From NCBI GenBank assembly GCA_017648105.1, contig JAGCJH010000037.1, positions 1 to 46,090 on the forward strand: 46,090 bases of DNA. Direction: 5' to 3'. Position 1 is the stretch's first letter, and the number at the start of each line of letters is the position of its first letter. The translations under genes and the position numbers were made by a program. The DNA comes from Tidjanibacter sp. (lineage in GTDB: Bacteria; Bacteroidota; Bacteroidia; Bacteroidales; Rikenellaceae). This document shows, piece after piece, positions 1 to 46,090 of this stretch. Below the pieces are notes generated by a model. The model had not been told where the DNA came from and searched no databases. It saw only the letters and a list, made by a program, of their open reading frames with translations.

Positions 1-900
<900 letters not shown>

Positions 901-928
901 CTAACTGTTGTTTGTTATAACATTGTCA

Positions 929-956
929 GGGGAGGGTGCTGTTAGGCACCCTCCCC
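929..956 (-). terminator. GC-rich hairpin between sdhB and eno
   Basis: Perfect 11-bp inverted repeat (929-939 with 946-956) and a 6-base loop. It lies 14 bases past the sdhB stop codon. There is no good T-run after it on the minus strand, so it may pause or stabilise the sdh mRNA end rather than terminate cleanly. Confidence 0.6.
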
Positions 957-969
957 CTTCATTTTGTTT

Positions 970-1713
970 TTAGCTGCGGAATTTAGCCTTCAAGTACTCA
1001 CGGTTGAGGCGAGCAATGTGGTTGATGGTAATGCCTTTGGGGCACTCTGCCTGGCAAGCACCGGTGTTGGTACAGTTACCAAAGCCGAGCTCGTCCATCT
1101 TAGCAACCATTGCTTTTGCCCTGCGTGCGCCCTCTACCTGACCCTGGGGAAGTTTAGCGAGCGACGATACACGAGCTGCTACGAACAACATAGCCGAGCC
1201 GTTCTTGCAAGTTGCAGCGCAAGCACCACAACCGATACAAGCTGCTGCGTCCATACTCTCCTCTGCATCGTCTTTTGCGATAGGAATAGCATTTGCGTCG
1301 GGCACACCACCAGTGTTCACCGATACGAAACCACCTGCTTGGAGAATGGTCTCATAGGCGGTGCGATCTACTACGAGGTCTTTGATTACGGGGAATGCAC
1401 GGCTCCTCCAAGGCTCGATGACGATTTTGTCGCCATCCTTGAAGTTACGCATATGCAACTGGCAAGTGGTAACCTCGCTCTCGGGACCGTGTGCGTGACC
1501 GTTGATACGCAACGAGCAAGCACCGCAGATACCCTCACGGCAGTCGTGGTCGAATGCTACGGGCTCTTTACCCTCGTGGATGAGCTGGTTGTTGAGGATG
1601 TCGAGCATCTCCAAGAAAGAACTCTCGGTCGAGACATCTTTCACAACATAGGTCTCGAATTTTCCTTCTGCTTTGGCGTTTGGCTGACGCCAGATTTCAA
1701 GTGTTAAATTCAT
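970..1713 (-). CDS. sdhB: Succinate dehydrogenase/fumarate reductase iron-sulfur subunit
   Basis: Electron-transfer subunit of membrane-bound succinate:quinone oxidoreductase, carrying electrons between the flavoprotein and the haem-bearing membrane subunit. At 247 residues it has the usual length. The 2Fe-2S ligands are visible as C58, C63, C66 and C84 ([10 protein letters not shown], then VTTCQ). The C-terminal domain has [11 protein letters not shown] (C159, C162, C165, C169) and later C214, C220 and C224 for the 4Fe-4S and 3Fe-4S clusters. It is the last gene of sdhC-sdhA-sdhB, 59 bases after sdhA. In anaerobic Bacteroidales this complex usually works as fumarate reductase. Direction of use cannot be told from sequence, so frdB is an equally fair name. 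Confidence 0.96.
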
Positions 1714-1772
1714 ATCTCTTGATTTGTGTTTTTTACCTTAATAAAAATTGTTTTGTGCCTACTAAACCGAAA

Positions 1773-3719
1773 TTAGTCTTTGTAGTTACGCTGCTGCAAG
1801 TGGATAGTCTCAAAGGTGAGGTGCTCTTTGTGGAGAACGGGCTCCTTATCCTCGCCCTGATACTCCCATACTGCAACATAAGCGTAGTTCTCGTCGTCAC
1901 GGAGAGCCTCGCCCTCGGGAGTCTGGTACTCCTCACGGAAGTGACCACCGCAGCTCTCGTTACGGTTGAGAGCGTCACGAGCCATAAGTTCGCCAAGTTC
2001 GAGGAAGTCTGCAAGGCGGAGAGCTTTCTCCAACTCCTGGTTGAACTCCTCGGGCTTGCCGGTGAGTTTCAGGTCGCTCCAAAACTCTTTGCGCAGAGCC
2101 TGAATCTCAACGATTGCCTGCTCCAAAGACTCTTTGGTACGAGCCATACCCACTTTCTCCCACATAATACCGCAACCGAGTTTCTTGTGCAACTCGTCGG
2201 GAGTCTGAGTACCCTTGATTGCATAGAGTTTCTCGATCTTCGCACGGATGGCGTTCTCAGCCTCCTCGAATGCGGGATCGTTGGTATCTACCTTAGGCGA
2301 CTGAATCTCCTTCGAGAGGTAATCGCCGATGGTGTAGGGCAATACGAAGTAGCCGTCTGCCAAACCCTGCATAAGAGCCGAAGCACCAAGGCGGTTTGCG
2401 CCGTGATCCGAGAAGTTTGCCTCACCGATGGAGTACAAACCGGGAACGGTAGTCATCAGGTTGTAATCTACCCAAGTACCACCCATTGTGTAGTGAACTG
2501 CGGGGTAGATCTGCATAGGCTGCTCGTAGGGATTCACTGCGGTAATCTTCTCATACATCTGGAAGAGGTTGCCGTAGCGCTCACGAATCTTGTCGATACC
2601 GAGGCGGTCGATAGCGGTCTTGAAGTCGAGATATACTGCCAAACCAGTCTCATTTACACCAAAGCCTGCATCGCAACGCTCCTTAGCAGCACGGGAAGCC
2701 ACATCACGGGGAACGAGGTTACCGAATGCGGGGTAGCGACGCTCCAAGTAGTAGTCCCTATCCTCTTCAGCGATGTCCGAAGGCTGTTTGATACCAGCAC
2801 GGAGAGCCTTCACATCGGTAAGGTTCTTGGGAACCCAGATACGACCGTCGTTACGGAGCGACTCACTCATAAGAGTAAGTTTGCTCTGCTGTGTGCCGTG
2901 TACGGGGATACAGGTGGGGTGAATCTGAGTGAAGCAGGGGTTTGCAAATGCTGCACTTTTCTTATATGCCTGCCAAGCCACCGAGCCATTGGAGTTCATT
3001 GCGTTGGTCGAGAGGAAGAAGACATTACCGTAGCCACCAGTTGCCATAACAACTGCGTGTGCACCGTGACGCTCCAACTCGCCAGTAACCAAGTTACGAG
3101 CAATTACACCCCTTGCTTTGCCATCGATAAGAACGATGTCGAGAATCTCGTGGCGGGGGTAGCTCTTCACGGTCTTAGCTGCAATCTGACGGTTCAGGGC
3201 AGCGTAAGCACCAAGCAAGAGCTGCTGACCGGTCTGACCACGAGCATAGAAGGTACGGGATACCTGTGCGCCACCGAACGAACGGTTTGCCAAAAGACCG
3301 CCGTACTCACGAGCAAAAGGTACGCCCTGAGCTACGCACTGGTCGATGATGAGGTTGGAAACCTCTGCCAAGCGGTACACATTTGCCTCCCTTGCACGGT
3401 AGTCACCACCTTTGATGGTGTCGTAGAAAAGACGGTAGATCGAGTCGTTGTCGTTCTGGTAGTTCTTTGCAGCGTTGATACCACCCTGAGCAGCGATGGA
3501 GTGTGCCCTACGGGGTGAGTCGCTGATGCAGAATACTTTTACATTGTAGCCAAGCTCGCCAAGCGAAGCAGCAGCTGCGCCACCACCAAGACCAGTACCG
3601 ATGACAATCACATCGAGTTTGCGTTTGTTAGCGGGGCTAACGACTTTGATATCACCTTTATGTTTCGTCCACTTGCCTTCGATAGGACCTGCGGGAATTT
3701 TGGAATCAAGTTTAATCAT
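1773..3719 (-). CDS. sdhA: Succinate dehydrogenase/fumarate reductase flavoprotein subunit
   Basis: Catalytic FAD subunit that oxidises succinate or reduces fumarate. The 648-residue protein has the N-terminal dinucleotide-binding motif [17 protein letters not shown] (about residues 39-55) and [13 protein letters not shown]. In the latter H73 sits where the family's covalent FAD histidine lies. [16 protein letters not shown] and the [10 protein letters not shown] segment line the active site. It belongs to the group pairing with a five-helix single cytochrome b subunit, as in epsilonproteobacterial fumarate reductase and Bacteroides. It is 27 bases after sdhC and 59 before sdhB, so the three form one operon. 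Together with mutAB and pckA in this window it covers much of the succinate-propionate route. Confidence 0.97.
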
Positions 3720-3746
3720 ATCGCTTTAAGTGTTTTTAGTTTCAGA

Positions 3747-4460
3747 TTAGAAAAGAGGGTTGGGAAGAATATTGTTGCCCTGCAAGAAGAGAACGATGGT
3801 GCAGAGTGCGAAACCACCGCAGATGAGGGTAGCAACAATCCACGAAATACATTTCATTCGTTTGAACCAAATCTGGTTGTTCAAACCGAGCGAGTGCATC
3901 ATACTCCAAACACCGTGAGTGAGGTGCATCCAGATGCCACCAAACCATACGATGTAGAGGAGTGCGTAGGGCCACTGTGCGAAGTAGTAGCGAACGATTG
4001 CAGCGCCATCGGTGGGGGCAACCAAAGCGGCGCCAAGAGCCACCTCGTGAGCACCCATAAGCTCAGCGAACATCATCTTGTACCAGAAGTGTGCAAGGTG
4101 CAAGCCAAGACCAATGATAACCACAAAACCGAGAACGAGCATATTCTTCGAGGTCCACTCAACGCCATTCTCGTGTGCGTTTGCACGGTAGCGGATGGTA
4201 CCACGAGCCTTGCGGTTCTGGATGGTGAGGACGATAGCGAGGGCAAAGTGCAAAAGCACCACCAAAGCCAACACTACGGTTGCAGCAACTGCATACCAGT
4301 TTGCGCCGAGGAATCCGCAGATAGCATTGTATGCGCTATCGGAGAAAATGAGCGCCAAGTTCATACACATATGGAATGTGAGGAACAAGACGAGTACGCA
4401 GCCAGAGATGCTCATAAACATCTTCTTGCCAATCGAAGAGGTAAAAATACTTCCACTCAT
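3747..4460 (-). CDS. sdhC: Succinate dehydrogenase/fumarate reductase cytochrome b subunit
   Basis: Membrane anchor and quinone-reactive subunit of the sdhCAB complex. The 237-residue product has about five hydrophobic spans (starting near residues 15, 55, 105, 155 and 205 by eye). Histidines within or beside spans (HMCMN, LLHFALA, LHLAHFW, WMHLTHGVW) are candidate haem b ligands. The N-terminus MSGSIFTSSIGKKMFMSISG is typical of the Bacteroidetes family. It is the first gene of the operon. A well-formed promoter (4552-4582) and a 7-bp GC hairpin (4523-4539) lie in its roughly 85-base leader. The family assignment is secure; the exact haem ligands are inference. Confidence 0.93.
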   Translation of the reverse strand: MSGSIFTSSIGKKMFMSISGCVLVLFLTFHMCMNLALIFSDSAYNAICGFLGANWYAVAATVVLALVVLLHFALAIVLTIQNRKARGTIRYRANAHENGVEWTSKNMLVLGFVVIIGLGLHLAHFWYKMMFAELMGAHEVALGAALVAPTDGAAIVRYYFAQWPYALLYIVWFGGIWMHLTHGVWSMMHSLGLNNQIWFKRMKCISWIVATLICGGFALCTIVLFLQGNNILPNPLF

Positions 4461-4522
4461 AATTTTTTTATTAGGTTAATGAATTAAAATTGTGTTGTTT
4501 ATTCTCGTGTTTTGTCCATTGC

Positions 4523-4539
4523 CCCCTCCATAGGAGGGG
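4523..4539 (-). other. Hairpin in the sdhCAB 5' leader
   Basis: CCCCTCC/GGAGGGG perfect 7-bp stem with a 3-base loop, between the predicted transcription start and sdhC. It could affect mRNA stability or translation; its function is unknown. Confidence 0.55.
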
Positions 4540-4551
4540 CATTTAGTCTTG

Positions 4552-4582
4552 CAAAGTTACCATTGTTTTTTTAATAACACAA
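4552..4582 (-). promoter_or_regulatory. Promoter of sdhCAB
   Basis: On the minus strand, a -7 box TAACTTTG (4552-4559) sits 20 bases downstream of TTG (4580-4582). This matches the Bacteroidetes primary-sigma consensus TTTG-N19-21-TAnnTTTG. Confidence 0.75.
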
Positions 4583-4591
4583 TTATTTAGA

Positions 4592-4599
4592 TAACTTTG
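4592..4599 (+). promoter_or_regulatory. Possible promoter of the DUF5106 gene
   Basis: TAACTTTG matches the -7 consensus 25 bases before the ATG at 4625. No TTG at the right distance upstream was found, so this is a half-site only. It is divergent from, and close to, the sdhCAB promoter. Confidence 0.4.
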
Positions 4600-4624
4600 T
4601 CATCGCCAAATACAACATTTATCT

Positions 4625-5541
4625 ATGAAAAGGTCATTTTTTGTGCTGATTTTCCTCGCTGCTCTCTCCTCTTTGGGGGCAAATGGGCAATCACGAGAGT
4701 ATTTCCCATACATCTCGGTGCCACACTACATCGCTGGTGATGGTGCTTCGGAGGCGGAGTGGATGGCACTCCACTTTTGGGATAGGTATGATTTTTCAGC
4801 GTGTGAGTCTTATGAGCCAGTGACAAATAGGGATGGTTTTGTCACCTTCATCAACACCCTCTATGCCACTTCGCCCCGATGCTCGGTTGATGCTATTGAG
4901 GAGATGATGACAAAGGCGGCGGTGAGTGAGGATGCATATTGGTGCTTCTTGGAGATGGCGGAGGTGGTACTCTACGACCCCTCGTCGCCCCTGCGCAACG
5001 ACCTGCTGTGGGAGCCTTTTGTACGCCACGCAGTGGGGGAGCGTTCGCCTTTGGACGACGACTCCAAGAGTCGCTACCACACCACACACTTCTTGCTCTT
5101 GTGGAGCGCAATCAGCAGGGGGCGATTGCCACCGATTTTGTCTATACCCTCGCCAGTGGCAAGCAGGGGCGCTTGTCTGACATCAAGGCGCCTTTCACGC
5201 TCATTTGGTTTTATAATGCAGGGTGTGGCGAGTGTGCACGCATTAAGGCGCAGATTGAGGCTACGGGCTATCTGGATATGCTCCACTCTGCGGGGATTTT
5301 GGAGGTCTTGGCGCTCTATCCCGATGGCGAATTGGAGAATTGGCGCAAGGCTCTGCCCGAGAACCCCTCGTGGTGGATTTCAGCATACGACAAGGGACAG
5401 GTTATTCAACGCCAAAATCTCTACGATTTGAAGGCAATCCCAACTATTTATCTTCTTGATGCACAGAAGCGTGTGGTATTGAAAGACCCTACGGTTGAGG
5501 TACTCATTGGGGTGCTCAAAAGAATCTGCTATGGCGGTTAG
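4625..5541 (+). pseudogene. Frameshifted DUF5106/thioredoxin-like exported protein
   Basis: Two overlapping frames together make one protein. The first frame starts MKRSFFVLIFLAALSSLGANG, a signal peptide. It continues with YIAGDGASEAEWMALHFWDRYDF, which resembles the DUF5106 N-terminal domain of Bacteroidetes thioredoxin-like proteins. Near 5090-5105 it loses homology-like character. The frame one base back continues LVERNQQGAIATDFVYTLAS, then FTLIWFYNAGCGECARIK, a thioredoxin fold with a CGEC redox pair, and ends at 5541 (CYGG). The joined product would be about 305 residues. The change equals a one-base deletion, or -1 slippage, near 5093-5100. No long homopolymer is present there. It may be a true pseudogene, an assembly error or, less likely, programmed frameshifting. 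A periplasmic thiol-disulfide role is inferred. Confidence 0.75.
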
Positions 5542-5561
5542 GGTGTAGCACCGTGAGGCAA

Positions 5562-5605
5562 CAAAAAAACGAGGGAACTTCCATCTGCGGAAGTTCCCTC
5601 GTTTG
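5562..5605. terminator. Bidirectional terminator
   Basis: A 14-bp perfect stem (5569-5582 with 5589-5602) with a 6-base loop. A run of seven A before it gives a U-tract on the minus strand just after the DUF4832 gene stop at 5608. On the plus strand the T-run is short. Confidence 0.85.
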
Positions 5606-5607
5606 GG

Positions 5608-7017
5608 TTATTTGATATTGAATGAGGTCAAGAAGTTGTAGCCCTTTTCGCTATTCCAGATACCTTTGTTGATTAGGCGGATGGAGTATCGTGGATCGTC
5701 GGCGAGGCTATCGTAGCCGTCGGGAAGATTGAGGTATAGTCTGCATTCGCCATCGGGCAACCCTTTGGGCAGTGTGATGGTTGTGTCGAGCGTTGTGATG
5801 GTGCTCTCAAACCAGAAGCGGGGGTCGCTGTCGATTTTGTAGGTGTGCTCATTGCCCTCGGAATCCACCAATACGATCTCTACACCACGAGGATTCATAG
5901 GTGCTGCAAAACCATCGTTGAGGATGTTGAGCACCACACGGTAGCCACGCCCAGCCTTTGCCTTGGAGTCGGGTGTGAAGTATCCATTTTGGAGCACAAG
6001 GCGGTATCCCAAGCGTGCGTACGCTTCGTTGAAGCAACCCTCATTTCTCCAATCATCGAGTACGCCTCGGTGGTAGTTGATGTTGAGGTAGCACCAATGT
6101 TGTTCTGCAAGCCTTTTGAGTGCATTGGGGCAATGGTGGCGCTCCGCAGCGGGGTCACAAGTCTCGCCACCCATAATCGTATAGCGTGTCTCGACATCCC
6201 AGAAGAGCCAGTCGCCCTTACCTTGCGCATTCATAAAGGTCCCATAGTCGTTGGTTTTGGCAAGGAAACAGTCGTTGTGACCGCCAATGCGTGCCAAATC
6301 GGAGCCGTTGTGAGCTTGTGCAACGGTCAGGGTGTCGGCAAGTTTGATATCATACATCCTCATCTTATACGAAGGGGTGCGCACTTCCACTTGTCGGTCT
6401 TTGGGTAGGGCGTTGAGGAGTCCGTCGATGATGACCTCCTTGCAGGTTTTGCATCCCTCCGCTGTGCCAGTTGTGAAGTTGGAGGAGGTATGCCATTCTC
6501 CCCAAGGACCAAAGAAGCCCGCCTGTACAACAAATATCACATCGGCATTTTTATTCAGGAGAGGGGTTACCTGCTCAATGTGGCGAGCGACCCAATGGGG
6601 TGTTGCGTCCCAAGGCGCAGCCTCGGCACTCATATCGTCTTTGTAGCCAAACCTAATAATCGCCTTTGAGCCACCCTTGCGGAGATTGTCGAAGGTGGTC
6701 TGCATCTGTGCCAAGTAGTCGGCAGAGATGTCACTGCTGATGAAGTCGGTGAGATAGAAGAGCAATAGGTGGAGCGAGCGTCCCTGGACCCTATTGGCTT
6801 TAACACCGCTTTCGGTCAAGAATTGCGACTGAGAATAGAACCCTCGCTCGGGATTGCAAATCTTGGGGAGGATTGTGACCTCCTCGTCGTAGCTCAGAGG
6901 GGTATAGATGACCTCTTTGAGTGAGTCGAGAGGGGTGTCGTCCGTGGTGTTTGAAGTTTCGCAAGCCGCCATCAGCAAGGGGGCGATAGAGGCAATGAGT
7001 ATGGCTCTAAATTTCAT
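5608..7017 (-). CDS. DUF4874/DUF4832 surface lipoprotein
   Basis: A 469-residue exported protein. The N-terminus MKFRAILIASIAPLLMAACE carries a lipobox (MAAC, Cys19), so it should be a lipid-anchored envelope protein. The stretch starting NPERGFYSQSQF and running through IRFGYKDD, then WGEWH, resembles the DUF4874 domain (a beta/alpha-barrel-like N-terminal part). The C-terminal half (NINYHRGVLDDWRNEGCF, GYRLVLQNGYF, VVLNILNDGFAAPMNPRGV) resembles DUF4832, with a beta-sandwich-like end. Such proteins are common in gut Bacteroidetes and are suspected to act on glycans; no activity can be read from this sequence. It is convergent with the DUF5106 gene and shares its terminator. It lies 21 bases downstream of miaB and so may be cotranscribed with it. 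Confidence 0.8.
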   Translation of the reverse strand: MKFRAILIASIAPLLMAACETSNTTDDTPLDSLKEVIYTPLSYDEEVTILPKICNPERGFYSQSQFLTESGVKANRVQGRSLHLLLFYLTDFISSDISADYLAQMQTTFDNLRKGGSKAIIRFGYKDDMSAEAAPWDATPHWVARHIEQVTPLLNKNADVIFVVQAGFFGPWGEWHTSSNFTTGTAEGCKTCKEVIIDGLLNALPKDRQVEVRTPSYKMRMYDIKLADTLTVAQAHNGSDLARIGGHNDCFLAKTNDYGTFMNAQGKGDWLFWDVETRYTIMGGETCDPAAERHHCPNALKRLAEQHWCYLNINYHRGVLDDWRNEGCFNEAYARLGYRLVLQNGYFTPDSKAKAGRGYRVVLNILNDGFAAPMNPRGVEIVLVDSEGNEHTYKIDSDPRFWFESTITTLDTTITLPKGLPDGECRLYLNLPDGYDSLADDPRYSIRLINKGIWNSEKGYNFLTSFNIK

Positions 7018-7038
7018 AATGTAAAGTAGTATTTGGAG

Positions 7039-8397
7039 TTAGACCAATTCGCCAAAGAGTGTCGCCGAGGAGCAGTCGGTGATGCGCACGGTGGCATATT
7101 TACCCGCACCAAGACCCTCCGCAGCGGGGAATACGACCATCTTGTTTTGTGAGGTGCGACCACAGAGTTGCTCGGTGCTGCGCTTGGAGGTACCCTCAAT
7201 GAGCACCTCAAAGGTCTTGCCGATATCTCGACGGTTGCTTGCAATGGAGAGCTCGTTTTGGAGGTTGATAATCTCCGTGAGTCGTCGGGTCTTCTCCTCC
7301 TCGCTCACATCGTCGGTCATATGGCGGTAGGCGTAGGTGCCTGGGCGCATCGAGAACTTGAACATAAAGGCGCTCTCATAGCCCACCTCACGCATCAGTG
7401 AGAGGGTGTCGGCGTGGTCTTCGAGCGTCTCGGTGCAGAAGCCTGCAATCAGGTCGGTGGTGATTGCGCAGTCGGGCATAGCCGCACGGATGGCAGCAAT
7501 GCGACCGAGATACCACTCACGGGTGTATTTGCGGTTCATAATCTGCAACATACGGGTGCTACCACTCTGTGCGGGCAGGTGGATAGCCTTGCAGATGTTG
7601 TGGTGGGAAGCCATCACTTCGATGAGGCGGTCGCTGAGGTCTTTGGGGTGGGAGGTCGCAAACCTCACACGCAAGTCGGGAGCAACGCCTGCTGCCATCT
7701 CCATCAGGCGGGGGAAATCCACAACAACCTCGCCCTCCTCATTCTTCCAGCGGTAGGAGTTTACATTCTGACCGAGTAGTGTGACCTCACGATAGCCTGC
7801 TTCGTAGATGTCGTGGAGCTCACGGAGGATGGTCTCGGGGTTACGACTGCGCTCAATGCCACGAGTGTAGGGCACCACGCAGTAGGCGCACATATTGATA
7901 CATCCACGCATAATGCTCACAAAGGCGCTCACACCATTGGTGTCAAACCTCACGGGGCGGATGTCGCCATAGGTTTCCTCCTGCGAGAGAGCAACATTGA
8001 TACCCTTACTGCCTGCCGATACGGCATCCACAAGTCGGGGCATATCACGATAGGAGTCGGGACCAGCAACAATATCCACAATGGGCTCTCGTTCGAGGAG
8101 TTGCTCTTTGAGCCTCTCTGCCATACAGCCCACGATGCCCACAATGAGGCTACGCTTTGCACGCTTGTAGCGCTGGAACTCTTTGAGCCTACCCCAGATG
8201 CGCTGCTCGGCATTGTCACGAATGGAGCAGGTGTTCACGAGGATGATGTCTGCCTCTTCAATCTTCTTTGTGAAGATGTAGCCCTCGTTCTGCATAATGG
8301 ATACAATAATCTCACTGTCGCCAACATTCATCTGGCAACCATAGGTCTCGATGTAGAGTTTGCGCCCTCCACCAGTTGTGGGTCTTTCGATTTTCAT
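7039..8397 (-). CDS. miaB: tRNA-2-methylthio-N6-dimethylallyladenosine synthase MiaB
   Basis: Radical-SAM methylthiotransferase that adds a 2-methylthio group to i6A37 of tRNAs. The 452-residue protein has the three domains in order. The N-terminal UPF0004 domain has cluster ligands C21 (ETYGCQMN), C56 (VNTCSIRD) and C90 (VGCMAE). The radical-SAM CxxxCxxC is C165, C169 and C172 (RGCINMCAYCVVPYTRG). A C-terminal TRAM domain contains the GTSKRSTEQLCGRTSQNKM segment. The NTCSIRDNAEQR signature favours MiaB over RimO or MtaB. A clean -7 box at 8435-8442 precedes it by about 40 bases, behind an unusual set of TTTCAAC microrepeats. Confidence 0.95.
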   Translation of the reverse strand: MKIERPTTGGGRKLYIETYGCQMNVGDSEIIVSIMQNEGYIFTKKIEEADIILVNTCSIRDNAEQRIWGRLKEFQRYKRAKRSLIVGIVGCMAERLKEQLLEREPIVDIVAGPDSYRDMPRLVDAVSAGSKGINVALSQEETYGDIRPVRFDTNGVSAFVSIMRGCINMCAYCVVPYTRGIERSRNPETILRELHDIYEAGYREVTLLGQNVNSYRWKNEEGEVVVDFPRLMEMAAGVAPDLRVRFATSHPKDLSDRLIEVMASHHNICKAIHLPAQSGSTRMLQIMNRKYTREWYLGRIAAIRAAMPDCAITTDLIAGFCTETLEDHADTLSLMREVGYESAFMFKFSMRPGTYAYRHMTDDVSEEEKTRRLTEIINLQNELSIASNRRDIGKTFEVLIEGTSKRSTEQLCGRTSQNKMVVFPAAEGLGAGKYATVRITDCSSATLFGELV

Positions 8398-8434
8398 CTA
8401 TTTTGTCTGTTTTTTATTTTCCTCAATTATGGCA

Positions 8435-8442
8435 CAAAGATA
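8435..8442 (-). promoter_or_regulatory. Promoter -7 box of miaB
   Basis: TATCTTTG on the minus strand. The -33 region falls inside tandem CTTTCAA microrepeats (8453-8482) and has no clear TTTG. Confidence 0.6.
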
Positions 8443-8497
8443 CCACTTTTTAGTTGAAAGTTGAAAGTTAATGGTTGAAAGTTTTTGAGGGGTGACA

Positions 8498-8535
8498 AAA
8501 GAAGTGGCGCACCATTTGGGGTGCGCCACTTCTTT
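8498..8535. terminator. Terminator of the YitT-type gene
   Basis: A roughly 16-bp stem (8498-8513 with 8519-8535) of the AAAGAAGTGGCGCACC type and a short loop, ending in CTTTTGTC on the minus strand. It abuts the stop codon at 8537-8539. No comparable stem serves miaB on the other side. Confidence 0.85.
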
Positions 8536-8536
8536 C

Positions 8537-9457
8537 TTAGGCATTTGTGTTTTCGTCGGCATTGAACTTCTTGAAGCCGTCGCCGTAGGTTTCGTGGGCA
8601 TCAACCACAACCACAAATGAGTTTTCATCAATAGAGTGGAGTTTGTTCTTCACTGCGGCAATCTCCTTGCGGCTCACAACGAGGAAAATCATATCTCGGT
8701 CTTTGTCGGTGTACATACCACTCGACTTGATATAGGTGCCACCTCTGTGGAGTTCTTCGAGGATGTAGTGCTTGATTTCCTCCTTCTTGTCCGAGATGAC
8801 GAAGAGGAGTTTTTCGTATGTTGCACCATCGAGAACGAAATCCACCGCCTTGCTACTTACATAGATACTGATGAGCGAGTAGAGGGGCAGCTGCCAATCA
8901 CGAAATCGGAGCATACCGATAACCACAATGGCGCTCTCGACGATAACCATCGCTGTGGAGAACTTCATTTTGCAGAACTTGCTTATAATCATCGATACGA
9001 TATCCGTACCGCCCGAGGTTGCGCCACCACGAATGATGATACCCACACCTGCGCCAATCAGAATACCACCGAAGATTGCTGCCATCAGGGGGTCATCGGC
9101 AAAGTTGAAGTAGTTGGTAATCCAACCCTCATCGTAGTAGGGACCTTCTCCCACCAATTTTGTGAGGTTGTTCATCACGAGGGGGGAGATGAGTGCTGCG
9201 TAGATGGTCTTTGCACCAAAGCTGCCACCGAAAACCAAGAGTCCGATGATCATCAAGGGTACATCGAACATAAAACCGAAGGTACCAGTGGGGATGCTGG
9301 GGAAGATGTCGTGGAGGACACGACCTAAACCATAGACGCCACCGGGGATAATCTTGTAGGGGTTGGTGAAGAGTGCAAAACCTGCCGACATCACTACGAC
9401 GCCGATTGTCACCACTACCCACGAGAGAAGTTTTTTGGGGTTAATCTTTTTGCTCAT
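8537..9457 (-). CDS. YitT/DUF2179-family membrane protein (paralogue 1)
   Basis: Predicted inner-membrane protein of unknown substrate. I choose ATG at 9457 (MSKKINPKKLLSWVVV) over an upstream in-frame ATG at 9526, because the extra 23 residues look non-coding and overlap leader sequence. That gives 306 residues. About five to six hydrophobic spans in the first 200 residues contain the family motif IRGGATSGGTDIVSMI. A soluble C-terminal DUF2179-like domain follows (LLFVISDKKEEIKHYI, TYIKSSGMYTDKDRDMIFLV). The product resembles the gene at 36945 in layout, so the window has two paralogues. It is transcribed alone from a leader with a hairpin at 9510-9526 and ends in its own terminator. Confidence 0.85.
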   Translation of the reverse strand: MSKKINPKKLLSWVVVTIGVVVMSAGFALFTNPYKIIPGGVYGLGRVLHDIFPSIPTGTFGFMFDVPLMIIGLLVFGGSFGAKTIYAALISPLVMNNLTKLVGEGPYYDEGWITNYFNFADDPLMAAIFGGILIGAGVGIIIRGGATSGGTDIVSMIISKFCKMKFSTAMVIVESAIVVIGMLRFRDWQLPLYSLISIYVSSKAVDFVLDGATYEKLLFVISDKKEEIKHYILEELHRGGTYIKSSGMYTDKDRDMIFLVVSRKEIAAVKNKLHSIDENSFVVVVDAHETYGDGFKKFNADENTNA

Positions 9458-9509
9458 AAAGGTTGTTTTGTAGTATTTTAGGTTTTTCTTAGTCTGTATT
9501 ATGTGCAGG

Positions 9510-9526
9510 GTGTTCCGTTGGAACAC
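9510..9526 (-). other. Hairpin in the YitT leader
   Basis: GTGTTCC/GGAACAC perfect 7-bp stem, 3-base loop, between the -7 box at 9539-9546 and the start codon at 9457. It could be an RNA control element or an operator (a 17-bp palindrome). Confidence 0.5.
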
Positions 9527-9538
9527 GGCAACAACTCA

Positions 9539-9546
9539 CAAATATA
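9539..9546 (-). promoter_or_regulatory. Promoter -7 box of YitT paralogue 1
   Basis: TATATTTG on the minus strand, giving a leader of about 75 bases. The -33 element is not clear. Confidence 0.5.
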
Positions 9547-9763
9547 TAGCTTTTGGCGGAAAAATCCACACCTTTCGCCCGATATTTGATTTTATTTTTC
9601 CCAAAATTCCCTCTGATGGCTCTCCTGTGGGGTGTTCAAAATGGCGTGCCAACTGTTCGATTGTTCCACAATGCTAAATGTTGGGCATCGTAGCAAAGTG
9701 GGCACTTTGGCACCTCGAAGTGGGTGGTTGGTGGGTGGGGGTAGGATATTGAGAAAAAATGGT

Positions 9764-9771
9764 TACCTTTG
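9764..9771 (+). promoter_or_regulatory. Promoter -7 box of plsY
   Basis: TACCTTTG, 47 bases before the plsY ATG, within a G-rich stretch. No well-spaced TTTG was found upstream. Confidence 0.55.
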
Positions 9772-9818
9772 TAACTTTAATGGTGTCCGATGGGGCATTA
9801 AATTAGACGAAGAAGAGT

Positions 9819-10460
9819 ATGGATTTGACAACAATAATTTTGGTGCTCGTAGGGGCATATTTGCTGGGCTCGATTCCGAGTGCAGTGTGGATTGGCAAGA
9901 TTTTCTATGGCGTGGATGTTCGCACACAGGGTAGTGGTAACGCAGGTACAACCAATGTGCTTCGTGTGTTGGGTGCAAAAGCAGCCTTGCCAGTCTTTGC
10001 GATAGATATCCTAAAAGGATATGTTGCCGTGTCGCTTGTGGCATTTAGTGGCTCGGTGGCAGGCTCGCCCGAGTGGCTCTACCTCAAAATGGGCTTGTGT
10101 GCAATGGTTGTGGTTGGTCATATGTATCCAATCTTTGCAGGCTTTCGTGGAGGCAAGGGCGTAGCGACGCTTGTGGGCTGTATGTTCGCTTTCTCGTTGG
10201 GCGGTATTTTGTTGGCATTGGCAACCTTTGTGGCAATCGTGGCAACGACCCACTATGTGTCCGTAGGCTCAATGGTTGGCGGTCTGCTACTTCCCTTCTA
10301 CTCGGCACTTTGTGGCGATGGCGACTGGCGCTTGATGCTCTTTATGGCTTGTATCTCGCTCCTTTTGTTCTACACACACCGCACAAATATCGGCAGACTT
10401 TTGCACGGTACGGAGAATAAAACATACCTCTTTGGGCGTAGTAAATCGACCCCAAAATAG
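9819..10460 (+). CDS. plsY: Acyl-phosphate:glycerol-3-phosphate acyltransferase
   Basis: Integral membrane enzyme that transfers the acyl group from acyl-phosphate to glycerol-3-phosphate, the first committed step of phospholipid synthesis. The 213 residues match the family length. The conserved motifs appear in order: LLGSIPSAVWIGK (N-terminal span), GSGNAGTTNVLR (about 38-49), FRGGKGVATLVG (about 108-119) and the C-terminal THRTNIGRLLHGTENK. Several hydrophobic spans separate them. The start MDLTTIILVLVGAYLLGSIP is typical. It has its own promoter box and is followed after about 170 bases by an acyl-CoA synthetase gene that has a separate promoter. Confidence 0.95.
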   Translation: MDLTTIILVLVGAYLLGSIPSAVWIGKIFYGVDVRTQGSGNAGTTNVLRVLGAKAALPVFAIDILKGYVAVSLVAFSGSVAGSPEWLYLKMGLCAMVVVGHMYPIFAGFRGGKGVATLVGCMFAFSLGGILLALATFVAIVATTHYVSVGSMVGGLLLPFYSALCGDGDWRLMLFMACISLLLFYTHRTNIGRLLHGTENKTYLFGRSKSTPK

Positions 10461-10471
10461 GTTTTGTGACT

Positions 10472-10503
10472 TTTGCCCAATCTCTCGGCGGGGGTTATCT
10501 TTG
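10472..10503 (+). promoter_or_regulatory. Promoter of the acyl-CoA synthetase gene
   Basis: TTTG (10472-10475), 20-base spacer, TATCTTTG (10496-10503): close to a full consensus. The spacer and -7 box lie in an imperfect stem CGGCGGGG/CCCCGTCG (about 10486-10511). Confidence 0.75.
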
Positions 10504-10507
10504 CCCC

Positions 10508-10634
10508 GTCGAAAGGGATGAAAACCCAAAGGCAAACTGCCCACGATGACTACCTTGAAAAATGGGTGGGTGTCGGAGCAAAAATGAAGAAACAAGAGAA
10601 AATAACATAGAAGTTTGATTTAACAAGGATTTTT
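10508..10634 (+). other. Structured, about 125-base 5' leader of the acyl-CoA synthetase gene
   Basis: Just after the predicted start come GGG/CCC and GGCA/TGCC mini-hairpins (10514-10526 and 10530-10540). A possible longer CTACC/GGTGG stem follows (10550-10570). The leader also contains an eight-codon frame, ATG 10584 to TAG 10608-10610 (MKKQEKIT). I do not recognise a known riboswitch class. Confidence 0.4.
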
Positions 10635-12296
10635 ATGCTACAAGAGAACTTAATTAGGATCTATGAGCAGAGTTTTCGTGATAACCGTGAACTCCCCGCA
10701 TTGACCGACTATTTTAAGAAAGAGACCTTCTCGTACTACGAAATGGCAAAGGAGATCGCCAAACTCCATATGCTCTTTGAGCAGTGCGGTGTTAAGAGAG
10801 GCGATAAGATTGCTCTGATTGGTCGCAACAACCCCCGATGGGTCATCACCTACATTGCGACTATCACCTACGGTGCGATTATTGTCCCCATCTTGCAGGA
10901 CTTCAACCCCAACGATATCAACCACATTATCAATCACTCGGAGTCTAAACTCCTCTTCCTCGGCGATGCCTACTGGGATGTGATTGATGAGGATAGGGTG
11001 CTTGGCATTGAGGCTGCATTCTCGCTCACAGATTACCGCTGTATCTTTGAGCGTGAGGGCGACAAAGTGACCTCTTTCCAGAAAAATATTGTCAAACACT
11101 ACCGCACACGCTACCCACGAGGCTTCTCGGCAGATGATATCAAATATCCCGAGGTGGGCAACGATGAGGTCTGCGTTATCTCCTACACTTCGGGCTCTAC
11201 GGGCTTCTCGAAGGGTGTGATGCTGACGGTTAATAACCTTACGATGCAGCTTGCGTATGTGTTGCCCAAGAGGTACCACTTCCGAGGCTCTCGTGTGCTC
11301 TGCTTCTTGCCCCTCGCACATGTGTTTGGCTGTGCTATTGATATGCTCTGTTCGCTTGGTGCAGGTACGCACGTGACTCTGCTTGGTAAGATACCCTCGC
11401 CCAAGATTCTTGTGGAGGCTCTCGCAGAGGTGCGCCCCAATGTCATTTGCTCCGTGCCTATGATTATTGAGAAACTTGTCAAGAAGCAGATATTCCCAAT
11501 GATTGGTAGTGGTCTGATTAAGACTGCACTCCAAATCCCCTTGATTGACAATGTTGTCTATTCCTCCATCCGCAAGAAACTTGTGGCAACGATGGGAGGC
11601 GAGTTCTTGGAGTTTGTGGTTGGTGGTGCTGCGCTCAACCCCGAGGTTGAGGAGTTCCTCCATCGCATAAAATTCCCCATCACTGTGGGCTATGGTATGA
11701 CCGAGTGCGGTCCTCTGATTAGCCACCGCCTCTATACTGACGGTTATGTGCCCACTTCGGCAGGTCGTGTGCTCACCGACTTCTGTGAGTGCCGCATCCT
11801 CTCGCCCGATCCCGCACATATCCCCGGAGAGATTCTCATTCGTGGCGAGCAGGTGATGAAGGGATACTACAAGAACCCCGAGGCAACCGCCGCTGTGCTC
11901 GACGAGGACGGTTGGCTCCACACGGGCGATATGGGTACCGTCGATGCCGATATGAACATCTTTTTGCGTGGTCGCAGTAAGACTATGATTCTTATGTCGG
12001 GTGGTCAGAATGTCTATCCCGAGGAGATTGAGGCTAAGCTCAACAACCTCGCCTATGTCTTGGAGAGCCTTGTGGTTGCAAGGGAGAATAAACTTGTGGC
12101 GCTCGTTGTGCCCGACTATGAACAGCTCGACGCTGCGGGCATCCCCCACAGCAAGCTCGAAGAGATTATGAACGAAACACTCAAAGAGCTCAATACCCTT
12201 GTGGCATCCTACGAGAAGGTTGCCTACATCGAGTTGCGCCCCACGGAGTTTGAGAAGACACCCAAGAAGTCCATTAAGCGCTTCCTTTACAGGTAA
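10635..12296 (+). CDS. AMP-binding long-chain fatty acid-CoA ligase family protein
   Basis: A 553-residue member of the acyl-adenylate-forming (ANL) family, which activates a carboxylate with ATP and joins it to CoA. Motifs in order are the P-loop YTSGSTGFSKGVML (about 184-197), GYGMTECGPLIS (about 352-363), LHTGDMG with the ribose-binding aspartate, and SGGQNVYPEEIEAKL near the C-terminal hinge. The C-terminal KTPKKSIKRFLY contains the usual catalytic lysine region. The length and N-terminal helix resemble long-chain acyl-CoA synthetases (FadD-like). Substrate chain length cannot be told. It follows plsY, consistent with lipid metabolism, but has its own strong promoter and leader. Structured element copy A starts at its stop codon. 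Confidence 0.9.
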   Translation: MLQENLIRIYEQSFRDNRELPALTDYFKKETFSYYEMAKEIAKLHMLFEQCGVKRGDKIALIGRNNPRWVITYIATITYGAIIVPILQDFNPNDINHIINHSESKLLFLGDAYWDVIDEDRVLGIEAAFSLTDYRCIFEREGDKVTSFQKNIVKHYRTRYPRGFSADDIKYPEVGNDEVCVISYTSGSTGFSKGVMLTVNNLTMQLAYVLPKRYHFRGSRVLCFLPLAHVFGCAIDMLCSLGAGTHVTLLGKIPSPKILVEALAEVRPNVICSVPMIIEKLVKKQIFPMIGSGLIKTALQIPLIDNVVYSSIRKKLVATMGGEFLEFVVGGAALNPEVEEFLHRIKFPITVGYGMTECGPLISHRLYTDGYVPTSAGRVLTDFCECRILSPDPAHIPGEILIRGEQVMKGYYKNPEATAAVLDEDGWLHTGDMGTVDADMNIFLRGRSKTMILMSGGQNVYPEEIEAKLNNLAYVLESLVVARENKLVALVVPDYEQLDAAGIPHSKLEEIMNETLKELNTLVASYEKVAYIELRPTEFEKTPKKSIKRFLYR

Positions 12297-12420
12297 AAAC
12301 GCACATAGTCGGCGATTAGGTCGTCGCACTGCGATAAATCCCCTCCTCATTTGCGATTAGCAAGCTACGGAGGGGATTTTCTTGTGCGCCTAAAACTCGC
12401 TCAATTCTCTGCGCTTTTTC
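12295..12420 (+). repeat. Structured intergenic element, copy A
   Basis: Starts within the stop codon of the ligase gene. Main hairpin arms: 12336-12346 with 12369-12379, perfect 11 bp (AAATCCCCTCC type). The upper stem TTGC/GCAA sits above the internal loop TCA. The 5' tag ACTGCGATAAA and 3' tag TTCTTGTGCGCC are shared with copies B1 and B2. Outer arms (AAAACGCA near 12297, TGCGCTTTT near 12410) are imperfect. Confidence 0.8.
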
Positions 12421-12461
12421 TCAATCGTTAGCCGACCGACTCTCTCTTTTGTGTTGAACAT

Positions 12462-12497
12462 AAAAAAACCACCGACCAGTTGTTGGTCGGTGGTTTT
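12462..12497. terminator. Terminator of rpsU
   Basis: AACCACCGACCA/TGGTCGGTGGTT stem with an A-run on its left giving U7 on the minus strand. It lies 22 bases past the rpsU stop codon. Confidence 0.85.
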
Positions 12498-12518
12498 CTT
12501 TATGAAGGGATATTTGTA

Positions 12519-12713
12519 CTACTCCTCATCCATACGGTGCAACTGCTCTACATATACAGCGTGCTGCATTTTCTCGCGTTTTGCCCAGCTGGGTTTGGTG
12601 AAGTACTGACGAGCACGGAGCTCTTTAAGAACGCCAGTGCGCTCGTATTTGCGTTTGAATTTTTTGAGAGCGCGCTCGATGTTCTCGCCCTCTTTTACAG
12701 GCATAATAATCAT
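12519..12713 (-). CDS. rpsU: 30S ribosomal protein bS21
   Basis: Small basic ribosomal protein of the 30S platform near the anti-Shine-Dalgarno end of 16S rRNA. The 64 residues read MIIMPVKEGENIERALKKFK and then RKYERTGVLKELRARQYFTK, a clear bS21 match in length and motif. In Bacteroidetes bS21 is linked with occlusion of the anti-Shine-Dalgarno sequence and autoregulation of its own gene (established for related species). Here an AT-rich leader with little Shine-Dalgarno character precedes the start. It lies in the same direction as the helix-hairpin-helix gene, 120 bases downstream of it. No TAnnTTTG box is evident between them. Confidence 0.95.
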   Translation of the reverse strand: MIIMPVKEGENIERALKKFKRKYERTGVLKELRARQYFTKPSWAKREKMQHAVYVEQLHRMDEE

Positions 12714-12833
12714 AGTTGTATTCTTTTTTTAAGTTTTTGTATTCGTTTGTTTTGTTAGGCACTTGGTGCTTCCGAGCTTTTGCTCTTTGTCACCGCCCTT
12801 GCCTCGGGGCTTTTGGGTTTTTCTTTTGTTTTT

Positions 12834-14111
12834 CTACTCTATCTCGACAGAGGTAAACTGGAAGTATGGAGCAAGACGATTTCTCTCCTCCACAGTGAAT
12901 ATGTCATCCTTCAAAAATTCTTCCAGCCCTTTCCAGCCTCCTTTCGTTTGTCGTGTTTTGAGTATTTTTCTTAACCTCGGGGTTGTTATGTACGGATGTA
13001 CAGCCAACTCTTTCGGGGGTGCAAAGTTAATATCAATTTTTCTAATTTTGCAACTATCACACCAAAATTCTTCCTCGAAGAGCGCATAATTCTCTTTTGT
13101 AACCACTTTGAGGTCTAAGAGTTGGGCTACCGAGGCATAGCCTCCGAGTCGTTGGCGGTAGCGGAGAATGTCGCTTGCTGTGCGTGCGCCAATGCCCTCG
13201 ACGGCTATGAGTGTGAGCGAATCGGCACTATTGAGATCTATACGCTTGCGTGCGACGGGAGAGAGTGTAATGTAGGGTTTCATCTGCTCCCACAGGGCAC
13301 TATCTATGAGATAACAATCCCTCCATTCGAGTTCGCTGCGAAATCCGCCCCTACGCTCACGATACTCAACGAGAGCCTCTGCTTGGCGTGCCGAGAAACA
13401 TCCGAGTTCGTAGAAACCTTCGGCTGTGAGGGTGTTGGGGTCGAAGGGGATGTTGCGGAAGGCTCGCTTGTTGCGAGGCAAACTCTTTTCGACGATGGGA
13501 ATTGTGATGTAGGGCTTCATCTGGGCGAAGAGTGCGCTGTCGATGAGGTAACAGTCGGCGAAGTCGAGCACCGAACGGAAACCACCATTGCGCTCACGAT
13601 ACTCAACAAGAGCCTCTGCTTGGCGTGCCGAGAAGCATCCGAGATTGTAGAATCCTTCGGCTGTGAGTGCATTGGGGTCAAAGGGTATGTTTCGGAACTT
13701 GCGCTCGGACTTGTTGATGGTTGCGGTGGGGTATGTGCGGGACTTTATGCGATACTCCTCGCCGATTGTGATGTGGGGTTTCAAGAGGGCATAGAGCGAG
13801 TCGCTGATGCCGTAGATTATCGCCACATCCTCGGCAATGGCAAAGGTGCGCCCACCCTCACGATATTTCACAATTCCACGAGAGGCATATTTATCCACGC
13901 CCATCGCTCGTAACTCCTCATAGGTCACAGTGTTGGGGTCGAATGGGCGGAGTGATAGTGTTGCGCCTTCGGAGACCTCAATGGGTGCCTCTGTGGAGTC
14001 ACTTTTACCCCTCTTTGTGACCGCCCCAACGAGAATCCAGAGCGAGATGACTACCACTGGTAAGAGTAGCACCACGCCCCTTATCTCCTGCTTTGTGAAA
14101 ATGTGTGCCAT
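12834..14111 (-). CDS. Membrane-anchored helix-hairpin-helix (ComEA-like) protein with duplicated unit
   Basis: A 425-residue protein with one N-terminal membrane segment (about 12-30, VVLLLPVVVISLWILVGAV), then at least four to five helix-hairpin-helix-type units. Units at about 139-204 and 218-283 are nearly identical (FRNIPFDPN, TAEGFY, LGCFSARQAEALVEYRER, then CYLIDSAL, QMKPYIT), a recent-looking 79-residue tandem duplication. The unit at about 288-345 (IDLNSADSLTLIAVEGIGAR) is the classic ComEA-type HhH. The C-terminal unit ends the protein. Such domains bind DNA without sequence specificity. The protein may help DNA uptake or envelope-associated DNA handling, but that is inference; comF is elsewhere in the window. 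Confidence 0.8.
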   Translation of the reverse strand: MAHIFTKQEIRGVVLLLPVVVISLWILVGAVTKRGKSDSTEAPIEVSEGATLSLRPFDPNTVTYEELRAMGVDKYASRGIVKYREGGRTFAIAEDVAIIYGISDSLYALLKPHITIGEEYRIKSRTYPTATINKSERKFRNIPFDPNALTAEGFYNLGCFSARQAEALVEYRERNGGFRSVLDFADCYLIDSALFAQMKPYITIPIVEKSLPRNKRAFRNIPFDPNTLTAEGFYELGCFSARQAEALVEYRERRGGFRSELEWRDCYLIDSALWEQMKPYITLSPVARKRIDLNSADSLTLIAVEGIGARTASDILRYRQRLGGYASVAQLLDLKVVTKENYALFEEEFWCDSCKIRKIDINFAPPKELAVHPYITTPRLRKILKTRQTKGGWKGLEEFLKDDIFTVEERNRLAPYFQFTSVEIE

Positions 14112-14133
14112 AGGCTTTGCTGTGAACTTTTCA

Positions 14134-14141
14134 CAAAAGTA
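14134..14141 (-). promoter_or_regulatory. Promoter -7 box of the HhH gene
   Basis: TACTTTTG on the minus strand, 22 bases upstream of the ATG at 14111. It is divergent from the mutAB promoter 45 bases away. Confidence 0.5.
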
Positions 14142-14185
14142 CGAAACATTATTCGGAAAAGGGATAATTTTATTTATAAAATTAC

Positions 14186-14193
14186 TATATTTG
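14186..14193 (+). promoter_or_regulatory. Promoter -7 box of mutAB
   Basis: TATATTTG followed by CA, 68 bases before the mutA ATG at 14262, in an AT-rich stretch. No clear TTTG at -33. Confidence 0.6.
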
Positions 14194-14261
14194 CACGCTT
14201 ATATGGCAAAACTAACGAAAGACAATCAACTAACTATAAACTCACATCATTAAAAAAAGTT

Positions 14262-16115
14262 ATGGCAAACAACAAGTACGAAAGGTTGTTCGACGAGTTC
14301 CCCGCTGTCTCGACTGAGGAGTGGGAGGCTGTCATCACGACCGATCTCAAAGGAGCCGACTACCAGAAAAAACTGGTTTGGCGTACCGCCGAGGGCTTCA
14401 ATGTCCGCCCCTACTATCGTGCAGAGGATTTGACCGCTGTTAAATTCCTCGGTGCTTCGGCTGGCGAGTTCCCCTATGTTCGTGGTGTTAAGAACTGCAA
14501 CAAGTGGAAAGTATTTCAGACTATCTGCGTGAAGGATGTAAAAGAGGCTAACGCCAAAGCTCTCCACGCACTCGAAGGTGGCGCTAACTCGCTTGGCTTC
14601 CACATTGAGAATGAAATCTCTGCTGAGGAGGTTGCAACCCTCTTGGCAGGTATCGACCCCACCCAGACCGAGCTCGTGTTCTGCTCCGAGAATGAGTGGT
14701 GGATCGTAGAGCCCGTTATGGCTTGGGCTGCACAGTTCGACAAAGAGGCAGTGCGCATCGCCTTCAACTTCGACCCCATTATGTGGGGACTCTCCGCATA
14801 CGGCACCTTCTGCTGCGGTTGCGACTTGGGTACCCCCTGCTTCGAGCGCCTTGCTGGCTACATCAAGCAGTATGCAGAGTGGAAGCGTGTTCGCTTTGTG
14901 GGTGTTGATGGTTCGCTCATCGGCAACAGTGGTTCGACCATCGTTGAGGAGCTCGGCTATATGATGGCTGCTGGTCACGAGTATGTTGTAAGGCTTATGG
15001 AGCAGGGTTTGACCGCTACCGAGGCAGCAAAGAGCCTCCGCTTCACCACCTCCATCACCTCCAACTACTTTATGGAGATTGCAAAACTCCGTGCAGCTCG
15101 TATGCTCTGGGCTAACATTATGAACGCATACCAGCCTGAGTGCAAGTGCGCAGAGAAACTCTACCTCCACGCTGTTACTTCGATGTGGAATCAGACCGTC
15201 TATGACTCGTATGTAAATATGCTTCGTGGCACTACCGAGGCTATGAGTGCTGCTATCGCTGGCGTACACTCGCTCGAAGTTAAACCCTTCAACTCGGCAT
15301 ACGCTTGTGGTGACGAGTTTGCAGAGCGCATCGCACGCAATGTACAGCTCCTCTTGAAGAACGAGTCGCACTTCGACAATGTTGTGGATCCCGCAGGTGG
15401 TTCCTACTTCATCGAGAATCTGACCGCTTCGATTGCTGAGGAGGCTTGGAAACTCTTCTTGGAGGTTGAGAACGAGGGTGGTTATATCCTCTCCTACGAG
15501 AAGGGCACCATCGCTGCTCGTGTGAATGCTTCGGCAGAGAAGAAGAACAAAGAGGTGGCAACCCGCCGTACTATCCTTCTCGGTACCAACCAGTATCCCA
15601 ACTTTGGCGAGACTCTCGGTGCTGATGTGAAGGCATACACCTTCGACAACACTTGCTCGGAGGCTAAATATCCCGCACTCAAACCCTATCGTGGTGGCGA
15701 GGCTTTCGAGGCAATGCGTCAGGCAGTAGATTTGAGTGGCAAAGCTCCCAAAGCATTTATGCTCACTTGCGGTAGCCTCGCAATGGCTCGTGCAAGGGCT
15801 CAGTTCAGCTGCAACTTCTTCGCTTGTGCTGGCATCAAAGTTCAGGACAACACCTTCTTTGCTTCGGTTGAGGAGGGCGTGAAGGCTGCAAAAGAGGCAA
15901 AAGCAGATATCGTAGTAGTTTGCTCGTCGGATGACGACTACGCTACCCTCGCACCCGAGGTTGCAAAACTCATCGGCAACGAGGCTATCGTGGTTGTAGC
16001 AGGTGCTCCTGCTTGTGCCGAGGAGCTCAAAGCACAGGGCATCAGCCACTTCATCAGCGTGAGGGACAATGTTCTCGAAACCCTGAAAGGCTATCTCAAA
16101 GAGTTGGGCATTTAA
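14262..16115 (+). CDS. mutA: Methylmalonyl-CoA mutase small subunit
   Basis: Non-catalytic partner of the heterodimeric adenosylcobalamin enzyme that interconverts succinyl-CoA and methylmalonyl-CoA on the way to propionate. I place the start at ATG 14262 ([20 protein letters not shown]), preceded by an A-rich leader; a longer upstream frame is leader sequence. This gives 617 residues. The N-terminal barrel domain is clear ([52 protein letters not shown]). The C-terminal B12-like domain lacks the DxHxxG cobalamin motif, as expected for the small subunit. The stop codon is two bases from the mutB start, so the two are translationally close. Confidence 0.95.
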
Positions 16116-16117
16116 TT

Positions 16118-18268
16118 ATGGAGAACGGAATTATGAGAGCACAATTTACAGATATGAAATTCGCTGGCGCAACCGAGGGTTGCTGCCAGAATGGTCAGTG
16201 CGCAGCCCCCGAGAAAGAGTGGATGACCGCTGAGCAGATTCCCGTAAAGGGTCTTTATAGTGCCGAGGATTTGGAGGGTATGGAGCACCTTAACTACGCA
16301 GCAGGTGTGGCTCCCTTCCTTCGTGGTCCTTACAGCACAATGTATGTGATGCGTCCTTGGACCATCCGCCAGTATGCAGGTTTCTCGACCGCAGAGGAGA
16401 GCAACGCTTTCTACCGTCGTAACTTGGCTTCTGGTCAGAAAGGTCTTTCGGTTGCATTTGACCTTGCAACTCACCGAGGCTACGACGCAGACCACCCCAG
16501 GGTTGTTGGCGATGTAGGTAAGGCAGGTGTGAGCATCTGCTCGGTTGAGGATATGAAGGTTTTGTTCGATGGTATTCCATTGAACCAGATGTCGGTGTCG
16601 ATGACTATGAACGGTGCGGTACTTCCCGTCTTGGCGTTCTACATCGTTGCAGGTTTGGAGCAGGGTTGCACCCTCGACCAGCTCGCTGGTACCATCCAGA
16701 ACGACATCTTGAAAGAGTTTATGGTGCGTAATACCTACATCTACCCACCAGAATTCTCGATGCGCATTATTGCTGACATCTTCGAGTACACCTCCAAGAA
16801 TATGCCTAAGTTCAACTCGATTTCTATTTCGGGTTACCATATGCAGGAGGCGGGTGCTACCGCAGATATCGAGTTGGCATACACCCTTGCAGATGGTTTG
16901 GAGTACCTCCGTGCAGGCGTGAACGCAGGTATGAGCATCGACCAGTTTGCTCCCCGCTTGTCGTTCTTCTGGGCTATCGGTATGAACCACTTTATGGAGA
17001 TTGCCAAGATGAGGGCTGCTCGTCTGTTGTGGGCAAAGATCGTAAAACAGTTCAACCCCAAGAACCCCAAATCGCTCGCACTCCGTACCCACTCGCAGAC
17101 TTCGGGTTGGTCGCTCACCGAGCAGGATCCTTTCAACAATGTGGCTCGTACCGCTATCGAGGCTATGGGTGCAGCGCTTGGTCACACCCAGTCGCTCCAC
17201 ACCAATGCTCTTGATGAGGCTATTGCACTTCCTACCGACTTCTCGGCTCGTATTGCTCGTAACACCCAGATTTACATTCAGGAGGAGACCAATGTTTGCC
17301 GTTCGGTTGACCCCTGGGCTGGTAGCTACTATGTAGAGAGCCTTACCAATGAGATTGCACACAAGGCTTGGGAGCACATTCAGGAGATTGAGAAACTTGG
17401 CGGTATGGCTAAGGCTATCGAGACCGGTCTTCCCAAGATGCGTATTGAGGAGGCTTCGGCTCGCAAACAGGCTTGGATTGACTCGGGCGACGAGGTTATC
17501 GTTGGTTTGAACCGCTACCGTTTGGAGAAAGAGGCTCCCATCGACATCTTGGCTGTGGATAACACCGCAGTGCGTGAGAGTCAGGTTAAACGCCTCAAAG
17601 AGCTCCGTGCAAACCGTGACGAGGCGGCAGTTCAGGCTGCACTCGCTGCAATTACCGAGGCTGTGAAGACCAAGAGTGGCAACCTCTTGGAGCTTGCAGT
17701 TGAGGCTGCTAAGGTGCGTGCAACCCTCGGCGAGATTTCGGATGCTTGCGAGGTTGTTGTTGGTCGCTACAAAGCAGTTATTCGTTCCATTTCAGGTGTA
17801 TATTCGAGCGCTATGAAGAATGATGCAGATTTCGCTAAGGCGAAAGATATGGTGGACGAGTTCGCAAAACGCGAGGGTCGTCAGCCCCGTATTATGATTG
17901 CTAAATTGGGTCAGGACGGTCACGACCGTGGTGCAAAAGTTGTTGCTACCGGTTATGCCGACCTCGGCTTCGATGTGGATATGGGTCCCTTGTTCCAGAC
18001 TCCCGAGGAGGCAGCAAAACAGGCTGTGGAGAACGATGTACATGTTGTTGGTGTATCGTCGCTCGCAGCAGGTCACCTCACCCTCGTTCCTCAGATTATC
18101 GCTGAGTTGAAGAAGCTCGGTCGTGAGGATATCGTGGTTGTAGTGGGTGGTGTTATCCCTGCTCAGGACTACGAGGAACTCTATCAGGATGGCGCTGCTG
18201 CAATCTTCGGTCGTGGTACCCCCGTGGCTACTGCGGCTCAGAAGATTATGGAGATTCTCTCCGAGTAA
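16118..18268 (+). CDS. mutB: Methylmalonyl-CoA mutase large (catalytic) subunit
   Basis: Catalytic B12-dependent subunit, 716 residues from ATG 16118. An in-frame ATG at 16133 ([10 protein letters not shown]) is an alternative start that matches some family members. The substrate-binding barrel contains [40 protein letters not shown] and [16 protein letters not shown]. The C-terminal cobalamin domain shows [13 protein letters not shown] with the cobalt ligand H602, then the GVSSLAAGH and VVVGGVIP loops. It is cotranscribed with mutA. The stop codon overlaps the outer arm of structured element B1, whose long stem ends in a T-run and may terminate the operon. Confidence 0.97.
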
Positions 18269-18394
18269 AAAAACGCATATAAGCGGCGTCTTTGGCGTTG
18301 CACTGCGATAAACCACCTCCTCATTTACGAGAGTAAACTGCGGAGGTGGTTTTCTTGTGCGCCTAAAATCCCCTCGCTTATATGCGTTTTTTTT
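18267..18394 (+). repeat. Structured intergenic element, copy B1 (best preserved)
   Basis: Outer arms 18267-18285 and 18375-18394 form a perfect stem of about 19 bp (AAACGCATATAAGCG with CGCTTATATGCGTTT), ending in T8. Inside, arms 18311-18320 and 18342-18351 (AACCACCTCC/GGAGGTGGTT) are perfect. Above the internal loop TCA/CTGC the upper stem is TTTAC GAGA GTAAA. The outer arm begins inside the mutB stop codon. It probably doubles as a terminator. Confidence 0.85.
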
Positions 18395-18517
18395 AAGATG
18401 CTTTGGGGCGTCTTTGGCGTTGCATTGCGACAAATCCCCTCCCTATTTACGCTTAGTAAACTGCGGAGGTGGTTTTCTTGTGCGCCTAAAATCCCCTCGC
18501 TTATCTGCGTTTTTTAA
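18395..18517 (+). repeat. Structured intergenic element, copy B2 (tandem)
   Basis: Direct tandem copy at a 122-base offset from B1. Arms 18432-18442 and 18465-18475 have two mismatches. The upper stem is TTTAC GCTTA GTAAA. It shares the 3' tag and the terminal CGCTTATCTGCGTTTTTT. A further partial unit (GATGCTTTGGGGCGT) follows at 18519-18533. Confidence 0.8.
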
Positions 18518-18665
18518 GATGCTTTGGGGCGTTCTTTTGGAATGTACCTATTTATATATAATATAGGTTATGTCGAAAACAACTCTCAACTTACCATAAG
18601 CGAAACTTATGGTGGGATTGAAAAATATCATCGAGAGAAAGAGTATCAATTCCCGAAAATTGCAC

Positions 18666-18673
18666 TATATTTG
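18666..18673 (+). promoter_or_regulatory. Promoter -7 box of ferritin
   Basis: TATATTTG, 49 bases before the ATG at 18722. The upstream segment 18593-18616 has an imperfect palindrome CCATAAGCGAAACTTATGG that could bind a regulator. Confidence 0.55.
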
Positions 18674-18721
18674 TGATAAGAAAACCTCAGTAAAAGAATA
18701 AACCAATAAAACACGATAACT

Positions 18722-19252
18722 ATGAAAAAGAACATTAGCGACCGTCTTGTAGCGGCTATCAACGATCAGATCAATGCCGAGCTTTGGTCGGCATATCTCT
18801 ACCTCTCGATGTCTATGGATCAGGAGGCTAAGGGTAATAAAGGTTTTGCAAACTGGTTCTTCATTCAGTTCCAGGAGGAGCAGGATCACGCACGCATCTT
18901 TATGAATATGCTCAACTCTCGTGGTGCGGAGGTTAAACTCCAACCCATCGCAGAGGTGCAGACCGAGTGGGCAACCCCCCTCGCAGCGTGGGAGAAAACT
19001 TTGGAGCACGAGCAGGTTGTTACTGCTCGCATCAACGCCCTGATGGCTATTGCCAAAGAGGAGCGTGACTACGCATCGGAGAGCTTCCTCCAATGGTTTG
19101 TAGATGAGCAGATTGAGGAGGAGGAGAATGCTCGTGATATTATCGACATCTTGGAGAAGATTGGCGACAATAAGTACGGTCTTTACGAGTACGATAAGGA
19201 GTTGGGCGCACGAGTTTATAGCGTTCCCTCGCCCCTCGCAACCGCTGAGTAG
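18722..19252 (+). CDS. ftnA: Ferritin
   Basis: Iron-storage cage protein that oxidises Fe(II) and stores mineralised iron in the cytoplasm. The 176 residues form a four-helix bundle. The ferroxidase residues match FtnA numbering plus three: E20 (NDQINAELWS), E53 and H56 (QEEQDHARIF), E97 (LEHEQ) and Q130 (FVDEQIEEE). The non-haem bacterial ferritin call is firm; there is no sign of a bacterioferritin haem methionine. It is monocistronic with its own promoter box, and structured element copy F follows. A role in oxygen and iron stress is usual for anaerobes; regulation is not visible beyond the upstream palindrome. Confidence 0.95.
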   Translation: MKKNISDRLVAAINDQINAELWSAYLYLSMSMDQEAKGNKGFANWFFIQFQEEQDHARIFMNMLNSRGAEVKLQPIAEVQTEWATPLAAWEKTLEHEQVVTARINALMAIAKEERDYASESFLQWFVDEQIEEEENARDIIDILEKIGDNKYGLYEYDKELGARVYSVPSPLATAE

Positions 19253-19255
19253 TGA

Positions 19256-19350
19256 GCGTGCCTTGTGGGTGCTTTTGCACCAAAATTTAGAGAGCGAGTC
19301 CTCACCTACATTCAAGTAGGCTGCGGACTCGCTCCTGCTTTTGGCACAAA
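19256..19350 (+). repeat. Structured intergenic element, copy F (divergent)
   Basis: Starts four bases past the ferritin stop. Hairpin 1 GGTGC TTTT GCACC (19267-19281). Hairpin 2 lower stem GAGCGAGTCC/GGACTCGCTC, upper stem CCTAC/GTAGG, internal loop TCA/CTGC retained. A short outer pair GTGCC (19258-19262) and GGCAC (19343-19347) closes the element. Confidence 0.7.
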
Positions 19351-19390
19351 AATTCCACCACAACCCCCACTTGCTTCTGTTCTCCAAACA

Positions 19391-19421
19391 AAAAAGGACT
19401 TCATTTTTGAAGTCCTTTTCT
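19391..19421. terminator. Bidirectional terminator
   Basis: AAAAGGACTTCA/TGAAGTCCTTTT 12-bp stem (19392-19403 with 19408-19419) with A- and T-runs on both sides, between the convergent ferritin and DUF4015 genes. Confidence 0.85.
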
Positions 19422-19423
19422 TG

Positions 19424-21115
19424 TTATTTGTTCTTCCACTCCGAGTAGTAGTCTATTTGGAAGGCGCCGAGCTGTTGGCGATACTTCTCGATGTTGGAGG
19501 AGGAGAGCCAAGTGATGTAGCCACCCGTGAGTCCTGCGTCGTAGAGTCCTCGAATCTCCTTCTCGACATTCTCCGCATCGTAGGCGATACCATTGCGATC
19601 GACGTGGCGCATAACATTGTATGCCTGCACCCAAGTGCGCACAACTGCGGGGGTGGGGGTTATGTTCTGGCGACCCTGCACACGCTTGCCCCATTCGTAG
19701 AGGATGGCGTAGGGGTTGTTCCAGGGTTTCGACACGCCATAGTAGCCATCCGAGAAGTGGTCGGGGTAGGGCATACCGCTGATGACATCCACAACATTGC
19801 TGATTGCGGGCCAATACTGACCATAGGCGGTGGTGTAGCCGGGATTGGCACACTCGCCAAAGACATCCACCGACACATAGGCGCCCACCTTGTGAATTTC
19901 GTCGCAGGCGTACTGCACGAAGCGCTGGATTGCCTGCACCTTGCTTTCGCCATAGCGGTTGTGGTAATCCACGATGCTCTCCACTTTGGTCATACGGTCG
20001 GGGAAGCGCACATAGTCGAAGTTGATCTCGTTGAAGCCAAACTTAATCACAGCCTCCTTTGCGAGCGCCACATTGAACTCCCACACCTTGCGGTCGAAGC
20101 CGCTGGGCCAGTAGGCTTTGTTGTGCTTGAAGGGCTCGCCCGTAGCCTTCTCTGTGATTGCACTCTTGGGGTTGTCCCTAACAAAGAACGAGTCTTTGAA
20201 GCAGGTGATACGCCCCACAACATAGAAGCCCTCCTCGTGCAGACGAGTGACCACACGACGATAGAGAGCCTCCTTATCGCCCGCACGGTTGTAGTTGGTG
20301 GGCGAGTAGAGTTTCATTGCATCAGCCTTGAAGCCGGGGCACTCATTGTCCTTGATGTCAATCACGAAGGTGTTGATTTTGCTCTGTTTTGCAAAGGCGA
20401 TATACTCCTCGATATTTTGGAGCACATTGGTGCTTGTGTTCAGGTAGAGCGAGTAGCAGGCGTGGGGCATCTTGTTGTGCTCAAACGAAGGCTTTTCGTT
20501 GGGGTAGAAGTCGCAACCGATAGCTAAACCGCCACCAAAGGGGTTCTTCACAGCCTTGTGGATGGGGTCATACTGCTCCGCCTTGTAGCGCTTTGCAGCC
20601 TCCTCTTGGGAGAAAACGGTGTATTTACCATAGATATATCCCTCCACCTCGCCATAGCGGATGTGGTAGGTTGCCACCGAGCCATCGGCACGGAGCGAGT
20701 CGTAACCGAGCACTGTGAGCTCTGCCTCCTTGTTTGCAAAACCAGCAATGGTCGAACGCTCGGTGTCGGCAAGAATGGTTGCGGGTGTGCGCACCCAAAC
20801 GGTCGTCTCCTTCACAGCCTCACGGGGTGTGAGGGAGAGGGTGCTCTCGGGGGCGTAGAACTCTGCGCCGTCGAGCATTAACTTCAAGTAGCGTACCTCG
20901 CCCACCTTCTCGGTGCAGTTGGGGTAGGCAGTGACCTCACAACCACGCAAAAAGTCGCCCGCCTCTGAGAGAGTTTGACTCTCTGCATCAAGGGTGTAGA
21001 GAGTTGCGGTAGTGGTTGCGGATGCGAGATAGCGCACCTCTGTAACCTCTGGATTCTTACAAGCGTTGAGAATGATTGCGAGCGCTACGAGCACTCCATA
21101 ACGAAATATCTTCAT
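19424..21115 (-). CDS. Putative glycoside hydrolase lipoprotein (DUF4015-type)
   Basis: A 563-residue envelope lipoprotein. MKIFRYGVLVALAIILNACK carries a lipobox (LNAC, Cys19). The N-terminal region (about 25-190) holds two beta-rich, SH3-like stretches (LYTLDAESQTLSEAGDFL, YHIRYGEVEGYIYGKYTVF). From about residue 210 onward a TIM-barrel-like domain resembles the DUF4015 putative glycosyl hydrolase family. Its signatures are KINTFVIDIKDNECPGFKAD, VVGRITCFKDSFF, WEFNVALAKEAV and INFDYVRFPDR, with acidic residues (IDIKD, FDYVRFPD) at likely active-site strand ends. The substrate is unknown. Its promoter is an approximately 80-bp cassette shared with hemW. It is convergent with ferritin. Confidence 0.8.
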   Translation of the reverse strand: MKIFRYGVLVALAIILNACKNPEVTEVRYLASATTTATLYTLDAESQTLSEAGDFLRGCEVTAYPNCTEKVGEVRYLKLMLDGAEFYAPESTLSLTPREAVKETTVWVRTPATILADTERSTIAGFANKEAELTVLGYDSLRADGSVATYHIRYGEVEGYIYGKYTVFSQEEAAKRYKAEQYDPIHKAVKNPFGGGLAIGCDFYPNEKPSFEHNKMPHACYSLYLNTSTNVLQNIEEYIAFAKQSKINTFVIDIKDNECPGFKADAMKLYSPTNYNRAGDKEALYRRVVTRLHEEGFYVVGRITCFKDSFFVRDNPKSAITEKATGEPFKHNKAYWPSGFDRKVWEFNVALAKEAVIKFGFNEINFDYVRFPDRMTKVESIVDYHNRYGESKVQAIQRFVQYACDEIHKVGAYVSVDVFGECANPGYTTAYGQYWPAISNVVDVISGMPYPDHFSDGYYGVSKPWNNPYAILYEWGKRVQGRQNITPTPAVVRTWVQAYNVMRHVDRNGIAYDAENVEKEIRGLYDAGLTGGYITWLSSSNIEKYRQQLGAFQIDYYSEWKNK

Positions 21116-21154
21116 CTTTTTTCTTTTTTCTCTTTTGTGGGTCGTATGTTTCTG

Positions 21155-21237
21155 CTACAAAATTAGGGAAAAATTGAGAATTGAGAGTTGAGAGTTGAGA
21201 ATTATTTGCGACTTTTCGTAAAAAAGTCGCCTCAAAT
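21155..21237 (-). promoter_or_regulatory. Promoter cassette of the DUF4015 gene (repeat copy)
   Basis: On the minus strand: hairpin GCGACTTTT/AAAAGTCGC (21208-21230), then tandem CTCAA-type microrepeats (21176-21201), then the -7 box TAATTTTG (21158-21165). The same order with about 80% identity occurs on the plus strand at 23192-23275 before hemW. Confidence 0.65.
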
Positions 21238-21260
21238 TTGTAATGGGTGGTTCGGGAGGC

Positions 21261-21293
21261 AAAAAAAAGACGACCCACAAGGAGTCGTCTTTT
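21261..21293. terminator. Terminator of pckA
   Basis: AAAAGACGAC/GTCGTCTTTT perfect 10-bp stem (21265-21274 with 21284-21293), 9-base loop and A8 on the left, giving a U-tract on the minus strand 20 bases past the pckA stop. Confidence 0.85.
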
Positions 21294-21313
21294 CGTGTTG
21301 TCGTTACCGACTA

Positions 21314-22921
21314 TTATTTCTCCAACTTGGGACCAGCCTCTACGAGTGCCTTACCCTCTTCGTTGGTGGTGAACTTCGAGAAGTTCTTGATGAAGCGACC
21401 TGCCAAATCCTCTGCCTTAACAGTCCACTCAGCCTCAGTTGCGTAGGTGTCACGGGGATCCAAGATTGCGGGATCAACACCGGGAAGTGCGGTGGGCACG
21501 GTGAAGTTGAAGTAGGGAATCTGTTTGGTAGGAGCGTTGTCAATCGAGCCATCGAGGATAGCGTCGATGATACCACGAGTATCCTTAATCGAGATACGCT
21601 TGCCAGTACCGTTCCAACCAGTGTTCACGAGGTATGCGGTAGCGCCCGAAGCCTGCATTCGTTTTACAAGCTCCTCACCGTACTTGGTGGGGTGGAGCGA
21701 AAGGAATGCTGCACCGAAGCAAGCCGAGAAGGTGGGAGTGGGCTCAGTGATACCACGCTCAGTACCTGCGAGTTTAGCGGTAAAGCCCGAGAGGAAGTAG
21801 TATTTGGTCTGCTCGGGGGTCAAAACCGAAACGGGAGGCAATACACCGAATGCGTCAGCCGAGAGGAAGATAACTTTCTTCGCTGCGGGAGCTTTTGAAA
21901 CGGGTTTAACGATGTTGTTGATGTGGTAGATGGGGTAGGAAACACGAGTGTTCTCGGTTACGCTCTTATCTGCGAAGTCGCAGTGACCCTCTGCATCAAC
22001 GGTAACATTCTCCAAGAGAGCGTCACGACGGATAGCGTTCCAGATGTCGGGCTCGCTCTCCTTGTCGAGGTTGATAACTTTTGCATAGCAACCGCCCTCG
22101 AAGTTGAATACGCCCTCGTCGTCCCAACCGTGCTCGTCGTCACCGATAAGCTGGCGTTTGGGATCGGTCGAAAGGGTGGTCTTACCAGTACCCGAAAGAC
22201 CGAAGAAGATTGCGGTCTCGCCCTTCTCGTTGGTGTTTGCCGAGCAGTACATCGAAGCGATACCTTTCAGGGGGAGGAGGTAGTTCATATAGGAGAACAT
22301 ACCCTTCTTCATCTCACCACCATACCAAGTGTTGATGATAACCTGAACTTTCTCAGTAAGGTTGAACACAACTGCGGTCTCGCTGTTCAAGCCGAGCTCT
22401 TTGTAGTTCTCAACTTTTGCTTTTGAAGCGTTGAGCACAACGAAATCGGGCTCACCGTAGTTTGCGAGCTCCTCCTCGGTGGGGCGGATGAACATATTTT
22501 TCACGAAGTGAGCCTGCCAAGCAACCTCCATAATGAAACGGATTTTCAGGCGGGTATTCTCGTTAGCACCGCAGAAGGTATCCATAACATAGAGTTTCTT
22601 GTTGGAGAGCTGATCGGTAGCGATCTTTTTGAGCTCTTTCCAAGCCTCGGGAGTTACAGGTTTGTTGTCGTTTTTGTACTCCTCGCTGGTCCACCATACG
22701 GTATTCTCGCTGGTCTCATCTTTTACGAAGAATTTGTCTTTGGGCGAACGACCGGTGTAGATACCAGTCATCACATTTACTGCGCCAGTTTCGGTGAGCT
22801 GACCTTTCTCGAAGCCAGTGAGCTCGGGGTTGGTCTCGTCAGCGAAAAGCTGCTCGTAGGAGGGGTTGTAGATAACCTCGGCACCCTCAATGCCGTACTT
22901 TTTGAGATCCAAAGTAGCCAT
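21314..22921 (-). CDS. pckA: Phosphoenolpyruvate carboxykinase (ATP)
   Basis: Interconverts oxaloacetate and PEP with ATP/ADP and CO2. In Bacteroidales it usually fixes CO2 onto PEP to feed the fumarate/succinate branch. At 535 residues it matches the family. Visible motifs are [10 protein letters not shown] (about 55-64), the kinase P-loop [16 protein letters not shown] (241-256, K247), the metal-binding [19 protein letters not shown] (about 259-277) and [10 protein letters not shown]. The ATP-type P-loop and length exclude the GTP-type enzyme. A -7 box lies 64 bases upstream of the ATG, giving a leader of roughly 55 bases. The gene sits between two inverted copies of a promoter cassette that drive the outward neighbours. 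Confidence 0.97.
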
Positions 22922-22984
22922 AAAATACTGCTTTTGTTTTTGTTGTTTATGTGTGTGTTAATTCCAATTCTATATTTTCGCCCG

Positions 22985-22992
22985 CAAAGGTA
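22985..22992 (-). promoter_or_regulatory. Promoter -7 box of pckA
   Basis: TACCTTTG followed by CGGG on the minus strand. No clear TTTG at -33. Confidence 0.6.
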
Positions 22993-23040
22993 GTACCTTT
23001 ATTCTAATAATGTGTAAAATTTACATTAAATTTTCTTTTC

Positions 23041-23160
23041 TAAGAGCGTCTTACGGGCGATTTTAGTGCTGTGTTTTTGATTTTTACTCCTCATTTCCTC
23101 CGAATAAACTGCGGAGCAAAATCAAAACCAAGACCTGAACTCGCCTTGCAACCTGCCCCG
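23041..23160 (+). repeat. Structured intergenic element, copy E (degenerate)
   Basis: Main hairpin arms TTTTGATTTTTACTCC (near 23076) and GGAGCAAAATCAAAA (near 23113) stay complementary apart from one offset. The conserved TCATTT and AAACTGC loop sides are present. The outer pair GGCGA/TCGCC (near 23056 and 23141) is short. Unlike the other copies it does not follow a plus-strand stop codon. Confidence 0.65.
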
Positions 23161-23191
23161 AAGGGTCGTATCAACCATCAACCGACTTATA

Positions 23192-23275
23192 ATTTTGAGT
23201 AACTTTTTTTGCGAAAAGGTGCAAATAATTCTCAATTTTCAACTCTCAATTCTCAAATTTTTCCCTACTTTTGTG
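23192..23275 (+). promoter_or_regulatory. Promoter cassette of hemW; mRNA possibly leaderless
   Basis: CTTTTTTTGCGAAAAGG hairpin-like module, CTCAA microrepeats (23231-23257), -7 box TACTTTTG (23266-23273). The ATG is only four bases past the box, at or next to the expected transcription start. It is a second copy of the cassette at 21155-21237. Confidence 0.65.
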
Positions 23276-23277
23276 TT

Positions 23278-24387
23278 ATGTCAAAGGCGTCATCACTCTA
23301 CATACACATACCCTTCTGCAAGAAGCTCTGTGGCTATTGTGACTTCTTCAAGTCCATCTCCCTTGCAAAGCTCCCCGAGGTGCTCGTTCGTACTGCCGAG
23401 GAGATGCGTGAGAGAGCCCCTATGCTTGCAGGTACGGTGTTGAAAACCATCTACTTCGGTGGTGGTACGCCAACGGTATGTTCCCCCGAGGAGTTGGGGT
23501 CACTCATTGCTCTTGCGGGCGAGATTTTTGGCACCTCCGAGGTGGAGGAGATAACCGTTGAGGCAAATCCCGACGACCTTACAGAGGAGTACCTTGTGGG
23601 ACTGCGTAGGGTGGGGGTCAATCGCCTGAGTGTTGGTATTCAGTCGTTCCGTGATGAGGATCTTGTGATGATGAATCGTCGCCATACTGCCGAGGAGGCT
23701 GTGGCTGCTATTGAGAGGGCTCGCAAGGCGGGCTTCGACAATATCTCTATCGACCTGATTTATGGTCTGCCGACCGCCACTTTGGAGGATTGGAGGGCTA
23801 ATGTGCGCCGTGCGATAGCGCTCGGCGTGGAGCACATCTCCGCCTACCACTTAACCATCGAGGAGAATACAATTTTTGGCAAAAAAGGTGTGACGACAGC
23901 CCCCGAAGAACTCTCCGATGAGGAGTTTGCGGTGCTCTGTGAGGAGCTCCGAGGGGCGGGCTACCAGCACTATGAAATCTCCAATTTTGCCCTTCCAAAC
24001 AGGCGCTCAAAACATAACTCTGCCTACTGGAAATCGACCCCCTATTTGGGGCTCGGAGCAGGTGCCCATTCCTTCGATGGAGCCTACACCCGAAGTTGGA
24101 ATTTACCCTCCATTGCAAAGTACCTCGAAGGGGCTCCTGCGGAGTGCGAAACGCTTTCATTGCAAGAGCGTTACGAGGAGGTTGTGATGGTGTCGTTGAG
24201 GACTGTTGAGGGCGTCGATTTGAGGCTCTTGGAGGAGTGGTTTGGCGTTGCAAAAAGGGTAGAATTTGAGCGTATTGCCGAGTCTTTTTTGGGGTGTGGT
24301 GTGCTGCGAAAAATGGGCGATTTTGTCGCCTTTTCGGAGGAACATTGGCTCATCTCCGATAGTGTCATTGCCGAGTTCTTCGGATAG
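23278..24387 (+). CDS. hemW: HemW-like radical SAM haem chaperone
   Basis: Radical-SAM protein of the oxygen-independent coproporphyrinogen oxidase-like group; HemW binds haem and inserts it into respiratory cytochromes. I start it at ATG 23278 (MSKASSLYIHIPFCKKLCGY), where the family begins, giving 369 residues. The cluster cysteines are C14, C18 and C21 (CKKLCGYC). FGGGTPTVCSPEELG and the DLIYGLPTATLEDW segment follow, then the C-terminal HemN-like domain. HemW lacks the longer N-terminal extension of true HemN, as here. A cytochrome b complex (sdhC) elsewhere in the window would be a plausible haem client. The predicted mRNA may start at the ATG itself. Confidence 0.9.
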   Translation: MSKASSLYIHIPFCKKLCGYCDFFKSISLAKLPEVLVRTAEEMRERAPMLAGTVLKTIYFGGGTPTVCSPEELGSLIALAGEIFGTSEVEEITVEANPDDLTEEYLVGLRRVGVNRLSVGIQSFRDEDLVMMNRRHTAEEAVAAIERARKAGFDNISIDLIYGLPTATLEDWRANVRRAIALGVEHISAYHLTIEENTIFGKKGVTTAPEELSDEEFAVLCEELRGAGYQHYEISNFALPNRRSKHNSAYWKSTPYLGLGAGAHSFDGAYTRSWNLPSIAKYLEGAPAECETLSLQERYEEVVMVSLRTVEGVDLRLLEEWFGVAKRVEFERIAESFLGCGVLRKMGDFVAFSEEHWLISDSVIAEFFG

Positions 24388-24696
24388 CCTGCGGGGTGCT
24401 ACCACTCGCCCCCTAAAAACTGCCATTCATCCTTCAAAATTGCAATTATTAAAAAAATTTAATAATTCTCTAAATAATATATTGGTAAGTTTGTAAAAAA
24501 GTATTACATTTGTGCGTTATTTTGGCATTTTGTGCCAAGATGGCGCAGAGAAAAAGAAATAATAAACTTATCAAAACACAAAAAATATCAAAATCTTGGT
24601 TGGGCAGTTGTCCCGCTGATGCGGATAAGAGCTTAGGTTAAAACAGGTTAGGTGGCTCGGCGTTACGGACAATGTTCGACAATCAAACAAACAATT
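24388..24696 (+). other. Intergenic region and long leader of the glycogen locus
   Basis: 309 bases. After hemW there is no obvious terminator. A promoter lies at 24482-24512, followed by a leader of about 180 bases with hairpins TTGGCA/TGCCAA (24522-24538), GGG/CCC around 24602-24614 and CCGC/GCGG (24613-24624). I do not recognise a known riboswitch. Confidence 0.5.
24482..24512 (+). promoter_or_regulatory. Promoter of the glycogen locus
   Basis: TTG (24482-24484), 20-base spacer, -7 box TACATTTG (24505-24512). Confidence 0.7.
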
Positions 24697-27600
24697 ATGA
24701 AAAACGAAACAGTACAGAAACCAGATTTCTTATTTGAGGTTAGTTGGGAGGTCTGCAACAAGGTGGGCGGTATTCACACCGTTTTGTCCACCAAAGCGGC
24801 AACTATCGCTCGTGAGTTGGGCGATAAGTATATCCTCATCGGTCCCGACATCAACCGTGAGGGTGCAAATCCCGAATTTATCGAGGATTCCAATATGCTC
24901 CGTGAGTGGAAGCAGATGCTCTACTCGCAGGGTTATCGTGTAAAGATTGGTCGTTGGAATGTGGAGGGCGAGCCCGTGGCTATTCTCGTGGATTTCTCGT
25001 CGCTCATCAGCAAGAAAGACGACATCTTGAAGTTCCTTTGGGAGAACTATCAGGTAGATAGCATCAGTGGTCAGTGGGACTACATCGAGCCCGTAATCTT
25101 CGGCTATGCAGCAGGTAAGGTTATTGAGAGCTATGTGAGCAACTTCTGCTCCTCGACCGACCGCACCGTTGCACACTTCCACGAGTGGATGACTGTGAGT
25201 GGTGGTCTTTACCTCCGTTCCTCGTCGCCCTATGTGGCTACTGTCTTCACTTCGCACGCAACCGTTATGGGTCGCTGCATCGCAAGCAATGGTCTTCCCC
25301 TTTACAGCGGTCTGGGCTCGTTCAATGCAGACGACTATGCACGCCAGTTCAATGTTGTGGCTAAACACTCGCTCGAAAAAGTTGCAGCTCGCAATCACGA
25401 CGCATTCTGCTCGGTGAGCCGCATCTCGGCAAAGGAGTGCAAATATCTTCTCGGCACCGAGGTTGATGTTGTTACCCCTAATGGTATCAACGACATCTTT
25501 ATGTGGAACAGCGAGGAGGCTGCAAGCCGTCGTAAGGAGGCTCGCAAGGCTGTGATTTCGGTAGCAGAGGCTTGCTACGGCAAGAAGTTTGCAAAGGATC
25601 CCCTGGTTGTTGGTACCGCAGGTCGCTATGAGTTCAAGAACAAGGGTATTGATGTGTTTATTGAGGCGCTCAAACAGCTTGCAGTGCGTTTGCCCGAGGG
25701 TCGTGAGGTGTTGGCTTTGATCTCCGTACCCGCAGCTAACGAGGGTCCCCGTCGTGACTTGATGGCAAACCTCGCAAACAAGAAGAACGCAATCGATCCC
25801 GAGCAGCCCCGCTTCACTACACACTATCTCACCAACCAAGAGAACGACCCCATCGTGAAGAGTATCTCGGGTAGCGTGCTTGATAGTGCAGACTCGAAGG
25901 TTAAGGTGCTCTTCGTTCCCACCTACTTGCAGGGTACCGATGGCATCTTGTCGCAGAACTACTATGAGTGCTTGACTGGTATGGACTTGACCGTCTTTGC
26001 GTCCTACTATGAGCCTTGGGGTTACACTCCCCTCGAAAGTGTTGCTTTCTCGATTCCTACCATCACCACCTCACTTGCAGGTTTCGGTAAATGGGTGGAT
26101 GACCTCGTAGGTGGTCACAAGGGTGTTTCGGTTATCACTCGTAACGACTCCAACGACGCCTTCGTTGCAGACTCCATCGCAGAGACCATTGAGCGCTTCG
26201 TTGCAATGGGTAAGAAGGAGTATGAGGAGGCTCGCAAGTCGGCATACGAGATTTCCCGCACCGCACTCTGGGAGAAATTTGTAGATAACTACGCTGAGGC
26301 TTATGGCGTAGCACTCGATAGGGTAATTACCCGCACCAACAAAGTTGTATATGATGGTGGCAATGCGACCGAGCAGGTGAACTTCGTTCGCCAGCAGCTC
26401 GTAAGCAGCCAGCCCTCGTGGAGCCGCCTGATGGTTGAGAAGAGCCTTCCCGAGAGCCTCCGTGCGCTCGAAATCCTCTCGAAGAACCTCTGGTGGAGCT
26501 GGACTCTTGGCGCACACGAGCTCTTTGAGTCTATCGACCCCGAGTTGTGGGCAGCTACCTCCAAGAACCCCATCGCACTTCTCGACCGCTTGACATATTC
26601 GAGGGTTAAGGAGTTGGAGCAGGATAAGAAATTCCTCGCTAAGCTCAAAGATGTATATGCTCAGTATTGCGCATATATGGCGAAGAAGGCTGATGCAAAG
26701 GGTCCCAAGATTGCATATTTCAGTATGGAGTATGGCTTGCACTCGTCGCTCAAAATCTACTCGGGTGGTCTTGGCATCCTTGCGGGCGACTACATCAAGG
26801 AGGCTTCCGATAAGAATGTGCCTATGGCAGCAGTAGGTTTGCTCTATCGCTATGGCTACTTCACACAGAAACTCTCCGCACAGGGTGCTCAGGAGGCTGC
26901 ATACGAGGCGCAGAACTTCCAGAAACTCCCCATTTCGCCTGCTCGTGATGAGATGGGCAACTGGTGCTCGATTCAGGTGGCACTTCCTGGTCGTACCGTG
27001 ACTGCTCGCATCTGGAAATGCGAGGTTGGTCGCACCGACCTCTACCTCTTGGATACCGACCACGAGCTCAACATTGAGGAGGATAGGAGCATCACCCACC
27101 ACCTCTATGGCGGTGATTTGGAGAATCGTCTGAAACAGGAGCTCTTGCTTGGCGTTGGTGGTATCCGTGCTTTGAACGCACTCGGCATCAAGTCCGACAT
27201 CTACCACTGCAATGAGGGTCACGCTGCGTTCATCGGTTTGGAGCGTATCCACAACTGCGTGAAGGGTAAGAACCTCTCGTTCAGTGAGGCTTTGGAGGTT
27301 GTACGCTCGTCGTCGCTCTACACCACCCACACTCCCGTGCCCGCAGGTCACGATGCATTCCCCGAGCAGATGATTCGTCAGTATATGAGCCACTACCCCG
27401 AGCGCTTGGGTATCACTTGGGAGCAGTTCATCAACCTCGGTAAGACTCGTCCCAACGACCCCACCGAGAAGTTCTCGATGAGCTTCCTTGCTTGCAACCT
27501 CTCGCAGGAGGTTCATGGCGTGAGCTGGTTGCACGGTGAGGTGAGCAAGGAGATTCTTGGCGATATGTGGCCCGGCTACTTCAAGGATGAGTTGCACATT

Positions 27601-28950
27601 GGCTATGTGACCAATGGTGTTCACTTCCCCACTTGGACAGCATCCGTACTCCGCAGACTCTATGCTAAATACTTCGCAGAGGGCTTCTCGCAGGAGCAGT
27701 ACAATATCCCCGCTTGGCAGAAGGTAAACGATATTCCCGACAAAGAACTTTGGGATGCTCGTATGATGCTCAAACAGCGCCTCTTCAAGACTGTTGGTAA
27801 GATTATGAACGACACCACTAAGTCGGCTGTCGCTTCGCCCCGCCAGATGGTTGCAGTGAAGGAGAACTTCAAACCCGATGTGCTGACTATCGGTTTTGCT
27901 CGTCGTTTCGCAACCTACAAGCGTGCGCACCTTCTCTTCACCAACCTCGAAAGGTTGTCGGCACTCGTTAATAACCCCGAGCGCCCCGTACAGTTTGTAT
28001 TTGCTGGTAAGGCTCACCCCCAAGATATCCCTGGTCAGGATTTGATCAAACGCATCGTTGCTGTTTCGCAGATGCCCGAGTTCGCTGGTAAGATTCTCTT
28101 CTTGCCCAACTACGATATGGACATCTCTCGCAAGATGGTACAGGGTGTGGATATCTGGCTCAACACTCCTACCCGTCCTTTGGAGGCTTCGGGTACCAGT
28201 GGCGAGAAGGCGGTTATGAACGGCGTTATGCAGTTCTCGGTGCTCGACGGCTGGTGGGTTGAGGGTTACAAAGAGGGCGCAGGCTGGATGTTGCCTATGG
28301 AGCGCACCTATGCAGACCAGAACCACCAGAACGAACTCGATGCAGAGATGATCTACCGCACTATTGAGGAGGAGATCGTACCTCTCTACTACAACCGTGA
28401 TGCAGATGGTATGCCCCGTGGTTGGATTAAGAGTATGAAGAGCTGTATCGCAGATATCGCTTCCAACTTCACCACCAACCGTATGCTCACCGACTACGAG
28501 GAGCGCTTCTATGCTCCCCTCTATGCTCGCCACCGTGAGGTTATCAAGAGCGACTACTTGATGGCTCGTGAGATGGCTGCTTGGAAACGCAAAGTGAGTG
28601 CAGCGTGGGATAAAGTGAGGGTACTCGACACCAAACAGGCAGATATGACCAAACAGGCAATGGTTGTTGGTGGCAAGTATCGCTTCGAGGCAACCCTCGA
28701 CATTGATGTCTTGAAGCCCGAGGATATTGGCGTAGAGTTGATTCTCGCAAGCCAGATTGAGAGTGGTCGTGATGTTAAGATTTCCAAGAAAGTGGAACTT
28801 GATGTTGTGAGCGTTGATGGCTCGAAGGTTGTTTATGCAGTGGATGCATTGATGGAGCACACAGGCTCCTATGATGCGGCACTTAGGGTATATCCCAAGA
28901 ACGCTAAGTTGCCCCACCGTATGGACTTCGCACTCGTGAAGTGGGCGTAA
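24697..28950 (+). CDS. Bifunctional glycogen synthase (GT3-like)-alpha-glucan phosphorylase (GT35) fusion
   Basis: One 1,417-residue frame from ATG 24697 (MKNETVQKPDFLFEVSWEVC). Residues 1 to about 555 resemble GT3 eukaryote-type glycogen synthase: NKVGGIHTVLSTKA (21-34), VAHFHEWM, FTSHATVMGR, VTPNGIND and the catalytic-site EPWGYTPLE (439-447). A linker near 555-575 leads to the DUF3417 domain (SLRALEILSKNLWWSWTLGA, about 587-606). A glucan phosphorylase follows (YFSMEYGLHSSLKIYSGGLG, HCNEGHAAF, ARRFATYKRAHL). The PLP motif EASGTSGEKAVMNGVM has the Schiff-base lysine at K1171. The protein therefore joins chain elongation from nucleotide-sugar to phosphorolysis of the same polymer. Both halves keep their key residues, so neither looks dead. 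It heads the glycogen locus. Confidence 0.88.
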   Translation: MKNETVQKPDFLFEVSWEVCNKVGGIHTVLSTKAATIARELGDKYILIGPDINREGANPEFIEDSNMLREWKQMLYSQGYRVKIGRWNVEGEPVAILVDFSSLISKKDDILKFLWENYQVDSISGQWDYIEPVIFGYAAGKVIESYVSNFCSSTDRTVAHFHEWMTVSGGLYLRSSSPYVATVFTSHATVMGRCIASNGLPLYSGLGSFNADDYARQFNVVAKHSLEKVAARNHDAFCSVSRISAKECKYLLGTEVDVVTPNGINDIFMWNSEEAASRRKEARKAVISVAEACYGKKFAKDPLVVGTAGRYEFKNKGIDVFIEALKQLAVRLPEGREVLALISVPAANEGPRRDLMANLANKKNAIDPEQPRFTTHYLTNQENDPIVKSISGSVLDSADSKVKVLFVPTYLQGTDGILSQNYYECLTGMDLTVFASYYEPWGYTPLESVAFSIPTITTSLAGFGKWVDDLVGGHKGVSVITRNDSNDAFVADSIAETIERFVAMGKKEYEEARKSAYEISRTALWEKFVDNYAEAYGVALDRVITRTNKVVYDGGNATEQVNFVRQQLVSSQPSWSRLMVEKSLPESLRALEILSKNLWWSWTLGAHELFESIDPELWAATSKNPIALLDRLTYSRVKELEQDKKFLAKLKDVYAQYCAYMAKKADAKGPKIAYFSMEYGLHSSLKIYSGGLGILAGDYIKEASDKNVPMAAVGLLYRYGYFTQKLSAQGAQEAAYEAQNFQKLPISPARDEMGNWCSIQVALPGRTVTARIWKCEVGRTDLYLLDTDHELNIEEDRSITHHLYGGDLENRLKQELLLGVGGIRALNALGIKSDIYHCNEGHAAFIGLERIHNCVKGKNLSFSEALEVVRSSSLYTTHTPVPAGHDAFPEQMIRQYMSHYPERLGITWEQFINLGKTRPNDPTEKFSMSFLACNLSQEVHGVSWLHGEVSKEILGDMWPGYFKDELHIGYVTNGVHFPTWTASVLRRLYAKYFAEGFSQEQYNIPAWQKVNDIPDKELWDARMMLKQRLFKTVGKIMNDTTKSAVASPRQMVAVKENFKPDVLTIGFARRFATYKRAHLLFTNLERLSALVNNPERPVQFVFAGKAHPQDIPGQDLIKRIVAVSQMPEFAGKILFLPNYDMDISRKMVQGVDIWLNTPTRPLEASGTSGEKAVMNGVMQFSVLDGWWVEGYKEGAGWMLPMERTYADQNHQNELDAEMIYRTIEEEIVPLYYNRDADGMPRGWIKSMKSCIADIASNFTTNRMLTDYEERFYAPLYARHREVIKSDYLMAREMAAWKRKVSAAWDKVRVLDTKQADMTKQAMVVGGKYRFEATLDIDVLKPEDIGVELILASQIESGRDVKISKKVELDVVSVDGSKVVYAVDALMEHTGSYDAALRVYPKNAKLPHRMDFALVKWA

Positions 28951-29074
28951 AAATTTGTCTGGCGGGTGCTTTTTGCACCTGCCTTGAACAAAACTCCCTC
29001 ATTTGCCACAGAGTAAACTGCGGAGTCTTGTTCTGCGAGCAGTCACTAAAAACTCCTCGCCATACAGATTTTTT
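28949..29074 (+). repeat. Structured intergenic element, copy D
   Basis: Begins at the stop codon of the fusion gene. Outer arms near 28950-28967 and 29056-29074 pair with about three mismatches and end in T6. Hairpin 1 is GGTGC TTTTT GCACC (28965-28979). Hairpin 2 is GAACAAAACTCC/GGAGTCTTGTTC with one G-U (28985-28996 with 29022-29033), upper stem TTTGC/GTAAA. The internal loop TCA/CTGC is conserved. Confidence 0.8.
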
Positions 29075-29259
29075 ACAATAGTATATATAATATACCCTCA
29101 CATAAGAGGTGAAAATGAAATTGTGCAAATGTCGGGAAGGTGTCCAAAAGGGCACTTTCCCACAAGCGCATAAAAACCTACCTACTACAAAAGACCTTAT
29201 TTTTTGAACCAGACTAACATTCAATAACACACAAATCAAAAGGAGAAAAGGAGAGAACT
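28951..29259 (+). other. Spacer between the synthase-phosphorylase fusion and debranching genes
   Basis: 309 bases: structured element D, a palindrome GTATATATAATATAC (29081-29095), then AT-rich leader with a good Shine-Dalgarno-like AAAAGGAGAG (29248-29257) before ATG 29260. The partial box TTATTTTTTG near 29199 has wrong spacing for TAnnTTTG, so a separate promoter is uncertain. Confidence 0.5.
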
Positions 29260-31194
29260 ATGGCAGTACTTACATTCGACAAGAACAGTCTGGGCAACCT
29301 TGAATATGCGTTACAACGCGAGATGCTTTCGACAAACAGAACGGGTGGCTATATGAGTACCACCATCGTCTGCTGTAATACGAGGAAGTATCACGGACTT
29401 ATGGTTTGCCCAATTAAAGAGGGCGATGATAAGAGTTATGTGCTCCTCTCGTCGCTTGACGAAACCGTCATCCAGCACGGACAACCCTTCAATCTTGCTC
29501 TGCACCGATTCCCGGGTATCTATGAGCCTCGTGGTCATAAATACATTGTGGACTTTGAGTACAACCCCACACCTACGATTACCTATCGTGTGGGCGGTGT
29601 GTTGTTGAAGAAGGAGATCCTCTGGCGTCAGCACACCTCCCACTCACGACTCTTCGTGCGCTACACCCTGCTCGATGCACGCAGCGAAACAACTCTTCGC
29701 CTGCGCCCCTTCCTCGCTTTCCGTGAGAAACACGCTCTGAGCAAGGCTAATATGTATGCCAACGGTCACTCGTGGGATGTGAAGGGTGGTGTTAAGTGCC
29801 GCCTCTATGAGGAGTTCCCCTACCTCTATATGCAGTGCTCCGATCCTATGGCGGAGTTTGTGGCTGCCCCCGATTGGTACTACGACTTCGAGTATGCCGA
29901 GGAGGCTAAGCGAGGCTACGACAACCACGAGGATTTGATGACCACTGGTTACTTTGAGGTTAAACTCGAAAAGAATAAACCCCTTATCTTCTCCGCATCG
30001 TTGGAGGAAATCGATCCCGAGAAATTGGCGGCAGCATTCGAGAAAGAGCTCTCGGAGCGTAACTCCAAGATTGATTTCATCTCGCTTCTGAAACACTCGG
30101 CACACCAATTCGTGGTGCGCACAGGTGGTCGCAGTGAGGTCGTTGCAGGCTATCCTTGGTTTGGTCGCTGGGGTAGGGACACTTTTGTGTCGCTTCCCGG
30201 TATCACACTCTCACAGGGCGATGTGCAGGCTTGTCAAGATGTCCTCGACACGATCACTCGTGAGATGAAGGATGGTCTGTTCCCCAATGTGGGCAATGCC
30301 TACAACTCGGTGGATGCGCCTCTCTGGTTTGTTTGGACTCTCCAACAGCTCGAAGAGCACATCGGTCGTAAGGCTGTGTGGGAGAAGTATGGTAAATATG
30401 TCAAAGATGTCCTTTCGTCCTACCGCAATGGTATTGGTGGTGTCGTAGCACTCCACACCAATGGACTCGTGTGGGCTTCCCACCCCAACTATGCCATCAC
30501 TTGGATGGATGCAGTTGTGGATGGCAAACCCGTGACAGGTAGGGATGGTTATCAGGTGGAGGTCAATGCACTCTGGTACAACGCACTCTGCTATGCACTC
30601 GACTGTGCTGAGGAGGCTGGCGATAGCGCCTTTGTAGAGGAGTGGAAAGAGCTTCCCGCACAGACCAAAGAGTCCTTCTTGCGCCTCTTCTGGTTGGATG
30701 AGGGTTATTTGGCAGACTATGTGGGCTCGGAGGGGGCAAACAACTTCATCCGCCCCAACCAGATTATTGCTTGCTCGATGAACTACAAGATGCTCTCGCT
30801 CGTACAGCAGGAGGCAGTGTCGGATGTGGTCAAACGCCACCTTTTGACACCTCGTGGTCTGCGTACGCTCTCGCCCCGCAGCCCTCTCTATAAGGGTCGC
30901 TATGGTGGCAACCAGCGTGAAAGAGATGAGGCATACCATCAGGGTACTGTTTGGGTATGGCCTTTGGAGCACTATGTGAAAGCGAAGTTCGATGTGCAGG
31001 GCAAAGGCTTCCTCTATAAAGCTGAGGAGATTCTCGAAGGCTTCGAGGAGGAGATGAGCATCGGTGGCATCGGCTCCATTTCGGAGATTTACGAGGCAGA
31101 TCCACCCCACGACGCACGAGGCTCTATCTCGCAGGCGTGGAGCGTGGGCGCAATTCTGCGTATTTATGAGATGATTCAGAAACATAAAAAATAG
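29260..31194 (+). CDS. Glycogen debranching enzyme (amylo-alpha-1,6-glucosidase)
   Basis: Removes alpha-1,6 branch points of glycogen. The 644-residue protein has the two bacterial GDE parts. A beta-rich N-terminal domain runs to about residue 270 (STNRTGGYMSTTIVCCNTRK, YHGLMVCPIK). A C-terminal (alpha/alpha)6-barrel of amylo-alpha-1,6-glucosidase type follows (GYPWFGRWGRDTFVSLPG, LWYNALCYALD, HQGTVWVWPLEHYV, SISEIYEADPPHDARGSISQ). The combination is the archaeal/Bacteroidetes-type debranching enzyme rather than GlgX. The preceding AAAAGGAGAG is an unusually strong Shine-Dalgarno for this group. The GT4 gene begins six bases after its stop, so GDE-GT4-GH57 are surely one transcript. Confidence 0.92.
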   Translation: MAVLTFDKNSLGNLEYALQREMLSTNRTGGYMSTTIVCCNTRKYHGLMVCPIKEGDDKSYVLLSSLDETVIQHGQPFNLALHRFPGIYEPRGHKYIVDFEYNPTPTITYRVGGVLLKKEILWRQHTSHSRLFVRYTLLDARSETTLRLRPFLAFREKHALSKANMYANGHSWDVKGGVKCRLYEEFPYLYMQCSDPMAEFVAAPDWYYDFEYAEEAKRGYDNHEDLMTTGYFEVKLEKNKPLIFSASLEEIDPEKLAAAFEKELSERNSKIDFISLLKHSAHQFVVRTGGRSEVVAGYPWFGRWGRDTFVSLPGITLSQGDVQACQDVLDTITREMKDGLFPNVGNAYNSVDAPLWFVWTLQQLEEHIGRKAVWEKYGKYVKDVLSSYRNGIGGVVALHTNGLVWASHPNYAITWMDAVVDGKPVTGRDGYQVEVNALWYNALCYALDCAEEAGDSAFVEEWKELPAQTKESFLRLFWLDEGYLADYVGSEGANNFIRPNQIIACSMNYKMLSLVQQEAVSDVVKRHLLTPRGLRTLSPRSPLYKGRYGGNQRERDEAYHQGTVWVWPLEHYVKAKFDVQGKGFLYKAEEILEGFEEEMSIGGIGSISEIYEADPPHDARGSISQAWSVGAILRIYEMIQKHKK

Positions 31195-31200
31195 GTCACT

Positions 31201-32508
31201 ATGAGAGTATTAATGTTTGGATGGGAGTTCCCGCCTCATATTGCAGGTGGTCTGGGTACGGCTTGTTATGGTCTTACTCGCGGCTTGGCTCGCAATGGCG
31301 TGGAGGTCATTTTTGTAGTCCCCAAGGCGTATGGCGATGAGGACCAAAGGTTCATTAGGGTTGTCAATGCAAGCGATGTGGACGCAGTCTATCGTAGTGG
31401 CGAGGCAGATAGCGAAATCTGGCGCAATGTGAAGTTTATGGAGATTAACTCCAATATGGTACCCTACATCTCGCCCGAACAGTTCGAGAGGGAGCGTAGC
31501 CGTAGTGAGAAGGTTGGCGAAGTTCACCACGAGGGCGATGTTTGGCGTGAGAGGTACAACTTCTCGGGTAAATATGGTGCAAATCTGATGGAGGAGGTTG
31601 CGAGGTATGCACTCGTGGCTCGTCAGGTTGCCATCGAACTCGAAGGTCAGTTTGATGTTATTCACGCTCACGACTGGCTTACTTACTATGCAGGTATTGC
31701 TGCAAAGGAGGTGTCGGGCAAACCCCTTGTTGTGCATATGCACGCTACGGAGTATGACCGCAGTGGTGAGAATATCAACACGCAGACCTACGCCATCGAG
31801 CGAGGCGGTATGGAGGCTGCGGACTTGGTTATGGCTGTGAGCAACCTCACTCGTAACATTATTATAAATAAATATGGTATCCCTGCCGAGAAGGTAATCA
31901 CCGTTCACAACGCTGTGCGCTTTGCTGATAACGATCAGGAGGTGGAGCGTGGTGTGAAGGATAAGATTGTGACCTTCCTCGGTCGTATCACATACCAGAA
32001 GGGTCCCGACTACTTTGTTGAGGCGGCTGCGAAGGTGCTCAAACGCACCCCCAATGTAAGGTTTGTAATGGCGGGTAGCGGCGATATGATGAACCACGTG
32101 ATTCGTCGTGTTGCAAGGCTCGGCATTGCCGATAAGTTCCACTTCACAGGCTTCCTCAAAGGTGCTGATGTGCAGAAGATGTTTGCTCTGAGCGATGTCT
32201 ATGTGATGCCTTCGGTGAGTGAGCCCTTTGGTATCTCGCCTTTGGAGGCTATGAGGTCGAATGTTCCCACGATTATCTCGAAACAGTCGGGTGTTGCGGA
32301 GGTTTTGGACTACGCTGTGAAGGTGGACTACTGGGATGTGGATGCTATGGCAGACGCAATCTATGGTCTGGTTACCTATCCTGCACTTGGCGAGCTCTTT
32401 GCTCGTAAAGGCTTGGAGGAGGTAAATGGTCTTAAATGGAACACCGCAGCTGCTAAAATCAAAGAGGGCTACGAGAGAGTTATAAACCAGATGAATAACA
32501 AAAACTAA
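31201..32508 (+). CDS. GT4-like glycosyltransferase of the glycogen locus
   Basis: A 435-residue GT-B-fold enzyme. The N-terminal domain opens MRVLMFGWEFPPHIAGGLGT, the glycine-rich acceptor/nucleotide loop seen in GT4 and GT5 enzymes, and has DVIHAHDWLTYYAG. The C-terminal domain shows VTFLGRITYQKGPDYFVEAA, AGSGDMM and the E-x7-E signature in SEPFGISPLEAM. It lies between the debranching enzyme and GH57 genes, nine bases before the latter. A role in glucan synthesis or maltooligosaccharide extension is inferred from context. The donor sugar cannot be told, and it could be a second glycogen synthase-like enzyme. Confidence 0.85.
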   Translation: MRVLMFGWEFPPHIAGGLGTACYGLTRGLARNGVEVIFVVPKAYGDEDQRFIRVVNASDVDAVYRSGEADSEIWRNVKFMEINSNMVPYISPEQFERERSRSEKVGEVHHEGDVWRERYNFSGKYGANLMEEVARYALVARQVAIELEGQFDVIHAHDWLTYYAGIAAKEVSGKPLVVHMHATEYDRSGENINTQTYAIERGGMEAADLVMAVSNLTRNIIINKYGIPAEKVITVHNAVRFADNDQEVERGVKDKIVTFLGRITYQKGPDYFVEAAAKVLKRTPNVRFVMAGSGDMMNHVIRRVARLGIADKFHFTGFLKGADVQKMFALSDVYVMPSVSEPFGISPLEAMRSNVPTIISKQSGVAEVLDYAVKVDYWDVDAMADAIYGLVTYPALGELFARKGLEEVNGLKWNTAAAKIKEGYERVINQMNNKN

Positions 32509-32516
32509 CCGATACT

Positions 32517-33716
32517 ATGAAAACAGTTTGTCTTTACTTTCAGGTTCATCAGCCTCTGAGGCTTAAAACCTACCGATTCTTCAATATGGGTAAGGATCAC
32601 AACTACCTCGATGTTTCTGCCAACCGTTCTATTATGCAGCGTGTGGCAGCCGAGTGCTACCTGCCTATGAATAACCTTCTGCTCCGCCTTATCAAAGAGA
32701 ATGAGGGCGCTTTCAAAGTGACCTTCTCGATTTCGGGTTTGGCTATCGAGCAGTTCCGCAGCTACACCCCCGAGGTGTTGGATAGCTTCCGTGAGCTGGC
32801 AAAGACTGGTTGCGTGGAGTTCTTGGCGGAGAGCTATTCCCACTCGCTCTCGTCGCTCATCTCGCCCGAGGAGTTCAAGAAGGAGGTTGAGGCTCACACC
32901 GCACTTATGAAGGAGGAGTTTGGCTATACCCCCACTTCGTTCCGCAACACCGAGCTCATCTACTCCGATGTTATTGGCGAGCAGGTGGCAGCTATGGGCT
33001 TCAAGGCTATGTTGGCTGAGGGTGCCCGCCACGTCTTGGGTTGGAAGAGCCCCAACTTTGTCTATGCCAACTCGTTGGAGCAGAAGTTGAGGGTGCTGCT
33101 TCGCAACTACAAACTCTCCGATGATATCGCTTTCCGATTCTCCAATCAGGGCTGGGGCGAGTATCCTTTGACTGCTGAGAAATATGCAGGCTGGATTGCC
33201 GATGAGAATACCACTGGCGAGGTTGTGAACCTCTTTATGGACTACGAAACCTTTGGCGAGCACCAGAAGGCGTCGAGTGGTATCTTCGACTTTGTGGCAT
33301 CGCTGCCCAAAGCAATGCTTGCAACGGGTGCGCTCAAATTTGGCACCGTGACCGAGACAGCAGCAGCCAATCAGCCCACAGGCGTTCTCTACTGCACACA
33401 CGCTATGTCGTGGGCAGATGAGGAGAGGGATGTGACCGCTTGGCTTGGTAATGAGTTGCAGAACGAGGCGTTCGGCAAACTCTACGGCTTGCAGGAGAAG
33501 GTGCACGAGCTCAATAATGAGGATTTCAACTATGTTTGGAACTTTATGAAGGCTTCCGACCACTTCTACTATATGGCTACCAAGTGGTTCTCCGATGGCG
33601 ATGTACACAGCTATTTCAACCCCTACGATTCGGCATACAATGCGTTCATCAACTATATGAATGTGCTGTCCGACTTTGCTAATGAGATTGAAATCGCTCT
33701 TGCAGAGAAGGAGTAA
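32517..33716 (+). CDS. GH57-family glycoside hydrolase (alpha-amylase or branching-type)
   Basis: A 399-residue (beta/alpha)7-barrel-type enzyme starting MKTVCLYFQVHQPLRLK, the family's HQP motif. The nucleophile motif is SFRNTELIYSD with E146; the acid/base is in NLFMDYETFGEHQ with D242. GH57 includes alpha-amylases, 4-alpha-glucanotransferases and branching enzymes. The short length without extra C-terminal domains fits the alpha-amylase-like Bacteroidetes group. No GH13 branching enzyme is in the window, so a branching or glucanotransferase role is possible but unproven. It is the last gene of the glycogen locus, followed by a terminator at 33739-33775. Confidence 0.88.
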   Translation: MKTVCLYFQVHQPLRLKTYRFFNMGKDHNYLDVSANRSIMQRVAAECYLPMNNLLLRLIKENEGAFKVTFSISGLAIEQFRSYTPEVLDSFRELAKTGCVEFLAESYSHSLSSLISPEEFKKEVEAHTALMKEEFGYTPTSFRNTELIYSDVIGEQVAAMGFKAMLAEGARHVLGWKSPNFVYANSLEQKLRVLLRNYKLSDDIAFRFSNQGWGEYPLTAEKYAGWIADENTTGEVVNLFMDYETFGEHQKASSGIFDFVASLPKAMLATGALKFGTVTETAAANQPTGVLYCTHAMSWADEERDVTAWLGNELQNEAFGKLYGLQEKVHELNNEDFNYVWNFMKASDHFYYMATKWFSDGDVHSYFNPYDSAYNAFINYMNVLSDFANEIEIALAEKE

Positions 33717-33738
33717 CAGCTGGATATTGCAGTGAAAG

Positions 33739-33775
33739 AGAGAGGACTTGGAATTTCCCAAGTCCTCTCTTTATT
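33739..33775 (+). terminator. Terminator of the glycogen locus
   Basis: AGAGAGGACTTGG/CCAAGTCCTCTCT perfect 13-bp stem (33739-33751 with 33758-33770), then TTATTGTT. Confidence 0.85.
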
Positions 33776-33839
33776 GTTGATTGATAGGGGAAATAGGAAG
33801 TCACCCCAAAGTTTCACCACCAAACCTACTCGTTACTCA

Positions 33840-34535
33840 CTAAATATGGTGTGCTGTGGCGAAGGTTGCGATGCTGATTTTGGCATTGGGGGCAGTGCGG
33901 AGGATTTCGGTGGCACACGAACCGATGGTCGCACCTGAGGTTATGACATCATCGACCAATAGGATGTGCTTGCCATCGAACTCTTCGGGACGAAGAAGAG
34001 TGAAAATACCCTCGACATTCTCCCACCTCTCATCGGTGTGTTTGAGTGCCTGAGAGGGGTTGTTGGTGTTACGCACGAGGTTGTCGGTCGAGCAGGGACG
34101 CTCCAATGCTCGGGCAACACCCTCGGCTATATATTCCGCCTGATTGTAACCCCTGCGTAGGAGCTTACGACGGTGGAGAGGCACGGGTACGACCACATCC
34201 ACGCCATAGAAAAGCCCACCCTCAGCAAGAGCCTCTCCAAGCCACTCGCCACACTCCACTGCTATACGCCAACTCCCCGAATACTTAAATTCGTGTACCG
34301 CCTTGCGCCAGCCACTCCCTCTGGGAAAGGAGATGAGTGCCGCTGCACGCTCCACAGGAATCTCATTGCGGAGGTGTTCGAGCAGAGGGTTGAGTGCCTC
34401 GGTGGGGTGGGTGGTTAGCGGGGCATTGGTGCGACAGAGTGTGCAGAATGTCCGCTCGCCCTCAATGAGATAGCCGCCGCAGGCGGGGCAACGACGAGGT
34501 ACAAAAAGGTGGAATATGTCCGCAAGAAGTCCCAT
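33840..34535 (-). CDS. comF: ComF family phosphoribosyltransferase-like protein
   Basis: A 231-residue member of the ComF/GntX family, needed for natural transformation in some bacteria. The N-terminal zinc-ribbon cysteines are C16, C19, C31 and C34 (CPACGG, CTLC). A type-I phosphoribosyltransferase domain follows, with VPVPLHRRKLLRRGYNQAEY and the PRPP-binding loop VDDVITSGAT (194-203). It begins 17 bases after the priA stop codon, so priA-comF is an operon joining two single-stranded-DNA-related proteins. Together with the HhH protein at 12834 it gives the genome two DNA-uptake-associated families, which is suggestive only. Confidence 0.9.
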   Translation of the reverse strand: MGLLADIFHLFVPRRCPACGGYLIEGERTFCTLCRTNAPLTTHPTEALNPLLEHLRNEIPVERAAALISFPRGSGWRKAVHEFKYSGSWRIAVECGEWLGEALAEGGLFYGVDVVVPVPLHRRKLLRRGYNQAEYIAEGVARALERPCSTDNLVRNTNNPSQALKHTDERWENVEGIFTLLRPEEFDGKHILLVDDVITSGATIGSCATEILRTAPNAKISIATFATAHHI

Positions 34536-34552
34536 TGTGAAGGGTTGTTGTA

Positions 34553-36820
34553 TTATTGTGGATCGACATCAATGACCAACGAGATGTGACGATATATTTT
34601 GTCACGCAAGAGGTCGCCCACAGCACTGCGAATCAAACATTTGGTGTCGGCAGGCGACTCGCTACGCTCAATGCGCACGAGAATTTGCATATAATAGTTG
34701 TCGGCAATCTGACTGACAGCAGGTGCGTGTGCATCCGACACACCCTTGCCAATCATCTGTCGGAGCTTCTGGGCAAGATGGCGAGCACCACGCACTACGA
34801 GCTCGGGCGATGTGTGACGCAGAGTGAGCTTTATAAGGCGTACGAATGGTGGATAGCTAAAAGCCTCACGGTCACGCAGCTGTGTGCGAGCCATTGCAAG
34901 ATAGTCGCCTCGGGCTGCTTGGATGATTGTATGGTTGTCGGGCTGTGCCGTCTGGATGATTGTGTGCCCCTCGGCATCGTTGCGCCCTGCACGACCGGTA
35001 ATCTGCACGATTGTCTGGAAGGTGCGCTCCTCGGCACGGAAGTCGGGGCGGGAGAGGAGATTGTCGGCATTGAGAACACCCACAACCTTCACACCCGTGA
35101 AGTCGAACCCTTTGGTAATCATCCCCGTGCCGACCAAGATGTCTGCCTCGCCACTCTCGAAGGAACGGATGACCGAGCGCATACGACCGCCCGAGGTGGC
35201 AATGTCGCCATCGAGCCTAACAACTTTTGCCTCGGGAAACATCTCCGAGATAACCTCCTCAATCTTCTCAGTACCAAAGCCTTGTGGTAGTGGCTCGCCC
35301 TCGTGGCACGAGGGGCAACGGGTGGGCGAGTCGATGGCGTAACCGCAGAGGTTGCAACGCAGGCGACTCCCCTTTTTGTAGTATGTGAGCGTCACGCCAC
35401 AGTGGGGGCATCGGGCACTCCACCCGCAGGTGGGGCACTCTATGTAGGGGGCAAAGCCTCGACGATTTTGGAAGAGCATCACTTGTCGCCCCTCAGCAAG
35501 AGCCTCTTTTATTGCATCCGAGAGCTCCTTGCCGATGTGGTCACGACGCTCGCCACGCTTTGCGCTCTTGATGGTGTCCGAAACAGTCACTCGGGGAAGT
35601 TTGCCACTGCCGTAGCGCTCGCCAAGCCAAGCGTAGCCATAGCGACCCGTGTAGGCATTGTAGAAACTCTCCATCGAGGGGGTTGCGCTGCCAAGCAGGG
35701 TCTTGCACCCGAGGTTGTGTGCCATCCACACCGCCACATCTCGTGCCGAAAAGCGGGGTGCGGGGTCTTCCTGCTTGAAGTTTGTGTCGTGCTCCTCATC
35801 GACAATTACGAGCCCGAGATTGTTGAGTGGCAGGAGCACTGCCGAGCGTGTGCCGACGATGATTTCGCCACCCTCCGAGCGAGAGAGTTTGATGTAGATT
35901 TCCGTTCTTGCCCGAGCCGTCATTCGGGAGTGGTAGATGGTCAGACCATCGCCAAAAGCCTCCTTCAAGCGACCAATAAGTTGCTCGGAAAGAGCGAGTT
36001 CGGGTATCAGATAGAGCACCGAACGACCAGCCCTTAGCTGTTCGTTTGCAAGTCTTATGTAAAGCTCGGTTTTGCCACTTCCGGTGATGCCGTGCAGGAG
36101 CATTGTGTGGTGGCGTGTGAAACCCTCACGCACCTTGCTGAGTGCAACCTCTTGTGCCTCAGTGAGCGTGGTGTTGTGCGTCAGGTGTGCAGTATTGTAG
36201 TGGGGCGTGCGCTCACGAGTGAAACTTTCGAGCAAACCACCCTCAATCAGCTTGGCGATAACTGGCGTGGAGGCTCCGAGAGCCGAGCGTGGCACCTCGC
36301 CACACTCCAACCCCATCTCCTCGGTGAGCCCACAAAACTCCATCATTGCCGAGTATTGTGCCTTGCGTCGGGGCAGGAGTTTCTCCAATTCACAACTGAG
36401 AGCCTCCTCTGTGCGCACACCCTCGCCCAAGCGCAACCACTGCTCCTTGCCGAGCGAAAAGACACGCTCCGAGAAGAGGTCGTCACTCTCGGCAGAGGGC
36501 TTCAAGAGGGAGGGTAGAGCGATGCGCATAATCTCGCCAATGGTGCACATATAATACTCCGCACACCACTCCCAGAGGGCAATTTGACCAACACTGGCGA
36601 GTGGCTCAGAGCGCACGATACCCGAGATTTCACGGATGCGTTTGTAGGGTGGGGTGTTGTGGTGGAGTCGGCAGACAATGCCCGTATAAACCTTCTGCTT
36701 ACCGAGGGGCACGGCAACTCCCGAGCCGACCGAAATCTGCTCACGCCACTCCTCGCCCACCACAAAAGTGAGGGGTTGAATGGCAAGAGGGAGTATTATG
36801 TCTGCAAAGAGTTGTTCCAT
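34553..36820 (-). CDS. priA: Primosomal protein N' (PriA helicase)
   Basis: 3'-5' DNA helicase that reloads the replisome at stalled forks. The 755 residues match the family. The N-terminal DNA-binding domain (FADIILPLAIQPLTFVV, VAVPLGKQKVYTGIV) precedes a helicase core with the Walker A motif GITGSGKTELY (K250), the DEEHD box (VIVDEEHDTNFKQEDP) and QITGRAGR. Between the motifs is the zinc-binding cysteine array (CPTCGWSARCPHCG, CNLCG, CPSC). It is the first gene of priA-comF. A -7 box at 36894-36901 lies 74 bases upstream, divergent from the YitT paralogue 2 promoter. Confidence 0.96.
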   Translation of the reverse strand: MEQLFADIILPLAIQPLTFVVGEEWREQISVGSGVAVPLGKQKVYTGIVCRLHHNTPPYKRIREISGIVRSEPLASVGQIALWEWCAEYYMCTIGEIMRIALPSLLKPSAESDDLFSERVFSLGKEQWLRLGEGVRTEEALSCELEKLLPRRKAQYSAMMEFCGLTEEMGLECGEVPRSALGASTPVIAKLIEGGLLESFTRERTPHYNTAHLTHNTTLTEAQEVALSKVREGFTRHHTMLLHGITGSGKTELYIRLANEQLRAGRSVLYLIPELALSEQLIGRLKEAFGDGLTIYHSRMTARARTEIYIKLSRSEGGEIIVGTRSAVLLPLNNLGLVIVDEEHDTNFKQEDPAPRFSARDVAVWMAHNLGCKTLLGSATPSMESFYNAYTGRYGYAWLGERYGSGKLPRVTVSDTIKSAKRGERRDHIGKELSDAIKEALAEGRQVMLFQNRRGFAPYIECPTCGWSARCPHCGVTLTYYKKGSRLRCNLCGYAIDSPTRCPSCHEGEPLPQGFGTEKIEEVISEMFPEAKVVRLDGDIATSGGRMRSVIRSFESGEADILVGTGMITKGFDFTGVKVVGVLNADNLLSRPDFRAEERTFQTIVQITGRAGRNDAEGHTIIQTAQPDNHTIIQAARGDYLAMARTQLRDREAFSYPPFVRLIKLTLRHTSPELVVRGARHLAQKLRQMIGKGVSDAHAPAVSQIADNYYMQILVRIERSESPADTKCLIRSAVGDLLRDKIYRHISLVIDVDPQ

Positions 36821-36893
36821 CGCTTATAGAAAAAAACTCCACTGAAAGTGGAAAAAGAAAATTTAACACCATAGTGGGGTAAAAAATCCTTCA

Positions 36894-36901
36894 CAAAAAT
36901 A
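36894..36901 (-). promoter_or_regulatory. Promoter -7 box of priA-comF
   Basis: TATTTTTG on the minus strand. Its -33 region would overlap the divergent promoter at 36925-36932. Confidence 0.45.
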
Positions 36902-36924
36902 GATAAAAATCGGGAAAAAGGTTG

Positions 36925-36932
36925 TACCTTCG
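36925..36932 (+). promoter_or_regulatory. Promoter -7 box of YitT paralogue 2
   Basis: TACCTTCG, a one-base variant of TAnnTTTG, 12 bases before ATG 36945. If used, the leader is very short. Confidence 0.45.
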
Positions 36933-36944
36933 TGACGAATTATA

Positions 36945-37916
36945 ATGTTTAATGGAATGAAACTTTCAAAACCTACTCTTGGAGGAGTCTTTACTTGGAT
37001 TAAAGACTTGGTATTGATTACTATTGGCGTGGCAATCTATGCCTTTGCTTGGACCGGCATCATCAATCCTGCAAATGGTATGGGTGGTGGCGCAACTGGT
37101 TTTGCTCGACTCGTGTGTGAGCTCACAGGCGGTATTGAGGGTGGCGGTGTGCCCATTGGTGTCACTTTCTTCATCTTCAACGCAGTGTTCCTCATCATCT
37201 GTGTCTTGCTCCTTGGTGCTAAGTTTGGCGTGAAGACCATCTATGCAATCTTTATGACCTCGGTGCTGATGACCCTCTTTGAGAACATCTTGCCCGTAGA
37301 GGGTCTGTTCCCTGCATTGGCACAGGATAAACTCCTTTCGTCTATCCTTGGTGGTATCGTGATGGGCTTCGGTGTGGCAAGTTGCCTCCTGATGGGTGGT
37401 TCGACAGGTGGTAGTGACCTTATCGCAATGATTGTTACTCGCTATCTGAATTTGAGCTATTCACAAGTTGTGGTGTTTGTGGATATCTTCATCATCGGCT
37501 CGTCGTACTTTGTGTTCGGCAACGATATTATGATTACGATTTATGGTTTCCTCACAACAGCAGTCTTTGGCTATGCGAGCAATCTGGTGCTCTCGGGAGA
37601 TAAACAATCGTTGCAAATCTTCGTATTCTCGAAGGAGTACAACACCATTGCAGATGTGGTATCGACCAAGTTGGAGCGTGGCGTAACCCTCCTTCACGGT
37701 ACGGGCTACTACTCCAAACAGGATGTTATGGTTGTGATGATTGTCTGCCGTAAGAGCGAGCTCGGTATGATGATGAGGGCAATCAAGAGCGTCGATAACA
37801 AAGCATTCATCTCCGTAGCCAATGTAATGGGTGTTTACGGCGAGGGCTTCGATAAGTATAAAATTGCAGGTAAGAAAGAACTCAAAGCGGTCAAGAAGAC
37901 CGAGGGTATCATCTAA
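36945..37916 (+). CDS. YitT/DUF2179-family membrane protein (paralogue 2)
   Basis: A 323-residue membrane protein (or 319 from the in-frame ATG at 36957). About five to six hydrophobic spans with the family motif [20 protein letters not shown] occupy the first 210 residues. A soluble DUF2179-like C-terminal domain ([36 protein letters not shown]) follows, ending in a lysine-rich tail. It shares this layout with the gene at 8537 but differs through much of its length, so the two are old paralogues. Function is unknown for the family. It is followed after 50 bases by metG with no terminator between, so cotranscription is likely. Confidence 0.85.
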
Positions 37917-37966
37917 TCCTGCCCCCAAAAATAGAGAAGAAACAAGAAAAGTATAAAGTTAGGAAA

Positions 37967-40003
37967 ATGAGTAAGCAATACAAAAGGTATTTGGTAACTT
38001 CGGCACTTCCCTATGCCAATGGTCCCGTGCATATCGGTCACTTGGCAGGCGTGTATGTGCCTTCGGATATTTATGTGCGCTACCTCCGTTTGAGGGGTAG
38101 GGATGTTGTTTGGGTGTGCGGTAGCGACGAGCACGGTGTGCCCATCACCATCAAAGCACGCAAGGAGGGCGTAACTCCTCAGGATGTTGTGGATAAGTAT
38201 AACGCAATCATCAAGAACTCGTTTGAGGGTCTTGGTATCTCGTTCGACATCTACTCCCGCACCACTTCGCCCACCCACTATAAGACCGCTTCGGAGTTCT
38301 TCCGCACACTCTACGATAAGGGTGTTTTCTCGGAGGCAACAAGCAAACAATACTACGACGAGGAGGCAAAAACCTTCCTCGCAGACCGCTACATTATGGG
38401 AACTTGCCCCCACTGCCAAGCAGAGGGCGCATACGGCGACCAGTGTGAGAAGTGTGGCTCGACCCTGAACCCCACCGACCTTCTCAACCCCAAGAGTATG
38501 ATTTCTGGCTCGGCACCCGTGAGGAAGGAGACCACCCACTGGTACTTGCCCCTCGATAAGTATGAGCCTGCACTCCGAGAGTGGATTTTGGAGGGTCACA
38601 AAGAGTGGAAGAGCAATGTCTATGGTCAGTGCAAGTCGTGGATGGATTTGGGCTTGCAGCCCCGTGCCGTGAGCCGTGACTTGAACTGGGGTATCCCTGT
38701 GCCCGTTGAGGGTGCTGAGGGTAAGGTGCTCTATGTTTGGTTTGACGCACCTATCGGTTACATCTCCGCAACGAAGGATTTGACCCCCGACTGGGAGAAA
38801 TATTGGAAAGATGAGGAGACCAAGATGGTACACTTCATCGGTAAGGACAACATCGTATTCCACTGCATCGTCTTCCCCTCGATGCTGATGGCACACGGCG
38901 GCTACATCCTCCCCGAGAATGTTCCTGCAAATGAGTTCCTCAATCTCGAAGGCGACAAGATTTCCACCTCCCGCAACTGGGCTGTGTGGCTCAATGAGTA
39001 TTTGGAGGATATGCCTGGTAAGCAGGATGTGCTCCGCTATGTGCTCTGTGCAAATGCACCTGAGACCAAGGATAACGACTTCACTTGGAAGGACTATCAG
39101 GCACGCAACAACAACGAGCTCGTAGCAGTTCTCGGTAACTTCGTAAACCGTGCGCTCGTGCTCACACACAAATACTATGGTGGCGTGGTGCCCGAGGCTG
39201 GCGAACTGACCGACTACGACAAGGAGATTCTCGCAGAGCTTCCCCGCATCAAGGCTTCGCTCGAAGATGCTTTGGAGAACTACCGTTTCCGTGAGGCACT
39301 CAAAGAGGCTATGAATATTGCACGCCTCGGTAATAAGTACCTCGCAGATACCGAGCCCTGGAAGGTTGTTAAGACCGACCCAGAGAGGGTTAAGACCATC
39401 TTGAATGTGGCTTTGCAGATTGTGGCAAACACCACTGTGGCTATCGAGCCCTTTATGCCTTTCAGCGCAGAGAAGCTCCTGCGTATGCTCGCTGTGGAGA
39501 AGATTGAGTGGGATATGCTCGGCAACACCAACATCATTCCCGCAGGTCACACCATCTCGACCCCCGAGCTCCTCTTTGAGAAGATTGAGGATGAGGTTAT
39601 TGAGCGTCAAGTTAAGAAATTGCAGGACACCAAGGCTGCTAACGAGGCTGCCAATGCGGCAGTTGAGCCCCAGAAGGAGAGCGTAACCTTCGAGCAGTTT
39701 GGTAAGATGGATATCAGGGTTTCGACCGTTGTGGCTGCCGAGAAGGTTGCTAAGACCAAGAAACTCCTCAAACTTACTGTTGATACGGGCATCGACACCC
39801 GCACTATCGTGTCGGGTATCGCTGAGCACTATACCCCCGAGGAACTTGTGGGTCGTCAGATTTTGGTGCTTGTGAACTTGCTGCCCCGTGAGCTCAAAGG
39901 TATCACTTCGGAGGGTATGATTCTGATGTCGTCGGATGCCACTGGCAAACTCACACTCCTCGCACCTACCGACAAAGTGCCTAACGGCTCGCAGGTGGGA
40001 TAG
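37967..40003 (+). CDS. metG: Methionyl-tRNA synthetase with C-terminal tRNA-binding domain
   Basis: Charges tRNA-Met. The 678 residues contain the class I HIGH motif (HIGH, 22-25, in [11 protein letters not shown]) and a zinc knuckle [18 protein letters not shown]. The KMSKS-loop equivalent KISTSRNW (about 331-338) has the I/T variant usual for Bacteroidetes. The anticodon-binding helical domain follows. From about residue 575 an EMAPII/Trbp-like tRNA-binding domain ([17 protein letters not shown]) completes a full-length MetRS. It lies downstream of YitT paralogue 2 with 50 bases between. A family-2 repeat (40012-40068) separates it from ilvE. Confidence 0.97.
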
Positions 40004-40011
40004 GGGTCTGA

Positions 40012-40070
40012 GTTAAGGCTGAGCAAAGTCTGCACAAAAAGTTTTTGGTGCACATTTTTGCAAAAAGGAG
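40012..40070 (+). repeat. Family-2 intergenic repeat, copy 1
   Basis: Shares about 57 bases with 41391-41447 (GAGCAAAGTCT, CAC, AAAAGTTTTT, GTGCA, TTTTT, CAAAAAG). It has hairpin TGCACAAAAA/TTTTTGGTGCA (40031-40052) and then a TTTTT/AAAAA stem. It lies nine bases past the metG stop. Confidence 0.75.
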
Positions 40071-40132
40071 TGAAAAAAAAGGGAATGAAAACAAACAAGA
40101 TAAAAACAAAACCCTAAAACTATTATTAAAAA

Positions 40133-41152
40133 ATGAAAGACATTAAATGGCAAGAGCTTGGTTTTAGCTATGTTAAAACTGACTACAACACTCGTTGTGT
40201 ATGGAAAGATGGTGCGTGGGGCAAGATTGAGGTAAGCGATAGCGAGTATCTCCCCATCCATATGGCTGCCACCTGCCTCCACTATGGTCAGGAGGTATTC
40301 GAGGGTATGAAGGCTTTCCGTGGCGTTGATGGCAAGGTGCGCTTCTTCCGCTTGGAGGAGAACGCTAAGCGTATGCAGCGCTCGGGCGAGTATCTGCGTA
40401 TGCAGGTGCCCAGCCTCGAACTCTTCGAGGAGATGTGCACAAAGGCTGTGGAGGCAAATGCTGAGTACATTCCTCCCTATGGCACTGGTGCATCGCTCTA
40501 CTTGCGTCCTTTGCTCATTGGTACTGGCGCACAAGTGGGTGTTAAGGAGTCTACCGAATACACCTTTGTGGTGTTTGTGACTCCCGTAGGTCCCTACTTC
40601 AAGGAGGGCTTCAAGCCTATCACTGTAACCCTCGAGCGTCTTTATGACCGAGCAGCACCTCACGGTACTGGTCACACTAAGGTGGGTGGTAACTATGCGG
40701 CTTCTATCGGCTCGGGCTCCCGTGCGCACGAGGCTGGCTTTGCAAACTGCCTCTACCTCGACCCCAAAGAGAAAAAGTATATCGATGAGTTTGGTGCAGC
40801 CAACTTCTTTGGTATCAAGGAGGGTAAATATGTGACTCCCGATTCGTCGTCGGTGCTCCCCTCGATTACCAATATGTCGCTCCGCACTTTGGCAGAGGAT
40901 TTGGGCTTGACCGTTGAGAATCGCCCCATCGCTGTTGAGGAGCTTGCAACCTTTGAGGAGGCTGGTGCTTGCGGTACCGCAGCTGTTATCTCGCCCGTGG
41001 GTCGCATCTACGATCCCCTCACCGAGAAATACTATGAGTATGGCTCCGAGGCAGGTCCTGTGAGTGTTAAACTCTACAACCTCTTGCAGGATATTCAGTA
41101 TGGTCGTGTGGAGGATACACACGGTTGGACTAAGGTTATTGAAAACCTCTAA
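40133..41152 (+). CDS. ilvE: Branched-chain amino acid aminotransferase
   Basis: PLP enzyme that transaminates leucine, isoleucine and valine with 2-oxoglutarate. The 339 residues are fold-type IV. The Schiff-base lysine is K183 in GHTKVGGNYAAS. EVFEGMKAFRG, FFRLEENAKRM, YLRPLLIGTGAQVGV and the phosphate-binding CGTAAVISPVG segment are all present. This is the longer, eukaryote-type BCAT form common in Bacteroidetes. A family-2 repeat and an A-rich leader precede it. Structured element copy C starts at its stop codon and probably terminates transcription. Confidence 0.96.
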   Translation: MKDIKWQELGFSYVKTDYNTRCVWKDGAWGKIEVSDSEYLPIHMAATCLHYGQEVFEGMKAFRGVDGKVRFFRLEENAKRMQRSGEYLRMQVPSLELFEEMCTKAVEANAEYIPPYGTGASLYLRPLLIGTGAQVGVKESTEYTFVVFVTPVGPYFKEGFKPITVTLERLYDRAAPHGTGHTKVGGNYAASIGSGSRAHEAGFANCLYLDPKEKKYIDEFGAANFFGIKEGKYVTPDSSSVLPSITNMSLRTLAEDLGLTVENRPIAVEELATFEEAGACGTAAVISPVGRIYDPLTEKYYEYGSEAGPVSVKLYNLLQDIQYGRVEDTHGWTKVIENL

Positions 41153-41277
41153 AAAACACATATAACGAGCGTCTGCTTCGTTATACTGCGATAAGCGGAG
41201 TTCCTCATTTGCGCTGAGCAAACTGCTGACTCCGCTTTCTTGTATACCTTGCATTCATCTCATTCTATGAGTTTTTT
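41151..41277 (+). repeat. Structured intergenic element, copy C
   Basis: Outer arms 41151-41169 and 41259-41277 match at 16 of 19 positions and end in T6. Hairpin 1 is ATAACGA/TCGTTAT (41162-41168 with 41178-41184). Hairpin 2 is AAGCGGAGT/ACTCCGCTT (41193-41201 with 41229-41237), upper stem TTTGC GCTGA GCAAA. The 5' tag ACTGCGATAA and 3' tag TTTCTTGT are conserved. Confidence 0.8.
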
Positions 41278-41390
41278 GTCGACCGCCGACCGTCAACCGA
41301 TAAACAAGAGTAACAGGAGTTTGTTTTTCCTGTTTTCCCTTTCCCTCCCCTAAGTTAGGGGATGGTGCCCAAAGGGCGGGAGAGGTTTGT

Positions 41391-41455
41391 CCTTAGGCAG
41401 AGCAAAGTCTACACTAAAAGTTTTTAGTGCAGCTTTTTCCAAAAAGTCGCAATAA
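41391..41455 (+). repeat. Family-2 intergenic repeat, copy 2
   Basis: Second copy of the 40012 repeat. Hairpin CACTAAAA/TTTTAGTG (41412-41429) is perfect. It is followed by CTTTTT/AAAAAG and then GTCGCAATAAT, which is also the hairpin module of the promoter cassettes near 21.2 and 23.2 kb. Confidence 0.75.
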
Positions 41456-41463
41456 TATATAAT

Positions 41464-41505
41464 AAAAAAGAGAGGAACTTTGATTTGAAGTCCCTCTCTT
41501 TTTTT
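41464..41505. terminator. Bidirectional terminator
   Basis: AAGAGAGG-A-ACTT/AAGT-C-CCTCTCTT stem with one mismatch, A6 before and T7 after, abutting the Omp85-like stop at 41507. Confidence 0.85.
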
Positions 41506-41506
41506 G

Positions 41507-42781
41507 TTAGAAGATGTAGTTTGTACCGATGTTTAGACCGCCCTTGCCATCTCGTTTGTCGAAGGGCTTGCCATATTCGCAGGAGATGATGAAGTTGTGG
41601 TTCATCACAATCTTCAAGCCCAAACCTGCACTTGCGTGTATGCCACCATAGCCCTCGCCACTATAAATGCCGAGTGTTTCGTTCACAATCTCCTGTGCGA
41701 GATTGCCACCCTTTTGCTTGTCGAAAGCCCTCGCTTTGGTGATGACACCTGCGTCGAGGAAGGGGTTGAGGGCGATGTACCAGTTCTGGTTGATGAATGT
41801 GAAGCGTGCAACCTTAACCCTCGCTTCGAGGTTTGCCCAAGCGTAACCATCTGCCAAGATGCGACCCTGGAAGACGCCACGAATGGAGTTCTTGCCACCC
41901 AAACCCTCATTCTTAATCTGGCGGAGATATAGGGGAGTGATGGTCTGTTGGAGATAGAAGGGAGCGTTGCCGAAGGTCTGTTGGTAGTTCAGGCGGTAGC
42001 CAATCACGAGGTTGTCCTCCAATACGGGGAAGAACTGACGCCAAGTAGCCATAATGCGACCATAGGTTTCGCCCTCGCCGAACAAGTCGGGCGAGAAGCT
42101 GGCAACAATCTCTGCGCAGTAACCTTTGGTGGGCGCAGCCTCCATATCACGAGTGTCATACACAAGACCACCTTTGAGCTCCAAGTGGGTGCCTGCCACC
42201 TCGTCGTCGCTGATAAGACCAGCGGTGCGGTAGAGTTGATAGAGCGAGGGGTTGTCTTTATACTTGCTGAGTTGCACATTGTCGGTGGTCACATTCCAGA
42301 AGGTCAGACCTGCCATCCAAGTGAGTTTGTTGGAGATGGAGCCCTGTACATCGGCGATGGCACGCAACATTGTGCGGTCCATATAGTACCACGAGCTATC
42401 CTTCGTCCAGTCCATATTGAGGGGCGCTGCATAGCCGTTGAAGCCATAGAAGGGGGTCATTGCCGAGTCGAGGTAGCTCACGGCTGCGGTGAGTCGCAAG
42501 CCGGGGAGCAGGTATTTCGAGTCGTAGAACATATGAGCAATGGTTTCTCCTTTGGTGTAGTGCGAGAGCTCCACATTAAACTTGTGGAGGTAGGTGGGAT
42601 AGGTGCTACCATCGCCAAAGTAGAAGAAGTCGCAGAGTGCGCCATACTGAAAACCGAGGTCGGAGTTGTAGCTAATTGCGGGCAGGGGACCTAAGTTCCA
42701 ACCTGTCTTGATTTTCTCCTGTGCCGAGGCACCCATTGAGAGGGTTGCACAAGCCAGAAGTAAGAGTAAAAATCTTTTCAT
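41507..42781 (-). CDS. BamA/TamA (Omp85)-like outer-membrane beta-barrel protein
   Basis: A 424-residue exported protein. MKRFLLLLLACATLSMGASA is a signal peptide with likely cleavage after residue 20. The rest alternates short polar and aromatic strands ending in FIISCEYGKPFDKRDG and a C-terminal aromatic residue (NYIF), as expected of an outer-membrane barrel. GLGGKNSIRGVFQGR (293-307) resembles the Omp85 VRGF/Y motif, and GLVYDTRDMEAAPTKGYCAE the typical D-x-R-D strand turn. No POTRA domains precede the barrel. It is therefore a barrel-only member, of the kind often annotated BamA/TamA family in Bacteroidetes. Its cargo or partner is unknown. It lies 57 bases downstream of a DUF819 gene and may share its transcript. 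Confidence 0.8.
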   Translation of the reverse strand: MKRFLLLLLACATLSMGASAQEKIKTGWNLGPLPAISYNSDLGFQYGALCDFFYFGDGSTYPTYLHKFNVELSHYTKGETIAHMFYDSKYLLPGLRLTAAVSYLDSAMTPFYGFNGYAAPLNMDWTKDSSWYYMDRTMLRAIADVQGSISNKLTWMAGLTFWNVTTDNVQLSKYKDNPSLYQLYRTAGLISDDEVAGTHLELKGGLVYDTRDMEAAPTKGYCAEIVASFSPDLFGEGETYGRIMATWRQFFPVLEDNLVIGYRLNYQQTFGNAPFYLQQTITPLYLRQIKNEGLGGKNSIRGVFQGRILADGYAWANLEARVKVARFTFINQNWYIALNPFLDAGVITKARAFDKQKGGNLAQEIVNETLGIYSGEGYGGIHASAGLGLKIVMNHNFIISCEYGKPFDKRDGKGGLNIGTNYIF

Positions 42782-42838
42782 ACCTATTACTTATACATTA
42801 TATATTAACTTCTTATTGTTCTTCGCATCTGTTGTTCC

Positions 42839-43996
42839 TTAGAGGATATTCATCAGCGAGTATGTCAAAAATCCGAGATAGTTGCCCACGGCATAGCCTA
42901 CCAAACCGATGGTTACACCCACCACAATGATATCCTTATTCTTCATCGAAGCGGCAATCATAGGCACAAAGATGGGGGAGTTGATGAGGGTGTTGGAGGT
43001 GATAACAGCCGTATCGCCATCCACCTTGAAAAGTTTTGCGCCCAGCAGGGTGAGCAGGAATGAGCCGAAGACTACAATAACTTGGAATAGTATGATGTAG
43101 AGTGCGCCCTCGTAGTTCATCGTGCGGAAGTTTGCCATCGAGGCAACAACCACAGAGAAGATGTAGATGATATACATACCCGCATCGTAGCTCTTGTCCC
43201 ACGACTTGACCTCCTTCCAGAGTGAGAATATGAGCGCAAGGGTAGTGAGTGTGAGAATCATCACAACCGTAAAGATATTCTCATCGTAGCGCTTTGCGTA
43301 GGTTGCAACACCAAAAGCGGCAGCAACAATCACGAGCGTGAGGAGCGTAACTTTGACGAGCTGTTTCACAGACTCCTTCTTGTGGAAATCCTTATAGGGA
43401 TTTTTCTCGGCGTACTCGGCGAGGTTTACCTCTTTGTCGGTAGCATAGATGCCCCTACCGAGGAACTTGCGAGCCTGTTTGATACCTACCGACATCAGCA
43501 TCACAAGATATAAGAAGCAGATGATCATATCAAACGAGTTGATAAGGATGAAGGTCTCGTTTTTCATATCGAGCATAACCTTCAAGGCTGCAAGGTTGGG
43601 CGTACCACCCGTACACTTACCCATAATAGCACCACCAATAATTGCGCCCTCTTCGCCCAAGCCGCCTCGGAGTGCGAAGAAGCCTACGAAAGAGGCTATT
43701 GTCACAGCCACGATACCTACAATGGTAATCTTCAATGAGGTCTTCACCGAAAACTTCTTGAAGTCGCAACTGTAAAGCATCATTGGCAGAGCCAAAGGAA
43801 TTGCAATGGAGGAAATGGTGTTTTGCAAACCTGCGCAGTCGGCAGGAATAAGATTGAGGTTGGCAATGATAATGCCGAGGAAGTAGAGAATCAGAACTGG
43901 ACCAATTTTGCCCAAAATCTTCCACCTGTTGCACGCCCACAGTACCGCCGCAGGCGAGAGGAGATAGAATAGCACAAGTGCAATTTTACCTAACAT
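42839..43996 (-). CDS. DUF819 family membrane protein (tandem copy 2)
   Basis: A 385-residue polytopic membrane protein beginning MLGKIALVLFYLLSPAAVLW. About nine to eleven hydrophobic spans are visible. Family-like segments are IPLALPMMLYSCDFKKF, GGAIMGKCTGGTPNLAALKV and the C-terminal SPIFVPMIAASMKNKDI. DUF819 proteins (YjcL-like) are predicted transporters with no firm substrate. The neighbour at 44213 is a paralogue with the same order of motifs. The duplication is old: the midsections differ and the conserved half-repeat reads GKCTGGTPN here against GQYSGGAGN there. It has its own -7 box and a leader of about 105 bases with a hairpin. Confidence 0.88.
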   Translation of the reverse strand: MLGKIALVLFYLLSPAAVLWACNRWKILGKIGPVLILYFLGIIIANLNLIPADCAGLQNTISSIAIPLALPMMLYSCDFKKFSVKTSLKITIVGIVAVTIASFVGFFALRGGLGEEGAIIGGAIMGKCTGGTPNLAALKVMLDMKNETFILINSFDMIICFLYLVMLMSVGIKQARKFLGRGIYATDKEVNLAEYAEKNPYKDFHKKESVKQLVKVTLLTLVIVAAAFGVATYAKRYDENIFTVVMILTLTTLALIFSLWKEVKSWDKSYDAGMYIIYIFSVVVASMANFRTMNYEGALYIILFQVIVVFGSFLLTLLGAKLFKVDGDTAVITSNTLINSPIFVPMIAASMKNKDIIVVGVTIGLVGYAVGNYLGFLTYSLMNIL

Positions 43997-44043
43997 AACT
44001 TGATATTTTTGTGTTTTTTAGTTTGGGTTCTTCTTCTGCTCAT

Positions 44044-44060
44044 CGCAACGGATTGTTGCG
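44044..44060 (-). other. Hairpin in the DUF819 copy 2 leader
   Basis: GCAAC/GTTGC-type stem extended by outer CTGCTC..AGCAG pairing (about 44036-44073), between the -7 box at 44106-44113 and the start at 43996. It may be a leader structure with a control role. Confidence 0.4.
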
Positions 44061-44105
44061 CTCAAAGCAGCCGAGCGGACTCCAAATGGTTTATGTGTGG
44101 CGTGT

Positions 44106-44113
44106 CAAATATA
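44106..44113 (-). promoter_or_regulatory. Promoter -7 box of DUF819 copy 2
   Basis: TATATTTG on the minus strand. No TTTG at the standard spacing. Confidence 0.55.
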
Positions 44114-44149
44114 GTAATTTTTTCCAAAACACCCCCATCAACCCCATAA

Positions 44150-44179
44150 AAAGAGGCACAACCGCAGGGATTGTGCCTC
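44150..44179 (-). terminator. Terminator between the two DUF819 genes
   Basis: GAGGCACAA/TTGTGCCTC 9-bp stem (44153-44161 with 44171-44179), followed on the minus strand by TTTTTAT. It lies 34 bases past the stop of DUF819 copy 1. Confidence 0.8.
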
Positions 44180-44212
44180 ATAAGTGGTCTTTAATGTACC
44201 CCAGAAGGGGTG

Positions 44213-45403
44213 TTAGAGTATCAAGAGGAGTTGGTACACGAGATAGCCGAGGTAGTTGCCGACAGCATAACCCGCCAGACCATTTGTGATACCGACCATA
44301 ATAGCCTCCTTATTCTTCATTGTTGCAGCAATCATAGGCACGCAGATGGGCGAATTGACGAGGGTGTCGGATGTAATAACCGCACTATCGGCATCCACCT
44401 TGAAGGGACGAGCCAAGAGAACGCCCAGGGTGAGCGAGCCAAAGACGATGATGGTCTGATAGACGAGCACCCAAAGACCGAGCTCCCAGTCGAGTTGCGA
44501 GAGGTCGGCAAGCATAGCCATCGCAAAGCAGAAGATGTAGATGAGGTACATACCCGCATCGAAGCTCTTATCCCACGAGCGCACACCCTTGATGTTGGTC
44601 AGCAGAAGGCTGATGGTTGTGAGTACGAGGATTAGTGCCACCATCGAAAAGTCGCCACCGAGCAGATCGAACATTACGGTGCCCTCCTTGAAGAGGTTGC
44701 TCGTCAGGAGCGACACGACAGCCACGCCTGCGGCAGTGAAAAAGACCTTCACAAGCTGGATGATGCTCTTCTTCTTGCCGAAATCTTTGTAGGGGTTGTT
44801 GTTTACATACTCCTCCGTATTGATCATATCGTTATACTCCTTGATATTCTTGCCGTGTACGATGCGACGAGCAATCGTCACACCACCACCCATCAGGAAC
44901 ATAAGATAGAAGAACGATACTACGAGGTTGCAGGTACTCACGAGTGCGAACTTCTCCTCGGAGAGTCCCTTGTCGCCAAGCATCATATTCACGGCTGCGA
45001 AGTTGCCAGCACCGCCCGAGTATTGACCCGAGAGGGTTGCACCAATCGTTGCACCATCCACTCCCAGCTTATTTCCCAACAAGCAGTAGCCAGCAATGAC
45101 CATTGCCACTGTTGAGAATATACCGATGATGAATGCCTTTGCCGTAACACCCGCCTTGAAGTTCTTGAAGTTGCAACCGAAGAGCATCATTGGGATTGCC
45201 AAAGGAATCATTACATCTTGTAAAGTTTTCTGTATGCCGTGACAATCGGCAGGCACGATGTGGAGGTTTGCAACCACCACGCCCAAGATGTAGAGTGTGA
45301 GTACGGGACCAACCTTGTCGAGCACTTTGCTCTTGCGGCACGCCCAAAGCACCCCTGCGGGCGCCAAAAGATAGAATAAAACGAGTAGTAGTTTTGCAAT
45401 CAT
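44213..45403 (-). CDS. DUF819 family membrane protein (tandem copy 1)
   Basis: A 396-residue polytopic membrane protein from ATG 45403 (MIAKLLLVLFYLLAPAGVLW). Longer upstream in-frame starts run back through the promoter and are rejected. Family-like segments are IPLAIPMMLFGCNFKNFKA, ATLSGQYSGGAGNFAAVNMM and the C-terminal SPICVPMIAATMKNKEAI, ending in VGNYLGYLVYQLLLIL. It is the paralogue of the gene at 42839. The two are separated by a terminator and each has its own promoter, so they can be regulated independently. Substrate is unknown. Its promoter carries TTTCAA microrepeats like those before miaB. Confidence 0.88.
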   Translation of the reverse strand: MIAKLLLVLFYLLAPAGVLWACRKSKVLDKVGPVLTLYILGVVVANLHIVPADCHGIQKTLQDVMIPLAIPMMLFGCNFKNFKAGVTAKAFIIGIFSTVAMVIAGYCLLGNKLGVDGATIGATLSGQYSGGAGNFAAVNMMLGDKGLSEEKFALVSTCNLVVSFFYLMFLMGGGVTIARRIVHGKNIKEYNDMINTEEYVNNNPYKDFGKKKSIIQLVKVFFTAAGVAVVSLLTSNLFKEGTVMFDLLGGDFSMVALILVLTTISLLLTNIKGVRSWDKSFDAGMYLIYIFCFAMAMLADLSQLDWELGLWVLVYQTIIVFGSLTLGVLLARPFKVDADSAVITSDTLVNSPICVPMIAATMKNKEAIMVGITNGLAGYAVGNYLGYLVYQLLLIL

Positions 45404-45432
45404 AACTAATAGTTTCTTCACAATGTGGCACA

Positions 45433-45440
45433 CAAAGATA
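45433..45440 (-). promoter_or_regulatory. Promoter -7 box of DUF819 copy 1
   Basis: TATCTTTG on the minus strand, 29 bases from the start codon. Upstream are TTTCAACTTTCAATTTTCAA microrepeats (about 45448-45470). Confidence 0.6.
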
Positions 45441-45708
45441 GTGATTAAATTGAAAATTGAAAGTTGAAAGCCGAAAAATCCCATTTCGCCCCCACCCACC
45501 TATCTGTCGGTCGAAGGTTGTGAGTTGGGGGTAGTGGGTTGTTTCCCTTGAATCCCCAGAATAGTCATCAACCCTATACCTATATATAATATATATAAGG
45601 AATTTCCGACCCCGATACGCTATTTTTGCCAACCACCACAAAATCAACGCATTAACAAAAAAGCCCTAAAAAATCTTCAAAAAAGTGTAAAAATTTTTAG
45701 CAAAACGC

Positions 45709-45738
45709 TTGCAGGTTTGAAAAAAGTCGCTACCTTTG
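45709..45738 (+). promoter_or_regulatory. rrn promoter P1
   Basis: TTG (45709-45711), 19-base spacer, TACCTTTG (45731-45738) followed by CA. It is a near-consensus Bacteroidetes promoter, with A/T-rich tracts upstream that resemble an UP element. Confidence 0.8.
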
Positions 45739-45810
45739 CATCCGCAATTGAGAGATAACAACGCCGAAAGGCAGTGTGAAAAAGAAAATTGCAAAAAAAG
45801 TTCTAAAAAA

Positions 45811-45842
45811 TTTGGTGGTTACAAAAAAAGGTTTTACCTTTG
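45811..45842 (+). promoter_or_regulatory. rrn promoter P2
   Basis: TTTG (45811-45814), 20-base spacer, TACCTTTG (45835-45842). It is the second of two tandem rrn promoters about 104 bases apart. Confidence 0.8.
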
Positions 45843-46049
45843 TACCCACGTTCGCCTCTGAAATAGCGGCGATTTTTTTAGCGCCTCTCCGAAAGGGGAG
45901 GAACCAAAAAAGGTTCTTTGATTTATTGGTTTAACAGAGAGAAAAAGAATGCAGAAGCAATGAAGTCTTAGGACTTCATCAAGTTCAATTCAATTCCTTA
46001 AATGGATAAAGAAGTAGTCAGGCTCTAACAATACATTTAAATTTACTGT
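45843..46049 (+). other. rRNA operon leader
   Basis: Contains a CCTCTCC GAAA GGGGAGG tetraloop hairpin (45885-45902), a boxA-like GGTTCTTTGA (45912-45921) and a TGAAGTC/GACTTCA hairpin (45960-45977). These are usual parts of rrn antitermination and processing leaders; the boxA assignment is by resemblance. Confidence 0.6.
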
Positions 46050-46090
46050 AGAATGGAGAGTTTGATCCTGGCTCAGGATGACCGCTAGCG
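46050..46090 (+). rRNA. 16S ribosomal RNA, first ~41 nt
   Basis: AGAGTTTGATCCTGGCTCAG at 46057-46076 is the universal 5' region. Placing its first A at E. coli position 8 puts the mature 5' end at about 46050. The rest of the gene lies beyond the window. The bases after it read GGATGACCGCTAGCG, with C where most bacteria have A (TGAACGCT). Confidence 0.97.

What the first reader, a model, noticed from the sequence alone, without database searches (positions are those of the whole stretch)
18267..18517. Recurrent structured intergenic element whose stems covary between copies
Seven copies (12295, 18267, 18395, 19256, 23041, 28949, 41151) share a hairpin whose lower stem differs in sequence yet stays complementary: AAATCCCCTCC, AACCACCTCC, AAGCGGAGT, GAACAAAACTCC and GAGCGAGTCC each pair with their own partner. 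The upper stem also covaries (TTTAC/GTAAA, TTTGC/GCAAA, CCTAC/GTAGG). An asymmetric internal loop (TCA opposite CTGC) stays nearly constant. Compensatory change at two stems with a fixed loop is the mark of a selected structure, either an RNA motif or a protein-recognised DNA hairpin. I do not recognise a described family. REP sequences mobilised by RAYT transposases also have hairpins with conserved bulges and are the nearest known concept.
Basis: partly seen in the sequence, partly recalled or inferred. Interest (0 to 1): 0.85.

Follow-up and report, generated by a model that had tools for sequence, protein, structure and literature searches.

The report
Covarying hairpin repeats behind stop codons
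A 125-letter repeated DNA hairpin sits directly behind the stop codons of dozens of genes in a gut bacterium, keeps its shape while its sequence changes, and has relatives in many other Bacteroidota and, more distantly, in E. coli, so it looks like an overlooked mobile or regulatory element.

Summary
Six of the seven window copies are ~125-nt elements; 23041 is not supported. One unbranched hairpin fits them: outer stem with A-tract/T-tract ends, a 3-bp helix, stem 3, lower stem, a T·C mismatch and bulged C, upper stem. On 94 distinct copies 94.7% of cells pair and 37 of 44 pairs change on both sides; of 11 column pairs beating a tree-aware null, 9 lie in the first modelled helices and 2 form a new helix. 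The host is Tidjanibacter (Rikenellaceae, herbivore-gut MAGs). The element occurs in 14 of 22 congeneric genomes and lies in sense at the stop codon in 85 of 95 tested copies (antisense control 2 of 90). At mutB it appears inserted between stop codon and native terminator. Relatives occur in 42 of 392 other genomes of the order; in one end-class 15 of 19 have a 4-bp target duplication, as MITEs do. Rfam sX9 and an E. coli repeat share the core. RAYT transposase is absent from all 15 element-bearing genomes searched. Best reading: a MITE-like dispersed element read by shape, resident in Tidjanibacter 3' UTRs. Enzyme and function remain unknown.

The parts
12294..12419 (+). Element copy 1 (lower stem AATCCCCTCC/GGAGGGGATT), starting at the stop codon of the acyl-CoA ligase-like gene 10635-12296
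   Evidence: (E 4.6e-27)
18268..18392 (+). Element copy 2 (lower stem AACCACCTCC), directly after the mutB stop codon; best model match in the own genome
   Evidence: E 2.4e-32; z -8.8
18393..18515 (+). Element copy 3, tandem duplicate of copy 2 without the usual 5' outer arm; lower stem mismatched
   Evidence: D2: 98% over 61 nt; E 1.5e-16
19251..19375 (+). Divergent (type B) copy at the stop codon of the ferritin-like gene 18722-19252; lower stem GAGCGAGTCC, upper stem CCTAC/GTAGG
   Evidence: (E 8e-7); not listed
28948..29074 (+). Divergent copy at the stop codon of the alpha-glucan phosphorylase-like gene 24652-28950; lower stem AACAAAACTCC
   Evidence: (E 3.7e-7)
41151..41277 (+). Element copy at the ilvE stop codon; lower stem AAGCGGAGTTCC
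   Evidence: (E 1.3e-17)
23041..23160 (+).
   Evidence: (D4); no model match; z -2.5
12471..12487 (+). Ordinary terminator-like hairpin downstream of copy 1

Best explanation
The element is a ~125-nt MITE-like dispersed repeat that is kept because of the hairpin it folds into. Shown: one unbranched hairpin whose stems covary while the apical T·C mismatch and bulged C and much of the internal loops stay constant; a position in Tidjanibacter on the sense strand at the stop codon of unrelated genes; relatives in other families of the order with inverted ends and, in one end-class, 4-bp target duplications. Inferred: the family spread as a non-autonomous mobile element, with the folded strand (ssDNA or RNA) as the recognised form, because end sequences differ between lineages but stay self-complementary while the core is constant. 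In Tidjanibacter the copies now seem to be stable residents of mRNA 3' ends that exchange whole hairpin modules by recombination. They probably act there as a 3' structural element that the terminating ribosome meets at once (effect on translation, 3' processing or termination). The mobilising enzyme and the molecular function are not shown.
For: Structure; independent set A6. Dispersal: 14 of 22 congeneric relatives have the element, with 20-75 matches each (reverse-strand echoes included); 8 have none, six of these at least 98% complete. Insertion: readable mutB 3' regions in 19 genomes show a full element directly behind the stop in 3, a partial one in 2, none in 14; element-bearing G005 has, behind the element, the same sequence and a native terminator that element-free G022 has directly behind its stop (read by eye). 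ilvE: element in 4 of 22 regions printed. Position: stop codon end within -12..+20 of the element start in 85 of 95 sense tests, 2 of 90 antisense; 76 of 85 stops are TAA. MITE traits: 15 of 19 elements of one end-class from other families have an exact 4-bp flanking repeat, 0-1 of 19 at shifted boundaries, 14% in mispaired flanks. Homology across families: R3, built without Tidjanibacter, finds the own genome at E 1.3e-19. Module exchange: in sister species G013/G018 all 27 testable element rows (13 sites, counted from both species) have an element in the partner, several with a different inner hairpin.
Against: No recognisable target duplication in 98 Tidjanibacter copies. No autonomous partner seen: the rows listed (for four of eight genomes; list cut) hold no inward pair of ends 0.5-3 kb apart, and the Tidjanibacter end type was not tested. 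No gain or loss of sites between the two sister species. Constant loops could partly reflect recent common descent within Tidjanibacter, though the core is shared with distant families. The sense-strand G·U excess that RNA selection predicts is modest (74 against 47 one-sided events, average of 20 reconstructions), and G·U is rare in the lower stem. In other families the stop-codon rule is loose: 10 of 39 sense, 7 of 39 antisense, in a wider window. Termination was not shown: the simple scans list none of the elements.
Confidence: 0.6

Rival explanations
1. Domesticated 3'-end element: an ancestral insertion turned into a host transcription terminator or ribosome-stalling/3'-protection hairpin, duplicated and kept by selection for that role and no longer mobile.
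For: Strict sense-strand position at the stop codon; A-tract and T-tract at the outer stem; GC-rich lower stem followed by TTTTCTTG in many Tidjanibacter copies; all 13 testable sites occupied in both sister species. In E. coli, REPs within 15 nt of a stop codon are reported to down-regulate translation (PMC12306157, passages).
Against: Ordinary terminators remain downstream at some sites (4 of 24 own copies by a strict rule, 0 after shuffling). Most relatives printed from other families have AU-rich lower stems that would hardly terminate. The element is absent from 8 of 22 congeners.
Confidence: 0.25
2. Covariation without selection: palindromes kept perfect by hairpin-templated correction and by gene conversion among copies.
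For: In the lower stem two-sided changes far exceed one-sided G·U or A·C changes (56 against 8, with 5 others); sister species differ by whole hairpin modules; 39 lower-stem haplotypes in 94 rows, nearly all self-complementary.
Against: Correction should also erase the T·C mismatch and bulged C, which are kept (T in 87 of 94, bulged C in 91 of 94; 38 and 37 of 38 in other families). Several separate helices covary, also in an independent set from other families. A U·G pair is conserved (38 of 38 rows in A6, 74 of 94 in A5).
Confidence: 0.12
3. REP elements spread by a REP-associated tyrosine transposase.
For: Dispersed extragenic hairpins with a conserved bulge, some in tandem.
Against: PF01797 in 0 of 15 element-bearing genomes; the only hit among 22 is in an element-free genome (the control finds it in E. 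coli). Size and 4-bp target duplications in relatives differ from the REP pattern as I recall it.
Confidence: 0.03

Closest known systems
Bacterial MITEs (ERIC, Correia/NEMIS, RUP; QMITE2 of Coxiella, in 3' UTRs)
   Same: ~100-200 nt, no protein coding, inverted ends, stable stem-loop transcript, AT-rich 4-bp target duplication in relatives (MITE traits as in PMC2229807 and PMC10969869, passages)
   Different: End sequences differ between lineages but stay complementary while the core is constant; in Tidjanibacter nearly always at a stop codon and without target duplication
Rfam sX9 (RF02228, Xanthomonas sRNA)
   Same: Its first ~39 positions align with the apical hairpin and 3' half of the core in relatives (E 0.0047 and 0.15, 32.4 and 25.7 bits; 40.9 bits in Comamonas)
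   Different: All matches are below the gathering score of 44; Rfam types it as an sRNA gene, not as part of a 120-nt dispersed hairpin; no match in the window
E. coli ~118-bp intergenic repeat (pheM-pheS, qseE-qseG, after ucpA; possibly the repeat recalled as RSA, name not checked)
   Same: Shares a ~50-nt core (GTGCTC..ATCCTCACGTAC..GTACGCTCCGGTT in several copies); present in 5375 of 5426 E. coli genomes
   Different: Median 3 places per genome with a 56-nt query and 5 with a 131-nt query; different outer arms; only weak matches to R3 (E 0.006 to 0.74)
REP/BIME with RAYT
   Same: Extragenic hairpins with conserved unpaired bases (recalled); in E. coli some lie within 15 nt of stop codons (PMC12306157, passages)
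   Different: No RAYT gene found, longer, variable stems
E. coli BoxC
   Same: Intergenic palindromic repeat, 56 bp in PMC2267715 (passages)
   Different: The consensus CCCTCNCCC..GGGNGAGGG in PMC4666352 (passages) is unrelated in sequence

Membership tests
MITE | Short (<~200 nt), non-coding, many dispersed copies | tested here: met
   35 blastn places in the own genome, partial ones included; 121-127 nt; absence of an ORF judged from length only
MITE | Terminal inverted repeats | tested here: met
   Outer stem of 18 pairs, 90.7% paired in 94 rows; 88.4% in 38 rows from other families
MITE | Target site duplication | tested here: inconclusive
   Met in 15 of 19 elements of one end-class in other families; not seen in 98 Tidjanibacter copies
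MITE | Ends shared with an autonomous insertion sequence in the same genome | tested here: inconclusive
   No inward pair 0.5-3 kb apart in the rows listed (four of eight genomes, list cut); the Tidjanibacter ends were not tested
REP/RAYT | Y1_Tnp (PF01797) gene in the genome | tested here: not met
   0 of 15 element-bearing genomes, several of them incomplete
Intrinsic terminator | GC-rich hairpin directly followed by a U-tract, by the simple rules used | tested here: not met
   0 of 100 elements by my strict rule and none listed; both rules exclude bulged or nested stems
Intrinsic terminator | RNA 3' ends at the element in vivo | not testable with these tools
   No transcriptome data
Rfam sX9 | Score at or above the gathering cut-off of 44 bits | tested here: not met
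   0 matches in the window; 25.7-40.9 bits in relatives
E. coli BoxC | Consensus CCCTCNCCC..GGGNGAGGG | tested here: not met
   Consensus read in PMC4666352; absent from the element by inspection, no pattern search run

The most novel reading that the evidence does not exclude
A previously unnamed superfamily of mobile hairpins, spread over Bacteroidota and reaching Proteobacteria, whose mover recognises the folded shape (constant loops in freely varying, covarying stems) rather than end sequences. In Tidjanibacter it is aimed at, or only tolerated at, stop codons, so that the mobile element becomes the 3' end of dozens of mRNAs.
Probability: 0.25. Interest if true: 0.85.

Novelty: new variant of a known kind. 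Interest (0 to 1): 0.62.

Why it matters
Bacterial MITEs are usually recognised by conserved ends; here the ends drift while structure and core stay, which would mean recognition by shape. A strict stop-codon location would also make this a natural system for asking what a hairpin met by the terminating ribosome does to an mRNA. The link between a Bacteroidales repeat, an Rfam sRNA family of Xanthomonas and a repeat present in nearly every E. coli genome suggests that scattered records describe parts of one element family.

Tried and rejected
REP/RAYT: rejected, no PF01797 in the element-bearing genomes searched. BoxC: my guess from memory for the E. coli copies, rejected after reading the consensus in PMC4666352. 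TRIP1: considered because K-12 has three copies; the loci given in PMC10888264 (passages) differ from those found here. Integron attC: considered from memory, set aside because outer arms vary and the genes looked at are core genes; not tested formally. Three-way junction with a small local hairpin: my first structure, replaced by the nested helix found through covariation. Plain terminators: the strict rules do not fit. Target duplication in Tidjanibacter: searched over many boundaries, none recognisable. Carriage by plasmids or phages: the window element has no match in plasmids and its core pattern 0 in viral contigs; a related-core query gave hits in 12 plasmid-collection records (8 Escherichia, some whole chromosomes by length), 12 viral contigs and 4 phage-collection records. 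The pattern was mis-designed and wasted a search.

Library limits: the statement that the family is undescribed rests in an open-licence library only. The rows without a qualifying ORF (8 of 100) and the 14 G013/G018 rows without an ortholog are left out of the counts as stated. Two reverse-strand or overlapping sets of rows were dropped before counting.

Full report
Observation. The window lies in a 1.53-Mb draft genome, 83% complete. The mutB 3' region was read directly. A blastn search with it gave 35 places in the own genome, partial ones included. From ten own copies I aligned and modelled the element (R1). R1 gives 58 rows at E<=0.1 in the own genome, among them reverse-strand echoes of the palindrome. 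23041 is found in neither.

Organism. An inner pattern matched 21 stretches of named genomes, all Tidjanibacter MAGs from ruminants and other herbivores. The genus belongs to Rikenellaceae, Bacteroidales.

Structure. On 94 distinct rows (96 matches, alignment A5) the first structure has 92.4% paired cells (shuffles 76.7%) and 38 of 45 pairs with two-sided changes. A tree-aware null (FastTree, Fitch parsimony, changes re-placed on branches) left 10 column pairs at E<0.05 with 60 simulations, 9 in the structure, and 11 with 120 simulations, again 9 in the structure. Most other pairs of the structure do not pass this test on their own. The two outside, 29-114 and 30-113, are antiparallel neighbours. 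With 28-115 they form a helix paired in 94-98%, mostly as TTT/AAA, TTC/GAA or TGC/GCA. It replaces the weak local hairpin of my first model (70.2% paired) and raises pairing to 94.7%. The result is one unbranched hairpin. The lower stem has 39 haplotypes among 94 rows, is nearly always Watson-Crick, and shows 56 two-sided against 8 one-sided G·U or A·C events and 5 others. Whole-stem exchange therefore contributes, and covariation counts are not all independent compensations. One-sided events to G·U exceed those to A·C, 74 to 47 (counted on the first structure), a mild sign that the sense strand is the folded one. The mismatch T is kept in 87 of 94 and the bulged C in 91 of 94 rows.

Position. 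In 100 non-overlapping matches from 94 loci the upstream ORF's stop codon ends at -12..+20 of the element start in 85. In 7 it lies 70-145 nt upstream, most of them second copies of tandem pairs, and in 8 no qualifying ORF was found. With a rule on available flank the count is 85 of 95 on the sense side and 2 of 90 on the antisense side. Two modes appear: 0 to +3, where the element's A-run usually completes TAA, and +15, where an in-element TAA or TAG is used. TAA makes up 76 of 85 stops.

Gain and loss. 14 of 22 congeneric relatives have matches, 8 none. At mutB, 19 genomes with a readable 3' region gave 3 with a full element directly behind the stop (G000 in tandem, G005, G014), 2 partial (G019, G021) and 14 without; one of the 14 (G006) shows what looks like an element in the opposite orientation some 350 nt downstream. 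G022 (no element) and G005 (element) share the sequence and a native terminator that follow the site, which indicates an insertion right behind the stop codon; this was read by eye in one pair. At ilvE, 22 of 23 regions were printed, 4 with the element and each with different stems. Between sister species G013 and G018 (about 95% nucleotide identity) the 27 testable element rows, 13 sites counted from both sides, all have an element in the partner; 14 rows had no ortholog in the fetched part. Inner modules and tandem number differ at several sites in the part that was shown. On this time scale sites look stable and contents are exchanged.

Relatives. An order-wide search with R2 found matches at E<=1e-4 in 43 of 393 genomes, own included, in 34 of 206 genera. 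Thirty-nine such elements from other families share the core and fold alike: 86.3% paired against 70.1% in shuffles, with 5 of 5 tree-aware significant pairs in the structure. R3, built from these 39 without Tidjanibacter, finds the own genome at E 1.3e-19 and, phylum-wide, 23 of 395 genomes, own included; many rows from other classes are single weak matches near 1e-5, but in the twelve printed the core reads alike. Nineteen elements of one end-class could be tested for flanking repeats: 15 have an exact 4-bp repeat (TTTA, TAAA and similar), with 0-1 of 19 at shifted boundaries. In these families the stop-codon rule is loose, 10 of 39 sense and 7 of 39 antisense within -25..+20. No autonomous partner showed in the listed rows.

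Beyond Bacteroidota. Rfam sX9 aligns to the core below its cut-off. A core query hit 5375 of 5426 E. coli genomes. Copies lie between pheM and pheS, 60 nt behind the ucpA stop and 21 nt behind the qseE stop. A Comamonas plasmid copy begins at a stop codon and matches R3 over its full length at E 2.8e-4. E. coli copies match R3 only weakly (0.006 to 0.74). Common descent there is likely from the core but less certain than within Bacteroidota.

Mechanism. A MITE-like origin is the best fit to short size, inverted ends, dispersal and 4-bp duplications in relatives. Shape recognition is an inference from drifting but complementary ends and a constant core. In Tidjanibacter the lack of duplications and the position at stop codons are not explained by ordinary transposition. 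Possible reasons are a preference for TA-containing targets that stop codons supply, survival only there, or spread by recombination between 3' ends. An effect on translation is plausible because REPs within 15 nt of stop codons down-regulate translation in E. coli (PMC12306157, passages). Termination is plausible but unproven, and native terminators persist downstream at some sites (4 of 24 by a strict rule).

Papers. Seen as passages only: PMC12306157, PMC10969869, PMC2229807, PMC2267715, PMC10888264, PMC9029176, PMC6337395, PMC10924375, PMC2864571. Abstract, outline and passages: PMC4666352. Others only as search listings.

Noticed in passing
window 18516-18560; L014, L010, L015; L220-L248 downstream of elements: 3' ends of Tidjanibacter genes carry further repeated modules: tandem 3' halves of the element, and tails such as GTCTAACGTC and AAGGGCATTAAGG. 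The 3' UTRs look like zones where repeats accumulate.
   Followed up: partly
L235, L237, L243, L251, L252 and other loci: Many elements lie within 500 nt of contig ends in the fragmented MAGs, so copy numbers are probably underestimates and the repeat may break assemblies.
   Followed up: no
L084 (G013, behind ilvE): In place of the element there is an unusually long hairpin of a different sequence, AAACAGAAAGTAGGGTGTGTC and its complement, soon behind the stop codon.
   Followed up: no
L230 6078-6186 and 7665-7787; L244 5674-5795 and 7268-7390: A further variant family (ATTTTCTGCGTTACGCTCG..AAATCCTCATTTGCG..CTGCGGTTTCTCG) looks intermediate between the typical element and the other Bacteroidales forms.
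   Followed up: no
L276, L277, L293: Longer forms (146-177 nt) carry extra sequence inside the same ends; all three keep a 4-bp flanking repeat, and two of three keep the core by my motif test.
   Followed up: partly
window 13253-13460 and 13490-13697; 42873-43030 and 44247-44404: Direct repeats of 158-208 nt at 77-78% identity inside long ORFs, probably repeated domains or paralogous genes.
   Followed up: no
Rfam RF02228 (sX9): One survey lists sX9 among the most frequent bacterial sRNAs (PMC9029176, passages); the match to this core suggests that many of those hits may be copies of a dispersed hairpin.
   Followed up: partly
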